From the NCBI RefSeq assembly GCF_008245225.1, contig NZ_VTAW01000003.1:1-64000 (forward strand): DNA of 64,000 nucleotides, in the 5' to 3' direction. The notes below the pieces were generated by a model. The model was not told the origin of the DNA. It ran no database searches and saw only the letters and a program-made list of their open reading frames with translations. The DNA is from Natrialba swarupiae. Lineage in GTDB: Archaea; Halobacteriota; Halobacteria; Halobacteriales; Natrialbaceae. Positions 1 through 64,000 of this stretch are shown piece by piece; within the stretch, counting starts at the first letter, position 1; each line of letters opens with the position of its first letter. The position numbers were made by a program, and so were the translations under genes.

Positions 1-894
1 GTCTACGGCGAGATGAACGACCTCTCGGCGACCGTCGAGGAGATCGCTTCGACCGCCGACGACGTCGCGACCGTCTCGAGCGATGCCGCAGACCAGGCCA
101 CCATTGCCGGCGACGCGACTGGCGAAATACGTGCGGAGATGGGGGAGATCGAAACGCGTGCCGAGGCGATCACCGAGCAGGTCGAACGGCTCGATTCGGA
201 GATGAACGAGATCAGCGAGATCGTCGACATGATCGACGAGATCGCCGATCAGACCAACTTGCTCGCGCTCAACGCCTCTATCGAGGCTGCCGCCGCCGGC
301 GAGGAAGGAGATGGCTTCGCGGTCGTCGCTAACGAAGTCAAGTCCCTCGCCGAGGAGACCGGCGAGGCAACCGAGGAGGTCGACGCCCTCGTCTCGAGCG
401 TCCAGTCGTCGGTCGACGAGACCGTCGACGAGATCGATCGGATGCGCGAGCGGGTCGAGGAAGGTGCCGACGTGGTCGAGGACGGTATCGAGGCGATCGA
501 CGCGATCACCGAGCGAGTCGAGACCGCAAACGAGAGCATCCAGTCGGTCAACGACGCTACCGACGAGCAAGCTCGAGCGAGCGAGCGCGTCGTCACGATG
601 GTCGACGACGCCACCGAGATCAGCGAGAACACGAAAGCCGAGACCGAGACCGTCGCCGCCGCGGCCGAAGAACAGGCAGCGACCATCTCCGAAGTCGCCG
701 ACGGAGCCCAGTCGCTGACGGCGATGGCCGACGATCTCCGCCTCTCGCTCGACGCGTTCGACGTCGACGGACGCGGCGACTCCGACGGCGACCAGCACAG
801 CGACTTCGAGGAGTCCGAGCACGAGGGAGAAACCGGCCTCGTCCTCGAGCACGACGAGGAGACCGACCTCGCCACCGCCGACACGGAGGACTGA
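1..894 (+). CDS. Methyl-accepting chemotaxis transducer, C-terminal part (5' end outside window)
   Basis: The reading frame is already open at base 1, so the N-terminus, transmembrane segments and HAMP domain lie upstream. What is visible is the cytoplasmic signalling domain: a long acidic antiparallel coiled coil with the hairpin-tip signature DQTNLLALNASIEAA near residues 83-97, followed by GFAVVANEVKSLAEE. This tip is the CheA/CheW contact site of the MCP family. The tail after about residue 250 is very acidic and low in complexity. Whether it is a membrane or a soluble transducer, and what it senses, cannot be told from this fragment. Its TGA stop codon is also the left flank of a mobile palindromic element. 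Confidence 0.93.
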   Translation, partial: VYGEMNDLSATVEEIASTADDVATVSSDAADQATIAGDATGEIRAEMGEIETRAEAITEQVERLDSEMNEISEIVDMIDEIADQTNLLALNASIEAAAAGEEGDGFAVVANEVKSLAEETGEATEEVDALVSSVQSSVDETVDEIDRMRERVEEGADVVEDGIEAIDAITERVETANESIQSVNDATDEQARASERVVTMVDDATEISENTKAETETVAAAAEEQAATISEVADGAQSLTAMADDLRLSLDAFDVDGRGDSDGDQHSDFEESEHEGETGLVLEHDEETDLATADTED

Positions 895-976
895 TACGGA
901 TTGCTGTATCGTGTTACCGCTGAACCCGCAGACGGGTCGCGGGTTCGGCAGTCCCGACTGACAGTAAACCGTATGA
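892..976. mobile_element. Palindromic MITE-like element, copy A (79-bp core plus TGA flanks)
   Basis: The core runs 895-973 between directly repeated TGA triplets at 892-894 and 974-976. Its left end TACGGATTGCTGT matches the reverse complement of its right end (TACGGTTTACTGT) at 11 of 13 positions. The centre forms an 8-bp stem, GAACCCGC/GCGGGTTC, around a 9-nt loop. The left TGA is the stop codon of the transducer gene, so insertion left the protein intact. The same architecture recurs at 2608, 24347, 35225, 35308, 49812 and 58946. Confidence 0.85.
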
Positions 977-1221
977 TAGGACCGGTGGAACGGTTTTTTG
1001 AGTGTGTTCGCAGACGGATCGTGGCCGTCACGGCTGTGGCGTACAGCGACACCTTCCGAGACGGAGCATTTGAACGGAGTCGCACGTAACCGCGGTCGGT
1101 CTGTAGTTTCAGTGGTAAATCAGGTAATATTATAAAACGACCGCCAGCCGTCGAATGCGGTCTGTTCGCGGCAGTCGGCTGCACGGATCCATCACGTTTT
1201 TCTCACTGTGCCGGCATCGTT
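977..1221. other. Intergenic region before cofH
   Basis: I see no supportable gene. An AT-rich stretch, AATATTATAAAA, at about 1126-1137 could be the cofH TATA element; it lies roughly 90 bases before the start codon, which would give a leadered mRNA. The short open frame that crosses copy A has no coding character. Confidence 0.4.
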
Positions 1222-1227
1222 GTGACG

Positions 1228-2610
1228 ATGGAACGACCGGTGACCGAAGCCGATCTGACGTTCGAATGCGTTCCCGACACCGATCAGTCGTTCGAGAACG
1301 CGCTGGCGAAAGCACGTGACGGCGATCGACTCACCGTCGACGACGCCGTCGAACTCCTGACGACGGGAACCGACATCGACGGCATCGACCGACGGCGAAA
1401 AGAACAGGTACTCGAGGCTGCAGACCGCCGCCGGGCCGAGATCGTCGGCGAGGAGGTCACCTTCGTCGCCAACCTCAACAACAACGTCACGACGGCGTGT
1501 AACGTCGGCTGTCTGTTCTGTAATTTCAAAGACTCCGCTCACACGTTCGAGGCCGATTACGAGGGTGAGATGACGGGGTTCACCAAAACGCCCGCGGAAT
1601 CGCGGGAGATCGTTGCCGACGCAGTCGACCGCGGTATCTACGAAGTCACCTCTGTCTCCGGACTTCACCCCGCGTTCGTCCTCGACGAGGAACATCGCGA
1701 GATCCTCGAGGGCCACCCGAACCCGAAGGAGGTCAACTACATCCCGGCCGATCGGTACGAGACCGATCCCGGGACCTACGTCGAACAGATGGCCGCGATG
1801 AGCGTCGACGGGGTTCACGTCCACTCGATGACTCCCGAAGAGGGGTACCACGCCCGCCGGGGAACCGACTTGACCTACGAGGAGGTGTACAGTCGGCTGC
1901 AAGACGCCGGTCTCGACACCGTTCCCGGCACTGCCGCCGAAATCCTCGTCGACGAAGTACGGGACGTTATCTGTCCCGGTAAGATCGGCACCGACGAGTG
2001 GCTCGAGGCGATGGAAGCCGCCGCGTCGGTTGGTCTCGGACTGACGGCGACGATTATGTACGGCCACGTCGAAAACGAGGCTCACCGCGCGGTACACTTA
2101 CAACGAATTCGAGAGCTTCAGGACCGCGTCGACGGCGCAATTACGGAGTTCGTCCCGCTTTCGTTTATTCATCAGAATACACCGCTTTTCGAACACGACG
2201 TCGTCTCCGGCGGCGCGAGCACCGACGAGGACGAACTGATGATCGCCGTCTCGAGGCTCTTTCTCGACAACGTCGATCACGTCCAGTCCTCGTGGGTCAA
2301 ATACGGCGACGAGCAGGGGTTGAAGATGTTGAACTGCGGAGCCGACGACTTCATGGGAACGATTCTCTCCGAAGAGATTACTAAGCGAGCCGGCGGTACT
2401 TACGGCGAGTTCCGCTCGTTCGAGGAGTACGTCGACCTGATCACGTCGATCGGCCGAACGCCGGTCGAGCGATCGACCGACTACGACCGTCGCCGAGCGA
2501 TCGATCCCGACGATCCGCCGTTCGGACCCGAACTCGGGCCGAACGCCGACGGAACGCCGCTTTTGACACGAGAGGAGCGATCCGAACGGGCGGTCCTCGC
2601 GGACGACTGA
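1228..2610 (+). CDS. cofH: 7,8-didemethyl-8-hydroxy-5-deazariboflavin (FO) synthase subunit CofH
   Basis: This is a radical SAM enzyme that, with CofG, makes the FO chromophore of coenzyme F420 from tyrosine and 5-amino-6-ribitylamino-uracil. The SAM-cluster motif CNVGCLFC supplies Cys91, Cys95 and Cys98, counted from the ATG at 1228. It is followed by family-typical blocks such as SVSGLHPAF and VHVHSMTPEEGYHARRG. The length of about 460 residues is normal for CofH. An in-frame GTG at 1222 adds only two residues and could be the start instead. No cofG is adjacent in this window. The stop codon TGA is shared with the left flank of repeat copy B. Confidence 0.93.
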   Translation: MERPVTEADLTFECVPDTDQSFENALAKARDGDRLTVDDAVELLTTGTDIDGIDRRRKEQVLEAADRRRAEIVGEEVTFVANLNNNVTTACNVGCLFCNFKDSAHTFEADYEGEMTGFTKTPAESREIVADAVDRGIYEVTSVSGLHPAFVLDEEHREILEGHPNPKEVNYIPADRYETDPGTYVEQMAAMSVDGVHVHSMTPEEGYHARRGTDLTYEEVYSRLQDAGLDTVPGTAAEILVDEVRDVICPGKIGTDEWLEAMEAAASVGLGLTATIMYGHVENEAHRAVHLQRIRELQDRVDGAITEFVPLSFIHQNTPLFEHDVVSGGASTDEDELMIAVSRLFLDNVDHVQSSWVKYGDEQGLKMLNCGADDFMGTILSEEITKRAGGTYGEFRSFEEYVDLITSIGRTPVERSTDYDRRRAIDPDDPPFGPELGPNADGTPLLTREERSERAVLADD

Positions 2611-2692
2611 TACGGATTGCGGTACCACTGTCCCGGCGAACCCGCAGACGGGTCGCGGGTTCGGCGGTCCCGACTGACAGTAACCCGTATGA
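2608..2692. mobile_element. Palindromic MITE-like element, copy B (79-bp core, TGA flanks)
   Basis: The core spans 2611-2689 between TGA at 2608-2610 (the cofH stop codon) and TGA at 2690-2692. Its core stem, GAACCCGC/GCGGGTTC, and loop are identical to copy A, so A and B form one subfamily. Its right end is CCGTA preceded by ACAGTAAC. Confidence 0.85.
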
Positions 2693-2710
2693 GACGGATT
2701 GCTGTCGGCA
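2690..2710. mobile_element. Truncated left end of a second element abutting copy B
   Basis: Directly after copy B the sequence reads TGA then GACGGATTGCTGT, which is the family's left terminus sharing copy B's right-hand TGA. No matching right end appears about 80 bases later. This looks like the surviving end of a tandem insertion that was later eroded. The complete tandem at 35225-35391 has the same arrangement. Confidence 0.6.
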
Positions 2711-2725
2711 GCTCGGGTCGAGAGC

Positions 2726-2977
2726 TCAATCACGTTGCCGGATCTCGAGGCCTGGTCGACTGGGGGTACTGGTACAGGTAGCGAGGGCGAGGGGCCCTCG
2801 CCAGATGATGACACAGGCGGCCACCGAGATCGATGCGACGACGAGAAGATACAGGATTCGCGGGCCGCCGACCACAGCGGCAGTTCCGGCGCCGAGAAAG
2901 ACACCGATGAGCGCCGCGTTAGCTCCGACTCGCAGCGTATCGATTCCATCCGGAATCCGGGATCGGTCGTCTTTCAC
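2726..2977 (-). CDS. Small two-helix membrane protein of unknown function
   Basis: This 83-residue frame starts with GTG at 2977. After a charged N-terminus (MKDDRSRIPDG) come two hydrophobic segments at about residues 17-38 and 40-58, joined by a short Gly-Pro turn, then a polar tail. A TATA-like AT-rich block (TTATATTTGTT on the minus strand, about 2984-2994) precedes the start, which suggests a leaderless message. I recognise no family. The tail runs up to the eroded repeat remnant, so its last residues may not be ancestral. Confidence 0.55.
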   Translation of the reverse strand: MKDDRSRIPDGIDTLRVGANAALIGVFLGAGTAAVVGGPRILYLLVVASISVAACVIIWRGPLALATCTSTPSRPGLEIRQRD

Positions 2978-3127
2978 GGCAATAACAAATATAACCCAAG
3001 CACTAATAAAAGTTGTTAACTATTGGATTTATATTCATAACAAGTGGATGTCGGACGTGTGGCGACGGAGCTACTTGCAAAACAACCTCACTGCGAACGA
3101 ACAAACGATTCGAAAGACGAAACCGCG

Positions 3128-5314
3128 TTAAATGTAGTCGATACTCGGCGGGAGTTCGAGTTTCATGCCTTTGCGCTCGCGGATTTCCATGATCTTATCG
3201 CGCTGGAGCGAGTCGGACATAACCTCGAATCCGGCGTTTTCGGTGTTCCAGGAGGCACGACCTTCGGTCGCGCTACGGATGTCCGAGGCGAACCCGATCA
3301 TCTCGCCGACGGGTGCGATACCCTCGACGACCATGAGGTCTCCCTCCTGGTACATGTCGTCGACGCGGCCACGACGACCCTGGATTTCGCCGGAGGCGGC
3401 ACCCATGTGGTCGTTTGGCACGTCGATACGGACGTCCTGCATCGGCTCGAGCATCTTGATCGTCCCGTCGATCAGCGCCTTGTGGAGCGCGTTTCGGGTC
3501 GCGGGGATGACCTGTGCCGGACCACGGTGGATGGTGTCCTCGTGGAGTCGGGCGTCGTGCAGGCGGATGAGCGTCCCCTGGACTGGCTCGTTCGCGAGTG
3601 GGCCGTTGTCCAGTGCGTCCTCAAACCCTTCGATGACCAGCTCCATCGTCTCGTTTAAGTGCTGGATCCCCTTCGTATCGTCGATGAGGATGTTCGTCCC
3701 GTGGATGTGTTCGACTTCCTGGGAGTCGTCCTTGTCCATGCCGGCTTCTTGCAGGGCCTCACGACGTTCCTGCTCTGGCATGTCCATCGAGGCCTCGCCC
3801 ATTTTGATCGTCTCGACGAGTTCGTCCGTCATCGGCTCGATAGAGACGTAGAAGCGGTTGTGGCGGTTCGGCGAGATGCCTTCGATCTCGGCGCTTGGCT
3901 CTTGGGACTGTTCGCGGTAGACGACGATCGGCTCACCGGTGTTGACGGGGATTCCCTGGTTCTTCTCGATACGCTGGGTGATGACCTCGAGGTGAAGCTC
4001 ACCCTGTCCCGAGATGAGGTGCTCGCCGGTGTCCTCGTTGATGGTAATCTGGATCGTGGGGTCTTCCTTGGAGACCTGACGCAGCGTTTCGATCAGCTTC
4101 GGCAGGTCGTCCATGGTCTGGGCCTCGACGGACTTCGTAATGACGGGCTCGGAGATGTGCTCGATCGATTCGAACGGCGTCATCTCGGTTTCCGAGACGG
4201 TCGAGCCAGCGATGGCGTCGCGAAGCCCGGTGACGGCGGCGATGTTCCCCGCGGGAACTTCGTCGACTTCCTCGCGCTCTCCACCCATGTAGATCCCGAC
4301 GGACTGAACGCGGTTTTTCCCGGCAGTGCCGGAGACGTACAGATCCTGTCCCTTCTCGAGGCTACCCGAGAAGACACGACCCGACGCGATTTCGCCGGCG
4401 TGTGGGTCCATCGAGATGTCGGTAACCATGAAGACGACTTCGCCGGATTCGTCGACGAGACGCATCTGGTCGGCAAGGTCGGACTCTGCGTCACCACGCC
4501 AGATGCGTGGAATACGACGAGGCTGTGCGTCGACCGGGTTCGGGAAGTGCTCACAGACCATGTCGAGGACGACGTCCGACAGCGGCGTCTTCTCGTGAAG
4601 CTCCTGGCGCTTATCGGAGCGCTCGAGTTCCATGATCTCGGCGAAGTCCATGCCGGTGCGTTGCATCGAGGGCATCGAGACGCCCCACTTGTACAGCGCG
4701 GAGCCAAAGCCGACGGTGCCGCCCTCGACGGAGACGGTCCAGTCGTCGACGTCGTCCATGTCCTGAGTCATTCCGCGGATGAGCTCGTTGACGTCGTGGA
4801 TGACCGAGAGCAGACGCTCCTGCATCTCCTCGGGTCCTTCCTGAAGCTCGGAGATGAGACGGTCGACCTTGTTGATGAACAGGGTCGGCTTGACGCCCTC
4901 GCGGAGTGCCTGGCGCAGGACCGTTTCGGTCTGTGGCATGGCACCCTCGACGGCGTCGACGACGACGAGCGCACCGTCGACGGCGCGCATCGCGCGGGTC
5001 ACGTCGCCACCGAAGTCGACGTGGCCCGGCGTGTCGATCAGGTTGATGAGGTGGTTGGTATCTTCGTACTCGTGGGTCATCGACACGTTCGCCGCGTCGA
5101 TGGTGATCCCACGTTCCTGCTCGTCTTCTTCCGTGTCCATCGCGAGCTGCTCGCCGGCAGTCTCGTCGGAGATCATGCCCGCACCAGCCAGCAGGTTGTC
5201 AGAAAGCGTTGTTTTCCCGTGGTCGACGTGAGCGGCGATGGCGATGTTCCGGATGTTCTCCGGTTCGTCCATCAGCCGTTCACACTCTTGGACGATCTTC
5301 TTGCGTCGGCCCAT
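3128..5314 (-). CDS. fusA: Translation elongation factor 2 (EF-2)
   Basis: EF-2 is the GTPase that drives ribosomal translocation. The start chosen, [14 protein letters not shown], gives 728 residues, the normal archaeal length; the open frame continues upstream but without family similarity. The P-loop [10 protein letters not shown] and switch region [12 protein letters not shown] are intact, as are NKVDR and the C-terminal domains. The diphthamide-site histidine is in the loop [12 protein letters not shown] at about residue 596. In many haloarchaea this gene follows rpsL and rpsG; here two unrelated genes intervene, so it probably has its own promoter. Confidence 0.98.
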
Positions 5315-5658
5315 ATACACCTTGTTACCGCCAGCGGGGTCAAAAGGGTAGTGTTTCGTCCTCGCGTAGATCCGGCGTTTTCCCCGGGTTGAGCGGTGTA
5401 ATCTCTTTATTGAGTGAGTGAATAACACACAGATTACGGGACCTGCCGCGTTGCGGAAACCGCCGATCGCCCTCCGCCCGCGCTCGAGTTCGCGACCGCC
5501 ACGAGTCGCGCCGGCTGCCCGAGTTCGAACGGAGTGACACCATCTGTTGTACGTCATTCCCGGTGGCTACCTGGGCAGGTCCGCTCGAGCGGTTGTGGGT
5601 ACAGTCTGCGAAAACGGGCGTAAGAGACATACTGTAACGGACCTAGTACCGTACACGC
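5315..5658. promoter_or_regulatory. Divergent promoter region between EF-2 and a metalloprotease-like gene
   Basis: I see no gene in these 344 bases. On the minus strand CAATAAAGAGATTAC (about 5400-5414) is a plausible TATA region for EF-2, giving a leader of some 60 bases. On the plus strand CATACTGTAAC (about 5629-5639) lies close before the ATG at 5659 and could serve that gene as a near-leaderless promoter. Confidence 0.4.
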
Positions 5659-6414
5659 ATGGATATACGAATACAGGGCTCCGGTCCGACCGCTCCGTTT
5701 CTCAGCGCTCGAGGTCTCTTCGAGACCGAACACGACCTCACCCTGCCGGTCTACGTCCAGCTCCGGGAGGACCCGGACGAACGAACGTGGGCCGCCCACT
5801 ACGACGACCGCCACGTCTTAAATATCTCGAGACAGGCTGCCTCGAGTGCGATGGCACGCGAACTCGCCCTCCACGAGTTCGCCCACATGGCCAGACACGA
5901 ACAGGAACATCCCTCCCACGTCCAGTCGACCGAGGAGGTGCTCTACCTCGCACTCGCCGGGAAAAGCGTCGAGCGTCGAAAGCTCTCTCACTGTTATCAG
6001 ATCGCAAACCACATGAAAGACATCTACGCCGACGACATCACGCTCTCGGTCGGCCCCGGCGAGAAACTGCTGTCGTTTCTCGAGTCTGGTCTCGCGGCGG
6101 CGGTCGCAAACAGGTCAGAGACCCCGACTCGGCCGGGACTCGAGCGGCTTTCGCCGAGCGCGGATCCCGAGATTACGGCGGTCAACGCGGCGTTTGCCCT
6201 CGCACTCGCCGAGCGCCACGACCTCGTCGACGACGATCATCGACTGTACGACCTCGCACACGCGGCGGCAATGGACGCTCCCGACGTGGAGTTCGCGGGG
6301 TTCAAGCGTCGCTTTCGGGAACTCGCCCGCGAACCCGACTCGAGTACCTACCGACAGGTGCTCGTCGACGCGACCCGGTCGTACGCCGGTGGGCCGGGGC
6401 CAGCAGCCGACTGA
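5659..6414 (+). CDS. HEXXH-motif protein, probable zinc-metalloprotease-like (DUF5781-type)
   Basis: The protein has 251 residues and is soluble, with no signal peptide or membrane segment. The zinc-protease signature lies in LHEFAHMARHEQEH: His72, Glu73 and His76, with further His and Glu residues just downstream as possible third ligands. The rest is mainly helical and acidic. I believe it belongs to a conserved haloarchaeal family of unknown substrate (DUF5781), but I name that from memory. Proteolytic activity is inferred from the motif alone. It interrupts the otherwise minus-strand ribosomal cluster. Confidence 0.75.
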   Translation: MDIRIQGSGPTAPFLSARGLFETEHDLTLPVYVQLREDPDERTWAAHYDDRHVLNISRQAASSAMARELALHEFAHMARHEQEHPSHVQSTEEVLYLALAGKSVERRKLSHCYQIANHMKDIYADDITLSVGPGEKLLSFLESGLAAAVANRSETPTRPGLERLSPSADPEITAVNAAFALALAERHDLVDDDHRLYDLAHAAAMDAPDVEFAGFKRRFRELAREPDSSTYRQVLVDATRSYAGGPGPAAD

Positions 6415-6565
6415 ACTCGTCTAACGCAGTGATTCCCGATCGCCCAGTCCCGCGACGAACTCGGTTCGCTTCTGGGCTGGCGCCCCAGACGGTCGCCAGT
6501 CGCTCAGTGTCGAGGAGAGCACGACCGTTCCCGGTCCCGCCGGCCCATCGGGACAGCAGTCAGTC

Positions 6566-6952
6566 TCAGATCGGAGGGACGAACCGACCGGAGGAGTCTC
6601 GCGGTTTCGCGTAGGCCGCGACCGAGAGGATTCCTGCGACGACGCCACAGCCGATCGTGACGAACGCGAACAGCAGCGAGCCACCCACCAGCGCCGCCAG
6701 AAGCGAAAGCAGCGACAGCGACCCGGTAACGAGCGAGAGCGTTACGCAGAGCGCGCTCCGGATTCGCAACCGACCGAGAATTATCGCGATCAGTCCGCCG
6801 AAGGCGGTGATCGTTCCGCCGAACGTCACCAGCGCCAGAGCGAACAACAGCGTCTCCTGTAGGGCGAAGACGACCAGAAAGAACGCCACTCCGACGACCA
6901 GACCCACGGCTCTGTGGAACGGTCGACCAGAGCCGAAGATGCCGAGAGGCAT
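6566..6952 (-). CDS. Four-helix membrane protein of unknown function
   Basis: This 128-residue protein is mostly hydrophobic, with segments at about 14-31, 36-57, 66-86 and 92-113 and a short polar C-terminus ending RFVPPI. There are no recognisable motifs. It is transcribed away from the neighbouring plus-strand gene at 5659 and towards it. Strong hydrophobic periodicity and normal codon use support a real gene; function is unknown. Confidence 0.65.
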   Translation of the reverse strand: MPLGIFGSGRPFHRAVGLVVGVAFFLVVFALQETLLFALALVTFGGTITAFGGLIAIILGRLRIRSALCVTLSLVTGSLSLLSLLAALVGGSLLFAFVTIGCGVVAGILSVAAYAKPRDSSGRFVPPI

Positions 6953-7118
6953 ACCTCATCCATCCCCCGTTAGTGGTAAAGTCTTGTCATCTCCTCGAGT
7001 GACCGGCACCACGTCGGGCGGGCGTGTCTGGATCGATCGAACGATCGGTCCGCTCGAGACCGTAGAGTACGGACTCGATGGTCGGTAACGTCGAGAAATG
7101 AAGACGGTGTCGAGTCGG

Positions 7119-7727
7119 TTAGCGTGCGGCCGCCGCGACGCGCTCTTTTTCTTCTTTCTGACTGATCGCGTACGTCTGGACGTCGTAGTTGGCCGCGCCA
7201 GTAAGCTGGCGTGTAATGGCCTCGGGGACCGACGTCTGCGTCTTGAACGAGTCGTTGTGGACGCCTTCGGCGAGGAACTTAAGCGCCTGGTCGACCCGGC
7301 GCTGTGGGGCAACGTCGACTGCTTTTGGAACCGAGATACCACCGTATTTTAGGCGGACAGTCTCCTCGCGCGGCGCGGCGTTCTCGACGGCGGTAACGAG
7401 CACCTGCACGGGGTTTTCCTCGGTGCGCTCGTGGATGAGTTCGAACGCCTCGCGGACGAAGTTCAGGTTCTGTTGTTTCTTGCCCGTGTTCTCCTCGGAC
7501 TGCATGAGTCGATTGATGAAGCGCTCGACGATCGAGATCTGGGACTTCTGGAACTGCTTGCTCGCGTGGCGACCGGCGGTGTGTGCGACCGGCGTCACCG
7601 AGATATATCGTTCCGTCGAGGGATCCTCGTAGGCGATCTCGTCGATCTCCCACGTACCGAACAGCTTCGCGCCGACGTCGGCACCGCCCGCAGGGGCGTC
7701 CGGGTCGGGTTGGTCTTCTGCTGCCAT
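7119..7727 (-). CDS. rpsG: 30S ribosomal protein S7 (uS7)
   Basis: This is the 202-residue archaeal S7, an assembly initiator of the small-subunit head that binds 16S rRNA. Family blocks VERFINRLMQSEENTGKKQ, VQVLVTAVENAAPREE and VPKAVDVAPQRRVDQAL are present. The start at ATG 7727 gives the acidic N-terminal extension MAAEDQPDPDAP typical of haloarchaea. It lies one base downstream of the rpsL stop codon, so the two genes are co-transcribed and probably translationally coupled. Confidence 0.98.
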   Translation of the reverse strand: MAAEDQPDPDAPAGGADVGAKLFGTWEIDEIAYEDPSTERYISVTPVAHTAGRHASKQFQKSQISIVERFINRLMQSEENTGKKQQNLNFVREAFELIHERTEENPVQVLVTAVENAAPREETVRLKYGGISVPKAVDVAPQRRVDQALKFLAEGVHNDSFKTQTSVPEAITRQLTGAANYDVQTYAISQKEEKERVAAAAR

Positions 7728-7728
7728 G

Positions 7729-8157
7729 TTATCGCACCGGTTTCTCCGCGTTCCCGCGAACGAGTTCCAACAGCGCAACGCCGTTGACTTTGTCGACCTT
7801 GTAGTTGACACCCGAGAGGTCGCCCATCGCACGACCCTTCGCCCCACCGATACCGGCGATGGTGACTTCGTCGTGTTCGTCGATGAACGAGATGGCGCCG
7901 TCACCGGGACAGAACGCGGTGACCTGTTTGCCGTTTTTGATCAGCTGCACCCGGACGCATTTCCGGATCGCCGAGTTGGGCTGTTTGGCCTCGATGCCCA
8001 CCTTTTCGAGTACGATACCTCGTCCTTGCGGGGCACCCTCGAGGGGGTCGGACTTCTCGCGAAGGCCCCGTGCGCGGCGCGCGTAGTCGGAGTCGGACCA
8101 CCGCTGGTTCTGGCGGTCCTTCTTGAGCTTGCGCGCGGCGTACTTGCCGTTTGCCAT
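7729..8157 (-). CDS. rpsL: 30S ribosomal protein S12 (uS12)
   Basis: S12 (142 residues) is the decoding-centre protein. The conserved segments [19 protein letters not shown] and [21 protein letters not shown] are intact, and the lysine of QPNSAIRK lies where streptomycin resistance changes occur in the bacterial homologue. It is the first gene of the rpsL-rpsG pair. Because a plus-strand gene lies between it and nusA, it cannot simply be read through from the RNA polymerase operon and has its own promoter. Confidence 0.98.
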
Positions 8158-8180
8158 AGGGGTCGCTATCCGACGAAGCC

Positions 8181-8190
8181 ACTTAAGCGA
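8181..8190 (-). promoter_or_regulatory. TATA element of the rpsL promoter
   Basis: TCGCTTAAGT on the minus strand lies 24-33 bases before the rpsL ATG, the spacing expected for archaeal promoters of leaderless or nearly leaderless messages. The purine-rich CGAAAACGGG just upstream is a plausible BRE. Confidence 0.6.
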
Positions 8191-8576
8191 CCCGTTTTCG
8201 AGTTCCTCGAGACGGTCTGAGATCGATCTAACAGGGTGTAAGAAGAGATATGAGCGCGTTTCGTTCCTCGAGAACCCGTCTCACCGCGTCGCTCGCTTTC
8301 CGGAGTAGTTGAAGATGGGCGAGGACGCGGCTGTCAGCACCGCTCGAGGCCAAAGACGTCAGTGAGAGCGGACGCTGCTGGATCCTATCGTGAACGAAGA
8401 CCTCCACCCCTGTCGCGGGAACGGAAAACGGGAGCGTCGTGATGAGAGAGACTTGGGTGCAAAGAACCACGAGGGCGCCGACGCGAACCTCGCCCTGTAC
8501 AGCCGTCGTACTCGCACACACCGGGAGCACGTCGACCGAACGTTTAATCTTTTTTGAGATCATCTGGAAAGTAACG
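8191..8576. other. Intergenic region with no supported gene
   Basis: This stretch separates the divergently transcribed rpsL and the gene at 8577. An open frame on the minus strand runs through it and into the N-terminal coding region of the neighbour, but it has no haloarchaeal acidic composition. A TATA-like TTTAATCTTTTTTG at about 8543-8556 probably serves the gene at 8577. Confidence 0.45.
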
Positions 8577-9155
8577 ATGTTCGGGGCGCTGAAACGTCTG
8601 TTCTCGAGTGGATCGAACGCTACCGACGATGGCGACGACGGCAACGACGTCAACGATGTCGTTACGGAACTCAACGACGGACTCGAGGAGAAAGCCGAAC
8701 TCGGGGACGAACTCGAGGTGGCCTACGAGGATCTCGAGACGGCGATCGACGAGTACCAGTCGACGGGACTCGAGAGCGACGCGGATCGGATCGGAACCAG
8801 CTTATGCGAGATCCGGGATCGGCTGAACGAACTCGAACGCCACACGGCTGGGATCGTCGAGACGTTCGACGCCGAGTTCGGGGACCCCCACGAGGAACCC
8901 ATCACGGTGGATATGGATCTGCGAAAGCTGTACGACGAACTCGAGATGGAACTCGAGTCGGTCCGGAGAGAAAAACGGGAGATACAGACGGACGTCAACG
9001 CCTACGAGGACGACGTCGACGGCTACGTCGAGGTGTGGTCGATACTCGAGACGGATTCCGACGAGGAGTTCGCCGCACTCGCGAGCGACGACGACGTGAT
9101 GGCGGCGGTAAACGAGTTTCACGAAACGTACGCGCCCGACGAAGACGAGTTCTGA
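8577..9155 (+). CDS. Acidic coiled-coil protein of unknown function
   Basis: The start at ATG 8577 (MFGALKRLF) gives 192 residues and fits the TATA-like sequence about 25 bases upstream; the longer open frame has no such support. A short amphipathic N-terminus is followed by an extremely acidic, Leu/Glu-rich helical region (about 25-150) of coiled-coil character and a C-terminal acidic tail. No cysteine ligands or enzymatic motifs are visible. It lies inside the block of translation and transcription genes but on the opposite strand. Function unknown. Confidence 0.7.
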   Translation: MFGALKRLFSSGSNATDDGDDGNDVNDVVTELNDGLEEKAELGDELEVAYEDLETAIDEYQSTGLESDADRIGTSLCEIRDRLNELERHTAGIVETFDAEFGDPHEEPITVDMDLRKLYDELEMELESVRREKREIQTDVNAYEDDVDGYVEVWSILETDSDEEFAALASDDDVMAAVNEFHETYAPDEDEF

Positions 9156-9181
9156 CGGCGGGGAGTGGTTTCGACCGAGAA

Positions 9182-9269
9182 CTAGTACCGTTCCAAACGT
9201 CGACTGATGAGCGACATCGACACCAACCGCATGATTTCGCCCATCAGTTCAGGTTTGGAACGCCACTAG
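9182..9269. repeat. 88-bp element with 28-bp imperfect terminal inverted repeats
   Basis: The first 28 bases and the reverse complement of the last 28 agree at about 23 positions. Both begin CTAGT, share the exact block CGTTCCAAAC and end CTGATG. The element fills most of the gap between the convergent coiled-coil gene and nusA. It could be a bidirectional terminator-like hairpin or a separate MITE; its ends do not resemble the TACGG family. Confidence 0.65.
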
Positions 9270-9281
9270 GCTCTCGCTCGC

Positions 9282-9725
9282 TTAGATCAGCTGAACGTCA
9301 CTGATGTCGAAATGCCGGTCCGCGAGCCTGCGCGCCGCCTCGATAGTCCGGCCGTTCGTGCCGATCGCGACCCCGCGGTCGTCTTCTGCGACCTCGACGT
9401 AGGCGACGATATCCTCGTTTTCGCTGATCGTGACGTTGTAGACCGCCGCGGGTGCGAGCGTGTTCGCGACGAACTCCTCGGGGTCGTCGGCGTCTTCGAC
9501 GAGCCGGACCGACGCATCGACGCGCTCTTCGTACTGTTGGATCGTCCGACCCTCGGGCCCGATCGCCTCGCCCATCTGCCCGCTCGAGACGACGACGATC
9601 AACCGGTCGTCGATCGGTTCGCCGTCAGTATCGTCCTCGAACAGACAGTCGATTCCGTCCGCTCCGGTGACGTCTTCGAACAGCGCGAGATGCTGGCGAG
9701 CGTCGTCGTCGAGGGTAAGGTCCAT
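9282..9725 (-). CDS. nusA: Archaeal NusA-like transcription factor (two KH domains)
   Basis: The protein has 147 residues with two KH RNA-binding modules and no S1 domain, as is usual for archaeal NusA. The KH GXXG loops are visible as GPEGRTIQQYEERV and GTNGRTIEAARRLA. It follows rpoA2 by three bases, closing the RNA polymerase operon. It probably acts in transcription elongation or termination on structured RNA; archaeal function is known mainly by analogy. Confidence 0.93.
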   Translation of the reverse strand: MDLTLDDDARQHLALFEDVTGADGIDCLFEDDTDGEPIDDRLIVVVSSGQMGEAIGPEGRTIQQYEERVDASVRLVEDADDPEEFVANTLAPAAVYNVTISENEDIVAYVEVAEDDRGVAIGTNGRTIEAARRLADRHFDISDVQLI

Positions 9726-9728
9726 CGA

Positions 9729-10925
9729 TTACTCTGCCTGTCGACCGCTCGAGGTCGTCGACCCCATCCGGAGGTCGACGTCGCCGGTGCCGAGTTTGAT
9801 CGGTTTGCCGACGATGACGTTCTCGGTGACGCCGTCGAGTTCATCGATCTCGCCGTGGATCGCGGCATTGAGGAGGTGGTTGACCGTGACCTCGAACGCC
9901 GCACGCGCGAGGACCGATTGCTTCGAGCCGGAGATACCGTGACGCCCGATCGACTCGATCTCACCGTTGTTCGTCATCATGTCCGCGACCAACATCAGGT
10001 GTCGGACGTTGACGTCGTCCAGTCCCTGCTCGGCCAGCGTGTTGTTCGTCTCCTCGATGATGGCCTCTCGAGCCGCCTCGATACCGAGGTTGCGGTGGAT
10101 CTCGTGGATGTTGTTACACGTCGTCCGCGAGGCGTCGACGCCTTCGATCTCTAAGACGTCGCCGAAGGCCGATCCCTCGGTATAGAGGACGAACTCCTCG
10201 GTATCGTCACTCATCTCCTCGCGTCGGATAACGACCCGCGAGACCTCTTCGATTCCTTTGAACGTGATATCACGGAGTTCCTCTACCAGCTGGAGGAGAT
10301 CGCGGTAGGACGGTTCCTCTGGCCCGAACTGGATCTCGGTCCCCTTCTGGACCGTCTTTACACCGAGGTTGTCCTCGATGATCTCGGCGACCTCCTCGGA
10401 CGTGATCATCCGCTCTTCGAGCGTATCGCGGTTGAGCGAGATCTGTACTCGCATGTCCGCGACGTTCGTCGAGACGTCGCCCAGCGCCAGAATCTTCGTC
10501 GCTTCGATGTTCCAGACGACCTCGTGTGCCTTCTCGCGTTCGGTGGCGTACTCGTCTTCGAGGTGGACGGTCATCATCGGCGTATCCGGCGTCTTCCGGG
10601 CGTCGACCAGCTCGATAAGACGGGGAAGACCCTGTGTAACGTCGATCTCCGCGACCCCCGCGTAGTGGAACGTGTTCATCGTCAGCTGGGTTCCCGGTTC
10701 GCCGATCGACTGGGCACTTACGGTGCCGACCGGGTCGAGCGGGTCGACTCGAGTCCCCAGATATCGCGTCTCGACGGCCTTCGCGAGTTCGTCCGCGTCC
10801 TCGACGGTCGCGCCCTCGCGTCCCTCGAGTTCCGCGTAAACGTCGTCTTTGAGCCGTCGGGGGAGGTTGGTATCCTCGACGACCGCAATCGTATCGTCGT
10901 CGACGTCGTATGTGACTTCAGTCAT
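9729..10925 (-). CDS. rpoA2: DNA-directed RNA polymerase subunit A''
   Basis: This is the C-terminal portion of the largest RNAP subunit (398 residues), carrying the trigger loop and jaw. The conserved block [20 protein letters not shown] near residue 70 marks the trigger-loop region, followed by [15 protein letters not shown]. Its start overlaps the end of rpoA1 by 8 bases, implying coupled translation of the two halves in equal amounts. Confidence 0.98.
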
Positions 10926-13839
10926 CGGAGGTCACCTCCGCACCCTCGACGAGACGATCGTCCGCGTGTTCGGAGAGGTTCGTCACCTCACGCCGCTCAC
11001 CGAGGAACTCACGTCGTTCCTCTTCGGAGGCGAACTCCGAGTCGAGGACGCGGCCGGCGATTTCGCCGACGTCGATCGCGTTCTCCTCGCCGGAAGAGAC
11101 TTTGACCGGCGAGGTGCCGTCCTCGCCGAACTCGAACTGGACGATGGTGTCGCTCGTATCGCGAACCGTGCCGTCGTACTGGGTCTCGAGTTCCGAGAGT
11201 GCGTTGATCAGCCGACGCTGGAGGTAGCCGGATTTCGACGTTCGCACTGCGGTGTCGACCAGGCCCTCGCGTCCACCCATCGCGTGGAAGAAGAACTCCC
11301 GTGGAGTGAGTCCGCTGGTGTAGGAGTTCTCGACGAAGCCGTGTGCTTCCGCCGAGAGATCGTTCGGTTCGTAGTGGCTGAGCGTGCGGTCCTCGTAGCC
11401 GCGGTTGATCCGCTCGCCGCGTACTGCCTGCTGGCCGACACAGCCGGCCATCTGGGTCAGGTTGAGCATCGAACCACGGGCACCCGAACTAGCCATGACG
11501 ACGGCCGGGTTGTCGTCGGTGAAGTTCTCGTCCGCGATGTTACCAGCGTTGTCACGCGCACGCGAGAGCGTCTGCATGATCTTCATCTCGAGGGTCTCGT
11601 CGAGGGTTCGGCCGGGCAGAGACTCGAGTTCGCCCCGTTCGTAGGCTTCGATGAGTTCCTCGACGCGGTCGTTTGCGTCCTCGATTGTCTCGTCGATCCG
11701 GGCCTGTGCTTCCTCCGGGATCGTCTCGTCGTCGATACCGATCGAGAACCCGAAATGCATGATCGCCCGCATCGCGAGCGTCGACACCTCGTTGATGAAG
11801 ATCCGCGAGCGAGTGTTGCCGTAGGCCTTCGTGATTCGATCGACGATCTCGCCGCCGAACTCTCCAACTTCGTCCTCGGCGATCGTCCCCTCGACGAGTT
11901 GGCCGTCCTCGATGATCACGTCGTCGCCGACCGTCCCGGTAAACTCGAGGTTGAGGTCGTCGGGCAGCAGTTCGCTGAAGACGTCGTGACCGGTCCAGAA
12001 CGGATCACCCTCGTCGTCGACGCCGCTCGGTTCGGGTAGTTCGTCGATCCGCGTCGCACGCAGGAGATCCAGCGCCTGCGTCTCGTTGAACCGCGGATTG
12101 TCGTGGGTGAGCAGGTACGTTCCGCTGATGTGGTCCTGGATCGCGCCGATGATGTTCTCCCCGAATCGCGGCGAGAGGATCTGCTCCTGGACACGCATGA
12201 GGACGCGCGCTTCTGCGCGGGCCTCCTCGTTCTGGAGGGCGTGCATGTTCATCTCGTCACCGTCGAAGTCGGCGTTGTACGGCGGACAGACGACGGTGTT
12301 GAGTCGGAACGTCTTGTACGGCATGACCACGACCTCGTGGGCCATGATCGACATCCGATGGAGCGAGGGCTGGCGGTTGAAGATGACGATATCGCCGTCG
12401 ACCAGATGGCGGTTGACCTCCCAGCCAGCCTCGACTTTCTCTGCGAGCTGTTCGCAGTTCTTCTCGGTCACCTTCAGTCGGCGGCCGTCGGGTCGGCGAA
12501 CGTAGTTCGCACCGGGATGACCCTCGGGACCGTTGGAGACGTACCGACGGGCCTCCTCGAGATTGCGCTCGGTGACGTTCATCGTCTGGGTCATCTCTTT
12601 GGCCACGCGGTCCGGGACGCCGACCTCGTTCAGACTGAGCGTCGGGTCCGGCGAGATGACGGTTCGGGCCGAGAAGTTCACGCGCTTTCCGGACAGCGAG
12701 CCACGGAAGCGACCTTCCTTCCCCTTCAGACGCTGGGAGAGGGTCTTGAGTGGACGTCCGGAACGATGTCGTGCCGGTGGTGTCCCCGAAATCTCGTTAT
12801 CCATGAACGTCGTGACGTGGTACTGCAGCAGTTCCCAGAGGTCCTCGATGATTAGCTGGGGCGCGCCTGCCTCGCGGTTCTCCATAAAGCGCTGATTGAT
12901 CCGGATGATGTCGACCAGCTTGTGCGTGAGGTCGTCCTCGGAGCGCTGGCCGTTGTCGAGCGTGATCGACGGCCGTGTCGTCACGGGTGGAACCGGCAAC
13001 ACGGTCAGAATCATCCACTCGGGACGCGAGCGCTCAGAGTTGATGCCCAGCACCTCGATGTCCTCGTCCGGGATCGCCTCGAACCAGTCCCGGATATCGC
13101 TCGGCATCAGCTTGTTCGTGTCCTCCTCGGTGAGATCGATATCGAGCGTCGATTCGATCGCCGCCCGCTGGCTCTCCCGTGGCCGGAACGAGCCAGAGAG
13201 GATTTCGTTGACCCGCGAGATGTCGATGTCGGTCTCCTCGGCGAGTTCGTCCGGCGTCGTCCGCTCGCCGTCCTCGCCGCCCTGCATTGCCGCCGCGATG
13301 CGCTGGGAGTACTCGCTGGTCAGAACCTGCTGAACCTCGTAGTACGTGGTCGGCTTCTCGTGTTCGATATCGTACTGAACCTCCCCACAGTGAGGACAGC
13401 GATCTTTCTTCCGTGCCTGTCGAATCGCCGCTTTCAGTACGTCCTGTGGATCACGACCGAGACGGTGTGCTTCCGAAAGCCGGTCGCGAAACTCCTGCTT
13501 TTCGTCTTCGGTGAGCAACAGTCGCGAACACTCTCGGCACGTCCCACGCAGCAGTCGACGGATGAGTTTCGTAAAGCCGACGTGAATGACCGGCGCGGCA
13601 AGTTCGATGTGTCCGAAGTGACCCGGACACGATCCCGAATGCTGTCCACAGGTCGGACACTCGAGACCCGGATCGATGACGCCCAGACGCGTGTCCATCA
13701 GCCCCATATCGATGGGGAACCCGTCGTCGTCGTAGGTGTCCGCCGTAATGACCTTCGTGACCGAGAGGTCCCGATACGTCTCCGGGTCCATGAGCCCGAA
13801 CTCGATCTCGTCGATTTCTTTTGGTGTTTGAATTGACAT
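10918..13839 (-). CDS. rpoA1: DNA-directed RNA polymerase subunit A'
   Basis: This 973-residue subunit contains the catalytic centre [12 protein letters not shown], whose three aspartates hold the active-site magnesium. Zinc ligands appear in [17 protein letters not shown] near residue 60 and in the later CRECS and CPHCG motifs. [15 protein letters not shown] is the conserved lid/rudder region and [16 protein letters not shown] belongs to the bridge-helix region. It lies one base after rpoB1, in the usual haloarchaeal order. Confidence 0.98.
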
Positions 13840-13840
13840 A

Positions 13841-15670
13841 TTAGACTGCGTCCTTGAGGTTGAGCCGTGGTCGAATGCCGAGTGCCATCATCTCGTCGAG
13901 CAACAGTTTGAACGCGTAACTGATTTCGACGCGGTGGATGTCGCTTTCGTCGCCGGTGAGCTGGTCGTAGACACGACGTTGATTGACGTCCTGGACCGCG
14001 ATCATACCGGTTTCGGCCGAGATGTAGACCTCCTCGCGGTCGGATTCGTCGACCAGTCGTTCTTTGAGCGTCATCGCCGCGCCGTGACCGATGAACACGT
14101 CCCGTTCCATCTCCCCGATACGGAGCCCACCTTCGCGAGCGCGACCCTCGGTGGGCTGGCGGGTGAGCACCTGCACCGGCCCGCGCGAGCGAGCGTGAAG
14201 CTTGTTCGAGACCATATGGTAGAGCTTCTGGTAGAAGATGATCCCGACGAAGATTTCGGCCTCGATCTTCTCTCCGGTGACGCCGGAGTACATCGTCTCC
14301 TTGCCCGCGGAGTCAAAGCCGTTGGCCTCGAGTCCGTTGCGGAGTTCGTCCTCGTCCTCGCCGAGGAACGGCGTGCCGTCCACTCGCCGACCCTCCATCG
14401 CGCCGAGTTTCCCGCCGATCATCTCTAAGATGTGTCCGACGGTCATCCGGGAGGGCAGTGCGTGCGGGTTCAAGACGAGGTCCGGTACGACTCCCTCTTC
14501 GGTGAACGGCATGTCCTCTTGGGGGGCGAGGTGGCCGACGACCCCTTTCTGGCCGTGGCGACTCGCGAACTTGTCCCCGAGTTCGGGGATCCGCTCGTCA
14601 CGCACCGAGACCTTCGAGAGCTTCGAGCCGTCCTCGCCTTCCATCAGTGTAACGGTGTCGACGACGCCGCTCTCTCCGGAGCGCATCGTCACGCTCGTCT
14701 CCCGGCGCTTCTGTGGGGAGAGCCCGCCCATGTCGTCTGGTTCCTCTAAGAACCGTGGCGGGGAGGTCTTCCCGAGCAAGACGCTGTTCTCGTCGACCCG
14801 GGTCTCCGGATTCACGAGACCGTCTTCGTCGAGGTGCGCGTAGGCCTCCTCGCCGCGAGCGCCGCGAACGTCCTGGCTCGGAATCTCGAAGCGATCCTCC
14901 TGACCACCAGGGTAGCGTCGTTCTTCGCCCTCGTAGGTCCGGAAGAAATGCGACCGGGCGAGTGCACGCTCGACGCTGGCTTTGTTCATGACCAGCGCGT
15001 CCTCGATGTTGAACCCTTCGTAGCTCATCACGGCGACGACGAAGTTCTGGGCTGCGGGCCGCTCGTCGAAACCGATCTGTTCGGTCGTCTGGGTCTTGAC
15101 CATCGATAGCTGCGGGTAATGCAGCAAGTGCTGGCGCGTATCCGGTCGGATCCGGTAGTTCGCACTGGGGAGGCCCAGCGACTGCTTGACCATTCCTGCC
15201 CCCATCGTAATGCGGGGCGAGGCATTGTGTTCTGGGTACGGGATCATCCCCGCACCGATCCCGAAGATCAGCGAGGGATCGATCTCGAGGTGAGTGTGTT
15301 TCTCGTTCAGATCGTCCTCGTCGACCGCCACGTAGATGTCCTCTTCTTCCTCGGCGTCGATGAACTCGATGTAGCCGTGGGAGACGAGATCCTCGAACTC
15401 GAGGTCATCGTCGCGAACCGCCTCGATTTCCGCCTCGGAGATGCGTGGTTCGCCGTTCTCGACGACCAAAAGCGGGCGACGAGCGCGACCTGCGTCGGCG
15501 TTGACGATCACTTCGCGGGTACGTTCTTTGACCGAGACGTTGACCATCTCGCTGACGTCGCCGATGCGACGCGCTTCGCGGATCTGTTCTGCGAGTTCGT
15601 GCGGATCGGGATGGGTCCCCACCAGCGACCCGTTGACGTAGACTTTGGCTTCTCGTTGTTGGCTGCTCAT
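13841..15670 (-). CDS. rpoB1: DNA-directed RNA polymerase subunit B'
   Basis: This is the C-terminal half of the second-largest subunit (609 residues), including the hybrid-binding domain. Conserved blocks include [26 protein letters not shown] and [11 protein letters not shown], with the invariant lysine that contacts the nascent RNA region. The C-terminal clamp segment reads [16 protein letters not shown] with no cysteines, whereas many archaeal B' proteins carry a four-Cys zinc site here. It is four bases downstream of rpoB2. Confidence 0.97.
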
Positions 15671-15674
15671 GTGT

Positions 15675-17252
15675 TTAGTCGTCTGCCGGCGTCGATCGTT
15701 CGATTCCCTCGATACCCGGAATGCCCTGTACCCCCATCGAGGCGAGTTCGCGTTTCAGCGCCTGTTCGTCCTCGACGTTCTGGGAGAGTTCCATCGCCTG
15801 TGCGAAGTTCTTCACCAACCCACAGTTCGGCCCCTCGGGTGTCTCCGAGGGACAGATGCGCCCCCACTGGGTCGCGTGGAGGTCCCGTGCCTCGAAGTGA
15901 GGCTGTGAGCGCGAAAGCGGCGAGCGCAGTCGGCGCAGGTGTGAAAGCACACCCATGAAGTCGGTCCGGTCGACCAGTTGGCTCACGCCGGAACGACCCC
16001 CGACCCAGTTACCCGTCGCGATCGGATGCTCTAAGCGTTCCGTGAGCACGTCCGACCGAACCACGGTCGAAACGGAGAGGTTCCGATTTCGCATGTTCGC
16101 ACGCTCGAGCTGGTATTTGACGTCCCGGGCCAGCTTGTTCAGCGCCGTTCGGAAGAGGTCTTTCATCAGATCCCCGGAGACCTTCAGACGCTTGTTTGCG
16201 TAGTGGTCTTTGTCGTCCGATTCGCGGCGTCCGAGTGCGAGTTCGAAACAGGCCTCTGCCATCCGACAGAGATAGTGTGCCTTGTTGATCCGGACGTCTT
16301 CCTCGTCGACGCCGTCCTCGTGAAGGTGTGGCAGGAGGTAGCGGTCGATGACGTAGTTCGCTCGTTTGAGCTGGTAGTTCTTTCCCTGCCCGGAGGCGAC
16401 GCGCTTCCCGAGCGTCTCGATGGCCTCCTCTTCGGTCTGGACGTCCGCTTCCTCTAAGTTCTCGAGCATGTACTTGACGACCTCGGGGTCGTTCGAGACC
16501 TTGTGGACGATCTCTTCGTCCGATTCGAGGCCAAGCGCACGCACGAGCGTGACGAAGTTGATGCTGCCGGAGACGGAGGGGAACGAGACCTCGAGTAAGC
16601 CGTCGCGGGTACGTTCACAGAGCACGAGCGCCCGATACCCGCGCCGCTGTGAAAACGTTTTGGCGACCTGGATCTCGTCGCCGTACTTGGTGTCGTACTC
16701 CGCGAGGATCTTGTTCGGTGCCAAGTCCTCGCTGGTCATCAGGACTCGCTCGGAGCCGTTGACGATGAAGTAGCCACCAGGGTCGGCGGGGTCTTCGCCG
16801 ATCTCGATGAGTTCCTCGTCGGAGAAACCGGCGATGTTACACTTCTCGGAGCCGACCATGATCGGCATCCGGCCGATCTTCGTCTCGGTGGAGTCGACGA
16901 CCCGTTCGTCGCCCTCCTCGCCTTTGACGATGGACATCTCCATGAAGACGGGCGCGGAGTAGGTGATGTTTCGGAGTCGTGCCTCCTGTGGATACAGCAG
17001 TTCCTCCGAGCCGTCAGCCTCGCGAACGCGTGGCGTGACGACACGGACGTCGCCGAGTTCGACGTGAACCGGCTCCTCGCCTTCCTTATCACCGATGTCG
17101 GTGTCGATCGTCTCCTTCTCGTCGACGACCTGCTGCATACCCCGATTCAGGAAGGCGTTAAAGGACCGATAGTGGTGTTCTGCGAGCCGTTCCTTCGAGA
17201 AATATTCGCGTGAAATGTCCCGTCGTTTGTCGCGGTCGAGTTCCATTGCCAT
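15675..17252 (-). CDS. rpoB2: DNA-directed RNA polymerase subunit B''
   Basis: This is the N-terminal half of the second-largest subunit (525 residues), forming the protrusion, lobe and fork. It contains [15 protein letters not shown] (written here as FIVNGSERV), the fork block [13 protein letters not shown] and [20 protein letters not shown]. The split from B' after [11 protein letters not shown] is the standard haloarchaeal arrangement. The start at 17252 (MAMELDR) is next to the rpoH stop; a second ATG two codons later is also possible. Confidence 0.98.
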
Positions 17253-17480
17253 TTATTCCACCACAAGTCGATATACGACTGCCTGGTCGGTCGTCCGTGA
17301 GTTGCGAACGATCTTGATGACGTCGCCGGTCTCCGCGTCGTCCGGAATCGCGGGATCGGTCCGTTTGATTTTGGGAAGGTCTGTGCGATCGATGTCGTAC
17401 TCCGTGAGCACCTCCTCAAGGACCTCCTCCTCGAGGATCGTATGCTCCGGAACGAGTTCGTGTTGGCTTACGTCTACCAT
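17253..17480 (-). CDS. rpoH: DNA-directed RNA polymerase subunit H (Rpb5-like)
   Basis: This 75-residue protein is the archaeal counterpart of the C-terminal domain of eukaryotic Rpb5. It contains [20 protein letters not shown] and the C-terminal block [22 protein letters not shown]. It is the first gene of the RNAP operon and abuts rpoB2 directly. It helps position downstream DNA in the polymerase jaw. Confidence 0.97.
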
Positions 17481-17567
17481 GTGTCGGTGTGAGTGTCGAT
17501 GTGCCTGCGGGCTATTGGGAGAGAAGTGGCTGTCACGAGATACTACAGGGTGCTAACGGCGGCACGC

Positions 17568-17574
17568 ATTTAAC
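17568..17574 (-). promoter_or_regulatory. Probable TATA element of the rpoH operon
   Basis: GTTAAATG on the minus strand is the best TATA match before rpoH. It is about 90 bases from the ATG, so the operon mRNA would carry a leader of roughly 60 bases. The remaining sequence up to the tRNA gene shows no gene. Confidence 0.45.
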
Positions 17575-17767
17575 GGTTACTAACTCGAGCCAGAAGCGGG
17601 GCTAACCGACCGGGCGTCCCTGACCGGGATTGCCGATCACACCTAGCAGTACCCAATTCTCGGTTAAATTCCTTGTGGGTCGTGCAAGACAGTGACACGA
17701 TCTTGGCGGTCGAATCGCCGGCCGTCGTGGCCCGATTCACCGTACCACACGGGCTCCGATTGGAAAG

Positions 17768-17776
17768 CCTTAATAC
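17768..17776 (+). promoter_or_regulatory. TATA element of the first tRNA-Asp gene
   Basis: CCTTAATAC begins 35 bases before the mature 5' end. The second tRNA-Asp gene has the identical nonamer at 18160-18168 with identical spacing, which supports it as promoter sequence. Confidence 0.65.
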
Positions 17777-17802
17777 TTCGACCGGGGAACTAAGAGTTGT
17801 AA

Positions 17803-17875
17803 GCCCGGATGGTGTAGTGGCCTATCATACAACCCTGTCACGGTTGTGACGCGGGTTCAAATCCCGCTCCGGGCG
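17803..17875 (+). tRNA. tRNA-Asp (anticodon GTC), first copy
   Basis: The 73-nt cloverleaf has a 7-bp acceptor stem, GCCCGGA/TCCGGGC, with discriminator G. The anticodon stem CAACC/GGTTG holds loop CTGTCAC, with anticodon GTC at 17837-17839. The T-arm is GCGGGTTCAAATCCCGC. No intron is present and CCA is not encoded. Confidence 0.97.
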
Positions 17876-18159
17876 CTTCTTGGAATTTAATCCCGTAAGC
17901 AACCAGCTTACTGGTTGCGAATATCCTGAATTCCGAGAGCGGTAACGAGGGATTTGAACGACGGAACGAGCGAACGCAGTGAGCGAAGTTCAGGTGGTTC
18001 ACATCCCGCTCCGGTCCTTTCTGCTGCCGTCAGTTCGTGACCACGGAGTGTCGTAACGAGCGAACGGCGACGACAGCGTAACGCCGACGAAGCTCACCGG
18101 GCGTGACATCTATAATTCCATTGGCACTATCGAGCGCTGTGAGACGAGCAGAGCAAAAC

Positions 18160-18168
18160 CCTTAATAC
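18160..18168 (+). promoter_or_regulatory. TATA element of the second tRNA-Asp gene
   Basis: CCTTAATAC lies 35 bases before the mature end, exactly as in the first copy. The sequence between the two differs, so these bases appear to be conserved by function. Confidence 0.65.
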
Positions 18169-18194
18169 CGTCACCGGGAAACGCTGGGTTGCAA

Positions 18195-18267
18195 GCCCGG
18201 ATGGTGTAGTGGCCTATCATACAACCCTGTCACGGTTGTGACGCGGGTTCAAATCCCGCTCCGGGCG
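18195..18267 (+). tRNA. tRNA-Asp (anticodon GTC), second copy
   Basis: This is identical base for base to the tRNA at 17803-17875, with anticodon GTC at 18229-18231. The intact promoter and cloverleaf suggest that both copies are expressed. Confidence 0.97.
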
Positions 18268-18410
18268 CTTCTCGGAATTTAATCCCATAAGCAACCAGCT
18301 TACTGGTTGCGAATATCCTGAATTCCGAGAGCGGTAACGAGGGATTTGAACGACGGAACGAGCGAACGCAGTGAGCGAAGTTCAGGTGGTTCACATCCCG
18401 CTCCGATCGT

Positions 18411-18647
18411 TCTCTCGATTCCGACTCCTGAGCGAGGTGCCTCTGTGGCGAACGAAGGCCGAAATCGAGAGAACCCCCACAGGGGTTTGAATCAGGGAGG
18501 AGCTTTGTGCGACCGTGGTCCAACTCCCATTCTTGGCGACTCTTTAGACGGTTTTCGGGGTGGGTTCATCGTCCCTCGAGTGTAATCAAACGCATCGTTG
18601 CGTCGATCGTCCTCGCCTTTTTCACTGAAAACGGTTCCACGATCAGC
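18411..18647. other. Intergenic region after the tRNA-Asp duplication
   Basis: I find no convincing gene between the duplicated unit and the nuclease-like gene. The sequence is less GC-rich towards the end and contains TTTTTCACTGAAAACGG (about 18619-18635), which may be the promoter area of the next gene. Confidence 0.4.
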
Positions 18648-19064
18648 ATGCGCAACTCGAAGGATATCGGTGACCAAACCGAGGCGAGGGCGGTTTCGAA
18701 ACTCGTTGCGAACGGATACAGTGTATCGATCCCGTTCGGGGACAACGACAAGTACGATCTCGTCGTCGATGACGGCTCTCGACTGTATCGGCTCCAGTGT
18801 AAGACTGCGTGGTCGAACAAGGAACGGACGATTCGGTTTAATACGCACACCCAAACGACGAAAGATGGTGCGTACCACGAGGAAACGTACCGCGGAGAGA
18901 TAGACGCGTTTTTCGTATACCACCTACCTAACGAGACGTTTTACTGGATCGACGCGACCGATTCGAACAACCAGAAGATGGAGTTGCGATTCGAGTCTGA
19001 GATTGATCACCCGTCGATAAATTGGGCGGATGCGTACGAGTTTACCGACACCATTCCGAACTGA
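18648..19064 (+). CDS. PD-(D/E)XK endonuclease-like protein
   Basis: This protein of 138 residues starts MRNSKDIGDQTEARAV, the N-terminal helix pattern of Holliday-junction-resolvase-like nucleases with its conserved glutamate. The catalytic core is visible as Asp37 in KYDLVVDDG and LQCKTAW, the (Q/E)XK element. It matches the small archaeal PDDEXK group (PDDEXK_5, described as group I intron associated). The protein is richer in Asn, Lys and Tyr, and the gene lower in GC, than its neighbours, which suggests horizontal acquisition. Its position just after a duplicated tRNA gene fits a mobile-element origin. Substrate is unknown. Confidence 0.75.
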   Translation: MRNSKDIGDQTEARAVSKLVANGYSVSIPFGDNDKYDLVVDDGSRLYRLQCKTAWSNKERTIRFNTHTQTTKDGAYHEETYRGEIDAFFVYHLPNETFYWIDATDSNNQKMELRFESEIDHPSINWADAYEFTDTIPN

Positions 19065-19144
19065 ATAGAAGACGGTTTCGATAGCACTAATCATTTAGTA
19101 TTCGCTCGAGTATCGCTCCACCGGGAGCAGACCAACACCTCACT

Positions 19145-21256
19145 ATGGCGAACCCGATCACCGTCCTCGTCGTCGACAACGAACCCGGCTTCGCGGAGTT
19201 GGCCGGCGAAATGCTCGAGCGAGAACACGACCCGATCGTCTCGGTACCCGCGACGAGTGCCGACGAGGCACTCGAGGTTTTCGACAACCGGGAGGTCGAC
19301 TGCATCGTCAGTGACTACGAGATGCCCGAACGGAACGGGATCGAGCTGTTAGAGCGGGTTCGTTCGACCGATCCGGAGCTTCCGTTTATCCTCTTTACCG
19401 GACGAGGATCGGAGGACGTCGCGAGTGAGGCGATCGCTGCGGGCGTAACCCAGTATCTCCAGAAGGGGACTGGAAACGAACAGTACACGCTGCTGGCGAA
19501 TCAGATCACGAACGCTGTCTCGCAGTATCGGACCGAGATCGAGCTTCGGGAGAACAAGCGACGGTACGAGCGGACGCTGGCGACACTCCACGAGACGACC
19601 CGGAATCTGATGCGAGCCGGAACGAAACGGGAGATCTATCAGGAGGCGGTCGAGACGGCGGCGAAGATTCTCGACGTCGCCGTGGCGGCAGCGTACGTGT
19701 TCGAGCCGGACGAGGGTGTTCTCGAGTACGTCTCCGCTGCAGGGACGGGACGGGAACTCGTCGACTCGACGTCGACGGTCGAACGCGGCGATGGGCACGT
19801 CTGGGATGCGTTCTCCGCGGGCGAAAGCGTCTACCACGGCGACCTACCGAGCGCGGACGGAATTACGATGAACTCGTACTGTCGAAGCGAACTGATCGAG
19901 CCGCTGGGATCACACGGCGTGTTGGTCGTCGGAACGGAAGACGGCGACGGCTTCGACGAGACGATGATCGAACTGGTACACATTCTGGGAGCCAACACCG
20001 AGACGGCACTCGACCGTGCGGAGCGCGAGGAGCTAGTTCGTGAACACGACCGAACGCTGGCACGGCAGAACGAGGAGCTGACGCGGTTGAATCACATCAA
20101 CGGAGTGATTCGCGAAATCAACCAGGGCGTGACGCGCGCCTCGACGCGGGCCGAGATCGAGCGAACGGTCTGTGAACGGCTCGCCGATACGGAGCGATAC
20201 CGATTCGCCTGGATCGCCGACAGCGAGAGCGATCCACCGGTGCCGGCCGAGTGGGCAGGGATCGAAGCGGTGTACATCGATCGGATCCGCGCCGACGGTG
20301 AGCGAGCGCCGGAGACAGTTCTCGTCGACGAAACCCTCGAGCGCGAGGAGGTTCGAGTCGTCGAGAACGTTCTCGAGGCCGATGGCTGGGACCGCCGTCG
20401 AACGGAAGCACTGACGTACGGCTATCAGACAGTGCTGGCGGTCCCGCTGGTCGACGACGAACGCCACTACGGCGTGTTGCTCGTCCACGTCAGCGGCGTC
20501 GATTCGATCGGCGATGGGGAGCGTGAAGTGTTCGCCGAACTCGGGGAGACGATCGGTCACGCGATTCGGATGGTCGAACGGACGCGCGCGATGCTCACCG
20601 ACAGCCGCATCGAGATCGAACTCGAGTGTCACGATTCGCGACTCCTGTTCAACCGGCTCTCGTCGACCGTCGGCGACCGGATCACGCTCGAGGGGCTGAT
20701 CGACAGAGGAGAGACCGTCGTCGCGATCGTCGGCACACCGTCGCCGGCGGAGCTGGCCGAATTCGAGGATCAGCGGGCGTCGATCGACACGGCATCGGTC
20801 GTCTCCGAGGGCGAGAGTCGGAGTCTCCTCGAGGTGACGATCACGTCGTCGCCACTTCTGGACGTACTTCGGACGTACGACGTGCGATTGCGCGCCGCGA
20901 CTGCCGACGGCGGAACGTCGACGCTCGTCCTCGAGCTCCCACAGAGCGTCGAAGCACGGTCAGTAATCGAAGCGATCGAGGAGGCACACCCCGAGACGGA
21001 ACTGCTCGCCCGCCGCGAGACGACGAGCACGCAGTCGGTGGGTCGACTCGACACCCGACTCGAGGATCTGTTGACCGACAAGCAGTTCGAAGCGCTGCAA
21101 GCCGCACACTACAGCGGGTTCTTCGAGTGGCCCCGTGAGACCACGGGAGAGAACATCGCGGATGCACTCGAGATCTCCCCGCCCACGTACCACTATCACC
21201 TTCGGGCGGCGGAACGGACGCTCGTCTCGCTGGTGTTCGACGCCGATACTAAATAA
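19145..21256 (+). CDS. Receiver-GAF-HTH-10 sensor/transcription regulator (bacterio-opsin activator type)
   Basis: This 703-residue soluble regulator begins with a receiver domain (VLVVDNEPGF, phospho-acceptor Asp in CIVSDYEMPERNG, LFTGRGSED, and YLQKGTGNEQY with the conserved Lys). Two GAF-like domains follow at about 145-290 and 320-480. Next is a BAT-type domain with the linker LLTDKQFEALQAAHYSGFF and a C-terminal helix-turn-helix (TGENIADALEISPPTYHYHL). No kinase domain is fused, so a separate histidine kinase must phosphorylate it. It probably integrates a small-molecule or redox signal; targets are unknown. Confidence 0.92.
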   Translation: MANPITVLVVDNEPGFAELAGEMLEREHDPIVSVPATSADEALEVFDNREVDCIVSDYEMPERNGIELLERVRSTDPELPFILFTGRGSEDVASEAIAAGVTQYLQKGTGNEQYTLLANQITNAVSQYRTEIELRENKRRYERTLATLHETTRNLMRAGTKREIYQEAVETAAKILDVAVAAAYVFEPDEGVLEYVSAAGTGRELVDSTSTVERGDGHVWDAFSAGESVYHGDLPSADGITMNSYCRSELIEPLGSHGVLVVGTEDGDGFDETMIELVHILGANTETALDRAEREELVREHDRTLARQNEELTRLNHINGVIREINQGVTRASTRAEIERTVCERLADTERYRFAWIADSESDPPVPAEWAGIEAVYIDRIRADGERAPETVLVDETLEREEVRVVENVLEADGWDRRRTEALTYGYQTVLAVPLVDDERHYGVLLVHVSGVDSIGDGEREVFAELGETIGHAIRMVERTRAMLTDSRIEIELECHDSRLLFNRLSSTVGDRITLEGLIDRGETVVAIVGTPSPAELAEFEDQRASIDTASVVSEGESRSLLEVTITSSPLLDVLRTYDVRLRAATADGGTSTLVLELPQSVEARSVIEAIEEAHPETELLARRETTSTQSVGRLDTRLEDLLTDKQFEALQAAHYSGFFEWPRETTGENIADALEISPPTYHYHLRAAERTLVSLVFDADTK

Positions 21257-21354
21257 TTAGAGGAACGATTCTGACGTTGCTAAACAAATAAAGAGTATGT
21301 TTAATCCCCGGCAGGCAGTACGAAGAAATGGCGATCGACGGTAGACTGTCGCCA

Positions 21355-21374
21355 CCCCCAATCCCCCCACCCCC
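21355..21374 (-). other. G-rich tract after the pcm stop codon
   Basis: On the minus strand three runs of five, six and five guanines are separated by one and three bases, with a further GG following. The tract starts just past the stop codon of the methyltransferase gene, inside the convergent intergenic region. It could fold as a G-quadruplex in the transcript, though the fourth run is short. Confidence 0.4.
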
Positions 21375-21386
21375 ACTTTCCGAACG

Positions 21387-22133
21387 TTACCTCCCTAGAG
21401 ACGACTCCCACTCGATCCACTCGAATTGCCATCCGCGTCGAGACTGGGCGTTTCGATTCGCGTGTTCCCGATCCTCGCGAGCGGTGCGGTTTCGTTCGAC
21501 GGCCCCGTGTTGTTCGCCGTCGATCAGTAGCGGGTCGAACGAGACCGCACCGAATCGGTCCCGGTCGCCGTCGCTCGAGACCGCCTCGAGTCGTTGTCGG
21601 TGGGTTCCACAGGGAAAGACCAGTCGACCGCCGTTGGTCAGTTGCTCCACCAGCCTGCGCGGGGGTCTGACTGCGGCGGCCTCGAGCAGGATACGATCGA
21701 ACGGGGCGTACTCGGGGAGACCGTCGGCGCCGTCTCGCCAATCGACGAGGACGCCGTCGTAGCCGGCCTCGGCGAGGTTCGCCCGTGACTCGAACACCAG
21801 CGGGCGCGCGATGTCGACCGTGTGGACGTTCGTCTCGCCGACGAGTTCGGCTGCGACCGCGGCGGTGTAGCCGACGCCGGCACCGACGATCAGAACAGTA
21901 TCGCCGTCCGTTGCTGAGAGAGCTTCGAACAGTCGGGCGACCGTACTCGGGGAGAGCACACGAGTTCCCAGGACATCGTGGTCGCGGTCCGCGTACGCGG
22001 TTCGCTCGTCGCCGACGAACTCGTGGCGGGGAACCGTACACATCGCAGTGGCGATGGCGTCGTCGGAGAGGGCGTCTCTGGGCGGGGACTCGAGCCCGTC
22101 GACCATATCCGCCCGCAGTACCGCAGGGTCCAT
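21387..22133 (-). CDS. pcm: Protein-L-isoaspartate O-methyltransferase family protein
   Basis: The protein has 248 residues. PCMT enzymes methylate isoaspartyl residues in damaged proteins to allow repair. The N-terminal block MCTVPRHEFVGDERTAYADRD (shown in part: VPRHEFVGDE) is typical. The SAM-binding motif reads VGAGVGYTAAVAAELVG and a later block is FDRILLEAAA. Motif I is less canonical (GAGVG rather than GTGSG), and the C-terminal 40 residues are atypical and arginine-rich. It lies downstream of a broken second pcm copy on the same strand. Confidence 0.85.
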   Translation of the reverse strand: MDPAVLRADMVDGLESPPRDALSDDAIATAMCTVPRHEFVGDERTAYADRDHDVLGTRVLSPSTVARLFEALSATDGDTVLIVGAGVGYTAAVAAELVGETNVHTVDIARPLVFESRANLAEAGYDGVLVDWRDGADGLPEYAPFDRILLEAAAVRPPRRLVEQLTNGGRLVFPCGTHRQRLEAVSSDGDRDRFGAVSFDPLLIDGEQHGAVERNRTAREDREHANRNAQSRRGWQFEWIEWESSLGR

Positions 22134-22251
22134 ACCTGAGCTATCCCCTCCGTCGGTATCAATGGCGCGCTTGCTCGAACGTGGCTGACCGCGGTCCGAT
22201 CCTGTCGTAGCTCGAACCGATCGAGGACGAGGTCGTCGTCGCTCGCAGCCG

Positions 22252-22622
22252 TCACCCGCGCATCTGGACGAACCGGACGCCGCCGTGTTCGCTGCGGTCT
22301 AGGTGCCGCCCTCGCGTTTCGTCGCGTGGACGATCGTCTGGCGTCCCCGCCCGATCGGCGCGAGCAACTCGCCGCCGACACGAACCTGGGAGACGACTCG
22401 GTCCGGGAACTCGGCCATCGCGCAGGTGGCGTACGCGGCGTCGTACGGCGCGTGCTCGTTCCAGCCACGACCGCCGTCGCCGGCGTGGTAGCCACAGCCG
22501 GTTCCGATCTCGAGGACCTCGTCGACGGATTCGACGCCGAGTGTGTCGGCCATGACCGCGACCATCCGCTTCCGGGCAGCCCCGTAGTCGTCGACGTCGT
22601 CGGAGCCGAACCGATCGAACAT
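22252..22622 (-). pseudogene. Degraded second protein-isoaspartate methyltransferase
   Basis: The readable frame goes from MVAVMADTLGVESVDEVLEIGTGCGYHA straight to GDGGRGWNEHAPYDAAYATCA. Some 45-50 residues between motif I and the GWNEHAPYD block of intact PCMTs are missing, and so is most of the N-terminal domain. The frame then stops at KREGGT; one base out of phase the expected C-terminus LDRSEHGGVRFVQMRG follows and ends at TGA 22252-22254. Three lesions (N-terminal loss, internal deletion, frameshift) make a functional enzyme very unlikely. The intact paralogue downstream may compensate. Confidence 0.85.
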
Positions 22623-22755
22623 GTCAGTGGCTACTCCCTCGCCGGCAGAAGGCTGTGGGGCGCTCGTCGTCTTCGGAGTGTGTCGGGCGGTCGACGGCAG
22701 CGACGGGGACGAGTCGTGGCTGTCAGAATCGTCACGAGGATGGAGACGGTGACAA

Positions 22756-23415
22756 CTACCAGGCTGACCACGCGCTGCTCGTCTCGTCGTAGGCGTAGAC
22801 GCGATTCGTGTCCTTCGCGAGGACCGTATCGCCCTCCATCTCGTAGCGGTCGCGGTGGTAGCCCGAGGCGTCGTCGCGGACGACGACGGCATCGATCTCG
22901 AACTCGTCGTCGCCGAAGCTCTCGACCGCGCCGACTTCGAACTCGTAGTCGCCGGGAACGTGGACCGTAATCGAGCGACTGTCGTCTCTCGAGCCGTCCT
23001 GTGGGTGGACGGTGACGTTGACCGCGACGTTGTCGACTTCGCGACTCCAGACCGTCTCGATCCGGTCGGCGTCGGCCTCCTCGGTGCGGCGCTGTCGGTC
23101 CAACTCGAGGCTGGTGACGCGGACGGTCGAGAGCACTTCGTCGGTCTCGAGGATAAACTCGTCGCCGACCTCGAGGGTCTCCTCTTCGGGAACAGTGACG
23201 TTCGCGGTGAACGACTCGCCCTCCTGGGAGACGACGACGTCGAGCGTGACCTCACGGGTCCGTTCGGGCTGGACCTTGTGAACGTGCCCGCACTCGCTAC
23301 AGCGGACGGTGACAGTTCCGCCACCCTCGGTCGTGGTGAGCACCTCGTGGACCGTCTCGAGGTCCGGCGAACACGACGGACAGGGCGTCGGGACGCGGTC
23401 CGGAATATCAGTCAT
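22756..23415 (-). CDS. HVO_0476-type zinc finger protein
   Basis: The protein has 219 residues. The N-terminus carries a zinc ribbon with CPSC at 12-15 and CSEC at 39-42. The rest is an acidic beta-rich domain ending with VYAYDETSSAWSAW. I recognise it as the haloarchaeal family annotated after HVO_0476, of unknown function. It precedes the pcm remnants on the same strand with 133 bases between, probably as the first gene of that transcription unit. A role linked to protein quality control is inference from this position only. Confidence 0.8.
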   Translation of the reverse strand: MTDIPDRVPTPCPSCSPDLETVHEVLTTTEGGGTVTVRCSECGHVHKVQPERTREVTLDVVVSQEGESFTANVTVPEEETLEVGDEFILETDEVLSTVRVTSLELDRQRRTEEADADRIETVWSREVDNVAVNVTVHPQDGSRDDSRSITVHVPGDYEFEVGAVESFGDDEFEIDAVVVRDDASGYHRDRYEMEGDTVLAKDTNRVYAYDETSSAWSAW

Positions 23416-23539
23416 ACCGCGTCGTAGACGCTACGTGCGTAAAAGACGATTGAACTGGACGCCGGTGAGAATGGGCGCGATTCACCATCAACGAGACCTT
23501 TAGCCATACGGTTATTGTGTGCCAACACCTAACACGACT

Positions 23540-24364
23540 ATGGACGGGACACACGACGACATCGAGTTCCTCGTCAGTTCGACCCATCGCGTCGGGGTGC
23601 TCTCTACACTGGCAAAGGGTTCGTGTGACCGGGATGACCTGCGCGTTGCAACTGGCGCGTCCTCACCGACGATGGGACGAATCCTCTCCGATTTCCAGGA
23701 TCGCCGGTGGATCGGACGAGATGGACGGACGTATCAGCTCACCGAACTGGGTGAGTTCGTGGCCGCCCGGTTCGAGGAGTTCAGGGACGCAATGGCGTAC
23801 CAGCGGCGACTCCGGGAGGTCTGGCCGTGGCTGCCACACGAGATCGACGGGTTCACCGTTGGCTCGGTCACCGACGTGGTGGTCTCCCAGCCAGGGCCCG
23901 GATATCCGTACGAGCCCATCGACCGTCTCGCTGAACTGCTCGCAGAGTCGGAGACGATGTACGGGTTCGGCATGGCGCTGCTCAAATCGGGGAACCTGGA
24001 GCCGTTTTTCGACCACATCCAGGATGGTCTCGATTGCGAGTACATCTACCCGCCTGCGGTTTTCGAGGAGCTCCTCTCGTGGGACGAAAGAACGGTCGCG
24101 GAGACGGCGACGCGTGCCAACTACACCGTCTTGGTACACGACGAGCTTCCGCTCGACGATCGGTGTGGCATCAGTCTGTTCGACGAGCGGGTCTGCATCT
24201 GCTGTTACGACCCGGAGACGGGAGCGTTACGGTCGATGGTCGACACCGGAAGCGACGAGATGCGTACGTGGGCGAAGTCCCACTACGAGCAGTTCCGAGA
24301 CGACGCCCGACCGCTCGAGGACGCAGACGACGTCCGCTCGCTCGAGTCATGCGGATTACTGTAA
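23540..24364 (+). CDS. Winged-helix transcription regulator (FilR1/DUF1724-like)
   Basis: This 274-residue protein from the ATG at 23540 begins with a winged helix (DIEFLVSSTHRVGVLSTLAKG, then SPTMGRILSDFQDRRWI). A 'middle' sensor domain follows with CEYIYPPAVFEELL and VHDELPLDDRCGISLFDERVCICCYD, characteristic of haloarchaeal FilR1-like regulators. A GTG at 23519 would add seven residues, but the ATG agrees better with the TATA-like CTTTAGCC around 23500. The last codons (CGLL then TAA) lie inside repeat copy C: without the element the frame would end ESVH-stop. The target is unknown. Confidence 0.85.
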   Translation: MDGTHDDIEFLVSSTHRVGVLSTLAKGSCDRDDLRVATGASSPTMGRILSDFQDRRWIGRDGRTYQLTELGEFVAARFEEFRDAMAYQRRLREVWPWLPHEIDGFTVGSVTDVVVSQPGPGYPYEPIDRLAELLAESETMYGFGMALLKSGNLEPFFDHIQDGLDCEYIYPPAVFEELLSWDERTVAETATRANYTVLVHDELPLDDRCGISLFDERVCICCYDPETGALRSMVDTGSDEMRTWAKSHYEQFRDDARPLEDADDVRSLESCGLL

Positions 24365-24431
24365 CGATGTACTGGCGCAACCGCCGTCCGGGTCGCGGTT
24401 GCGCCGGAATAACGTACAGTAAACCGTATCA
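24347..24431. mobile_element. Palindromic MITE-like element, copy C (79-bp core, TCA flanks)
   Basis: The core runs 24350-24428 between direct repeats TCA at 24347-24349 and 24429-24431. TCA is the complement of the TGA found at other copies. The central stem GGCGCAACCGC/GCGGTTGCGCC is 11 bp and perfect, but differs in sequence from copies A and B, so pairing is conserved rather than bases. The element disrupted a Ser codon of the upstream gene and supplies its new C-terminus and stop. Confidence 0.85.
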
Positions 24432-24485
24432 GTCCACTGATCGGCGGTCCAAAGAAATCGGTCTCGAGGATCGGGCTTTCACGGC

Positions 24486-24499
24486 GTGAAATATTTCAC
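24486..24499. promoter_or_regulatory. 14-bp perfect palindrome overlapping a TATA-like sequence
   Basis: GTGAAATATTTCAC is perfectly self-complementary and its AT-rich centre could be the TATA box of the methyltransferase gene 50 bases on. A protein dimer bound here would block TFB/TBP. A partly symmetrical AGACATGTATACGTCT follows directly at 24501-24516. Confidence 0.55.
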
Positions 24500-24549
24500 T
24501 AGACATGTATACGTCTGATCGCGGCGTACTCGATTTCGGGTGAACGCAC

Positions 24550-25380
24550 GTGAGTAATCCCACTCGTCAATCCGGCTGGCAGATCGAACAGAACGCGTCC
24601 GAAGCATACGAACGGTATCTGGTCCCGCCGATTTTCGCGCCCTGGGCGGATCGGCTCGTCGAGGTCAGTGACGTCCACGAGGGGGATCGAGTCCTGGACG
24701 TCGCCTGCGGGACCGGCATTGTGGCGCGTCGTGTGGCGCCGTCGGTCGGCGATAGTGGCTCCGTCGTGGGCCTCGACGTCAACGAGGGGATGCTCGCAGT
24801 GGCAGAAGAAACTGCCACAGACGTCCAGTCGTCGATCGAGTGGCGAACGGGAGACGCCACCGATCTGCCGTTCGACGATGGGACGTTCGACGTCGTCTGC
24901 TGTCAACAGGCCCTCCAGTTCTTCGACGATCCCGTCGCGGCACTCGAGGAGATGCGTCGGGTTCTCACATCGGACGGGTGTCTGGCGCTTTTCGTCTGGC
25001 GATCGCTCGAGTACCAGCCCGCGTACGTGGCGTTGGCCGACGCCCTCGAGCGACGTATCGACGACGAGGCTGGGGCGGTGATGCGCTCTCCGTTCCCCCC
25101 GTGGGACGGAGAAGACCTCCGAGCGCTCGTTCTGGACGCGGGATTCGACGGCGTGTCGGTCACCATCGAGATCGGATCGGTCCGATACCCGTCGGTTGCG
25201 GAGTTCGTCCGCCGGGAGGCGGCGAGTTCGCCCGTCGCCGAATCGATCGCCGCTATCGAGCAAGCGGTGCGGGACGAACTGATCCAGGCGCTCGAGGATG
25301 CGTTGGAGACGTATCGCGACGACGACGGAGTGGTCTCACCGATGGAATCGTACGTCGTCGTGGTCGATGGGGAGCACTGA
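24550..25380 (+). CDS. Class I SAM-dependent methyltransferase (UbiE-like)
   Basis: The protein has 276 residues with a GTG start. Motif I is VLDVACGTGIVARRV near residue 48, and acidic residue GLDVNEGML ends strand 2. Post-I DATDLPFDDGTFDVVCCQQALQFF (abridged: DATDLPFDDGTFD) matches the UbiE/MenG-like fold. The substrate is not identifiable from sequence. The regulator at 23540 lies upstream on the same strand, separated by repeat copy C and the palindrome at 24486, so it is a natural candidate to control this gene. Confidence 0.85.
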   Translation: MSNPTRQSGWQIEQNASEAYERYLVPPIFAPWADRLVEVSDVHEGDRVLDVACGTGIVARRVAPSVGDSGSVVGLDVNEGMLAVAEETATDVQSSIEWRTGDATDLPFDDGTFDVVCCQQALQFFDDPVAALEEMRRVLTSDGCLALFVWRSLEYQPAYVALADALERRIDDEAGAVMRSPFPPWDGEDLRALVLDAGFDGVSVTIEIGSVRYPSVAEFVRREAASSPVAESIAAIEQAVRDELIQALEDALETYRDDDGVVSPMESYVVVVDGEH

Positions 25381-25478
25381 CAGACCACCAGTAGCCCCAA
25401 CCCCGACCTCGATACTGTACAGTCGCGAGAACCAGCGAGAACAGAAATATCGCCTCGAGACCGGATCGGCGTTCGATC

Positions 25479-26426
25479 CTACGCTGACGGCAACGTGAGT
25501 TCCTCGCCGTCGACGAACACCGTCGGCTCGCGGATGATTCCGTCGAGATGGAGGGGCGCGTCGGTCTCGCCGCCGATGCCGGCGTTGTCGCCGATGGCGA
25601 TGTGAACGGTACCTGCAGCCTTCTCGTCTAACAGGACGGAGCCGACGAGTTCGGTGACGCCGACGTTCGTCCCGATGCCGAGTTCGGCGAGATTGTACGC
25701 CACATCGCCGGCGTCTTCGGCAGCCTCCTCGACCTGCTGGCGGATCTCGTCGTCCGAAATCTCGGTGACGAAGCCGTCCTCGACGACGAACTCGAGTTCC
25801 TGGCCCGCCTCGAGCAGGCCGTGTGGGCGCATCGTGCCGTCGACGACGTAGGTGCCGTCGGCCGATTCGGGGCTGATGAACACCTCGCCGGCAGGGAGGT
25901 TCGAGAACGATCCCGGCTGGCTCACGTCGCCGGTGTCGTCGAACCACTCGCGGTCGCCCAGCTCGAACGTGATGTCGGTGCCTCGATCGGTCGTCACGCG
26001 AATCTCGTCGGCGCCGGAGACCCGCTCGAGCGTCCGCTCACACTCCTCGTTGATTCGGTCGTAATCGGCATCGAGACCGGCGACGAACACCTCCTCGGTA
26101 ATTCCCGGGAGCGTCGCCCCGCGAGCCCCGTCGTCGGTCGCGTCGGAACGTGCGCGGGTGTGACTCAAACTCTTGGTCGTCGGCGCGAGGAAGGCGCCGG
26201 CACCGCCGAGGGCGGCGGCCACGGGTGCGGGCGGTTCGGCACCGTGTTGCTCGCCCGGCGGGTACCGGACGACGGTGGCGTCGTCGGTGATCTCGCGTGC
26301 GACCTCGTACAGTGCCTCGCCGATGCGCTCGCGCTCGTCGTCGGTCACGACGACGCAGGACTCCTCGGATGCGAGTTCGAGACACTCCTGGACGGCCGTT
26401 TCGGCGGCGGCTCGGAGTTCGGACAT
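25479..26426 (-). CDS. Aminopeptidase, M29-like
   Basis: The protein has 315 residues. The family core is visible: TKSLSHTRARSDATDDGARGATLPG (abridged: TKSLSHTRARSDA), the substrate-site block PAGEVFISPESADG, ELGIGTNVGVTELVG with the conserved metal-ligand Glu, and GTVHIAIGDNAGIGG then HLDGI with the histidine and Asp ligands. These fit thermophilic (M29) metallo-aminopeptidases, although it is shorter than the bacterial enzymes. It probably trims cytosolic peptides. It lies downstream of pgk on the same strand, separated by a 99-bp mobile element. Confidence 0.8.
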   Translation of the reverse strand: MSELRAAAETAVQECLELASEESCVVVTDDERERIGEALYEVAREITDDATVVRYPPGEQHGAEPPAPVAAALGGAGAFLAPTTKSLSHTRARSDATDDGARGATLPGITEEVFVAGLDADYDRINEECERTLERVSGADEIRVTTDRGTDITFELGDREWFDDTGDVSQPGSFSNLPAGEVFISPESADGTYVVDGTMRPHGLLEAGQELEFVVEDGFVTEISDDEIRQQVEEAAEDAGDVAYNLAELGIGTNVGVTELVGSVLLDEKAAGTVHIAIGDNAGIGGETDAPLHLDGIIREPTVFVDGEELTLPSA

Positions 26427-26495
26427 ACGCGTGCATCCGGGAGGACGAACGAAAGGTCTTCCCTTCGACTCCGTACAGGGGGAGTGTTGTACCGG

Positions 26496-26600
26496 TGATA
26501 GGGGTTATCGTAGAAGTTCAGAGTTTCTCGCTGGAGAACCGAGAGTCAGTGCCGAAGGTCCGGTTTCGAGACCCTCGGTAGGCTACGATAACCCCTATGA
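26496..26600. mobile_element. Second MITE family: 99-bp element with perfect 15-bp ends and TGA flanks
   Basis: The element 26499-26597 begins TAGGGGTTATCGTAG and ends with its exact reverse complement. TGA triplets at 26496-26498 and 26598-26600 flank it as direct repeats. Removing the element and one TGA restores CCGGTGAGATCACCGG, a 16-base hairpin with 7-bp arms, so it seems to have landed in an existing dyad between pgk and the aminopeptidase. Its interior is not similar to the 79-bp family, but target and flank length are the same. Confidence 0.8.
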
Positions 26601-26636
26601 GATCACCGGAAGATCGGTCGCCGATAACAGCCCCGC

Positions 26637-27848
26637 TCAGTCGGCCTGCTCGAGGACGTCGACGCCGACCAACCCCTCACCGGTCAGTGCACGGACGTAG
26701 GCACCGCCGGCGACCGAGACGTGCGAGAAGTCGTCTTCATCGAGGTCGTACATCTCGATCGAGCGGGCCGTGTCGCCGCCGCCGACGACGGAGAAACAGT
26801 CCGTTTCGGCGATCGCCGAGAGGACGTCGACGGTGCCGTCGGCAAAGCGTTCGTCCTCGAAGACGCCGAGTGCGCCCTTGACGAAGACGGCCTCCGAGTC
26901 GCCGACGAGATCGACGTACTCGCCGGTGGTCTCACCTCCAACGTCGAGATAGGAGGTCGCCTTCTCGATCTCTTCGACAGTTTTCTCGGCGCGTTCGCCC
27001 TCGGCGTCCTCGTAGGCGAGGTCGCTCGCGAGGTGGAGACGGTCGCCGTACTCGGAGAGAACGCGTTCGATCGTCTCCCGATGGTCGTCCCACTGGTGGT
27101 CGAAAAAGTCGGTGCCGTCGACGTCGTAGCCGACGTCGTGACCGTCGGCGCGCAAGAAGAGTTCGCCGACGATGCCGCCGAGACAGAACCGGTCGACGGT
27201 GTCGTCGACCTGCTCGATGACGGGGATAAGGTCCTCGGCTTTCGTGCCGCCCAGCACCATGGTGACGGGGCTGTCGAACTCGCGCTCTTGGATCGCGGAG
27301 TTCGCGGTGTACTCGGCTTCCATCACACGGCCCGCGTAGGCGTCCATTACCTGTGGGAAGCCGACGAGCGAGGCGTGCGAGCGGTGGGCCGCCGAGTAAG
27401 CGTCGTTGACGTAGGCGTCGAACTCGGATGCGAGCGTCCGGACGAACGCCGTCTCCGCCTTGACCTCCGGGTCTTCCTCGGGCAGTTCCTCCTCACACAT
27501 TCGGGCGTTCTCGAGGACGAGCACGTCGCCAGAGTCGAGGTCGTCGATCGCCTCGAGGGCCTCCTCACCGAAGGTGTCGGGGACGTAGCCGACCTCGCGG
27601 CCGAGGTGGTCGGCGAGGATCTCGGCGTGGCCCTCGAGCGGAACGAACGTCTCCCGGCCGGGTCGTCCCTGGTGGGCGAGGATGGCAACGGCGTGGTCCT
27701 CGGCGAGCAGTTCGGCGATCGTCTCCGCGTGACGGGCGAACCGGCGGTTGTCCTGGACGACCCCGTCTTCGACGGGGGCGTTGATATCGATGCGAACGAG
27801 CAGTCGCTGGCCGCACTCGAGGTCGTCTACGGTCTGGAACGTCGTCAT
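26637..27848 (-). CDS. pgk: Phosphoglycerate kinase
   Basis: The enzyme (403 residues) interconverts 1,3-bisphosphoglycerate + ADP and 3-phosphoglycerate + ATP. Conserved features are RIDINAPVEDGVVQDNRR near the N-terminus (arginine and aspartate for substrate), HQGRPG, the basic-patch block YVNDAYSAAHRSHAS and the nucleotide-binding FVKGALGVFE. It lies 45 bases after the class I gap gene on the same strand but has its own TATA-like CGTTTAAGCG in that gap, so expression may be partly independent. Confidence 0.98.
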   Translation of the reverse strand: MTTFQTVDDLECGQRLLVRIDINAPVEDGVVQDNRRFARHAETIAELLAEDHAVAILAHQGRPGRETFVPLEGHAEILADHLGREVGYVPDTFGEEALEAIDDLDSGDVLVLENARMCEEELPEEDPEVKAETAFVRTLASEFDAYVNDAYSAAHRSHASLVGFPQVMDAYAGRVMEAEYTANSAIQEREFDSPVTMVLGGTKAEDLIPVIEQVDDTVDRFCLGGIVGELFLRADGHDVGYDVDGTDFFDHQWDDHRETIERVLSEYGDRLHLASDLAYEDAEGERAEKTVEEIEKATSYLDVGGETTGEYVDLVGDSEAVFVKGALGVFEDERFADGTVDVLSAIAETDCFSVVGGGDTARSIEMYDLDEDDFSHVSVAGGAYVRALTGEGLVGVDVLEQAD

Positions 27849-27893
27849 TGTGAATAACTGGTGTATCGAATCGCTTAAACGTGAAAGAACGAG

Positions 27894-28967
27894 TTAGTGA
27901 GCGAGCGCTTCCTCGGAGCCGACGTCCTCGGATTCGGCGGCGATGTACGTCGCGAGGTCGAGCATCCGGTTCGAGAAGCCGAACTCGTTGTCGTACCAGG
28001 TGAGGATCTTCACGAGGCCACCGTCGAGAGACATCGTCGACTCGAGGTCGACGTAGGACGAAAACGGCAGGCCGACGATGTCACGGGAGACGATCTCGTC
28101 GTCGGTGTAGCCGAGGACGCCAGCGAGTTCGCCGTCTGCAGCCTCGCGGAACGCGTCGGCGAGTTCCTCCTCGGTGACGTCTTCGGCGAGGTCCACGGTG
28201 AGGTCGGTGATCGAGCCGTTGGGGACGGGGACGCGCATCGCCATCCCGTCGAGTTTCCCCTCGAGTTGTGGGAGCACTTCGGTGGTAGCGATGGCGGCGC
28301 CGGTCGACGTCGGGATGATGTTCTCGGCGGCGGTACGGCCGCGGCGGCGCTTGCCAAGCGGGCCGTCGATCAGGTTCTGCGTGCCGGTGTAAGCGTGGAC
28401 GGTCGTCAGGAGGCCGGACTCGATGCCGAACTCCTCGTCTAAGATCTTAACGACCGGCGCGACGGAGTTTGTCGTACAGGAGGCGTTCGAGACGATATCT
28501 GCATCGTCGTACTCGTCGTGGTTGACGCCGTAGACGATCGTCTGGACCTCCCTCTCGCCTTTCGGCGGTGCGGAGATAATCACTTTCTCGGCACCGGCCT
28601 CGAGATGCTGGGCCGCGTCGTCGTGTGTGCGGAACAGGCCGGTTGCCTCGAACGCGACGTCGACGTCGAGGTCGTCCCACGGAAGATCGGTGGGATCGCG
28701 CTCGGAGAGCAGTTGAATCTCGTGGTCGCCGACCGAGAGCACGTCACCGTCGCGGGAAACGTCATCGAGTCGGCCGTGGACGGAATCGTACTGGGCGAGA
28801 TACTCCATGTCGTCGTCGGCCATCACGTCGTTGATCGCGACGATCTCGACGTTGTCGTACTCGAGTGAGGCTCGTAGTACGTTCCGTCCGATACGCCCGA
28901 ATCCGTTGAGACCGATACGCAACGAGTTCTCCTTTCCGTTCTCTCCCTCGTAAGAATGTTCACTCAT
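27894..28967 (-). CDS. gapA: Glyceraldehyde-3-phosphate dehydrogenase, class I (bacterial type)
   Basis: This enzyme of 357 residues oxidises glyceraldehyde-3-phosphate and adds phosphate. The NAD fold starts LRIGLNGFGRIGRNVLRA after a 15-residue acidic N-terminal extension. The catalytic Cys164 lies in SNASCTTN and the substrate helix follows in VHAYTGTQNLIDGP. Class I enzymes serve the catabolic direction in haloarchaea such as Haloferax; that role is inferred here. It is upstream of pgk and divergent from the type II enzyme gene at 29229. Confidence 0.97.
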   Translation of the reverse strand: MSEHSYEGENGKENSLRIGLNGFGRIGRNVLRASLEYDNVEIVAINDVMADDDMEYLAQYDSVHGRLDDVSRDGDVLSVGDHEIQLLSERDPTDLPWDDLDVDVAFEATGLFRTHDDAAQHLEAGAEKVIISAPPKGEREVQTIVYGVNHDEYDDADIVSNASCTTNSVAPVVKILDEEFGIESGLLTTVHAYTGTQNLIDGPLGKRRRGRTAAENIIPTSTGAAIATTEVLPQLEGKLDGMAMRVPVPNGSITDLTVDLAEDVTEEELADAFREAADGELAGVLGYTDDEIVSRDIVGLPFSSYVDLESTMSLDGGLVKILTWYDNEFGFSNRMLDLATYIAAESEDVGSEEALAH

Positions 28968-28991
28968 ATACGAGTTCTATGCCCCCCGCCG

Positions 28992-28999
28992 TTAAATTT
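28992..28999 (-). promoter_or_regulatory. TATA element of the class I gap promoter
   Basis: AAATTTAA on the minus strand lies 25-32 bases before the ATG, consistent with a leaderless mRNA. The upstream TTGGATTGGACAAC could hold the BRE or a regulator site. Confidence 0.55.
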
Positions 29000-29228
29000 G
29001 TTGTCCAATCCAAAACGTTGATGAACGGTCCACACAGACGATTCGAAACCTGGTATCCGAAGCGGGAGTAACGAAAAAATAACATAATTCAAATACATAT
29101 GTGTAAATACTATTTTCCATCTTTGCCGCCTTCTTCTGCCAGTTTTTCCCATGTTACTCGATTTCGAGTTAACATCTGTAAATTATTTGCGAAACGGTTA
29201 TGGGCGTCGGCGGTGGAGAGTAACTCGT

Positions 29229-30296
29229 ATGATACGGGTCGGAGTCAACGGATACGGAACCATCGGTAAACGCGTCGCCGATGCGGTCCGTGCACAACCC
29301 GATATGGAGGTCTGTGGCGTCGCGAAACGCAGTCCGAACTACGTCGCCGTCGGCGCAACTGAAGCGGGATATCCCGTCTACGCTGCCGACGACGACCGTG
29401 CTCACGAGTTCGCCGCCGCCGGCATCGACCTCGCTGGATCGGTCGACAAACTCGTCGCCGAAAGCGATGTCGTGGTCGACGCGACACCCTCCGGCGTCGG
29501 TGCTGAGAACCGTCCGCTCTACGAACACCACGACACCCCCGCACTCTTCCAGGGTGGCGAGGATGCCACCGTCGCCGAAGTCAGTTTCAACGCCCGCGTC
29601 AACTACGACGAGGCCGAGGACGCCGACTACGTGCGTGTCGTCTCCTGTAACACGACCGGACTCTCCCGGTTTCTCGCACCACTCTACGAGAACTACGGTA
29701 TCGAGAAGGCCCGCGTCACGCTGGTTCGCCGCGGCGGCGATCCGGACCAGACCGGACGAGGGCCGATCAACGACGCGGTTCCGGATCCGATTTCGATTCC
29801 CTCACACCACGGCCCTGACGTCCAGACCATCTTCCCGAAACTGGACATCGACACCATCGGGCTGAAGGTACCGACGACGATGATGCACCTCCACACCGTC
29901 AACGTCACCCTCGAGAACGAACCCGACGACGTCACCGAGATTCGCGACCGACTCCGATCCGAAGATCGCATTCTCACGATCCCCGATTACGCCGGCATCG
30001 ACGGCGCGGGGACCCTGAAGGACTTCGCACTCGACGCCGGTCGCCCCCGCGGCGACATCTGGGAGAACTGCGTCTGGGAGGAGTCGATCACCCTTCGCGG
30101 CAGGGATCTCTACTGTATGCAGGCGATCCACCAGGAGTCCGACGTCGTTCCAGAGAACGTCGACGCGATCCGCGCCCTCTCGGGACATCTCACCGGCCCC
30201 GAAAGCCGCTCGCTCACGAACGAGACCCTCGGCATCGGCTTCAGCCGACTCGACGGCCGCGAGAGTCGAACGCTCGATCGACAGACGGCGGACTAA
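29229..30296 (+). CDS. gapB: Glyceraldehyde-3-phosphate dehydrogenase, archaeal type II
   Basis: This 355-residue archaeal-type phosphorylating GAPDH is unrelated in detail to the class I enzyme nearby. It begins [19 protein letters not shown], has DATPSGVG, the active-site Cys140 in [11 protein letters not shown], and [21 protein letters not shown] (abridged: [16 protein letters not shown]). The start at ATG 29229 is preceded by a TATA-like GGTTATGG 26-33 bases upstream; the longer frame has no support. In Haloferax the type II enzyme acts in gluconeogenesis, which is the expected role here. Confidence 0.97.
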
Positions 30297-30313
30297 TCGT
30301 TTTCGCGCGCGGA

Positions 30314-30321
30314 AAGTTTTT
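30314..30321 (+). promoter_or_regulatory. Promoter element of the hsp20 gene
   Basis: The sequence CGGAAAGTTTTTGC places an AAGTTTTT TATA-like octamer 26-33 bases before the ATG at 30347, preceded by a purine-rich BRE-like GGAA. This fits a leaderless heat-shock-type promoter. Confidence 0.5.
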
Positions 30322-30346
30322 GCACCTCCCCTCCTTACCCACACCC

Positions 30347-30748
30347 ATGCGACGAGACGACCGCGACGAACCGTTCGACGACCTCTTCCGTGAGATCGAA
30401 CGGATGATGAACGAGATGATGAACGGAGCGGACGCGAACGTCAACTTCGACTCCGCGAACACCGCCGAGAACGGCTTCGGAATGGACACCCACGTCGATA
30501 TCCACGAAACCGACAGCGAGATCCGCGTCGTCGCCGACCTTCCCGGCGTCGAGAAAGACCACATCGACCTCGAGTGTGACGGCAAAACGCTGACGATCTC
30601 TGCAGGTAGCGACCACCACCAGTACGACGAGCGCATCTCCCTGCCCCAGCGGGTCAACGAACACACGGCCTCGGCGACGTACAACAACGGCGTCCTCGAG
30701 GTCGTCTTCGAACCCGCCGAAGAATCGTCCGATATCAGCCTCGAATAA
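30347..30748 (+). CDS. hsp20: Hsp20/alpha-crystallin family small heat-shock protein
   Basis: The protein has 133 residues. An N-terminal Met/Arg/Glu-rich region (IERMMNEMMNG) leads into the alpha-crystallin domain: THVDIHETDSEIRVVADLPGVEKDHIDLE (abridged: VVADLPGVEKDHIDL), ISLPQRVNEHTASATYNNGVLEV. The final strand motif NGVLEVVF, equivalent to the family's NGVLTV, is conserved. The C-terminal tail lacks a clear I-X-I motif, so oligomer assembly may differ. It holds unfolding proteins in solution. A T-run (30772-30776) after the stop is a likely terminator. Confidence 0.93.
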   Translation: MRRDDRDEPFDDLFREIERMMNEMMNGADANVNFDSANTAENGFGMDTHVDIHETDSEIRVVADLPGVEKDHIDLECDGKTLTISAGSDHHQYDERISLPQRVNEHTASATYNNGVLEVVFEPAEESSDISLE

Positions 30749-30771
30749 CTCGACCGTCGCGGTCATAGCCG

Positions 30772-30776
30772 TTTTT
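30772..30776 (+). terminator. T-tract after hsp20
   Basis: The sequence GCCGTTTTTGTC lies 23 bases after the stop codon. Archaeal polymerase terminates at short T-runs in the non-template strand, so this is a plausible terminator. Confidence 0.4.
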
Positions 30777-30867
30777 GTCATCTAACCGTGACGAGCCTGG
30801 CCGCCGATCCGGGAGTGGCGTCTACCGAACGCCGCGAGATAGTCGTGTGGCGTATCGAACGGACGAG

Positions 30868-31746
30868 CTATCGGGGTAATCGGTCCGCCGTCGATCGGAT
30901 CGCCTCTACGAGCCGATCGTAAAACCCGGGTTCGTACTTCGTCTCCTCGTCGATCGTCGGCCGTGCGTTCGTCTCGTTGACGACGAGTCGATCCTCGGTC
31001 TCGAGTACGTCGACGCCCAGAAACGGGATCTCGAGTTCCGACGCGACGGCTTCGGCCAGTTCGCGGTGCCGTGCTGGAAGGTCGACCCCGGTCGCTTCGG
31101 CTCCGCGATGGACGTTGTGTTTCCATTGGCCCTCCGCAACAGCCTCCTCGGGGAGTCGGCGCTCGACCGCGCCGACGTACTCGCCCTCGAGGACCATCAC
31201 CCGGTAATCGATTGCGTCGGGGAGGTACTCTTGAATCAGAAACGAGCGGTCGCCCGTCGCCCGGTAGTCGTGGACGAGCGAGAGGTAATCACAGATCCCG
31301 AGAAACGAGTCCAGATCGTGGGCTTTCGCGACGCCGACGCCCCGCGTCGTCGAGTTAGGCTTGACCACAACTGGCGGCTCGAACCGCCCGAATACGTCCG
31401 CCAAGGTAGCTTCGCTCACGTCGTTCGAGACGTACACCGATCGCGCAACCGGCAGGTCGGCTCGCCCGAGTCGCGCCACCACTTCCGCTTTGTTCCGCGA
31501 GGTGAGCACCGCCTCGTGGTCGTTGAGCCAGGGAATCTCGAGGAGGGCGTCGGCGACGCCGCCTTCCATGAGTCGGCCGGGGTAGACGAAGCCGATGTCG
31601 TACTCGTCGGGCTCCCACGGCGGCGCGGACAGATCTATCACGCGCTCGCTCGCGGGAACGTGATGTACTTGCACGCCCCGCTTCTCGAGCGGCTCGCGCA
31701 TCCGCTGGAACGTCTCCTCGGCGTTTGCGACGGCCAGATCGATCAT
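30868..31746 (-). CDS. ATP-grasp ligase, RimK-like
   Basis: The protein has 292 residues. The N-terminal domain VANAEETFQRMREPLEKRG leads to the ATP-grasp core: PPVVVKPNSTTRGVGVAKA with the ATP-contact Lys and glycine-rich loop, FLIQEYLPDAIDYRVMVLEGE, and the metal-binding end FLGVDVLETEDRLVVNETNARP with the paired acidic/Asn residues. This resembles RimK-type ligases that add glutamate or similar amino acids to an acceptor. The acceptor in haloarchaea is not deducible from sequence. Confidence 0.85.
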   Translation of the reverse strand: MIDLAVANAEETFQRMREPLEKRGVQVHHVPASERVIDLSAPPWEPDEYDIGFVYPGRLMEGGVADALLEIPWLNDHEAVLTSRNKAEVVARLGRADLPVARSVYVSNDVSEATLADVFGRFEPPVVVKPNSTTRGVGVAKAHDLDSFLGICDYLSLVHDYRATGDRSFLIQEYLPDAIDYRVMVLEGEYVGAVERRLPEEAVAEGQWKHNVHRGAEATGVDLPARHRELAEAVASELEIPFLGVDVLETEDRLVVNETNARPTIDEETKYEPGFYDRLVEAIRSTADRLPR

Positions 31747-31818
31747 ACTCGTAGATACCCGTGAGCACGGAATACTGTATCGACCAGCGGACCCGGACGT
31801 AACCTACGCAGTTACCGT

Positions 31819-31840
31819 GACGTAAGACGGTACTTACGTC
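31819..31840. promoter_or_regulatory. 8-6-8 perfect inverted repeat upstream of a lipoprotein gene
   Basis: GACGTAAG, a six-base spacer, then CTTACGTC. The dyad ends 21 bases before the lipoprotein ATG and overlaps the area where a TATA box or start site would fall, as expected for a repressor operator. The divergent ATP-grasp gene starts 73 bases to the left and could share it. Confidence 0.55.
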
Positions 31841-31861
31841 GATTCGCTCGAATGAACCGGC

Positions 31862-32563
31862 ATGAGTCGTGACGTTTCGAGACGGCGATGGATACAACTG
31901 TGTGGTGGGGTGACTGCGGGTGCGCTGGCTGGGTGTCTCGACGACAATCCCATCACCGGCGACGGCGACGGGGACGGCGGCGAGGCGGGCGACGCCAGCG
32001 GGAGCGACGACGGGAGTGGTGGATCTGGAGGCGGGAGCGAAACCGGGGGTGAGATCGCGACGTTCGGAGACGTTCGATTCGAGAACTCCTACGCGATGGA
32101 GCTCAGCGAGTTCGAGATGGACGACGCGGCGAGGACCGTCGAAATCACCGGCCGGTACTATCGGGGAGACTACTATCAGCGTTCGATCGTTGACGGTCAG
32201 GAAGTAGAGAATTACCACGTCGACGGCGACCACTACATGGTCACCGACGGGATGTGCATCGAAGGCTCCGGATCGGAGGGGGGGCCGATCGGCGACGTCG
32301 ACGCAGACGAGACCGCTGATTTCGAAAGCCACGAGGATCTCACCGGAACGCATCCCGAACTCGAGGCCGTTGGAACGGAATCGATCGACGGCGAAGAGAT
32401 GACCGTCTTCGAGATCGACGACGGCGAACCGATCACGTACTACGTCAGTGTCGAAACCGGCTACCTGCGTCGCGCCGAGTTCGAAGACGGCACCATGGAC
32501 TTTCACTCGTGGGGTGACGTTGACCCGATCGAGACGCCGGAGATGGACTGTCAGTCGTTCTGA
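31862..32563 (+). CDS. Tat-exported lipoprotein of unknown function
   Basis: This 233-residue protein has a twin-arginine signal (SRDVSRRRWIQLCGG) and lipobox LAGC, so Cys25 is the predicted lipidated residue. A Gly/Asp/Ser-rich linker spans about residues 29-65. The mature domain, with WKIDE-free beta-rich blocks such as RYYRGDYYQRSIVDGQ, EIDDGEPITYYVSVETGYL and RRAEFEDGTMDFHSW, resembles in style the LolA-like folded lipoproteins of haloarchaea, but I cannot name a family. It is exposed on the outer face of the cell membrane. An inverted-repeat operator candidate lies just upstream. Confidence 0.85.
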   Translation: MSRDVSRRRWIQLCGGVTAGALAGCLDDNPITGDGDGDGGEAGDASGSDDGSGGSGGGSETGGEIATFGDVRFENSYAMELSEFEMDDAARTVEITGRYYRGDYYQRSIVDGQEVENYHVDGDHYMVTDGMCIEGSGSEGGPIGDVDADETADFESHEDLTGTHPELEAVGTESIDGEEMTVFEIDDGEPITYYVSVETGYLRRAEFEDGTMDFHSWGDVDPIETPEMDCQSF

Positions 32564-32680
32564 TCACCGTTCTGTTTGGGAGAGCGGGGTGATTGTCGCG
32601 GGTCGTTCTGACGGCATCACCACTCGAGGCCGACTCGATGGAATGTATCGCATTCGTTTGGAACGAAAACGAGAGATGTC

Positions 32681-32763
32681 TATAGGTGCCACTGCACGTC
32701 ATTGCGACCTGATCGCCAGATGTTTCGGCGATCAGTGTGTAAATAGGTGCAGTTGTTCCTATC
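32681..32763. repeat. Nested inverted repeats downstream of the L10e gene
   Basis: An inner perfect 9-bp stem CTGATCGCC/GGCGATCAG (32709-32717 with 32727-32735) sits inside an outer imperfect one (TATAGGTGCCACTGCAC with GTGCAGTTGTTCCTATC). It lies between the convergent lipoprotein and L10e genes, five bases past the L10e stop. It may be a bidirectional terminator or mRNA 3'-end structure; a small RNA is possible but unproven. Confidence 0.5.
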
Positions 32764-32767
32764 GGAG

Positions 32768-33298
32768 TTAGGCGATCAACTGCTCTTCGCCCTTCTCGAC
32801 GACGATCCGACACGGCGGCGTGATCTTGTTGTACGCACGACGGAACGCCTCCTTCCCGAAGTCGGCGTCGTCGACGTCACACCAGATCGTAAAGATTCGG
32901 TCGCCCTTGTCGATCCGTGCGGCCGTGCCAACGATCTTGCCGAACGACTGGCGCATTCCGTCGGAGACACGGTCCGCACCCGCGCCGGTTGCCTGCTTGT
33001 TCTCCCGGATGACGTGGTGGGGGAACTTGCGCAGGATCATCTTGTAGTTGCCCTCGCCGGCGTTTTTGAGCATGTGGCGGTTCGCGGAGAGCCGGGAGGC
33101 CTCGAGCGATCCGTGGCGGATCTGGACCTCCTCTTCGGTGACGAGACTGATCTGAACCGGATAGTCGTCGGGCTCGGCACGGATGTCGCCCATCTTGTGC
33201 TGTGCGATCTTCGATCCGGGAATGCCAGTAATGTACTCGCGGCGCGTGTAGGCCGGCTTACTGATGTCCCGGTACATTGAGGCGGGTTTATCGGACAT
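32768..33298 (-). CDS. rpl10e: 50S ribosomal protein L10e (uL16)
   Basis: The protein has 176 residues. Archaeal/eukaryotic L10e corresponds to bacterial L16 and sits near the peptidyl transferase centre. Conserved blocks include [73 protein letters not shown] (abridged: [20 protein letters not shown]) and [20 protein letters not shown]-like CCTTTATCC on the minus strand about 45-55 bases before the start is the likely promoter. Confidence 0.98.
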
Positions 33299-33460
33299 GG
33301 TTGTGATTACTTACGAAAACGGAGGCCTACCGAGCGGATAAAGGCTTCGAACCACGGATTCGGATCGAAGACCGCGAGACGGGGCGGATGGCACTGCTCG
33401 AGAGGACGGCCGGTGACCGCGTCTGGAATCGTATTCGAGAACAAAAGCGTGTGGTCGCTT

Positions 33461-33697
33461 TCACCGGCTGACGCCGACCGTGTACTCGCCGCCGGTTTTC
33501 CGGACGAGTCCCTGACTCGAGAGGGTTTCGAGGACGCTCAGCACCGACATCTTGTTCATCGCCAGCGTGCGGTTGAGGTCGTCGACCGTCGCGCCGTCGG
33601 CCGCCTCGAGATAGAGGTAGACGAGCTTTCCCTGCGGTGACTCGATGTTGGTTGGGAGGTCGTCGATCCGTTCGGTCGCGGGTTGCTGTTCTATCAT
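33461..33697 (-). CDS. Small winged-helix-like DNA-binding protein
   Basis: The protein has 78 residues: a polar N-terminus, then SPQGKLVYLYLEAADGATVDDLNRTLAMNKMSVLSVLETLSSQGLVRKTGGEY, read as helix, helix-turn-helix (DDLNRTLAMNKMSVLSVLET) and wing (GLVRKTGGEYTV). The pattern fits compact TrmB/MarR-like HTH proteins common in haloarchaea. Target and ligand are unknown. It is transcribed alone, upstream of L10e on the same strand with 162 bases between. Confidence 0.75.
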   Translation of the reverse strand: MIEQQPATERIDDLPTNIESPQGKLVYLYLEAADGATVDDLNRTLAMNKMSVLSVLETLSSQGLVRKTGGEYTVGVSR

Positions 33698-34009
33698 AGT
33701 ACGGACGACGCCGAATACCTGTATAAATCTGTGGTGCAGGAACTTGATACTATCTAAGTGATAATATTGGCATTATATGTATTGACATTCGATCCCACGA
33801 GCCAGATGTCGAGCGTGGGATCCAGTAAGGTGGGTTTCGACGCCTGTATGCGAATTTCGGCTCGTTGCTTTACACGATTGATAAGGAACATCCCGGAGCC
33901 TCGAGGTAGTATTAGATGTAATGACACGACACAATCCGGCTCGGAGTGAGACGCCCAGACGCGGCGAGTCGGCGGCGCGCTTAAGGCCGTTCCACCGAAA
34001 TGAATTCGC
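33698..34009. other. AT-richer intergenic region
   Basis: No gene is evident in these 312 bases. The first part (about 33750-33790) is clearly richer in A+T than the surroundings, and the centre is a low-GC patch without open reading frames of haloarchaeal character. GCGCTTAAGGCC near 33978-33987 is a good TATA element for the protease gene at 34010, whose mRNA would be leaderless. Confidence 0.5.
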
Positions 34010-35227
34010 ATGATACGGAGTTTCCGGATCGGGTCGCTGTTTGGGATCCCGATCAAACTCGATCTCACGTTCTTGCTAGTGCTGCCGTTGTTCGCGTATC
34101 TCATCGGGGTACAGCTCGGGGAGGTCGCGGAGGTCATGAACCTCACACTGGGTGCGGGAATCGACGTGGGGGCCGTCACCCAGGGTTCGATGCCGTGGAT
34201 ACTCGGGTTAGCCGCCGCGATCGGACTGTTCGTCGGCGTCGTCCTCCACGAACTCGGTCACTCGTTGACGGCCCAGCGGTACGGGTTTCCGATCGACTCG
34301 ATCACGCTCTGGCTGTTCGGCGGCGTCGCCGCGCTCTCCGAGATGCCCGAAGACTGGCGACAAGAGTTCACCATCGCCATCGCCGGCCCGATCGTCTCCG
34401 TGCTCGTCGGCATCGGCTCCTACGCGCTCTTTCTCGTGACCCCGGCGAGTCTGGATGGCGCGCGGTTCGTCCTCGCATATCTGGCGATACTGAACATTGC
34501 CCTCGCCGGATTCAACATGTTACCGGCGTTTCCGATGGACGGTGGCCGGGTGCTCCGTGCGTTTCTCGCGCGCTCGAAACCGTACGCGAAGGCCACCCAG
34601 CAGGCCGCAACCGTCGGAAAGTTTCTGGCGATCCTCATGGGCCTGTTCGGACTGCTCGCACAGTTCAACATCATCCTCATCGGCGTCGCCTTCTTCGTCT
34701 ACATTGCGGCCTCGAGTGAGGCCCAGCAGGTGACGATGAAAGCCGCGTTCCAGGACGTCACCGTCGCCGACATCATGACGCCGGTCAACGACCTCGACAC
34801 CGTCTCCCCCGGGACGACCATCGCCGAACTGATCCAGCGGATGTTCACCGAGCGTCACACGGGATTCCCGGTCGTCGACAGCGATGCGTTCGGTGACGGG
34901 CGGCTGATCGGGCTCGTCACGCTGTCGGACGCTCGAGAGATCGAGCCAGTCGAACGGGACGCGTACACGGTCGAGGACGTGATGACGACGGACCTGAAGA
35001 CGATCACGCCCGACTCGGACGCGATGACCGCGATCGAGCGCATGCGCGAGAACAACATCGGTCGATTGCTGGTCGTCGAGGACTCGAGGACCGCTGGCGA
35101 GCCGTCGGACGGAGAGCCCGGGGACCTCATCGGCATCATCTCGCGGTCCGACCTGATGACTGCCTTCGATATCGTCCAAAAAAGCGGTGCAATCAATCCG
35201 TCAGGGCAGTCGCCGGCCGCGGACTGA
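34010..35227 (+). CDS. Site-2-protease (M50) family metalloprotease with CBS domains
   Basis: The protein has 405 residues. Six or so membrane segments fill residues 15-245. Zinc ligands are in VVLHELGHSLTAQRYG (His80, Glu81, His84) and the third ligand in NMLPAFPMDGGRVLRAF. Two cytoplasmic CBS domains follow (TVADIMTPVNDLDTVSPG and TVEDVMTTDLKTITPDSD), which in other proteins bind adenosyl ligands and would gate proteolysis by energy state. It probably cleaves membrane-bound regulators within the bilayer. The TGA stop is the left flank of repeat copy D. Confidence 0.93.
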   Translation: MIRSFRIGSLFGIPIKLDLTFLLVLPLFAYLIGVQLGEVAEVMNLTLGAGIDVGAVTQGSMPWILGLAAAIGLFVGVVLHELGHSLTAQRYGFPIDSITLWLFGGVAALSEMPEDWRQEFTIAIAGPIVSVLVGIGSYALFLVTPASLDGARFVLAYLAILNIALAGFNMLPAFPMDGGRVLRAFLARSKPYAKATQQAATVGKFLAILMGLFGLLAQFNIILIGVAFFVYIAASSEAQQVTMKAAFQDVTVADIMTPVNDLDTVSPGTTIAELIQRMFTERHTGFPVVDSDAFGDGRLIGLVTLSDAREIEPVERDAYTVEDVMTTDLKTITPDSDAMTAIERMRENNIGRLLVVEDSRTAGEPSDGEPGDLIGIISRSDLMTAFDIVQKSGAINPSGQSPAAD

Positions 35228-35310
35228 TACTGACTGCTATAAGTCCTTACCGGGGCAACCGCGCCTCGCCTTGCGGTTGCCCCGGTAAATAGTTACAGCA
35301 ATCCGTATGA
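35225..35310. mobile_element. Palindromic MITE-like element, copy D (80-bp core, TGA flanks)
   Basis: The core 35228-35307 lies between TGA 35225-35227, the protease stop codon, and TGA 35308-35310. It has the longest stem of the family: ACCGGGGCAACCGC pairs perfectly with GCGGTTGCCCCGGT around a 10-nt loop. The right end is ACAGCAATCCGTA; the left end has drifted (TACTGACTGCTAT). Confidence 0.85.
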
Positions 35311-35391
35311 GACGGACCGCGATGAGTCGATACCGGTCGATCACAGACCGGCGGGCGACCGATCGGCAATCAGTCATTGCAGACCGTATGA
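35308..35391. mobile_element. Degenerate tandem element, copy D' (78-bp core)
   Basis: It starts on the right-hand TGA of copy D and ends at CCGTA followed by TGA 35389-35391. Its ends GACGGACCGCGATGA and TACGGTCTGCAATGA (complement) agree at about 10 of 15 positions, and a CCGGTC/GACCGG stem sits in the middle. The arrangement TGA-element-TGA-element-TGA fits insertion of one copy at the flank of another. Confidence 0.7.
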
Positions 35392-35568
35392 CGGTTCCAC
35401 ACCTGGGTGCCAACGGACGGTTCTATTTTCGGCGTACTGACCACAGTCACATCGATCTACGGGCCCCGAGTGATCGACGTTCGCTCGAGCCGAGAAAACG
35501 GCACGGAACGGCCGCCTCGAGTACCGATACCAACATTCTTAACCGCAACCGGGGCCGAGGATTCGCCG

Positions 35569-36594
35569 ATGCCACCGGCCATCGAAACGACGGATCTCGT
35601 CAAGGAGTACGGGGATTTACGTGCCCTCCAGGAGCTGTCGTTGACCGTCGAGGAAGGGGAATTTTTTGGCCTCCTCGGGCCCAACGGCGCGGGGAAGACA
35701 ACGTTCATCAACACGCTGGTTGGACTCGTCCGCAAGACCAGCGGTACGGCGGAAGTGTTCGGTTACGACGTCGAAACCGAGTACCAGCAGGCCCGCGATG
35801 CGATCGGGCTCGCCCCCCAAGAGTTCAACGTCGACCGCTTTTTCCCCATTCGCGAGGTGTTGATGCACAAGGCCGGTTACCACGGGATTTCTGAGGAGGA
35901 GGCCGCGGAACGCGCCGACGAAGTCCTCAAGCGCGTCGGTATCTACGACAAGCGAAACGAACGGTTCGACTGGCTCTCCGGCGGAATGAAACGCAGACTC
36001 CTGCTCGCACGGGCGCTGGTCACCGATCCCGACCTCCTGATTCTGGACGAACCGACCGCCGGGGTCGACGTCCAGCTTCGCCACGACCTCTGGGAACTGG
36101 TGACCGAACTCAACGAGGAGGGAACGACGATCCTGCTTACCACCCACTACATCGAGGAGGCCGAACGCCTCTGTGACCGCGTCGCGATCATGAACGAGGG
36201 CCGGAAGGTGACCGTCGCGACGCCCGACGACCTGAAAACCCGTGGCACCGATACGATCTCCGTCCGCCTCGAGTCGTCGGCGGCGACCGCACCTGCCCTC
36301 GACGGCTACGCCCACGGCGTCTCGCTCTCCGGCGACCAACTCGAGGTTCGGGTCGACGACGGCGGTGCGACCGCGCCGCAACTGTTGCACGACCTCGAGG
36401 CGATGGGCCACGAGATCGCCGACCTCGAGATTTCACGGACGTCACTCGAGGAAATTTTCGTCGACCTCACCAGAAGCGAGGACCGGACAGTGACGCGGTC
36501 GTCCGCATCGGACTCGAGCGGTGGAGCGGACGACGGCGCGGAAGAATCGGCATCGAAACGCGAACCCGAGCGTGAACAGGAGGGGGTCGCCTGA
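35569..36594 (+). CDS. ABC-2 exporter, ATP-binding subunit
   Basis: This 341-residue ABC ATPase starts at ATG 35569, preceded by TATA-like ATTCTTAACC about 30 bases upstream. Walker A is GPNGAGKTTF, the signature WLSGGMKRRL and Walker B LLILDEPTAGVD, with the switch His in LLTTHYIEEAE. A C-terminal regulatory domain ends in a low-complexity Ser/Glu/Arg tail. It resembles DrrA/NodI-type exporters. Its stop overlaps the start of the permease (TGATG), so translation is coupled. Substrate unknown. Confidence 0.95.
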   Translation: MPPAIETTDLVKEYGDLRALQELSLTVEEGEFFGLLGPNGAGKTTFINTLVGLVRKTSGTAEVFGYDVETEYQQARDAIGLAPQEFNVDRFFPIREVLMHKAGYHGISEEEAAERADEVLKRVGIYDKRNERFDWLSGGMKRRLLLARALVTDPDLLILDEPTAGVDVQLRHDLWELVTELNEEGTTILLTTHYIEEAERLCDRVAIMNEGRKVTVATPDDLKTRGTDTISVRLESSAATAPALDGYAHGVSLSGDQLEVRVDDGGATAPQLLHDLEAMGHEIADLEISRTSLEEIFVDLTRSEDRTVTRSSASDSSGGADDGAEESASKREPEREQEGVA

Positions 36595-37391
36595 TGCTGT
36601 CGGTTGGCTTTCGCGCGCTGTTTCGGCGCGAGATCCTGCGGTTCGTCCGTCGGCCGAAGAACACGTTCATGCCGCCGGCGATCACGAACGTGCTCTACTT
36701 CGCCGTCTTCGGGCTCATCCTCGGCGGACGGATCGACGAACCTGTCCCCGGTATCGGCTACATCCTCTTTCTGGTCCCGGGGCTCGTCGTGTTGGGAACG
36801 ATCTCGAACGCCTTCGAGAACGCGTCGTTCTCGATCTTCCACGGTCGGTGGAACGAGTACATCCACGAGACGCTCACCTCGCCGCTTTCCTACGCCGAGA
36901 TGGTGTTCGCCTACGTCGGTGCGAGCGCGGTTCGCGGCCTAATCGTCGGCGTCATTATCGCCGTTATCGGTCGCCTGTTCGTCCCGATCACTATCGCAAA
37001 CGGGCTCTTTCTGGTCGCGACCATGATCGTCATCGCCGCTCTCTTCGCCGGGCTCGGGATCATCGGCGGGCTCGTCGCTCGAGATTTCGACGATCTGACC
37101 GTCATGAACCAGTTCATCCTCCGGCCGCTGGTGTTTTTCGGTGCGGTCTTTTACTCGTTGACCATGCTCGACCCCATCTGGCAGTACGTCTCGCTGTTGA
37201 ATCCGATGGTCTACATGGTCGATAGCGTCCGGTACGGCCTGCTCGGTTACTCCGATATGTTCGAGGTCGCGCCGGCGGCGTTCGCGGACGTTGCACCGCT
37301 GGTCTCACTCGGCGTCTTGACGGCGCTTACGGTCGTCGTCCTCGCGGTCGATATCTACCTGTTCAAGATCGGCTACGGGTTGACCGACTGA
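36594..37391 (+). CDS. ABC-2 exporter, permease subunit
   Basis: The protein has 265 residues and six predicted membrane helices. ABC2-type features are the amphipathic N-terminal helix FRALFRREILRFVRRPKNTF, the segment FEGRWNEYIHE-like block FHGRWNEYIHETLTSPLSYA, and YLNPMVYMVDSVRYG-like block SLLNPMVYMVDSVRYGLLGY near the C-terminus. It pairs with the ATPase encoded immediately before it. It probably exports a lipid, drug or polysaccharide precursor. Confidence 0.93.
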   Translation: MLSVGFRALFRREILRFVRRPKNTFMPPAITNVLYFAVFGLILGGRIDEPVPGIGYILFLVPGLVVLGTISNAFENASFSIFHGRWNEYIHETLTSPLSYAEMVFAYVGASAVRGLIVGVIIAVIGRLFVPITIANGLFLVATMIVIAALFAGLGIIGGLVARDFDDLTVMNQFILRPLVFFGAVFYSLTMLDPIWQYVSLLNPMVYMVDSVRYGLLGYSDMFEVAPAAFADVAPLVSLGVLTALTVVVLAVDIYLFKIGYGLTD

Positions 37392-37473
37392 TCCGGAGAC
37401 GACTCTCGGCATCCTATTACACTCGAGAGTCCAACACGGGTCGACCACGTTCCATCGCTCGCGTTTCCCACCG

Positions 37474-38439
37474 CTACGTCGGTGGCGGGAGCCGCGTCGA
37501 GACCGACCGCACCGCCTCGAGTCCCCGAACTTCGCCCTCTCGGTCGGGGACCGTCGTGACCTCGAGATTCGGGAACGTCTCGCGGATCTCTGCGACTCGG
37601 CGTTCGTGACGCTCGTATCTAGATCGACAGCGTGAACAGTCGTCTTCGGGGGTCTCGAACACGCGGTTGACGACGATCCGCTCGATCGGAACGCCCACCT
37701 CATTGAGCCGCTCGGTCAATCGCTCGGACTCGGCGATCGCCATCCGCTCGGGGATCACCACGACCCTGAACGACGTCGTGTCGGGATCGACCAGCAGATC
37801 GCGAGCGCGCTCGAGTCGATCCTGAAAGGCCGCGAGATTGTCCGTCCCACTGCTCGAGCCGGTCATCACCGACATCGGTCCGAGCACCGCGCTTTTTGCG
37901 GCGGTGCCGATCCGGCGAACCTGCGTTCGAAGGGAGCGGGTCGTCTCGAGGGCGAGTCCCATCACCTCCGGCATGTCGAACAGCCGCAAGGTGTGACCCG
38001 TGGGCGCGGTGTCGAAGACGACGACGTCCCAGTCGCCCTCGTCGACGTACTCGACTAACAGGTCGAGGGCGGCGATCTCGTCGCTCCCGGCCGGCGCACC
38101 GGAGGCAAAGATCTGTCGGACCTCCTCGTCCGAGAGCCGGATGCCAGCGCTCCGAAGGTCGGCCGCGAGCGCCCTCGCGATGCGTTCATAGCGCTCCTGT
38201 TGGGTTTCGGCGTCGATCTCGACGGCCCAGAGGGCGCCGTCGCCGGAGGATACGGCCGACTCGAGTTCGATCGGCTCCGGCCCGAGGTCGACTTCGAACG
38301 AGTCCGACAGCGAGTGAGCGGGATCCGTCGAAACGACGAGCGTCCGTCGACCGGCGTCTGCGAGTTCGAGCGCGGTCGCCGCCGCACAGGTCGTCTTGCC
38401 GACGCCACCTTTGCCGCCGTAGAGGAGACACTCGGTCAT
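37474..38439 (-). CDS. ArsA/Get3-type ATPase
   Basis: The protein has 321 residues. The deviant Walker A is GGKGGVGKTTCAAA at 8-21, Switch I contains VSTDPAHSLSDSF, and Switch II FDTAPTGHTLRLFDMPE. VNRVFETPEDDCSRCRSRYERH has the CXXC pair that in Get3 coordinates the dimer zinc. No arsenite-binding cysteine triad is evident and no ars genes are nearby, so a Get3-like role in targeting tail-anchored membrane proteins is the better guess. Confidence 0.9.
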   Translation of the reverse strand: MTECLLYGGKGGVGKTTCAAATALELADAGRRTLVVSTDPAHSLSDSFEVDLGPEPIELESAVSSGDGALWAVEIDAETQQERYERIARALAADLRSAGIRLSDEEVRQIFASGAPAGSDEIAALDLLVEYVDEGDWDVVVFDTAPTGHTLRLFDMPEVMGLALETTRSLRTQVRRIGTAAKSAVLGPMSVMTGSSSGTDNLAAFQDRLERARDLLVDPDTTSFRVVVIPERMAIAESERLTERLNEVGVPIERIVVNRVFETPEDDCSRCRSRYERHERRVAEIRETFPNLEVTTVPDREGEVRGLEAVRSVSTRLPPPT

Positions 38440-38608
38440 GACACTCGAGTACGTGCCAGCGGCCTATAGTAGCCACTGCCGGTCACTGCAGACCCGACCG
38501 GAGGCGAACGCGAACGAAACGAAAATAACACCACGAAGCCGCAGGCACCCACCACGTGTGTAGGGACCAGCCTTAGACGCCCGAGTCGCTAGCCTCGAGA
38601 CGAGTCTC

Positions 38609-39058
38609 ATGAATGAATATTCCCCTGACGAGCCCGTGAACATCCTGCTCGTCGAAGACAACCCGGGAGACGTCCGCCTCACCCTGGAAGCGTTCGAGTC
38701 GACGGACAGCGAGATCAAGTTTCACACCGTCACGGACGGGGAGGAGGCAGCGGAGTACGTCGATCGAGATGACGGCGCACTCGAAATCCACCCGGATATC
38801 ATCCTCCTCGATCTGAACCTCCCCCGCGTTGACGGGTTTACCTTTCTCGAGCACCTGAAACGTGACCTCGATTACCCGCCGCCGCCGGTGCTCGTCCTCT
38901 CGAGTTCGAAGACCGAATCGGACATCCGCGAGAGCTACGAACGCGCCGCGAACGCCTACCTCACCAAACCACGGAGTCCGGACGAGTTCGATTCGCTGGC
39001 CCAGGCGATCGAGGATTTCTGGATCGAGTCGGCACAGCATCCGCCAGCGCCGTCGTGA
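38609..39058 (+). CDS. Stand-alone response regulator receiver (Rcp1-like)
   Basis: This 149-residue protein is only a receiver domain: acidic pocket VEDNPGD, phospho-acceptor Asp in ILLDLNLPRVDG, VLSSSKTESD, and conserved Lys in YLTKPRSPDEF. There is no output domain, so it acts by protein contact or in a relay. This Rcp1-like type often pairs with PAS/GAF histidine kinases; a kinase gene is 4 kb away but not in the same operon. Confidence 0.92.
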   Translation: MNEYSPDEPVNILLVEDNPGDVRLTLEAFESTDSEIKFHTVTDGEEAAEYVDRDDGALEIHPDIILLDLNLPRVDGFTFLEHLKRDLDYPPPPVLVLSSSKTESDIRESYERAANAYLTKPRSPDEFDSLAQAIEDFWIESAQHPPAPS

Positions 39059-39115
39059 GCGGGTGTCAACGGGCGAGACGGGGTTGGCGATCGGGAAGAG
39101 GAGAACGCGGCCAGA

Positions 39116-40087
39116 TCAGAGGTCGACGCGATCGAATCGGTAGAGCGCGATCGCGAGTGGGACGACGATCCAGGCCAGCAAGACGACGAACGAGAACCAA
39201 TCCTGTAAGAAGAACGGAACGCTGCCGTCGAACATGATCTCTTCGATCGCGACGCCGAGTTCGCTCTCGGCGGCGCTGGTGGCCACGGAGAGGGCGTTGT
39301 TGTACGCATAACCCGGGTCGATCGACTCGATGAAGTACGCCCAGTCGGGCATGCGCTCGAGTTCGATCGTCCCCTGGTCCGTCTCGACGGTGTAGGGAAC
39401 ACCGGAGATGTAATCGAAGGCCATGAGCAGATCGATGGCCTCGATGATCGCGTTCCAGACGACGTAAAACAGCAAGAAGACGCCGAACAGCGCTGCCCCG
39501 GCGATTGTCGTCGACCGGGTCAGCGACGAGATCGAAACGGCGAGGCTCGTGTAGGCGATCCCATAGAGGATCGACATCGCGAGCAGTCCGACGTAGTCGA
39601 CGACGTCGAACGAGCCGATCAACGCGGCCACCACAACCGCGGCGAAGACGAACCCGACAATCAACGAGACCGACAGTACCGCGGATCGGCCGATGAGTTT
39701 GCCGAGAATAACGTCCTTTCGCGAGTGGGGAAGCGAGAGCAAGACCTTGATACTCCCGGATTCGCGCTCTCCGGAGATCGCCTTCCAGCCCAACACCAGC
39801 GCGATCAGCGGGATCACGAGCCTCGTTACGAACGAGGCAGCGACCACGAGTAGTTCGGTCGTGACGCCGGCTTCGGCGGCGCTCACGCCGAAGAAGACCT
39901 CGTCGAAATACGAGAGTAGGCCGGTCAAAACGACCAGCAGTGTGAAAAAGAAGATGCTCAGCCCCCAGAACACCCACGAGCGGAACGAATCCTTGAAATC
40001 CTTCTTCGCGATGGCGCGGACGCTCTCGAGGTTGATCGAACTCGAGGGCGAAGTCGGTGCCGATCCGCCTGCGGTTTCGGTGCTCAT
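39116..40087 (-). CDS. ABC-2 type permease (NosY-like)
   Basis: The protein has 323 residues. After a polar N-terminus the segment AIAKKDFKDSFRSWVFWGLS leads into six predicted membrane helices with a large outward loop (about 220-275) between the fifth and sixth. KAISGERESGSIKVLLSLPHSRKDVILGK (abridged: GERESGSIKVLLSLPHSRKD) is the conserved cytoplasmic block of this permease group. The start overlaps the end of the ATPase gene by four bases, so the two form an operon transcribed leftward. Confidence 0.92.
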   Translation of the reverse strand: MSTETAGGSAPTSPSSSINLESVRAIAKKDFKDSFRSWVFWGLSIFFFTLLVVLTGLLSYFDEVFFGVSAAEAGVTTELLVVAASFVTRLVIPLIALVLGWKAISGERESGSIKVLLSLPHSRKDVILGKLIGRSAVLSVSLIVGFVFAAVVVAALIGSFDVVDYVGLLAMSILYGIAYTSLAVSISSLTRSTTIAGAALFGVFLLFYVVWNAIIEAIDLLMAFDYISGVPYTVETDQGTIELERMPDWAYFIESIDPGYAYNNALSVATSAAESELGVAIEEIMFDGSVPFFLQDWFSFVVLLAWIVVPLAIALYRFDRVDL

Positions 40088-41010
40088 TGCGCTTGCACCT
40101 CCCTGCTCGCGGTGTACGTCTGGAAGACCTCGTCGAGCGAGGCCTCCGTCGTCGAGAAGTCCTCGATCTCGATCCCGCGTTCCTCGAGTTCGCCGAGGAC
40201 GGCGGTCTTCGATCCCTCGACCTGGACGACGAGTTGCGGTGGGTTCTCGCCGTCGACGGCCGCGTTCGAGACGTCGGGGAGCGAGCGAACCGCCTGAAGG
40301 GCGTCGTCGTCGATCCGATCGACGGTGACGCGGAGGGTCTCGCCCTCGCTGACCGAGTCGCGAAGTCCCTCGACGGAGTCGACGGCGACCATCTCGCCGT
40401 CCCGAAGGATGCCGACGCGGTCACAGACTGCCTCGACCTGTTCCATGACGTGGCTCGAGAAAAAGACCGTCGCGCCGCGGTCGTTCTCCTCGCGGACGAT
40501 TTCGCGCATCTCGCGTGCGCCGTTCGGGTCGAGACCGGTGGAGGGCTCGTCTAAGATCAGCAGGTCGGGTTCGCCGACCAGCGCCATCGCGAGCATGAGT
40601 CGCTGGGACATCCCCTTGGAGTAGCCGCCGGCTTTCCTGTCGATCGCATCGAGCAGACCGACGCGCTCGAGAAGGGTTTCGGGATCGTCCATCGACCCCT
40701 TGGACTCGATCGCGAACTCGAGGTGTTCTCTCGCGGTGAGGCGGTCGTACGTTTCGACGCCTTCCGGGAGAACGCCAGTTCGTGCGCGAATGTCGCGACT
40801 GTGCGTCTGGGCGTTCATCCCCAGTACCTCCACCTGGCCGGCCGTCGGACGGATGAAATCGAGGACGACGTTGATCGTCGTCGATTTCCCGGCCCCGTTC
40901 GGCCCGAGGAACCCGAACACCTCCCCTTCCTCCACCTCGAAGGAGAGTTCGGAGAGCGCGAGCGTCTGACCGTACGATTTGGTCAGGTTGTCGACTGTAA
41001 GAGCGGGCAT
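40084..41010 (-). CDS. ABC exporter ATP-binding subunit (partner of the NosY-like permease)
   Basis: The protein has 308 residues from the start MPALTVDNLTKSYG; an upstream in-frame ATG at 41049 is less likely. Walker A GPNGAGKSTTINV, signature YSKGMSQRL, Walker B LLILDEPSTGLDPNG and the switch histidine in FFSSHVMEQVE are complete. A short regulatory domain follows. It is the first gene of a two-gene exporter operon. Substrate unknown; the pair is distinct from the exporter at 35.5 kb. Confidence 0.95.
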   Translation of the reverse strand: MPALTVDNLTKSYGQTLALSELSFEVEEGEVFGFLGPNGAGKSTTINVVLDFIRPTAGQVEVLGMNAQTHSRDIRARTGVLPEGVETYDRLTAREHLEFAIESKGSMDDPETLLERVGLLDAIDRKAGGYSKGMSQRLMLAMALVGEPDLLILDEPSTGLDPNGAREMREIVREENDRGATVFFSSHVMEQVEAVCDRVGILRDGEMVAVDSVEGLRDSVSEGETLRVTVDRIDDDALQAVRSLPDVSNAAVDGENPPQLVVQVEGSKTAVLGELEERGIEIEDFSTTEASLDEVFQTYTASREVQAQ

Positions 41011-41097
41011 AGCTGTGTGGACACACCGTTTCCCGATAAGGTTTGTCACTCGCGACCAAAAATATACGCTATCGGGTGGCGGGAAAAAACGACGGTC

Positions 41098-41367
41098 TCA
41101 CACCGGGTCGTCCGGTGCGTACCGGTTTGCGGTCCGTTCGGCCTCGGTCGCGTACCGAGTTCGCGTCTCCTCGTCGTCGACTGGCTCGAGTGCGGATTCG
41201 GGGATCTCGACCGCGGCGGTGACGGGCGAGCCGGTTCGAAGAGACGCCGAGGAGCGCTCTCGCTGCTGATAGCGCGATCCGTCGGGAGTCGCGTAGACGA
41301 TCGTCACGACGTTGCGGTCGCCGAACTCCCGTTCGACGAACCAGCACTGTACCGGCGCATCACTCAT
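41098..41367 (-). CDS. Small conserved-looking haloarchaeal protein of unknown function
   Basis: The protein has 89 residues from ATG 41367 (MSDAPVQCWFVEREFGD). It is soluble with a predicted beta-rich first half (NVVTIVYATPDGSRYQQRERS) and a charged helical C-terminus. No known motif is recognised. The longer open frame upstream has no better start. It is transcribed away from the FIST gene with 121 bases between them. Confidence 0.6.
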   Translation of the reverse strand: MSDAPVQCWFVEREFGDRNVVTIVYATPDGSRYQQRERSSASLRTGSPVTAAVEIPESALEPVDDEETRTRYATEAERTANRYAPDDPV

Positions 41368-41488
41368 CGGCGAATATAGCGGATCGGTCGCCGAAAATGT
41401 ACCGCTCTCTACGTGCCCGTCCGTTCGGACGTGATAGTCGATTGTGATGAACCAAACATTCAATTACTGAGACGGCTCACTGTGTCTC

Positions 41489-42682
41489 ATGTCCACATCC
41501 GTTGGGACGGCACTGATAACCGACGTCTCGGACGAAAATCCGGGTGAGCGTGCAGCGACTGAGGCGCTTGCACAGCTTCCGGGGGAGGGGGTGGACTTCT
41601 GTCAGGTCTTCTGTCCGGTCGACTACGATTTCGATCGGATCATTACGGGGATACGCAACGTTATCGGACCGAACGCGAAACTCGTCGGCTGTTCGGCGAA
41701 CGGCACGTTCACGCGCGACGTGGTCGAAGACGGAGTTGCGGTCGGTCTCGTCGCGAGCGACACGCTCTCGTTTTACACCGGTCTCGGTACCGGACTGCGT
41801 GAGAACGTCTCTCGAGCCGTCCGGGAGGCGATCGGCGATCTGCCCGAACGGGTCGACGATCATCCCTACGCCGCCGCGATTACGCTCCACGACGGCCTCA
41901 GCGGCGTCGGCGAGAAGCTCGCGTTGAGCTGTCAACAGAAACTCGGGCCCGAGGTGTCCATCGCGGGCGGCTCGGCGGCCGACAACCATCGACTCGAGGC
42001 GACGTACGTGTTCTGTGACGACGAAATCGTCGACGATGGGGTCGTCGTCGCCCTCATCGGTGCGAAACAGCGACCCGTGGTCGCGGTCGCACACGGCCAC
42101 GAACCGCTGTCAGAACCGGTCGAAGTGACACGTGCGGACGGACCGACGGTCTACGAACTCGACGGCGAGCCGGCGTTCGACGTCTGGAAGGACGCCGTCC
42201 GCGACACCGTCGCCGAGGAGTTCGACGTCGATATCGACGATCTCGACGCCGACTCGAGGCTCCTCCAGGAGATCCTCTGTGAGTTCGAGTTCGGAATCAA
42301 CCAGGGCGACCAGTACAAGATGCGCTGGCCGTGGATCGAAGACGACGAGGGCTCGATGCAGTTTACCGTCGACGTCCCCGAAGGAACGGTGGTACGGGTG
42401 ATGCACGGCCGGCCCGAGGCCCAGATCGAATCCGCCGGTGAAACGATCCGCCGTGCACTCTCGGACGCGGGCGACGTACGGATGGCCGGCGCGTTCGTTT
42501 ACGACTGTGCGTGTCGCGGAATCGTTCTCGGCGAGGAGTTCGAACGTGCCGTCGAGGAGATGGCCTCGGAGCTTTCGGTCCCGTTCGTCGGCTTCGAAAC
42601 GTACGGCGAGATCTGTATGGGTCCAGGACAGTTCAGCGGCTATCACAACACGACGACCGTCGCCCTGTTACTTCCCGAGTGA
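41489..42682 (+). CDS. FIST-domain sensory protein
   Basis: The protein has 397 residues and consists of an N-terminal FIST domain (DYDFDRIITGIRNVIGPN, LVGCSANGTFTRD, SIAGGSAADNH) and a FIST C domain (the block GAFVYDCACRGIVLGEEFERAVEEM, abridged: YDCACRGIVLGEEFE; then GFETYGEI). FIST domains are thought to bind small ligands such as amino acids. Its stop codon overlaps the start of the histidine kinase gene (TGATG), so the two are co-translated. The likely job is the input subunit for that kinase. Confidence 0.9.
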   Translation: MSTSVGTALITDVSDENPGERAATEALAQLPGEGVDFCQVFCPVDYDFDRIITGIRNVIGPNAKLVGCSANGTFTRDVVEDGVAVGLVASDTLSFYTGLGTGLRENVSRAVREAIGDLPERVDDHPYAAAITLHDGLSGVGEKLALSCQQKLGPEVSIAGGSAADNHRLEATYVFCDDEIVDDGVVVALIGAKQRPVVAVAHGHEPLSEPVEVTRADGPTVYELDGEPAFDVWKDAVRDTVAEEFDVDIDDLDADSRLLQEILCEFEFGINQGDQYKMRWPWIEDDEGSMQFTVDVPEGTVVRVMHGRPEAQIESAGETIRRALSDAGDVRMAGAFVYDCACRGIVLGEEFERAVEEMASELSVPFVGFETYGEICMGPGQFSGYHNTTTVALLLPE

Positions 42683-44316
42683 TGGACCACGACGACCTCG
42701 TTTCGACGTTCGGCGAAACCGTCGGCGTAGAGAAAGCCCAGTCGTTACTCGAGGACACACTCGACGATCTCGGCCTCGAGCAGGCGAAGTCGTACTCCAG
42801 TCACGAGGTCGCCGACATCTGTGAGACGATCGCTCGAGACACCGACGGCTACCTCGAGATCGTCGCGACCGAGATCCGCGTTCGGGAGCGAGCCCAGCGT
42901 CGTTTCGACGCGCTTATCGAGGAGCTCTCCGATCCCGTCGTGGCGGTCTCGTTTCACCAGTCGACCCCGATCGTCACCGGATACAATCCGGCGTTCGAGG
43001 CGACGTTCGGGTACGGCCAGGACGCAGTCGGGCGGTCGCTGCCGGCGTTGATCGTGCCGGCGGACGACCGCACTGACCCGCTCGACGTCTGGTTTCGGTC
43101 GGACGACGGACGTGGGACGGAACTCGATCGGCTGACCGACGACGGCGAGCGACGGACGTTTCTGTTCCAGCCGGTCGTCGTCTCGGGGTTCGGGGGTGAG
43201 ATCGAAGGCTACGGTATCTATACGGATATCACAGACGAAAAGCGTCGGGAACGAACCCTCGAGCGCCAGAACGAACAGCTCGAGCGGTTCGTCAGCGTCG
43301 TCTCCCACGACCTTCGGAATCCGCTGACCGTCGCCCAGGGAAACGTCGACCTTGCACGTCAGCTGAACGACGACCCCGAAGTCGCCACCCGCCTCGAGGA
43401 CGCAATCGACGCCCAGGAACGGATGGAACAGCTCGTCGAGGACCTGCTGGCGCTTGCCAGTCAGGGGCGGACCGTCGACGATCCTCGGTCGGTCGTCCTC
43501 GAGGACGTCGTCTCGAACGCCTGGCGCTACGTCGAGACGGCGGACGTCGAACTCGTCGAGACGTTCCCCGACGGGTTGACGATCGAGGCCGACGGCGATC
43601 GGCTCTCACAGCTATTCGAGAACCTGTTTCGCAACGCCGTCGAACACGGTTCGACGAGCCCCCAGTCGCAAACTCCCGAGGACGCCGTGGAGCACGGTTC
43701 GACGAGCCCTCGGTCGCAAACTCCCGAAGACGCCGTGGAGCACGGTTCGACGAGCCCTCGGTCGCAAACTCCCGAAGACGCCGTGGAGCACGGTTCGACG
43801 AGCCCCCAGTCGCAAACTCCCGAAGACGCCGTGGAGCACGGTTCGACGAGCCCTCGGTCGCAAACTCCCGAAGACGCCGTGGAGCACGGTTCGACGAGCC
43901 CTCGGTCGCAAACTCCCGAAGACGCCGTGGAGCACGGTTCGACGAGCCCTCGGTCGCAAACTCCCGAAGACGCCGTGGAGCACGGTTCAACGAGCCATGC
44001 CGGAGCTGACGGGTCTGCAGACGCCGTCGAACACGTGGCCGGTGACTCCACCGACGAAAGCGGCGAACGCACGGTTCACGTGGGGTGGGACGAGGGCGTC
44101 CTGTTCGTCGAGGACGACGGTCCGGGGATCCCGGCGGACGAACGCGAGAACGTCTTCGATCACGGCTACACGACGTCCGCGGACGGGACCGGCTTCGGCC
44201 TGGCTATCGTCGAGGCGATCGCGGACGCCCACGGCTGGGCGATCGACGTCGGCGAAGGGATCGACGGCGGCGCGAGGTTCGAAATTCGTGGTATCTCCGT
44301 CGGGAGTCGGCCCTGA
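42682..44316 (+). CDS. PAS histidine kinase with a repeat expansion in its ATPase domain
   Basis: This protein of 544 residues is soluble. A short helical N-terminus is followed by a PAS domain (about 75-190), the phospho-acceptor block FVSVVSHDLRNPL with His209, and HATPase motifs: N-box FRNAVEHGST at Asn318, G1 VEDDGPGIPADE, F region FDHGYTTSADGTG and G2 GTGFGLAIVEA. Directly after the N-box the sequence repeats a 16-residue unit seven times plus a partial copy (residues 318-440). That is about 120 residues inserted in the ATP-lid side of the fold. The frame stays open. It is coupled to the FIST gene upstream. Confidence 0.93.
   Translation: MDHDDLVSTFGETVGVEKAQSLLEDTLDDLGLEQAKSYSSHEVADICETIARDTDGYLEIVATEIRVRERAQRRFDALIEELSDPVVAVSFHQSTPIVTGYNPAFEATFGYGQDAVGRSLPALIVPADDRTDPLDVWFRSDDGRGTELDRLTDDGERRTFLFQPVVVSGFGGEIEGYGIYTDITDEKRRERTLERQNEQLERFVSVVSHDLRNPLTVAQGNVDLARQLNDDPEVATRLEDAIDAQERMEQLVEDLLALASQGRTVDDPRSVVLEDVVSNAWRYVETADVELVETFPDGLTIEADGDRLSQLFENLFRNAVEHGSTSPQSQTPEDAVEHGSTSPRSQTPEDAVEHGSTSPRSQTPEDAVEHGSTSPQSQTPEDAVEHGSTSPRSQTPEDAVEHGSTSPRSQTPEDAVEHGSTSPRSQTPEDAVEHGSTSHAGADGSADAVEHVAGDSTDESGERTVHVGWDEGVLFVEDDGPGIPADERENVFDHGYTTSADGTGFGLAIVEAIADAHGWAIDVGEGIDGGARFEIRGISVGSRP
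43633..43996 (+). repeat. 48-bp tandem repeat, seven units plus a partial one, in the kinase gene
   Basis: Units begin at 43633, 43681, 43729, 43777, 43825, 43873 and 43921, with a partial copy from 43969. Each encodes (N/D)AVEHGSTSP(R/Q)SQTPE, so each re-copies the kinase N-box. Most units differ only at the Arg/Gln codon, which means recent amplification. The 48-bp length keeps the frame whatever the copy number. Confidence 0.97.
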
Positions 44317-44354
44317 CGTACTTGGTCTTCGCCCACAGAGTCGGTATCGAACGG

Positions 44355-45647
44355 ATGGGCTGGGCCGACCGCGTCGATCAGTTGCTGTACGACGGCGAAC
44401 GCGTCAGATGCCGCCTCGAGGTCTCGACAGCAACGGTCGTCGTCACCAGCCATCGACTGCTCGCGTTCGTCGACTCGAGAGGCGGGCCGGCGTACCGATA
44501 CGTCGATCTGCCGAACGTCGGCGCGGTCGACCTCCGGCGCGAGGGACGGTTCGCCCACCTGATTCGGGCGATCGTCGCCGCGATTCTCGGGATCGGGTTG
44601 GTCCTGACGAGTGCGGCGGTGAGCTTCGTCGAGTTGGTTCCGGACCCCGACCTCGAGGGCGGCGAGTCGGACGCGCCAGCCACCCCCGCCACCGGCGTTC
44701 TGGATGCCGTCGAGTCGACGCTCGCGCTGGTGGATCTCGCAGTCGTCGCGACCGGCGTCCTGTCGATCGGGATCGCCGCCGTGTTCGCACTGTTGTACGT
44801 CAGATCTCGTTCACGCCGGCTGGTGATCGAGGTCCGCGGTGACGACGACGTCGAACTCCCCGTGACGGGAGCAGACGACGTCGGGACGGCCGTCGTCGAA
44901 CTCGAGGAGGCGATCCGACCCGAACCCTCGGTCGGTGCCCTCGGGGGGCCCACCGGTTCGGATCGCGACCGACTCGAGGGGCATCCGACGGTGGACGATC
45001 GCCACCGAACGGTCCGGGAACACGGCGACAGCCCCGTCGAACGTACTTCACAAGATCGCGGCTCGAACGAACGGAGATCGCTGGACGACAGTCCACTGGG
45101 ACGTGGTTCGCGGAGCGACGGCCCGCGGGAACGTGGCTCGCTCGAGTCGGGGGAGTCGGCGGACAGTCGTGGGCCGACGGCGGAGTTTCCTGAGTCAGCA
45201 GATCCCACCTCACTCGAGCCGGAGGTGCCCCCTATCGACGAAGCGGACTCCCGTACCGCCGGTCTCGATGACGAGGGGTCGACCGACGCCTTCGACTGGG
45301 ACCCCCTCGCGGGATCTGGCTCGGAGGAGAGGAGCGAGCCAGAGCGAACTCTCGAGACCGAACGGTGGTGGACCGACGACGAGAGAGACGGTGACGAGAG
45401 AAACCGCAACGAGGGGGATGGTGACGAAGGAGATGGTGACGAGAGAAACCGCAACGAGGGAGATGGCGACGAAAGAGACGGTGACGAGAGAAACCGCAAC
45501 GAGGGAGATGGTGGCGAAGGAGATGGTGACGAAGGTGATGGCGACGAGAGAAACCGCAATGAGGGTGGTGGCAACGGTTATGGCGACGAGAGCCACGATG
45601 ACGGAGATGGCGACAACGCTGAAGACGAGCGCGAGGAGTCAACCTAA
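44355..45647 (+). CDS. PH-like membrane protein with acidic repeat tail
   Basis: The protein has 430 residues from ATG 44355. The N-terminal 60 residues ([31 protein letters not shown], abridged: [20 protein letters not shown]) look like a bacterial-PH-type domain. Two membrane helices follow at about 66-90 and 125-150, with an outward loop between them. A second small domain ([18 protein letters not shown]) and then a long disordered region rich in Arg, Ser, Asp and Glu lead to a tail of repeated [14 protein letters not shown]. Function unknown. It follows the kinase gene by 38 bases and may be in its operon. Confidence 0.8.
45379..45606 (+). repeat. Imperfect tandem repeat encoding an acidic RNEGDGDE tail
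   Basis: Blocks related to GACGAGAGAAACCGCAACGAG and GGAGATGGTGACGAA alternate at least four times with small changes. The coded peptide is [12 protein letters not shown]-like. The region ends at the C-terminus of the membrane protein at 44355. Confidence 0.85.
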
Positions 45648-45673
45648 AAGCCGCCGACTCCCTAGGGCCGCCG

Positions 45674-47506
45674 ATGAACACTGAGGGGGTTCGCGAACGC
45701 GCGCGATCGTTGCCGCGTGAGCCCGGTGTCTACCAGTTTCAGGAGGGGGAGACGACGCTCTACGTCGGAAAGGCCGTCGACCTGCACAGTCGCGTCCGGT
45801 CGTACGCCGACCCGCGAAGCGGCCGGATTCGGCGGATGGTCGACCGCGCCGACGGACTCGAGATCGCGGTCACCGACACCGAAACCCAGGCGCTGTTGCT
45901 CGAGGCGAACCTGATCAAGCGCCACCAGCCGCGGTACAACGTCCGGCTCAAAGACGACAAATCGTACCCGATGGTCCAGGTGACCGGCCACGAGGCCCCG
46001 CGCATCGAGGTGACTCGAGATCCCGACGGTCGGAGAGCAGGGACCGCAAGCGGTGGGGACGGGGCGGCGACGGTCTTCGGCCCGTATACGAACATGGGGC
46101 GGGTCGAGACGGTCGTGAAGGCCCTCCGGGAAGTCTACGGCGTTCGTGGCTGTTCCGATCACAAGTACGCAGGCCGGGACAGACCCTGTCTCGACTACGA
46201 GATGGGGCTCTGTACCGCCCCCTGTACCCGCGAGATCGACCTCGAGCGCTACCGCGAGGACGTCACCGCCGTCGAACGGTTCCTCGAGGGCGAGGCGGGG
46301 ATCCTCGCCGACCCGCTGCGCCGAGAGATGAAAACCGCCGCGGAAGACCGGAACTTCGAGCGGGCTGCCAACCTACGAGACCGCCTGGCGACCGTCGAGG
46401 CGTTCCACGGCGAGGGCGGCGAGGCCGTCCAGTCCGTCGGCGACGAGCGAGCGGTAGACGTGCTTGGGGTCGCCATCGAGGGCGAAACGGCGACGGTCGC
46501 CCGCCTCCGCGCCGAGAGCGGTAAACTGGTCGATCGGGAGCGACACACGCTCGAGGCACCGGGGCCGGCGACGCCTCCGTCCGCGAGCAGGGGGTCGACA
46601 GGGACCGACAGCAACGACGAAGGCGACCGCGAGCGGGGAGGCGTCCCGGCCGTCCTCGCGGCGTTTCTCGTCCAGTACTACGCCGAGCGAGACCTCCCGG
46701 ACGCGCTGTTGCTCCCCGAACGTCACGGCGACGAGGAGGTCACGGCCTGGCTCGAGGCGGAAGGCGTCTCCGTGCGGGTACCCGGCGCGGGTCGGGAGGC
46801 GAAACTCGTCGAACTCGCGCTGAAAAACGCCCGGCAAAACGTCGGCGGGCGCGACGAGTGCGGGATGCTCGCCGACGCTCTCGAGATCGACACCGCCCGC
46901 CGGATCGAGGGGTTCGACGTGAGCCACGCACAGGGTAGTTCGGCGGTCGGCAGCAACGTCGTCGTCGTCGACGGAAGCGCGGAGACGGCCGATTACCGAC
47001 GCAAGAAACTCGACGACCGAAACGACGACTACGCCAACATGCGGATGCTTCTCGAGTGGCGCGCACGCCGAGCGGTCGAGGGGCGAGACGACAGGCCCGA
47101 TCCCGACCTGCTCGTGATCGACGGCGGCGAGGGGCAACTCGAGGCCGCCCGCGACGCACTCGCGGCGGTGGACTGGGACGTCCCCGCGATCGCGTTAGCG
47201 AAAGCCGACGAGCGGGTAATCACGCCGGAACGGGAGTACTCGTGGCCCGACGATGCGCCACACCTGCATCTCCTCCAGCGCGTCCGCGACGAGGCCCACC
47301 GCTTTGCCGTCCAGTACCACCGAACCGTCCGTGACGAGGTGAAGACGGTCCTCGACGACGTCCCCGGCGTCGGCCCGGAGACGCGAAAGCGGTTGCTGGG
47401 TCGCTTTGGGAGCGTCGAGAACGTCCGCGAGGCGAGTCTCGAGGATCTCCAGAGCGTCTCCGGCGTCGGCGAGAAGACCGCGGCGACGATCAAATCACGG
47501 CTGTAG
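45674..47506 (+). CDS. uvrC: Excinuclease ABC subunit C
   Basis: UvrC (610 residues) makes both incisions in nucleotide-excision repair together with UvrA and UvrB. The N-terminal GIY-YIG nuclease is visible as [25 protein letters not shown] (abridged: [20 protein letters not shown]). The UVR motif lies in [21 protein letters not shown], then the RNase H-like second nuclease ([20 protein letters not shown] and [11 protein letters not shown]) and a C-terminal double HhH ([20 protein letters not shown] and [15 protein letters not shown]). A Ser/Gly/Asp-rich insertion (about 295-318) separates the UVR and second-nuclease parts. uvrA and uvrB are not in the window. Confidence 0.97.
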
Positions 47507-47604
47507 CACGACGCTCCGAACGCCGACGATCGGGGTCGGCCGTCGCGTGATTCGGCGATCGCCCCACGAACAGGGCTATGTAGCTCGGGACCGTCTGTTA
47601 AATC

Positions 47605-47901
47605 GTGTCAAACGACGACTCGCTCGACGATCTGCTCGAGGAACTCGACAGCCAGCGCGACCTCGAGACCGCCCAGCAAGCGTTATCGATTCGCATGGAG
47701 AGCAGACGGTACGGGAAGCCAGTGACGATCGTCGAAGGATTCGACCTCCCGCAATCGGAGATCGAATCGGTGGCGTCTGATCTGAAAAGCGCGATGGGGA
47801 CCGGTGGAACAGTCGACGACGGTCGGATCGAACTCCAGGGCGATCACCGTACCCGCGTGCCGCCGTTGCTTCGCGAGCGCGGGTTCGACGTTCGCGACTG
47901 A
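47605..47901 (+). CDS. SUI1/eIF1-like translation factor
   Basis: The protein has 98 residues with a GTG start. An acidic helical N-terminus is followed by a SUI1-type fold: TIVEGFDLPQSEIESVASDLKSAMGTGGTVDDGRIELQGDHRTRVPPLLRERGF, in which KSAMGTGGTV and IELQGDHR match the family's KKLGTGGTV and IELQGDH signatures. SUI1 proteins check start-codon selection on the small ribosomal subunit. The length is normal for archaea. Confidence 0.9.
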   Translation: MSNDDSLDDLLEELDSQRDLETAQQALSIRMESRRYGKPVTIVEGFDLPQSEIESVASDLKSAMGTGGTVDDGRIELQGDHRTRVPPLLRERGFDVRD

Positions 47902-47961
47902 CCGGCCTCGCCAGCCGTCGGTCACGACCGGCGTCTCCGAAGAATTCGCTGGCCGGTTCGT

Positions 47962-48570
47962 TCACTCGAGTTGTGCTCGCCCGCTCGTCGCGCTCCGGAT
48001 GCGATCGCGGAGCGCCTCGCTTTCGGCGACGGGGACGCGGACGGCGAAGGAGACGTCGGCCTGGTAGTCGGCGTCGAACGCCCAGCCCTCGCTCTCGAGG
48101 ATCGAGCGAACCGTTCCCGAATCGTCGTACTCGACGGTGATCGAGACGGTCTCGTGGGGTCGCCGTTCGACCACGCCCGCCTCGTCGACGGCGTCTTTCA
48201 CCGCCGTCGAGTACGCCCGGACGAGTCCGCCGACGCCCAGGTTGGTTCCGCCGTAGTAGCGGGTGACGACGACCGCACAGTTCTCGAGGTCGCGCTGTGT
48301 GAGCACGTTCAGCGCCGGTTTGCCGGCCGAGCCCGTCGGCTCGCCGTCGTCACTCGAGTACTCGCGAAGGAGATCGCCGTCGGTGTCGGCCCGCACACGG
48401 TAGGCTGGAACGTTGTGCGTCGCGTCGGCGTACTCCGCACGGATCGCGTCGACGAACGACTCGGCAGCGTCGACGCCGTCGACCGGACGTGCGTGGCCGA
48501 GAAACTCGGATCCCTGGACGACGAACTCGGCCGTCGCCGGTCCCTCGAGCGTTCGATACGTTCGACTCAC
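47962..48570 (-). CDS. IMPACT (YigZ/UPF0029) family protein
   Basis: The protein has 202 residues. The N-terminal UPF0029 domain shows FVVQGSEFLGHA, ADATHNVPAYRV, the signature DDGEPTGSAGKPALNVL and VVVTRYYGGTNLGVGGLVRAY. The C-terminal DUF1949-type ferredoxin-like domain starts ETVSITVEYDDSGTV. IMPACT proteins in eukaryotes modulate Gcn1/Gcn2; in archaea the role is not established. The gene is transcribed alone. Confidence 0.92.
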   Translation of the reverse strand: MSRTYRTLEGPATAEFVVQGSEFLGHARPVDGVDAAESFVDAIRAEYADATHNVPAYRVRADTDGDLLREYSSDDGEPTGSAGKPALNVLTQRDLENCAVVVTRYYGGTNLGVGGLVRAYSTAVKDAVDEAGVVERRPHETVSITVEYDDSGTVRSILESEGWAFDADYQADVSFAVRVPVAESEALRDRIRSATSGRAQLE

Positions 48571-48695
48571 GACCGGTGGTCACCGACGGGTCGACCGTCA
48601 CGTCTCGTCGTTTTCGGCATCGAGTCGCCGATCATATCGGCGAGTACGACAGCCCGCGAAAAGAGCACTCCGGTAGCCCGCCTGGGCCACCACGC

Positions 48696-48703
48696 TATTT
48701 ATA
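48696..48703 (+). promoter_or_regulatory. TATA element of a leaderless promoter
   Basis: TATTTATA lies 22-29 bases before the ATG at 48725, a strong archaeal TATA box. Transcription should start at or just before the start codon. Confidence 0.65.
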
Positions 48704-48724
48704 CACTAGGCGCTAGCATATACC

Positions 48725-49132
48725 ATGGGAGAGCTCACACTCGAGTCCGCGTTCGTAGACGAACTGATTGGGGCCTGTCGGGCGACAGTCGGCGACGAAC
48801 TACGGAGTATCACGTACTTCACCGAAGCGGGCGTCGAACAGCTGTATCTTCGATCCGACCTCGAGCAGACGGCCGATCTGGTCGGGTTCGCCGATCACGA
48901 ACGGCTGGGCTTTCGCTCCCAGTCGGCCTATCGGGACACCGAACTCGGCGGCTACGGGGCGACGATACGGATGTTCGAGAACGGCTACCTGAGCCGAGTT
49001 ATCCGGGACGGCCACGGCGTCTGGGTGACGACGGACGATCTCTCGATGGAGCGATTTGAGGAACTCTCGAGCGTGCTCGCGTCGATCCTCGACGAGGCAG
49101 ACCACACGACCGACAGCGACAGGAGTCGATGA
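48725..49132 (+). CDS. Haloarchaeal protein of unknown function
   Basis: The protein has 135 residues, acidic and soluble. Features are an N-terminal helix (ESAFVDELIGACRATVGDEL), a beta-rich core ITYFTEAGVEQLYLRSDLE, and YGATIRMFENGYLSRVIRDGHGVWVTTDD, then a C-terminal helix. The style resembles roadblock- or MEDS-like small sensor domains found in haloarchaea, but I cannot assign a family. A strong TATA box gives a leaderless message. Confidence 0.75.
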   Translation: MGELTLESAFVDELIGACRATVGDELRSITYFTEAGVEQLYLRSDLEQTADLVGFADHERLGFRSQSAYRDTELGGYGATIRMFENGYLSRVIRDGHGVWVTTDDLSMERFEELSSVLASILDEADHTTDSDRSR

Positions 49133-49218
49133 ACCGATTCTCCCCCACTCGTATGCAAGCGCCCAGCGCCGACCACGGCGGCCGCTGGTGCGAGCCAGAG
49201 TGCAACGACGGAAACCGA

Positions 49219-49722
49219 CTACTGAATCTCGATCTTTCGGACGAACTCGAGGTTTCGTAGCTTCGTGATGGCCTTGCCAGGGAGGTCCTCGTCGGTCACG
49301 ATATACAGGCGCGGTTCGTCGGTGAACTCCGGGTCCTCGCTGATCGTCTGGCGGATCGAAATGTCGCTGTCCGCGAGCGTTCCGGTGACCGTCGCGACGA
49401 CCCCCTTTTGTTCCGGATCGGAGACGGCAATCGACAGAACGGTCAGATCGAGGACGGGTGCGAGGTCCATCAGGCTCGGCACCTGCGAGATGTTCTGGAA
49501 GATCCTGCGGAGTTCGGAATCCTCGAGGATGACGTCGGTCGTCGAGTCGACGACCCGGCGATCGACGTCGATTTCGCGGGCGATACCCGTGTTCGGAATC
49601 TCGATACCACCGGAGACGACCCGACCCTCGTCGTTGACGGAGAAGCCCCGCTCGAGCAACAGGCGGATGACCGCCTGCTGACTCGGCGAGCCCTCGAACT
49701 TCTCCATAATCTCGTCGAACAT
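49219..49722 (-). CDS. HTH-ACT domain regulator
   Basis: The protein has 167 residues. The N-terminal winged helix reads SPSQQAVIRLLLERGFSV, then GGIEIPNTGIAREIDVDRRVVDSTTDVI, and a C-terminal ACT domain reads LDLTVLSIAVSDPEQKGVVATVTGTLADSDISIRQTISED (abridged: GVVATVTGTLADSDISIRQ). ACT domains bind amino acids, so this is probably an amino-acid-responsive transcription regulator. The divergent neighbour is at 49932, and repeat copy E sits in the shared upstream region. Confidence 0.87.
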   Translation of the reverse strand: MFDEIMEKFEGSPSQQAVIRLLLERGFSVNDEGRVVSGGIEIPNTGIAREIDVDRRVVDSTTDVILEDSELRRIFQNISQVPSLMDLAPVLDLTVLSIAVSDPEQKGVVATVTGTLADSDISIRQTISEDPEFTDEPRLYIVTDEDLPGKAITKLRNLEFVRKIEIQ

Positions 49723-49811
49723 TTGTAGGATGTACGGGTTCGCGCTTATAATGGTCGGTGGTTGACGTCGATCCGCTCCGCCCTGTCGACGATCGTCAGC
49801 CGATCACGGTC

Positions 49812-49895
49812 TGAGACGGATGCTGTACCGGTTTACCGCTGCATTCGGACCCGTTCTCCGGGTGTGGCGGGAATGACGGACAGCAGACCGTATGA
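49812..49895. mobile_element. Palindromic MITE-like element, copy E (78-bp core, TGA flanks)
   Basis: The core 49815-49892 lies between TGA 49812-49814 and TGA 49893-49895. Its stem pairs CCGCTGCATTC with GGGTGTGGCGG in 11 consecutive pairs, four of them G-U type, with no mismatch. Copy F shares its loop CCCGTTCTCC. It lies between divergent genes, upstream of the promoter of the gene at 49932, not at a gene end. Confidence 0.8.
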
Positions 49896-49931
49896 CTGAC
49901 GTTTTTACGGTGTCGAATCGTATCGCCGGCC

Positions 49932-50672
49932 ATGCGCGCACTTCGACGCTGTGATTTCTGTGGAGCCGACGCCGTCGGGACCTTTGAGATCGTTCCGCCG
50001 GAACTCGAGCCGAGCGAGGACGAACAACGCCGCGTCGTCCTCTGTACCGACTGCCGGAACCGCCTCGAGACGCTGCTCGAACCACTCCTCGTCTACGCGG
50101 GCGCCACCCAAAACGGCGGGGAGGCCCGGAACGAACGCAACGGTGGCGAGGTAGGCAGCAACTCTCGAGACGGGATCGTACTCGAGCGTGACGACGAGAC
50201 CGGCTCCAACGTGAACGAACCGGAAGGCGACAGCGGTGGCAGTGCCGGTGGCGAACGGTCAGTGGAGTCGACGTCGGAGGCGAACGATCGAGACGAGGGG
50301 CCGTCTCCGAACGCAACCGAATCGGGCGAACGGCCGTCTCCGAACGCAACCGAATCGGGTGAACGACCGTCTCCGGACGCAGCCGAGTCCGACGAACGCG
50401 AGCCGACATCGACGACAGCGTCGAGCGAGTCGGCAGCGAACGTCGCGCAGGCGGCAACGGGAGGGTCGGACGAACGAGCGAGACCGCCACAAGGGTACGC
50501 AAAAGCGATTCGACTGCTCCGAAACCGCGAATTCCCCATGGAGCGCGAGGCCGTCGAAACACTAATCGCCGGCGCGTACGACCTCGAGTCCCACGAGACG
50601 GCGGAGATCGTCGACCACGCACTCGAGAACGACGAGTTCCTTGAGCGCGGCGAAACGCTTCACCGCTCGTAG
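49932..50672 (+). CDS. Zinc-ribbon protein with a long disordered linker
   Basis: The protein has 246 residues. The N-terminus holds a zinc site, CDFC at 7-10 and CTDC at 38-41. The C-terminal 60 residues form a helical domain (PPQGYAKAIRLLRNREFPMEREAVETLIAGAYDL, abridged: GYAKAIRLLRNREFPMERE). Between them about 125 residues are low-complexity Ser/Glu/Asn with three tandem PSPNATESGER-like units. The two ordered ends look conserved and the linker variable. A TATA-like GTTTTTACGG about 25 bases upstream implies a leaderless mRNA. Function unknown. Confidence 0.78.
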   Translation: MRALRRCDFCGADAVGTFEIVPPELEPSEDEQRRVVLCTDCRNRLETLLEPLLVYAGATQNGGEARNERNGGEVGSNSRDGIVLERDDETGSNVNEPEGDSGGSAGGERSVESTSEANDRDEGPSPNATESGERPSPNATESGERPSPDAAESDEREPTSTTASSESAANVAQAATGGSDERARPPQGYAKAIRLLRNREFPMEREAVETLIAGAYDLESHETAEIVDHALENDEFLERGETLHRS

Positions 50673-50754
50673 CGAACCCGCGCGTCGCGAACCGGAATGT
50701 GCGGGCGAAAACTGCGCACGACGCGTTTCCCAGCGATCGTGCCTCGAGTGCGTG

Positions 50755-51342
50755 CTACAGCGTCCCCTTCGTACTGGGCGTCCCGTCGCGGCGTTCGTCG
50801 ACCCGGGTCGCGTCGTCGAGCGTCCGCGCGAGCGCCTTGAACAGCGCTTCGACCTCGTGGTGGGCGTTCTCGCCGTCGACCGCGAGATGAAGCGTCACTC
50901 CAGCGTTCATCGCGAGCGACTCGCCGAAGTGTCTCGCCATATCGCTCGTGAACTCGCCGACTGCGTCCTGGGAGAACGAGCCGTCGAAGTAAAACCGCGG
51001 CCGCCCGCTTACGTCTACGACGGCGCTGGCGACGGCCTCGTCCAAGGGCACTCGCCGATCGGCGTAGCGGACGATTCCCGACCGGTTGCCGAGCGCCTCG
51101 TCGATCGCCGTTCCGAGGACGATCGCGACGTCCTCGACCGTGTGGTGGTCGTCGATCTCGAGGTCGCCGTCGCAGTCGATCTCGAGGTCGAACAGGCCGT
51201 GTTTGGCGAACGACGTCAGCATGTGATCGAAGAAGCCGATCCCCGTCTCGACCGTCGCAGTTCCGTCGCCGTCGATCGCGATCGTACACTCGATCGACGT
51301 TTCTCCCGTCTCGCGCGTTACGGTCGCCGTACGCTCGCTCAT
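50755..51342 (-). CDS. hisB: Imidazoleglycerol-phosphate dehydratase
   Basis: HisB (195 residues from ATG 51342) removes water from imidazoleglycerol phosphate, the sixth step of histidine synthesis. The two manganese-binding signatures are [10 protein letters not shown] and [15 protein letters not shown], and the start [20 protein letters not shown] is typical. It is monofunctional, with no fused histidinol-phosphatase. It is not linked to hisA, which lies 4 kb away on the same strand. Confidence 0.97.
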
Positions 51343-51626
51343 GTCGAACCGATCGCACCACCGATACAAGGCGGTTGCGCTCGTGGCCGACGCGCCGCTC
51401 GGAGACGTCTCGTTCGGCCACTCACCAACCGATACGAACGATCGTATAGGATAGAGAGAAATACGCTCAGATTGAATTATGAAACGTCTATGGTGATCTA
51501 GAAGCGTCTCGAAACGTGATCCATCACGGCCTACTCCGGTGAAACGGATCGAAACGCAGCCAATATTCTCGCCGTTATATGATGAGAAAGACGAATGTCG
51601 TGTATACGAAACGGTGTTCCGTACCG
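51343..51626. other. Intergenic region between hisB and a small membrane protein gene
   Basis: These 284 bases hold no supported gene. The middle (about 51440-51520) is richer in A+T and contains TATA-like AGAAATACG and GATTGAATTATG, which may be promoters for the two divergent genes. Confidence 0.4.
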
Positions 51627-51893
51627 ATGTCAAACCACTCTCCACTCCCGAACGAATCGATCGGTCAGTCCGGCTCCGAGACCGACCACTTGTCCGGATA
51701 CCGTCGTCTCGTTCACTCGCTCAAAGGTCCCGCACAGTTCCTGTCGTTTTGGATCGCGATCACGCTCCCGTTCGTCCACCTGCCGCTTCTCGCACAGGGT
51801 CTCGGTGACCGACGAATTACCGTCGCGTTCCTCGCTCTCCTGACAGTCAACGTCCTCGCGTTGTACGTCGGTCACGGCCACAATCGAGAGTGA
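51627..51893 (+). CDS. Small two-helix membrane protein
   Basis: The protein has 88 residues from ATG 51627 ([14 protein letters not shown]). A polar N-terminus is followed by two hydrophobic segments, [21 protein letters not shown] (abridged: [18 protein letters not shown]) and [18 protein letters not shown], then GHGHNRE. An upstream ATG at 51579 would add 16 unremarkable residues. It precedes trkH by 87 bases on the same strand and could be co-transcribed. Function unknown. Confidence 0.65.
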
Positions 51894-51980
51894 GCCCGAT
51901 TGCGGGACCGATTTTCCGGCGCCAGCGGCGAACCGACTCCGAGTCAGTTATTTTACTCCCGCGACGACACTCGGTAATCG

Positions 51981-53510
51981 ATGAGGGTACGCGTCGACTG
52001 GCGCTCGAGTTGTAGTCTCACCGGGACGGTACTGAAGTGGCTCGCCGTCCCGCTGCTCGCTCCCGCTGCGCTCGCGTTGCTCGACGGCGGCGATCCGGTC
52101 CCGTTCGTCGTCGCCATCGCGGTGACCATCGTCGTCGGGATCGGCCTCGAGCAACTCAGTGCCGAGCGCGAACTCGGGCAACGCGAGTCGTTTCTGATGG
52201 TTGCGTTGACCTGGTTAGGCGTCGCGTTCGTCGGCGCGATCCCGTTTTTCCTCGCCGGCCTCGGCTCGGGCGGCGAGTCGTCGTTTGCAGGGGTCGTCGA
52301 CGGACCGGTCAACGCCCTCTTCGAGAGTATGAGCGGTCTAACGACGACCGGCGCGACGATCATGAACGGCTGGGACTTCGAGAACCAGCCGCGATCGATC
52401 CTGCTCTGGCGGCAACTCATCCAGTGGCTCGGCGGACTCGGCATTCTGATCGTCGCGATCGGACTCCTCTCGCACCTGATGGTCGGTGGTGCACAGCTGA
52501 TGGAGACCGAAACGCAGACCAGGAACGTCAGGAAGCTTCGACCGCACATCTCCGAGACGGCGCGGCTCATCTGGACCATTTACGTCGGCATCACGGTGTT
52601 GGCGGTGGTCGTCTTCTACGGTCTCCACCTGCTCGGGCTCGCCCCGAACATGACGCTGTTCAACGCCGTCTCGCACGCGCTGACGAGCGTCGCTACCGCC
52701 GGATTCTCGCCCGAGCCCCAGAGCATCGGTGCGTTCGAGCCGATCGTCCAGTGGTCGGTCATACCGTTCATGATCGTCGGCTCGACCAACTTCGTCCTGT
52801 TGTACTACATCACGCAAGGCGAGTTCGACCGCCCCGTCAACTCCGAGGAACTCCGATTCTACCTGGCCACGCTCGCGTTCTTCGGCGCGGTCGTCGTCGC
52901 AATCCTCGCGTTCGATCCCGACATCGAGCTGGGACTCGAGCCCACGATCCGCCACGGCCTGTTCAACGTCGTCTCGCTGGTGACGACGACCGGCTACGCC
53001 TCGACGGACTTCAACCTCTGGACGCCGGGCGCGAAACACATGCTGTTCCTCTGTATGTTCCTCGGCGGGATGGCCGGCAGCACGACCTGTTCGATCAAGT
53101 CGTTGCGCTGGCTAGTCGTCCTCAAGGCGTTCAAACGCAACCTCTTCACTGCGGTTCACCCGGACGCCGTCCGCCCGCTTCGGGTCAGCGGCGGCGTCGT
53201 CGACGAGGAGACGATCAACGACATCTTCGGCTACGTCATGCTCGCCATCGTCATCTTCTTCGTGCTCACCATCTTCCTGGTCGTCGACGCCGCTCGAGCC
53301 GGCGAGTTCGTCACCGAGTTCGAGGCGCTCGGTGCCGCCGCCTCCATCTTCCTCAACATCGGACCCGCGTTCGGGATGGCCGGGCCGATGGACAACTACG
53401 CCGGCTTCCCCACGAGCTCTCGAGCCGTCATGATCGTCATGATGTGGATCGGCCGCATCGAGATCGTCCCCGTCCTCGTCCTGTTGTTACCGGCGTTCTG
53501 GCGCTCGTAG
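51981..53510 (+). CDS. trkH: TrkH-family potassium uptake channel subunit
   Basis: The protein has 509 residues and about ten membrane helices. It carries the four pore loops of the TrkH/KtrB family: GLTTTGATIM, SVATAGFSPE, LVTTTGYAST and LNIGPAFGMAG, which form the potassium selectivity filter. TrkH works with a cytoplasmic TrkA nucleotide-binding ring; no trkA lies in this window. Potassium import is central to the salt-in strategy of haloarchaea. Confidence 0.96.
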   Translation: MRVRVDWRSSCSLTGTVLKWLAVPLLAPAALALLDGGDPVPFVVAIAVTIVVGIGLEQLSAERELGQRESFLMVALTWLGVAFVGAIPFFLAGLGSGGESSFAGVVDGPVNALFESMSGLTTTGATIMNGWDFENQPRSILLWRQLIQWLGGLGILIVAIGLLSHLMVGGAQLMETETQTRNVRKLRPHISETARLIWTIYVGITVLAVVVFYGLHLLGLAPNMTLFNAVSHALTSVATAGFSPEPQSIGAFEPIVQWSVIPFMIVGSTNFVLLYYITQGEFDRPVNSEELRFYLATLAFFGAVVVAILAFDPDIELGLEPTIRHGLFNVVSLVTTTGYASTDFNLWTPGAKHMLFLCMFLGGMAGSTTCSIKSLRWLVVLKAFKRNLFTAVHPDAVRPLRVSGGVVDEETINDIFGYVMLAIVIFFVLTIFLVVDAARAGEFVTEFEALGAAASIFLNIGPAFGMAGPMDNYAGFPTSSRAVMIVMMWIGRIEIVPVLVLLLPAFWRS

Positions 53511-53553
53511 GCTGGTTCGCCGTCGTGTCTCTCGACGCGGGCTCGAGCCGAGA

Positions 53554-54212
53554 TCACCCCCTGCGGTTCGGATCGCGAAACCGCTCGCCGGTCGCGCCCG
53601 TCAGTGCCTGCACCAGGATGCGCCGCTCGCCGCGTCGAAGGATTCCGCTCGCCGTCGACTTGTCGATCCCGAGGTTCGTCGCGAGCTCCGCGAGCGTGCA
53701 GTTTCGCGGCACGTCGAAGTAGCCCTCGCGAAGCGCTGTCCCGAGGAGCTCGCGCTGTCTGTCGGTGAACAACGCTGCCAACGTCCCGGATTCGACGAGC
53801 GACTGGAGTTCGTAGGGGTACTCGGTCGCATCGAGAATCGCCTGGAATCGGTCGAACTCCGCACGCGTCCCGGTAAAATCAAGCTCGTACCGGCCGTTCT
53901 CGACGGCGATAGGGAACTCGAGGGGGAACGCCGACTCCTCGACGAACCCGTACAACATCGTATCGGTCGTCTCGTACTTCGCGAGCGATCCTCGGCCAAC
54001 TCGAGACGGCTGTACCGAACGATCGACGGATGGGCGGCGACGGTGTCCGCGACTTCGTGAGGATCGGCAGCGACGACTTCGCCCATTTTGACGGCCGTCT
54101 CGTCCGTCTGCGTTCCCGCGAGCAACCGAAACGTCGCGTCGGGAAACGACTGAGAGAGTTCGGCGACCCACGCGTCTTCGGATAGGCGAATACGCAACGA
54201 TGCGGTGATCAT
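53554..54212 (-). pseudogene. HTH-10 (bacterio-opsin activator type) regulator with a frameshift
   Basis: The first part, from ATG 54212 (MITASLRIRLSEDAWV), runs to YSRLELAEDR near base 53985. The second part, starting SLAKYETTDTMLYGF, continues in another frame to the stop at 53554. Together they make one ordinary protein of about 219 residues: an N-terminal sensing domain and the C-terminal HTH-10 (LFTDRQRELLGTALREGYFD then CTLAELATNLGIDKSTASGIL). The 659-base span is one base short of a whole number of codons. Both halves are well preserved, so the lesion is recent or a sequencing error. Confidence 0.8.
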
Positions 54213-54402
54213 CCGATCGTCCTCGAGGACGGGAGGAACCCACCAACGTTTTTCGCCCCCTCGTAGTGTTCCGTCTGCTCGAGCGTCTCTCTCGGCCGAC
54301 CCCAACGTGTTGGGGAAGGCTATTCGGTGGAGTTCGCCCAGATCGAAGTATGGACACTGAGACGACGGGAAGACAACCGATAGGAGAGACGGTGATGACA
54401 GC

Positions 54403-55077
54403 GTGATCGACTCGAGCGCAGACTGGTGGCTCGCTGACCCGACCCTCTGGATTCACGTCCTCGCGGGCGTCCTCGCGTTGGCCGCGGGACTCGCTGCGAT
54501 CGTCACGAAAAAAGGGGGCCGTCGCCACAACGTCGCCGGCAAGGCGTACGCGCTGTCGATGGCGGTCGTGGTCGTCACGGCGGTTCCGCTGGCGGTCTGG
54601 ACGGCGAACTGGTTCCTGCTCGCGATCGCCGTCTTCAGCGGCTATCTCGTCTTCGGGGGCTACCGCGTGATCGCCCGCCGACGCGCCGGGTTGAGCGCAC
54701 CGACGCCGGTCGACTACTCGGGACACGGCTCGATGCTGGCTGTCGGCGGCCTGATGGTCGTCTTCGGCGGGTGGCAGACGGTCACCGGTCCCCCGGGACT
54801 GGCACCGGCGCTGGCCGTCTTCGGCGGGATCGGTGCCGGGTTCGCCGTATTCACTCTGCTCGAGTTTCGATCGCCACCCGGCGAACGCACGCCGTGGATT
54901 AACTGGCATATCGGCTTCATGGGCGGTGCCTACATCGCGACCGTGACCGCCACGGTCACGGTCAATTTGACGATGATTCCGCCGCTGGTCCGGTGGCTGG
55001 GCCCGACCGCGGTCGGCGTGCCGCTCATCGTCTACGCGACCCGAACGTACGGGCCGCGGTTCGCACCCACGACGTGA
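54403..55077 (+). CDS. DUF2306-like membrane protein
   Basis: The protein has 224 residues with a GTG start and seven or so membrane helices. The N-terminal block TLWIHVLAGVLALAAG followed by TKKGGRRHNVAGKAYAL, with a conserved His in each, is typical of the DUF2306/cytochrome b561-like membrane family, and INWHIGFMGGAYIAT adds another His. Heme binding is possible but not shown. The frameshifted HTH-10 gene starts 190 bases to the left, divergently. Confidence 0.8.
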   Translation: MIDSSADWWLADPTLWIHVLAGVLALAAGLAAIVTKKGGRRHNVAGKAYALSMAVVVVTAVPLAVWTANWFLLAIAVFSGYLVFGGYRVIARRRAGLSAPTPVDYSGHGSMLAVGGLMVVFGGWQTVTGPPGLAPALAVFGGIGAGFAVFTLLEFRSPPGERTPWINWHIGFMGGAYIATVTATVTVNLTMIPPLVRWLGPTAVGVPLIVYATRTYGPRFAPTT

Positions 55078-55176
55078 CTCAGGCCCCGAGCGCTCGAGAT
55101 CGAGACGTCGGGGCCGGAACGCAAGCGTCCTGCCAGGACGAGAGTCGTCGGCCCACCACCGACCAGCCGACCCTGG

Positions 55177-55929
55177 TCAGTCCTCGAGTGCGTCCTGTGC
55201 CTCCGCGAGCGTAAACTGGGCCTCGTAGAGTGCGCTTCCGACGACGGCGGCCGCCGCACCGGCGTCGGCAAGCGCCCGGACGTCATCGAGGGTCGCGACG
55301 CCGCCGCTCGCGATCACCGGGATCTCGGTCGCCTCTACGAGTTCTCGGACCGGCTCGGTCGCGACCCCCTCGAGTTTTCCCTCGACGTCGACGTTCGTAA
55401 AGAGGATCGCGCCTGCGCCCAGTTCCTCGTATCGGTTCGCGGCGTCAGCGGGCGAGATTCCCGCCCCTTCGGTCCATCCCTCGACGACGACCTCGCCGTC
55501 TTTCGCGTCGAGACTGACGACGACACTACCGGGGTACTCCTCGCTGATCTCCGCGACGATTTCGGGTTCTTCGACCGCCGCCGTCCCGAGGATGACGCGA
55601 TCGACGCCGCGCTCGAGCAGATCGACGGCGTCCGAGACGGTCCGGATACCGCCGCCGAGCTGGGTCGGAACGTCGACTTCCTCGACGACGGAATCGATCG
55701 CTTCGGCGTTTTCCCGTTCGCCCTCGAACGCGCCGTCTAAGTCGACGAGGTGGAGTGACGACGCGCCGGCGTCGATCCATCGCCGGGCGGCCTCGACGGG
55801 TTCGCCGTAGCTCTTCTCGGTTCCGCGCTCGCCCTGGACGAGCTGGACGACCTCGCCGTCCTGTACGTCGACCGCCGGAATCACGTCGAATCCGCCTTCG
55901 CCGATGGAGTTCTCGCTCGAGTCGTTCAT
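55177..55929 (-). CDS. hisA: Phosphoribosylformimino-5-aminoimidazole carboxamide ribotide isomerase
   Basis: HisA (250 residues from ATG 55929) is a TIM barrel that isomerises ProFAR in histidine synthesis. Catalytic aspartates are in FDVIPAVDVQDGEVVQL and in ILFTNVDVEGKLEG. The phosphate-binding half-barrel motifs QLGGGIRTVSDAV and VIASGGVATLDDV are conserved, and SSLHLVDLDGAFEG is typical. It is single, not in a his operon, as often in haloarchaea. Confidence 0.97.
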   Translation of the reverse strand: MNDSSENSIGEGGFDVIPAVDVQDGEVVQLVQGERGTEKSYGEPVEAARRWIDAGASSLHLVDLDGAFEGERENAEAIDSVVEEVDVPTQLGGGIRTVSDAVDLLERGVDRVILGTAAVEEPEIVAEISEEYPGSVVVSLDAKDGEVVVEGWTEGAGISPADAANRYEELGAGAILFTNVDVEGKLEGVATEPVRELVEATEIPVIASGGVATLDDVRALADAGAAAAVVGSALYEAQFTLAEAQDALED

Positions 55930-56137
55930 ACGCGTGTGAGTGCGTCCAACGGGAGTAAAGGCGACGGTTTCGTGACCTCTTGTGAACGCGGCGCTCGAGT
56001 GGTGGGAGAACCGCGGTCGCTGGGAGGACAGTCTGGTCACGGGAGCATGAACGAGGCGGTTAGGATGTGGATAACCGACAGAGACGGTGCAGGTAACTCC
56101 AGTACTTACTTTATCCGAACAGTCGTACTAGTTGTCG
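55930..56137. promoter_or_regulatory. Divergent region between hisA and a PiT-type transporter gene
   Basis: I see no gene here. TACTTTATCC at about 56107-56114 lies some 24-31 bases before the transporter ATG at 56138 and is a good TATA element, giving a leaderless mRNA. Confidence 0.45.
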
Positions 56138-57319
56138 ATGGTCGAAACGCTTCTACTGGTTGGTATCGTCGCCTCGGTCTTCGTCGGATTCAACATCGGC
56201 GGATCGTCGACGGGGATTACGTGGGGGCCATCGGTCGGTGCCGGCATCGTAAAGAAGACGACTGCGGCGGCGATCATGACGGTCTTCGTCTTTCTCGGCG
56301 GCATTACCGTCGGTCAAAACGTGATGGAGACCCTCAGTGAGGGCATTATTACGACCGACCTCACGCTCTCTGCAGGTGTCGCCGTCCTCTTTTTCATCGG
56401 CCTGGGAATCCTCGTCGCCAACATTTTCGGCGTTCCCGTCCCGACATCGATGACGACCGTCGGAGCAATCGCCGGACTGGGGCTGGCAACCGGTACGCTC
56501 AACTACGCGACGATCGCGGAGATCATCTCCTGGTGGGTCGTCACGCCGATCATCGGGTTCTGGATCGGCGGCATCATCGGCCGATACATCTATCCGGAAG
56601 TCAACCGGCGAGTAACGATCGAGAAAACCGACGGGCCGTTGCTGACCCTCGATCGACAGGGAGCGGTTCCGAAGCCGGCGCTTGGGCCAAATACGACCTG
56701 GACGGAGATCGAGATTACGGTAGTCGTCCTCGCTATCGGCTGTTACATGGCGTTCAGCGCTGGAGCGAGTAACGTTCCGAACGCCGCTGCGCCACTTGTC
56801 GGTGAAGCCGGACTGGACGTGAACACCGCAGTCATCATCGCCACGGTCGCGATCGGTCTGGGCGGGTTCACCATCGCCCGCCGGACGATGGATTCGGTCG
56901 GCGGCGAACTGAGCGACATCCCGCTGCTCGCGGCGCTTTTCGTCATGGTAACCGCCTCCACGATCACGACGATCCTCTCCTGGATCGGCATCCCGATCAG
57001 CCTCGTGATGGCGACCGTGATGACGATCGTCGGCATCGGCTGGGGGCGGGCGACCCGCCCGATCACGTTCCGTGAGGCCGTCACCCGTGACCCAGAGATG
57101 GAGGATCGCGAGATCGAACTGGGCGCGATCGTCGCCGAGGAGGAGGAGGACGAACCGGCACCCCCGATCGGTGAAGAAGAAGCCGACGAAGTGCTTCACG
57201 GGAGCGATCTATTCAACCCCCGAGCGGTGATCAAGTACGTTTCGATGTGGATTATCGGCCCGTCGATGTCCACCACTCTCGCCTACGGGTTCTTCACACT
57301 CGTTCCGGGCGTCGCCTGA
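56138..57319 (+). CDS. PiT-family inorganic phosphate transporter (first copy)
   Basis: The protein has 393 residues and about ten membrane helices in two inverted halves. The duplicated family signature is recognisable: FVGFNIGGSSTGITWGPSVGA near the N-terminus and FSAGASNVPNAAAPLVG in the second half. Canonical PiT proteins have an Asp in this motif (as in GANDVANA); neither copy here does. A cytoplasmic acidic loop (EEEEDEPAPP) precedes the last helix. Sodium- or proton-coupled phosphate uptake is the family role; substrate here is inferred. The universal stress gene follows 41 bases later. Confidence 0.9.
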   Translation: MVETLLLVGIVASVFVGFNIGGSSTGITWGPSVGAGIVKKTTAAAIMTVFVFLGGITVGQNVMETLSEGIITTDLTLSAGVAVLFFIGLGILVANIFGVPVPTSMTTVGAIAGLGLATGTLNYATIAEIISWWVVTPIIGFWIGGIIGRYIYPEVNRRVTIEKTDGPLLTLDRQGAVPKPALGPNTTWTEIEITVVVLAIGCYMAFSAGASNVPNAAAPLVGEAGLDVNTAVIIATVAIGLGGFTIARRTMDSVGGELSDIPLLAALFVMVTASTITTILSWIGIPISLVMATVMTIVGIGWGRATRPITFREAVTRDPEMEDREIELGAIVAEEEEDEPAPPIGEEEADEVLHGSDLFNPRAVIKYVSMWIIGPSMSTTLAYGFFTLVPGVA

Positions 57320-57360
57320 CGGTAGGGGTACTTACGTTTCCGGCTATCCTATCACGACCC

Positions 57361-57789
57361 ATGCTTTCGAAAGTTCTCGTCCCGATGGACGACTCCGAGC
57401 CTGCCGGTCACGCCCTCGAGTACGCACTCGAGAACCACCCCGATGCCGACGTCACCGTCCTCCACGTCGTCGGCGTCCCATCGATGATGATGGGCGTTGC
57501 CGTAGGGCTCACGCTCGAAGAGGACATTAGCGAGGCCGCTGCCGAACGCGCCGAACCCGTCTTCGAACGTGCACTCGAGATCGCCGACGACCGGGACCGC
57601 GAGATCGAAACGATCGTCGGTATCGGTCATCCCGCTCGGAACGTCGTCGACCGTGCGGACGACTACGACACGGTTGTAATCGGTGCTCACGGGTCTGACC
57701 GGGGTCGATCGACGCGTCGATTTCTCGTCGGAAACGTCGCCGAGACGGTATCGAAACGGGCCCCGATTCCGGTGACGATCGTCCGCTAA
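57361..57789 (+). CDS. Universal stress protein (UspA family)
   Basis: The protein has 142 residues with the Usp fold: KVLVPMDDSEPAGHALEYAL at the start, VTVLHVVG, and the ATP-binding signature GAHGSDRGRSTRRFLVGNVAETVSKRAPIPVTIV (abridged: GAHGSDRGRSTRRFLVGN, close to G2XG9G(S/T)). It probably binds ATP. It follows the PiT gene closely and may modulate that transporter, an arrangement frequent in archaea. Confidence 0.93.
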   Translation: MLSKVLVPMDDSEPAGHALEYALENHPDADVTVLHVVGVPSMMMGVAVGLTLEEDISEAAAERAEPVFERALEIADDRDREIETIVGIGHPARNVVDRADDYDTVVIGAHGSDRGRSTRRFLVGNVAETVSKRAPIPVTIVR

Positions 57790-57810
57790 CGCGTCGTTCC
57801 CGACCGGGCG

Positions 57811-58506
57811 TTACGTTTCTGACTCCCCCTCGACCATTTCCTCGACTTCGTCCTCTCGAGGACGGCGGTCGACGCGCTCGTCGACGGCATCGACCTTCGC
57901 TTGGACTTCGTCGACCTGCTTTTTGACCGTTTCACCGACCGTCTCCTCGACCGTTTCACTGACTGTCTCCTCGACCGTTTCACTGACCGTCTCCTCGACC
58001 GTTTCACCGACTGTCTCTTCGACCGTTTCACTGACCGTCTCCTCGACCGTTTCACCGACCGTCTCTTCGACCGTTTCACCGACCGTCTCCTCGACCGTTT
58101 CACTGACCGTCTCCTCGACCGTTTCACCGACCGTCTCCTCGACCTGCGACTGAACGTCGCTGACCTGTTTCTCGACTGTCTCGCTGACCGTCTCCTCGAC
58201 CTGTGACTGAACGTCGCTGACTTGCTTCTCGACCGTTTCACCGACCGTCTCCTCGACTTGCGACTGAACGTCGCTGACTCGCTTTTCGACGGTCTCACCG
58301 ACCGTCTCCTCGACTGTCTGTGTCATCCAGTCCGGATCGAACCGTGCCATCTTCCAGACGACGTGGACGACGTACGACGCGAACACACCGACACCGAACG
58401 CGACACCGACGTTCGTATCGAGCGTCACGATCAGGGCGATCGAGAGGACGATCAATGCTCCATAAGCGAGGTCGACGGCCGCGTCGACGCGAACCGGATT
58501 TAACAT
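57811..58506 (-). CDS. Membrane-anchored coiled-coil repeat protein
   Basis: The protein has 231 residues. Two membrane helices (about 10-28 and 32-50) are followed by WKMARFDPDWMTQ and a long regular repeat region. The first part alternates VEETVGETVEK(Q/R)VSDVQSQ, the second repeats the octads VEETVGET and VEETVSET about ten times, and a short acidic tail ends in EGESET. The pattern gives an almost pure Val/Thr/Glu heptad-like rod of over 100 residues facing the cytoplasm or outside. Function unknown. The DNA repeats may allow length variation. Confidence 0.85.
   Translation of the reverse strand: MLNPVRVDAAVDLAYGALIVLSIALIVTLDTNVGVAFGVGVFASYVVHVVWKMARFDPDWMTQTVEETVGETVEKRVSDVQSQVEETVGETVEKQVSDVQSQVEETVSETVEKQVSDVQSQVEETVGETVEETVSETVEETVGETVEETVGETVEETVSETVEETVGETVEETVSETVEETVSETVEETVGETVKKQVDEVQAKVDAVDERVDRRPREDEVEEMVEGESET
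57925..58315 (-). repeat. 24-bp and 69-bp in-frame tandem repeats in the coiled-coil gene
   Basis: Right-hand part: three units of about 23 codons (VEETVxETVEKxVSDVQSQ). Left-hand part: about ten alternating 24-bp octads coding VEETVGET or VEETVSET. Differences are mainly GGT/AGT codon swaps and third positions. All units are multiples of three. Confidence 0.93.
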
Positions 58507-58945
58507 CGTTGTTCGTTACTTATTCGGCTCGAGATGTATCCTCGACGCCGACCGATACGACCATTTCGAACCTGGCGATGGACCGGTTCGATCCGTTCTC
58601 CATCCGTTCGTAACCTGCGTTCCCGATTGGAGTACATGCTACTGGTCCGTACGGGAGTCCAGTTGAAATCGTTTGGTATGACACTCGAGACATAGCGGGA
58701 GGAAAGCAACGGGCCCACGCGCAATTCAGCTACCGGTCTGGTGAATTGCCTCGGGGTCAAATGAGTCGAGAGACTTCGTCTCTCGTCATCAAGCGAGACC
58801 GGTGATCTCGCGGACATCGCGGGGCTTCGCTCCGCTCAGTCACGGAAATCTCCGATTTCCGGACGACTCCCGAGGAACTCGTCTTTGCTCGTCTGTAGAC
58901 GTCACGACTGGCCCGGACGCACACCGGCACTCTCCGGCGGTCCGT
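58507..58945. other. Intergenic region with inverted repeats, no supported gene
   Basis: No coding frame of haloarchaeal character is present. The stretch holds short hairpins, for example GAGAGACTTCGTCTCTC (about 58770-58786) and GGAAATCTCCGATTTCC (58845-58861). It may be the eroded end of an insertion sequence, but I find no transposase remnant to prove it. Confidence 0.4.
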
Positions 58946-59031
58946 TCATACGGTCTGCTGTCCGTCAGTACCGCCGCACCCTGGGCCCGTTCTCCGGGTG
59001 CGGCGATACACAGTTACAGCAATCCGTATCA
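58946..59031. mobile_element. Palindromic MITE-like element, copy F (80-bp core, TCA flanks)
   Basis: The core 58949-59028 lies between TCA 58946-58948 and TCA 59029-59031. Its ends TACGGTCTGCTGT and ACAGCAATCCGTA are near-perfect complements. The stem CGCCGCACCC/GGGTGCGGCG is perfect, and the loop matches copy E. It lies upstream of the second PiT gene. Confidence 0.85.
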
Positions 59032-59087
59032 GTTCCGGCGGGACCGGTGTCTGGGTCGCGGCCCGACCGGTACAGTAGTCCAAATCA
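59029..59087. mobile_element. Possible eroded tandem element after copy F
   Basis: Starting on the right-hand TCA of copy F, 59 bases end in ACAGTAGTCCAAA then TCA, which matches the family's right end plus flank at about 12 of 16 positions. An ACCGGT pair frames the middle. The left end is not recognisable, so this is tentative. Confidence 0.4.
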
Positions 59088-59134
59088 CGCACGGATAGGC
59101 GCGTTTTTACCGTTGGATCGCGTGGTTATCGGCT

Positions 59135-60379
59135 GTGACAGAAGTACTGCTTATCGTGGGATTGCTCGTTGCGGTCTTCGTCGGTTACAATATCGGTGGT
59201 GCGACCACAGGGCCAGCGTTCGGACCTGCCGTCGGCGCAAACGTCATCACGAAACTGATGGCGGCGGCGTTGATGTCCGTCTTTTTTTTCGTCGGTGCGA
59301 TCACGATCGGACCGGCTGTCGTCGACACGCTCGGCCGAGACCTCGTCAACGATACCGCGATCTTTACCCTGCGATCGAACGTCGCCGTCCTCTTTTTCAT
59401 CGGCGGCGCGTTGTTTCTCGGCAACTACGCTGGCGTCCCCGCCTCGACGTCGATGACAGCAGTCGGCGCGATCGCCGCACTGGGGCTTGCGACCGGCGAA
59501 CTCGACTTCGGAGTGCTCGGACAGATCGTGATCTGGTGGGTCGTCGCGCCGATCATCGGCTTCTGGGTCGCTGGCGTCGTCGGCCGGTACTTCTATCCAC
59601 AGATCAACGAGTGGATCGCGATCGAAGCCAGTCGTGACGGCCACGAGATGATTACCGTGGATCGCTCGGGCGTCGTACCCAGACTGCAATTCGGCGACGG
59701 AGCCGATCGACGCGAGATCACCGGCGCGTTCATCGTCGTCGCCATCGGCTGTCTGATGGGCTTTTCCTCGGGGACGAGCAATATCGCGAACGCGATCGCA
59801 CCGATCTACGGTGCCGACGTCGACATGGTCGGCCTCCTAGGACTGGGCAACGTCATTTCGGTCGACGCCGTCGCCGGCGTCTCCATCGATATGATCCTCC
59901 TCGTCGTGATCGGCTCGGCCGCCGTCGCGATCGGCTGTTTCACGATCGCCCGGCGGACCCTCGATACCCTCGGCAACGACATCACCAATCTGCCGCTGAC
60001 GGCGGCGATTGTCGTCGCTGTCGTCAGTTCGGGCATCGTCATCAGCCTCTCGACCATCGGCATTCCCGCCAGCTTCGTCGTCATTGCCACGATGAGCATC
60101 ATCGGACTCGGCTGGGGCCGGGCGACGCGGACGACGACGATCTCCGACGCCGCTCGAGGCGAAGAAACTCCCGTTTCGGTCGGTGCACTGACCGCCGAGG
60201 AAGAGGGCGAAATCCCCCCCGAGATCGGCGAGGAAGACCCCGAGGATATCCCGAGCGCCTCGGACCTGTTCGATCCGTCGACGACCGCCCGTGTCATCCT
60301 CATGCAAAACGTCGTCCCGATCATCTCGACCGTCGGGGCGTTTCTTACGTTCCGGTTCGTTCCGATCTTCGGATTCTAA
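59135..60379 (+). CDS. PiT-family inorganic phosphate transporter (second copy)
   Basis: The protein has 414 residues with a GTG start. It is clearly paralogous to the first copy: FVGYNIGGATTGPAFGPAVGA in half one and FSSGTSNIANAIAPIYG in half two, with RREITGAFIVVAIGC-type linker and the same acidic cytoplasmic loop (EEEGEIPPEIGEEDPED). The Asp of the canonical PiT motif is again absent in both halves. About ten membrane helices. Having two such genes 2 kb apart suggests different affinities or substrates. Repeat copy F lies 100 bases upstream. Confidence 0.9.
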   Translation: MTEVLLIVGLLVAVFVGYNIGGATTGPAFGPAVGANVITKLMAAALMSVFFFVGAITIGPAVVDTLGRDLVNDTAIFTLRSNVAVLFFIGGALFLGNYAGVPASTSMTAVGAIAALGLATGELDFGVLGQIVIWWVVAPIIGFWVAGVVGRYFYPQINEWIAIEASRDGHEMITVDRSGVVPRLQFGDGADRREITGAFIVVAIGCLMGFSSGTSNIANAIAPIYGADVDMVGLLGLGNVISVDAVAGVSIDMILLVVIGSAAVAIGCFTIARRTLDTLGNDITNLPLTAAIVVAVVSSGIVISLSTIGIPASFVVIATMSIIGLGWGRATRTTTISDAARGEETPVSVGALTAEEEGEIPPEIGEEDPEDIPSASDLFDPSTTARVILMQNVVPIISTVGAFLTFRFVPIFGF

Positions 60380-60496
60380 TTCGGACGCGATCTCCTCTCC
60401 CTGACTCGAGACCGACGTCTCACTGCGGTCGTCGAGTTATCACTCACGGATGACGTCGACAGAAATGGTTGCAGTGGCCTGGTGGCCACAGTACGC

Positions 60497-60886
60497 TTAA
60501 ATGACGCGGTTCTGCAGGTAGTCGAGGTGTTTCGCGTTGTAAACGATCTTGACCTCGTCGGTCTCGGCCGACCCGATACAGGTCAGGACGACGTTTTTCT
60601 CGTCGACTTCCTCGTCGGAGAGGATCTGCTGCATGTCCATGTTGATCTCCCCATCGACGATGATGGCCGCACAGTTCGCACAGGCACCGGCACGGCACGA
60701 GAAGGGCCAGTCGTAGCCCTGCGCCTCGGCGGCCTCGAGGATGTACTCGCCTTCGTTAACCTCGAGCGTTCCGTAGTCCTCGTCGTCGAGACCCTGTTCA
60801 GCGGCCTCCTCGAAGATGTTGTCGTCGTAAATATCCCAGCCGTTGTCGTCCACTACTTCGTAGTTGAGGTATTCTACCGTGGGCAT
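60497..60886 (-). CDS. fdx: Plant-type 2Fe-2S ferredoxin (halobacterial)
   Basis: The protein has 129 residues from [14 protein letters not shown]; the frame continues upstream but this start matches the known halobacterial ferredoxin length. The cluster ligands are Cys64, Cys69 and Cys72 in CRAGACANC and Cys103 in LTCIGS. The N-terminal acidic insertion [23 protein letters not shown] (abridged: [19 protein letters not shown]) is the salt-adaptive hyperacidic domain of this family. It carries electrons for 2-oxoacid:ferredoxin oxidoreductases. Confidence 0.97.
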
Positions 60887-61164
60887 CACCCGAGGATTCA
60901 CGTCCCGTACTGGTATAGCTTGCTGTTCAGTCTTCAATCGTTTTTGAGTATACTTTCTCATCAGTAGTAGTTATTTGGCGTATCGGTACTGGTCGACCAG
61001 TGCTACCGGGATATATTGGTGAACTAGTGGGGGTATTCGTACGAGAGCAGTAGTATTTCAAAATTATCCGCTAGCGTCTCAGTCACTGTGCAGCCGTTCG
61101 ATCGATCGCCGACGTTTCCGCGGGGAGACGGTCGATTCGTACGGGATATCCGCTCGAAGCGCGG
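60887..61164. other. Intergenic region between TFB and ferredoxin
   Basis: No gene is seen. On the minus strand an AT-rich segment (about 60960-60980, AAATAACTACTACTGATG) could be the ferredoxin promoter. The rest, nearer the TFB stop, shows nothing distinct. Confidence 0.35.
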
Positions 61165-62040
61165 TTAGCGCTCCTCGAGCTCCGCAGCGGTCGACCGAAT
61201 CGTCACTGGAGCAACGCCAGCGACGTCGGCGACGTCAGCCTGAGTGATCGATGACGGGTCGTTTTCACCCCCTGCAGCTTTGTAGAGACAGGCCGCTGCA
61301 ACGCCGCTCGGATTGCGTCCACCGATCGACCCCTCCTCGAGCAGCGTCCGAACGTGTTCACGGGCCCGCCGTTCGACACTCGTCTCGAGATCGAGTTTCG
61401 AGGCGTATCTCGGTAGATACTGGCTGGGATCGATCGGCCCTGTCGGGAGTCCTAACTCCCGATTCAATGCGTTGTATGCCGCCTTGAGTTCGTTCTCGTC
61501 TGCACGGGCAACGTCGACGATTTCGTCGATGGTTCGGGGGATCGAACACATTCGACAGGTCGCATAAATCGAGGCTGCGGAAAACCCCTCGAGTGATCGT
61601 CCCTGGAGTAGTCCCTCGGATTGGGCTGACTTGAACAGGGAACACGACTCCTCGCGAACGGTATCCGGAAGTGAGAGCAGTGCGTGAACACGTCTGATCT
61701 CGGCAAACCCGTAGATCTGGTTTCGTTCGACTTTCGAGGAGACCCGTGCGCGATTGTGTTCACGCCGGAGGCGGGCTATCTGTCGTCGTTTTCGCCCGGT
61801 CAGTCGGGAACTGTAGGAATCCGACCCCGAGGCGTATCCGATCTCCGTCGACAGTCCTCGATCGTGTCTCGATCTGGTCAGCGGTGCGCCGGTCCGTCGT
61901 CGGTCAGTGTCGTCGTCGTCGAACGATCGCCACTCGGGACCCCGATCGATTGCATCCTCTTCGGAGACGAGACCGCACTTCTCACAGACGGTTTCGGTGC
62001 CTCGTTTCCGCAATCGACCATCGCATTCCGGACAGGTCAT
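61165..62040 (-). CDS. tfb: Transcription initiation factor TFB
   Basis: The protein has 291 residues from MTCPECDGRL; an upstream ATG at 62058 would add six. The zinc ribbon has Cys3, Cys6, Cys19 and Cys22. The B-reader region (GPEWRSFDDDDTDRRRTGAPLTRSRHDRGLSTEIG, abridged: TGAPLTRSRHDRGLSTEIG) is intact. Two cyclin-like repeats follow, RVHALLSLPDTVREESCSLFK and EHVRTLLEEGSIGGRNPSGVAAACLY (abridged: GRNPSGVAAACLY). TFB binds TBP and the BRE and recruits RNAP. Haloarchaea have several; this one may serve a gene subset. Confidence 0.96.
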   Translation of the reverse strand: MTCPECDGRLRKRGTETVCEKCGLVSEEDAIDRGPEWRSFDDDDTDRRRTGAPLTRSRHDRGLSTEIGYASGSDSYSSRLTGRKRRQIARLRREHNRARVSSKVERNQIYGFAEIRRVHALLSLPDTVREESCSLFKSAQSEGLLQGRSLEGFSAASIYATCRMCSIPRTIDEIVDVARADENELKAAYNALNRELGLPTGPIDPSQYLPRYASKLDLETSVERRAREHVRTLLEEGSIGGRNPSGVAAACLYKAAGGENDPSSITQADVADVAGVAPVTIRSTAAELEER

Positions 62041-62264
62041 AAACGAATCGGTCTGCACGATTGGTAATTACCTTCGACTGTTACTGATTCTACTATTGTA
62101 TTTAAACAGTTGGCCTACAGAATTAACCTACCTGGTATGCTAACCGTTGGCTTAGCGACGCCATCCGATGTCCATTTCCGCTTCGACGGCGTCCGTCCCC
62201 GTATGACCGTAGATTCACCGGTAGTTTCCGCGCGAAACAGATCACGGAGTTTGGTGAGGGACGT

Positions 62265-63098
62265 ATGACGGGCCGTGATGAGTTCTACAACAAGGCGAAA
62301 CAGCAGGGCTACCGCAGTCGGGCGGCCTACAAGCTCAAACAGTTAGACGACCTCGAGAACGTGATCTCCGGCGGCGACACCGTCGTCGACCTCGGGGCCG
62401 CGCCGGGCGGGTGGCTCCAGGTGGCGGCCGAGAAGGTCGGCCCCCAAGGGAGCGTCATCGGCGTCGACCTCCAGCGGATCAAAGACCTCGAGGACGAGGA
62501 CCTCGCCGCCCGCGTCGAGACGATCCGCGGCGACATGACCCAGGAACGGACCAGAGAGCGCGTCGTCGAGGCCGCAGGCGGGACGGCCGGTTCGGATACC
62601 GACGAGGAGTCGGCCGCTCGAGACGGCGGTCCGGTCGACGCCGTCGTCTCGGACATGGCACCCAACGTCTCCGGCGAGTACTCCCTCGACCAGGCCCGGT
62701 CGCTGCACCTCGCGCGCCAGGCGTTCGAGACGGCACTCGAGTTGCTCGACTCCGGGGGCGACTTCGTCGTGAAGGTCTTCGACGGGCCGGACGTCGACGC
62801 GTTCCGAGCGGACCTCGAGGAGGAGTTCAAATACGTGCGCGCGACCAGTCCGGACGCCTCGCGAAAGGAGTCCTCCGAGATCTACCTCATCGGAAAGGGG
62901 CGGATCACCGCCCCTCTCGCGAAAGGAGACGAACTCGAGGTCGAGATCGTCGACGTCGGAAACGAGGGCGACGGTATCGCCTCCGTCGAGGGGTATCGGC
63001 TGTTCGTTCCGGCGACCGAGGCGGGCGAAACCGTCACGGTCCGCGTCGAGGACATCAAGCCGAACTTCGGATTCGCCCAGCGAGTCGACCGGGAGTAG
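62265..63098 (+). CDS. rlmE: rRNA 2'-O-methyltransferase RlmE (FtsJ/RrmJ) with TRAM domain
   Basis: The protein has 277 residues. The FtsJ domain shows FYNKAKQQGYRSRAAYKL, motif I VVDLGAAPGGWLQVAAEKVG, and VDAVVSDMAPNVSGEYSLDQ, with the K-D-K-E catalytic residues expected. An acidic insertion near residue 105-118 (GSDTDEESAARDGG) is unusual. The C-terminal TRAM domain (GNEGDGIASVEGYRLFVPAT then VEDIKPNFGFAQRV) is a common archaeal fusion that aids RNA binding. It methylates 23S rRNA. Confidence 0.95.
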   Translation: MTGRDEFYNKAKQQGYRSRAAYKLKQLDDLENVISGGDTVVDLGAAPGGWLQVAAEKVGPQGSVIGVDLQRIKDLEDEDLAARVETIRGDMTQERTRERVVEAAGGTAGSDTDEESAARDGGPVDAVVSDMAPNVSGEYSLDQARSLHLARQAFETALELLDSGGDFVVKVFDGPDVDAFRADLEEEFKYVRATSPDASRKESSEIYLIGKGRITAPLAKGDELEVEIVDVGNEGDGIASVEGYRLFVPATEAGETVTVRVEDIKPNFGFAQRVDRE

Positions 63099-63124
63099 CG
63101 GATCCGGCGGTTTTCGGTCGTCGG

Positions 63125-63301
63125 CTACTCCTCCGTCTCGAGGCGGTTGTGACGCGCGTCGATCTCGTCTAAGATATCGAGGTTCTTGCGGATCGAGGCA
63201 CGGATCGCGTCGCTTCTGTTGACGTACTTGCCGTCGTCGCCGACGTGGTCGTCGAGGTCGTCGAGTAATTCCTGTGGAACCTCAACGCTGATCTTTGGCA
63301 T
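63125..63301 (-). CDS. Ribbon-helix-helix (CopG-like) DNA-binding protein
   Basis: The protein has 58 residues and reads MPKISVEVPQELLDDLDDHV, then YVNRSDAIRASIRKNLDILD, ending HNRLETEE. This is the ribbon (KISVEVPQ) followed by two helices with the conserved SDAIR turn. It dimerises and inserts the ribbon into the major groove. Haloarchaea carry several such mini-regulators; the target is unknown. It lies between rlmE and tatC, transcribed towards rlmE. Confidence 0.9.
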   Translation of the reverse strand: MPKISVEVPQELLDDLDDHVGDDGKYVNRSDAIRASIRKNLDILDEIDARHNRLETEE

Positions 63302-63374
63302 AGCGGGGGTTCGAACGCGAAGGGCTTAATTCGCCCCGTCTCGAGGACGGCGGTGTCGTGCGACGCGCCGTGAG

Positions 63375-64000
63375 TTATCGGCCGAGCAGTCCTTCGTCGA
63401 GTGTCGGTCCGCCGCCGCTACCGCCGAACAGTCGCCCGCCGGCGGTGAGCACGTAGAGGACGGCGAGTCCGAGCACGTACGTCAGCGCGATGGGGATGGC
63501 GAACAACAACATCGTGAGGATCCCTTTCGGACTGGCGACGGCGGCGACGGCGAAGATGCCGACGACGACGGGCCGCCAGTGGGCGAGCATCGAGCGGTAG
63601 TTGACGATACCGCCGACGTGAAAGAGCGCCATCGTGACGATGATGTTAAAGAGGAAGCCGATGCCGACGGTCGTGAAGATGACGAGCCAGAAGAAGCTAC
63701 TGATGCGGTAGGAGACGACCATCCCGTTGGTGATCGCGTCGGAGACGAGATACGAGATGACCGCGGGCGCGATCCAGAAGAACCCGAGATAGGTTCCGAA
63801 CGCGAAGCCGCCGAGCAACGAGCCGCCCCAGACGACGAAGATGCGCCGGTCGCCGTAGACCAGCCCGCGCTCTTTCAGTGCCGGCCAGGCGTAATAGAGC
63901 ACCAACGGCAAGACGGCGACGATCGCCGCCAGCACGCTCACCTTCACCTCGAAGATGAGGACCTCGACCGGGTGGAGCGCGATGACGATGTCCATCTGCA
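63375..64000 (-). CDS. tatC: Sec-independent protein translocase TatC, C-terminal part (5' end outside window)
   Basis: The frame is open to the right edge, so only the last 208 or so residues are seen. They contain HPVEVLIFEVKVSVLAAI (with the conserved Pro and Phe of the TatC loop), YAWPALKERGL, IVTMALFHVGGIVNYRSMLAHWRP and six membrane helices in all. TatC recognises twin-arginine signals. The conserved GLLGR tail ends the protein. Haloarchaea export many folded proteins this way, including the Tat lipoprotein at 31862. Whether this is the single-copy or the fused double TatC cannot be judged. Confidence 0.93.
   Translation of the reverse strand, partial: QMDIVIALHPVEVLIFEVKVSVLAAIVAVLPLVLYYAWPALKERGLVYGDRRIFVVWGGSLLGGFAFGTYLGFFWIAPAVISYLVSDAITNGMVVSYRISSFFWLVIFTTVGIGFLFNIIVTMALFHVGGIVNYRSMLAHWRPVVVGIFAVAAVASPKGILTMLLFAIPIALTYVLGLAVLYVLTAGGRLFGGSGGGPTLDEGLLGR

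Follow-up and report, generated by a model that had tools for sequence, protein, structure and literature searches.

A 48-bp palindromic unit, tandemly repeated in a haloarchaeal histidine kinase gene, is probably a small protein-coding insertion element

The window analyzed here is a 64,000-nucleotide stretch of the Natrialba swarupiae genome (contig NZ_VTAW01000003.1), and it includes a histidine kinase gene that hosts a tandem array of 48-bp units, each built around two palindromes (hp1 and hp2). The kinase has Pfam matches to HisKA (4e-15) and HATPase_c (1e-17) and a weak match to PAS, and it carries the N, D, and G motifs of a histidine kinase with the invariant residues N128, N132, D292-D293-G294, and G318/G320. 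The FIST-domain sensor gene upstream is likely its operon partner.

41489..42682, + strand: FIST-domain sensor gene, upstream of the kinase, whose start overlaps its stop codon
42682..44316, + strand: histidine kinase gene hosting the array (544 aa, PAS-HisKA-HATPase_c)
43633..43680, + strand: unit 1, the native N-box codons (NAVEH) with hp1 and hp2; translation NAVEHGSTSPQSQTPE
43681..43968, + strand: units 2-7, six in all, 48 bp each; translation DAVEHGSTSP[R/Q]SQTPE
43969..43995, + strand: partial unit 8, coding DAVEHGSTS
43996..44034, + strand: degenerate spacer of a second type, CATGCCGGAGCTGACGGGTCTGCA, then a ninth DAVEH copy (DAVEHVAG)

An earlier note, made from the letters alone, had described a near-identical, in-frame array inside the HATPase region, and both Tandem Repeats Finder (period 48, 7.6 copies, 96% matches, 0 indels, score 670, 43634-43996) and translation of the open reading frame confirmed it. 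The array consists of seven full units and a partial eighth in frame at 43633-43995, with borders at 43633-43680, 43681-43728, and so on to 43921-43968, followed by the partial unit at 43969-43995; this unit number comes from a draft assembly of 99 contigs, and the 364-bp array is longer than a short read. In unit 1, hp1 is a perfect 7-bp palindrome (GTCGAACACGGTTCGAC, 43639-43655), whereas in units 2-7 it is chimeric (GTGGAGC/GTTCGAC) and forms five of seven pairs. Along the units the Q/R variants run Q R R Q R R R, an order suggestive of a duplication of a 144-bp block within the array.

The note's further view that the array is recent and expandable is upheld, and related kinases carry fewer units. 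Its remark that other haloarchaeal kinases have one or two units was correct: three other kinases of the same genome have two units of nearly identical DNA, and a tandem AVEHG pair (two copies 16-46 bases apart) was present in 64 of 394 genomes of the class, representing 33 of 86 genera, whereas the controls gave no match. In the own-genome paralogs C20 and C22 (among loci L001, L002, and L003), the 48-bp unit is followed by an intact palindrome, TGCAGAAC...GTTCTGCA; this second spacer type is degenerate in the window kinase and in a third paralog, C26. The window holds other coding repeats as well. An acidic in-frame tandem repeat with 15-, 45-, and 60-bp periods, unrelated in sequence to the array, lies at 45378-45622, at the C-terminus of the next downstream ORF; a 33-bp unit coding SPNATESGERP occurs three times at 50299-50398, within a 246-aa ORF; and a 231-aa ORF on the minus strand (57811-58506) contains repeats of 24 bp and 57 bp that encode VGETVEETVSETVEE. 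This is probably an amphipathic or coiled-coil repeat, and it follows two likely membrane helices.

The earlier note had read the array as a repeated NAVEHGST block and as an amplified N-box. A 16-residue block is indeed repeated, but the repeats read DAVEHGST, with Asn only in the first copy and Asp, in place of the Mg-ATP-liganding residue, in every later one. The N-box helix LFENLFR precedes unit 1 only, and the invariant Asn, Glu, and His fall on unit 1 in an alignment of 28 haloarchaeal kinases. In an AlphaFold2 model, the N-box helix is unbroken (residues 119-137 of the modelled fragment) and is followed by ∼139 residues with no secondary structure and mostly pLDDT <55, while the remainder of the kinase fold is intact (mostly pLDDT 84-97, with a dip to 71). 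Because the later copies have Asp, lack the helix, and are predicted to be disordered, we infer that the first N-box is the one that binds Mg-ATP, and alignment and model together indicate that the array is not an amplification of the N-box as a functional motif. The note had put the array at the ATP-lid side; its place is outside the lid proper, after the N-box helix and before the strand that runs to the D-box. The insert would be tolerated structurally by emerging as a disordered Ser/Pro/acidic loop and probably has little effect on catalysis. The orthologous kinases of three congeners read NAIEHG, with a short loop and no array, which makes the array lineage-specific.

At the DNA level, the unit has the layout GACGCC-hp1-GAGC-hp2. 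The first palindrome has 7-bp arms and a 3-nt loop (GTSGARC-NNN-GYTCSAC, coding VEHGST), and the second has 6-bp arms around a conserved 10-nt loop (CCTxxx-TCGCANNCTC-xxxAGG). In hp1, the two pairs left free by the search pattern were Watson-Crick in 109 and 108 of 121 units, as compared to 51 and 59 after shuffling, and the arms were completely paired in 87 of the 121 (23 in shuffles). For the three free inner pairs of hp2 the values were 131, 114, and 117 of 137, as compared to 69, 51, and 57, with 39 combinations of arm states; because the shuffles ignore kinship among the sequences, all these counts overstate the number of independent events. The encoded residues track hp2 pairing (Asp occurs with Arg-Gln, Pro with Gln-Glu, and Arg with Pro-Glu or His-Glu), since changes in the hp2 arms alter the codons. 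G-T pairs were not favoured among hp2 mismatches (4 of 49), and the RNA of the window array was no more stable than shuffled sequences (z = +1.48), so we read the pairing as a property of the DNA, whose arms appear to be kept complementary at that level. A pseudoknot of GAGC with GCTC in the hp2 loop was considered and rejected, as the two motifs are common but their variants do not covary. Unit length was a multiple of three in 120 of 121 distinct units. In one kinase array (L108, G396:C44), a 2-nt insertion in hp1 frameshifts the gene, which is either a pseudogene or an assembly error.

At least 93 of the 394 halobacterial genomes matched the hp2 pattern; in a sample of the phylum, it was found in 17 of 82 Halobacteria and in none of the 312 genomes outside that class. 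Two pattern matches near tRNA genes (L110 and L113) were left out because they look like chance or unrelated sequence. Among 30 loci sampled from different genomes, 20 were in kinases, eight in MBL-rhodanese hydrolases, and two in other genes. Further in-frame hosts include, by Pfam, a class I Glu/Gln-tRNA synthetase, CbiE (cobalt-precorrin-7 methyltransferase), and an AMP-binding enzyme, in addition to an ornithine cyclodeaminase-family protein and a REC-PAS linker, and at least two copies (L121 and L124) are apparently intergenic. Examples are found in the CbiE of Natronococcus occultus, the MBL hydrolase of Halomicrobium mukohataei, and a kinase of Natrinema thermotolerans. Kinase N-boxes are nonetheless the commonest site, a bias attributable to the match between the NAVEH codons of the N-box and the insertion target.

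Several of these unrelated genes also have orthologs in which the site is empty, and the difference between occupied and empty orthologs is 48 bp exactly, located at a target that codes DAVE (about GACGCCGTSGAR). All ten tabulated inserts were 48 bp long and flanked by direct repeats. Within one genus, the Glu/Gln-tRNA synthetase carries the insert in L129 and L130 and is empty in L131, L132, L134, and L135, with protein identity of up to 97%. CbiE is occupied in seven of 29 orthologs (species) of one genus, and a tree that includes an eighth occupied ortholog from another genus requires five or more changes, all at one codon, although the underlying alignment took in ragged upstream sequence and the tree has one long branch. 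The REC-PAS linker provides another occupied/empty pair (L125 and L126), and the MBL hydrolase has two separate sites, each found in both states. In L122, L123, L125, and L126, the 48-bp element alternates with a longer module that is related and also palindromic (GGAAGCGAAAACGCTTCC plus CCCTCGGTCGCTGACGCTCCCGAGG, translation GSENASEPSVADAPEDAVEH).

The target resembles GAYGCCGTSGAR, most commonly coding D/N-A-V-E, and target-like sequence similar to GACGCCGNNGAN lies on both sides of the insert as an imperfect direct repeat of 9-15 bp (7-11 of 12 bases identical). To regard such repeats as a target duplication is an interpretation of the sequences, and given their imperfection, homologous exchange between similar sites is possible. 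Where the target is of an alanine type (GCGGAG), L130 and L083 keep the right arm CTCCAC with one mismatch, whereas their relatives are fully paired, L129 through a left arm GTGGAG and L128 through a right arm CTCCGC. That arms are adjusted at the site fits template switching between them; selection on the hairpin is an alternative. The notion that the hp1 left arm represents the native copy of the target in every case was not borne out, because at several sites that arm is unlike the other direct-repeat copy yet matches its own right arm. When near-identical donor copies were sought in genomes with CbiE or synthetase insertions, the insertion itself was mostly the only match.

We consider it quite likely that the 48-bp unit is one copy of a small haloarchaeal palindromic element that is protein-coding and non-autonomous and is inserted in frame at D/N-A-V-E codons, and that the kinase array is a later expansion. 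The element would insert in frame at GAYGCCGTSGAR-like sites and leave target-like sequence on both sides, and kinases would be its main landing place by virtue of the NAVEH-coding N-box. A kinase site that began with two copies would then have grown as units recombined unequally or slipped against each other, the crossovers falling within the hp1 loop. Exchange within that loop between one copy with GTCGAAC/GTTCGAC and another with GTGGAGC/GCTCCAC would yield exactly the chimeric hp1 of units 2-7. Paralog C26 retains both copies in perfect form, and comparable chimeras occur in other arrays with the same spacer. We read the window array as a secondary tandem expansion. Template switching creates and repairs hairpin arms (PMC8794818), and switching between arms during replication is the mechanism most likely to have kept the arms complementary; spread itself may have occurred by microhomology-driven copying or through a hairpin-acting enzyme, and for movement, too, template switching at hairpins is the candidate that we favour. 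Counting against an insertion element are the imperfect direct repeats, the imperfect palindromes of the window's own units, and the fact that donor and recipient copies within a genome were not near-identical where checked.

How such an element moves can be pictured in two ways. In one, the hairpins, in single-stranded form, are recognised by an HUH (IS200/IS605-like) enzyme or other recombinase, which then places the element at GACGCCGTSGAR; a route of this kind has been proposed for REP and PATE. The hairpin geometry with its conserved TCGCANNCTC loop, the constant 48-bp unit, the specific target, and the patchy presence among related genomes would all be accounted for. However, we saw no terminal inverted repeats beyond hairpin length and no copies in phage records or viral contigs (searched with a narrow viral pattern), and IS605-type elements and Haloquadratum PATEs do not duplicate their target (PMC3119063), in contrast to the direct repeats on both sides of the insert here; we regard such transposition as a real possibility, though not a probable one. 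In the other, the element is a genetic parasite that needs no transposase: replication template switching at GACGCCGTSGAR microhomology would alone account both for the spread of this coding palindrome and for the perfection of its hairpins, with kinase N-boxes as both reservoir and breeding ground. This purest form we put forward tentatively and with some doubt.

Explanations that dispense with an insertion element fare less well. If the hairpins acted in mRNA, through pausing, stability, or regulation, the strong arm covariation would follow from compensatory changes, but the mismatches show no preference for G-U, the window array folds no better than its shuffles, and the hosts are functionally unrelated and apparently include intergenic sites; selected RNA structure is therefore improbable. 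The earlier note's proposal, that the number of 16-residue units could tune kinase activity, draws on the in-frame position of the array in the ATPase region and on expansion in other kinases as well. The palindromic unit is also found in frame in unrelated proteins, making a kinase-specific function an unlikely reason for its existence, and an adaptive repeat of this kind has little to recommend it when the same peptide occurs in unrelated enzymes, the later copies are without Asn and predicted to be disordered, the congeners have no array, and residue changes are slaved to DNA pairing. That the expanded copy number is an assembly artefact might be suspected of a draft genome with an array beyond short-read length; it is very improbable, because the units bear distinct variants (Q/R; GAG/GAA), both ends are unique, and arrays of several units occur in independent genomes.

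The element offers a clean and dense natural data set, with dozens of genera and with occupied and empty sites in close relatives. These data bear on a question that has stood open since the Rickettsia elements, namely how a non-autonomous coding palindrome can get into a protein and leave it unbroken. In enzymes, the tRNA synthetase among them, the choice of amino acid visibly yields to base pairing. Repeated N-boxes in haloarchaeal kinases, like the insertions in CbiE or MBL hydrolase, should not be read as functional motifs. Because Haloferax is genetically tractable, the mechanism of spread can be tested.

The haloarchaeal family appears to be undescribed in the open literature searched, which held no paper on in-frame palindromic elements in haloarchaea or on this family, its target, or its arm covariation (most subscription papers lay outside the search), and neither repeats nor insertions are mentioned in an archaeal two-component census. 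Its kind, by comparison, is known from in-frame protein-coding palindromic elements of Rickettsia (RPE), Wolbachia, and Methanocaldococcus jannaschii (PMC10969869, PMC2996958, PMC3733652). With these it shares palindromic DNA, in-frame insertion in unrelated genes, and a conserved peptide (PMC10969869, PMC2996958): the unit is palindromic, as in RPE-like elements, and the listed coding copies encode a STSPxSQxxxD-like peptide in one frame. RPEs are ∼150 bp long and form ten families, whereas the element here is 48 bp long; it further differs in its one defined DAVE-codon target, the direct repeats on either side, the covariation of its two hairpins, its tandem arrays, and its kinase N-box hot spot.

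PARCELs are likewise tandem, palindromic, protein-coding units of patchy spread (PMC2996958), but they are 75 nt long (25 aa, amphipathic), many lie in membrane or surface proteins of mollicutes and others, and that study reported none in archaea (PMC2996958), whereas the 48-bp unit encodes a disordered peptide and interrupts unrelated globular enzymes of other families at one target. REP/RAYT (PMC3733652) and the haloarchaeal PATE and SMR of Haloquadratum (PMC3119063) are also short, palindromic, and multicopy. REPs, however, are mostly intergenic with GTAG/CGTC tags (PMC3733652), whereas the haloarchaeal element is mostly within genes; in PATEs the palindromes lie near the ends and the target is not duplicated (PMC3119063). 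MITEs are marked by terminal inverted repeats that match a resident transposon and by a constant target duplication; the direct repeats around the 48-bp element are of varying quality. Finally, coding palindromes linked to template switching (PMC6649704, PMC8794818, PMC8604942) similarly keep inverted repeats in coding DNA, but those are resident sequences, whereas the haloarchaeal element is a dispersed, target-specific insert.
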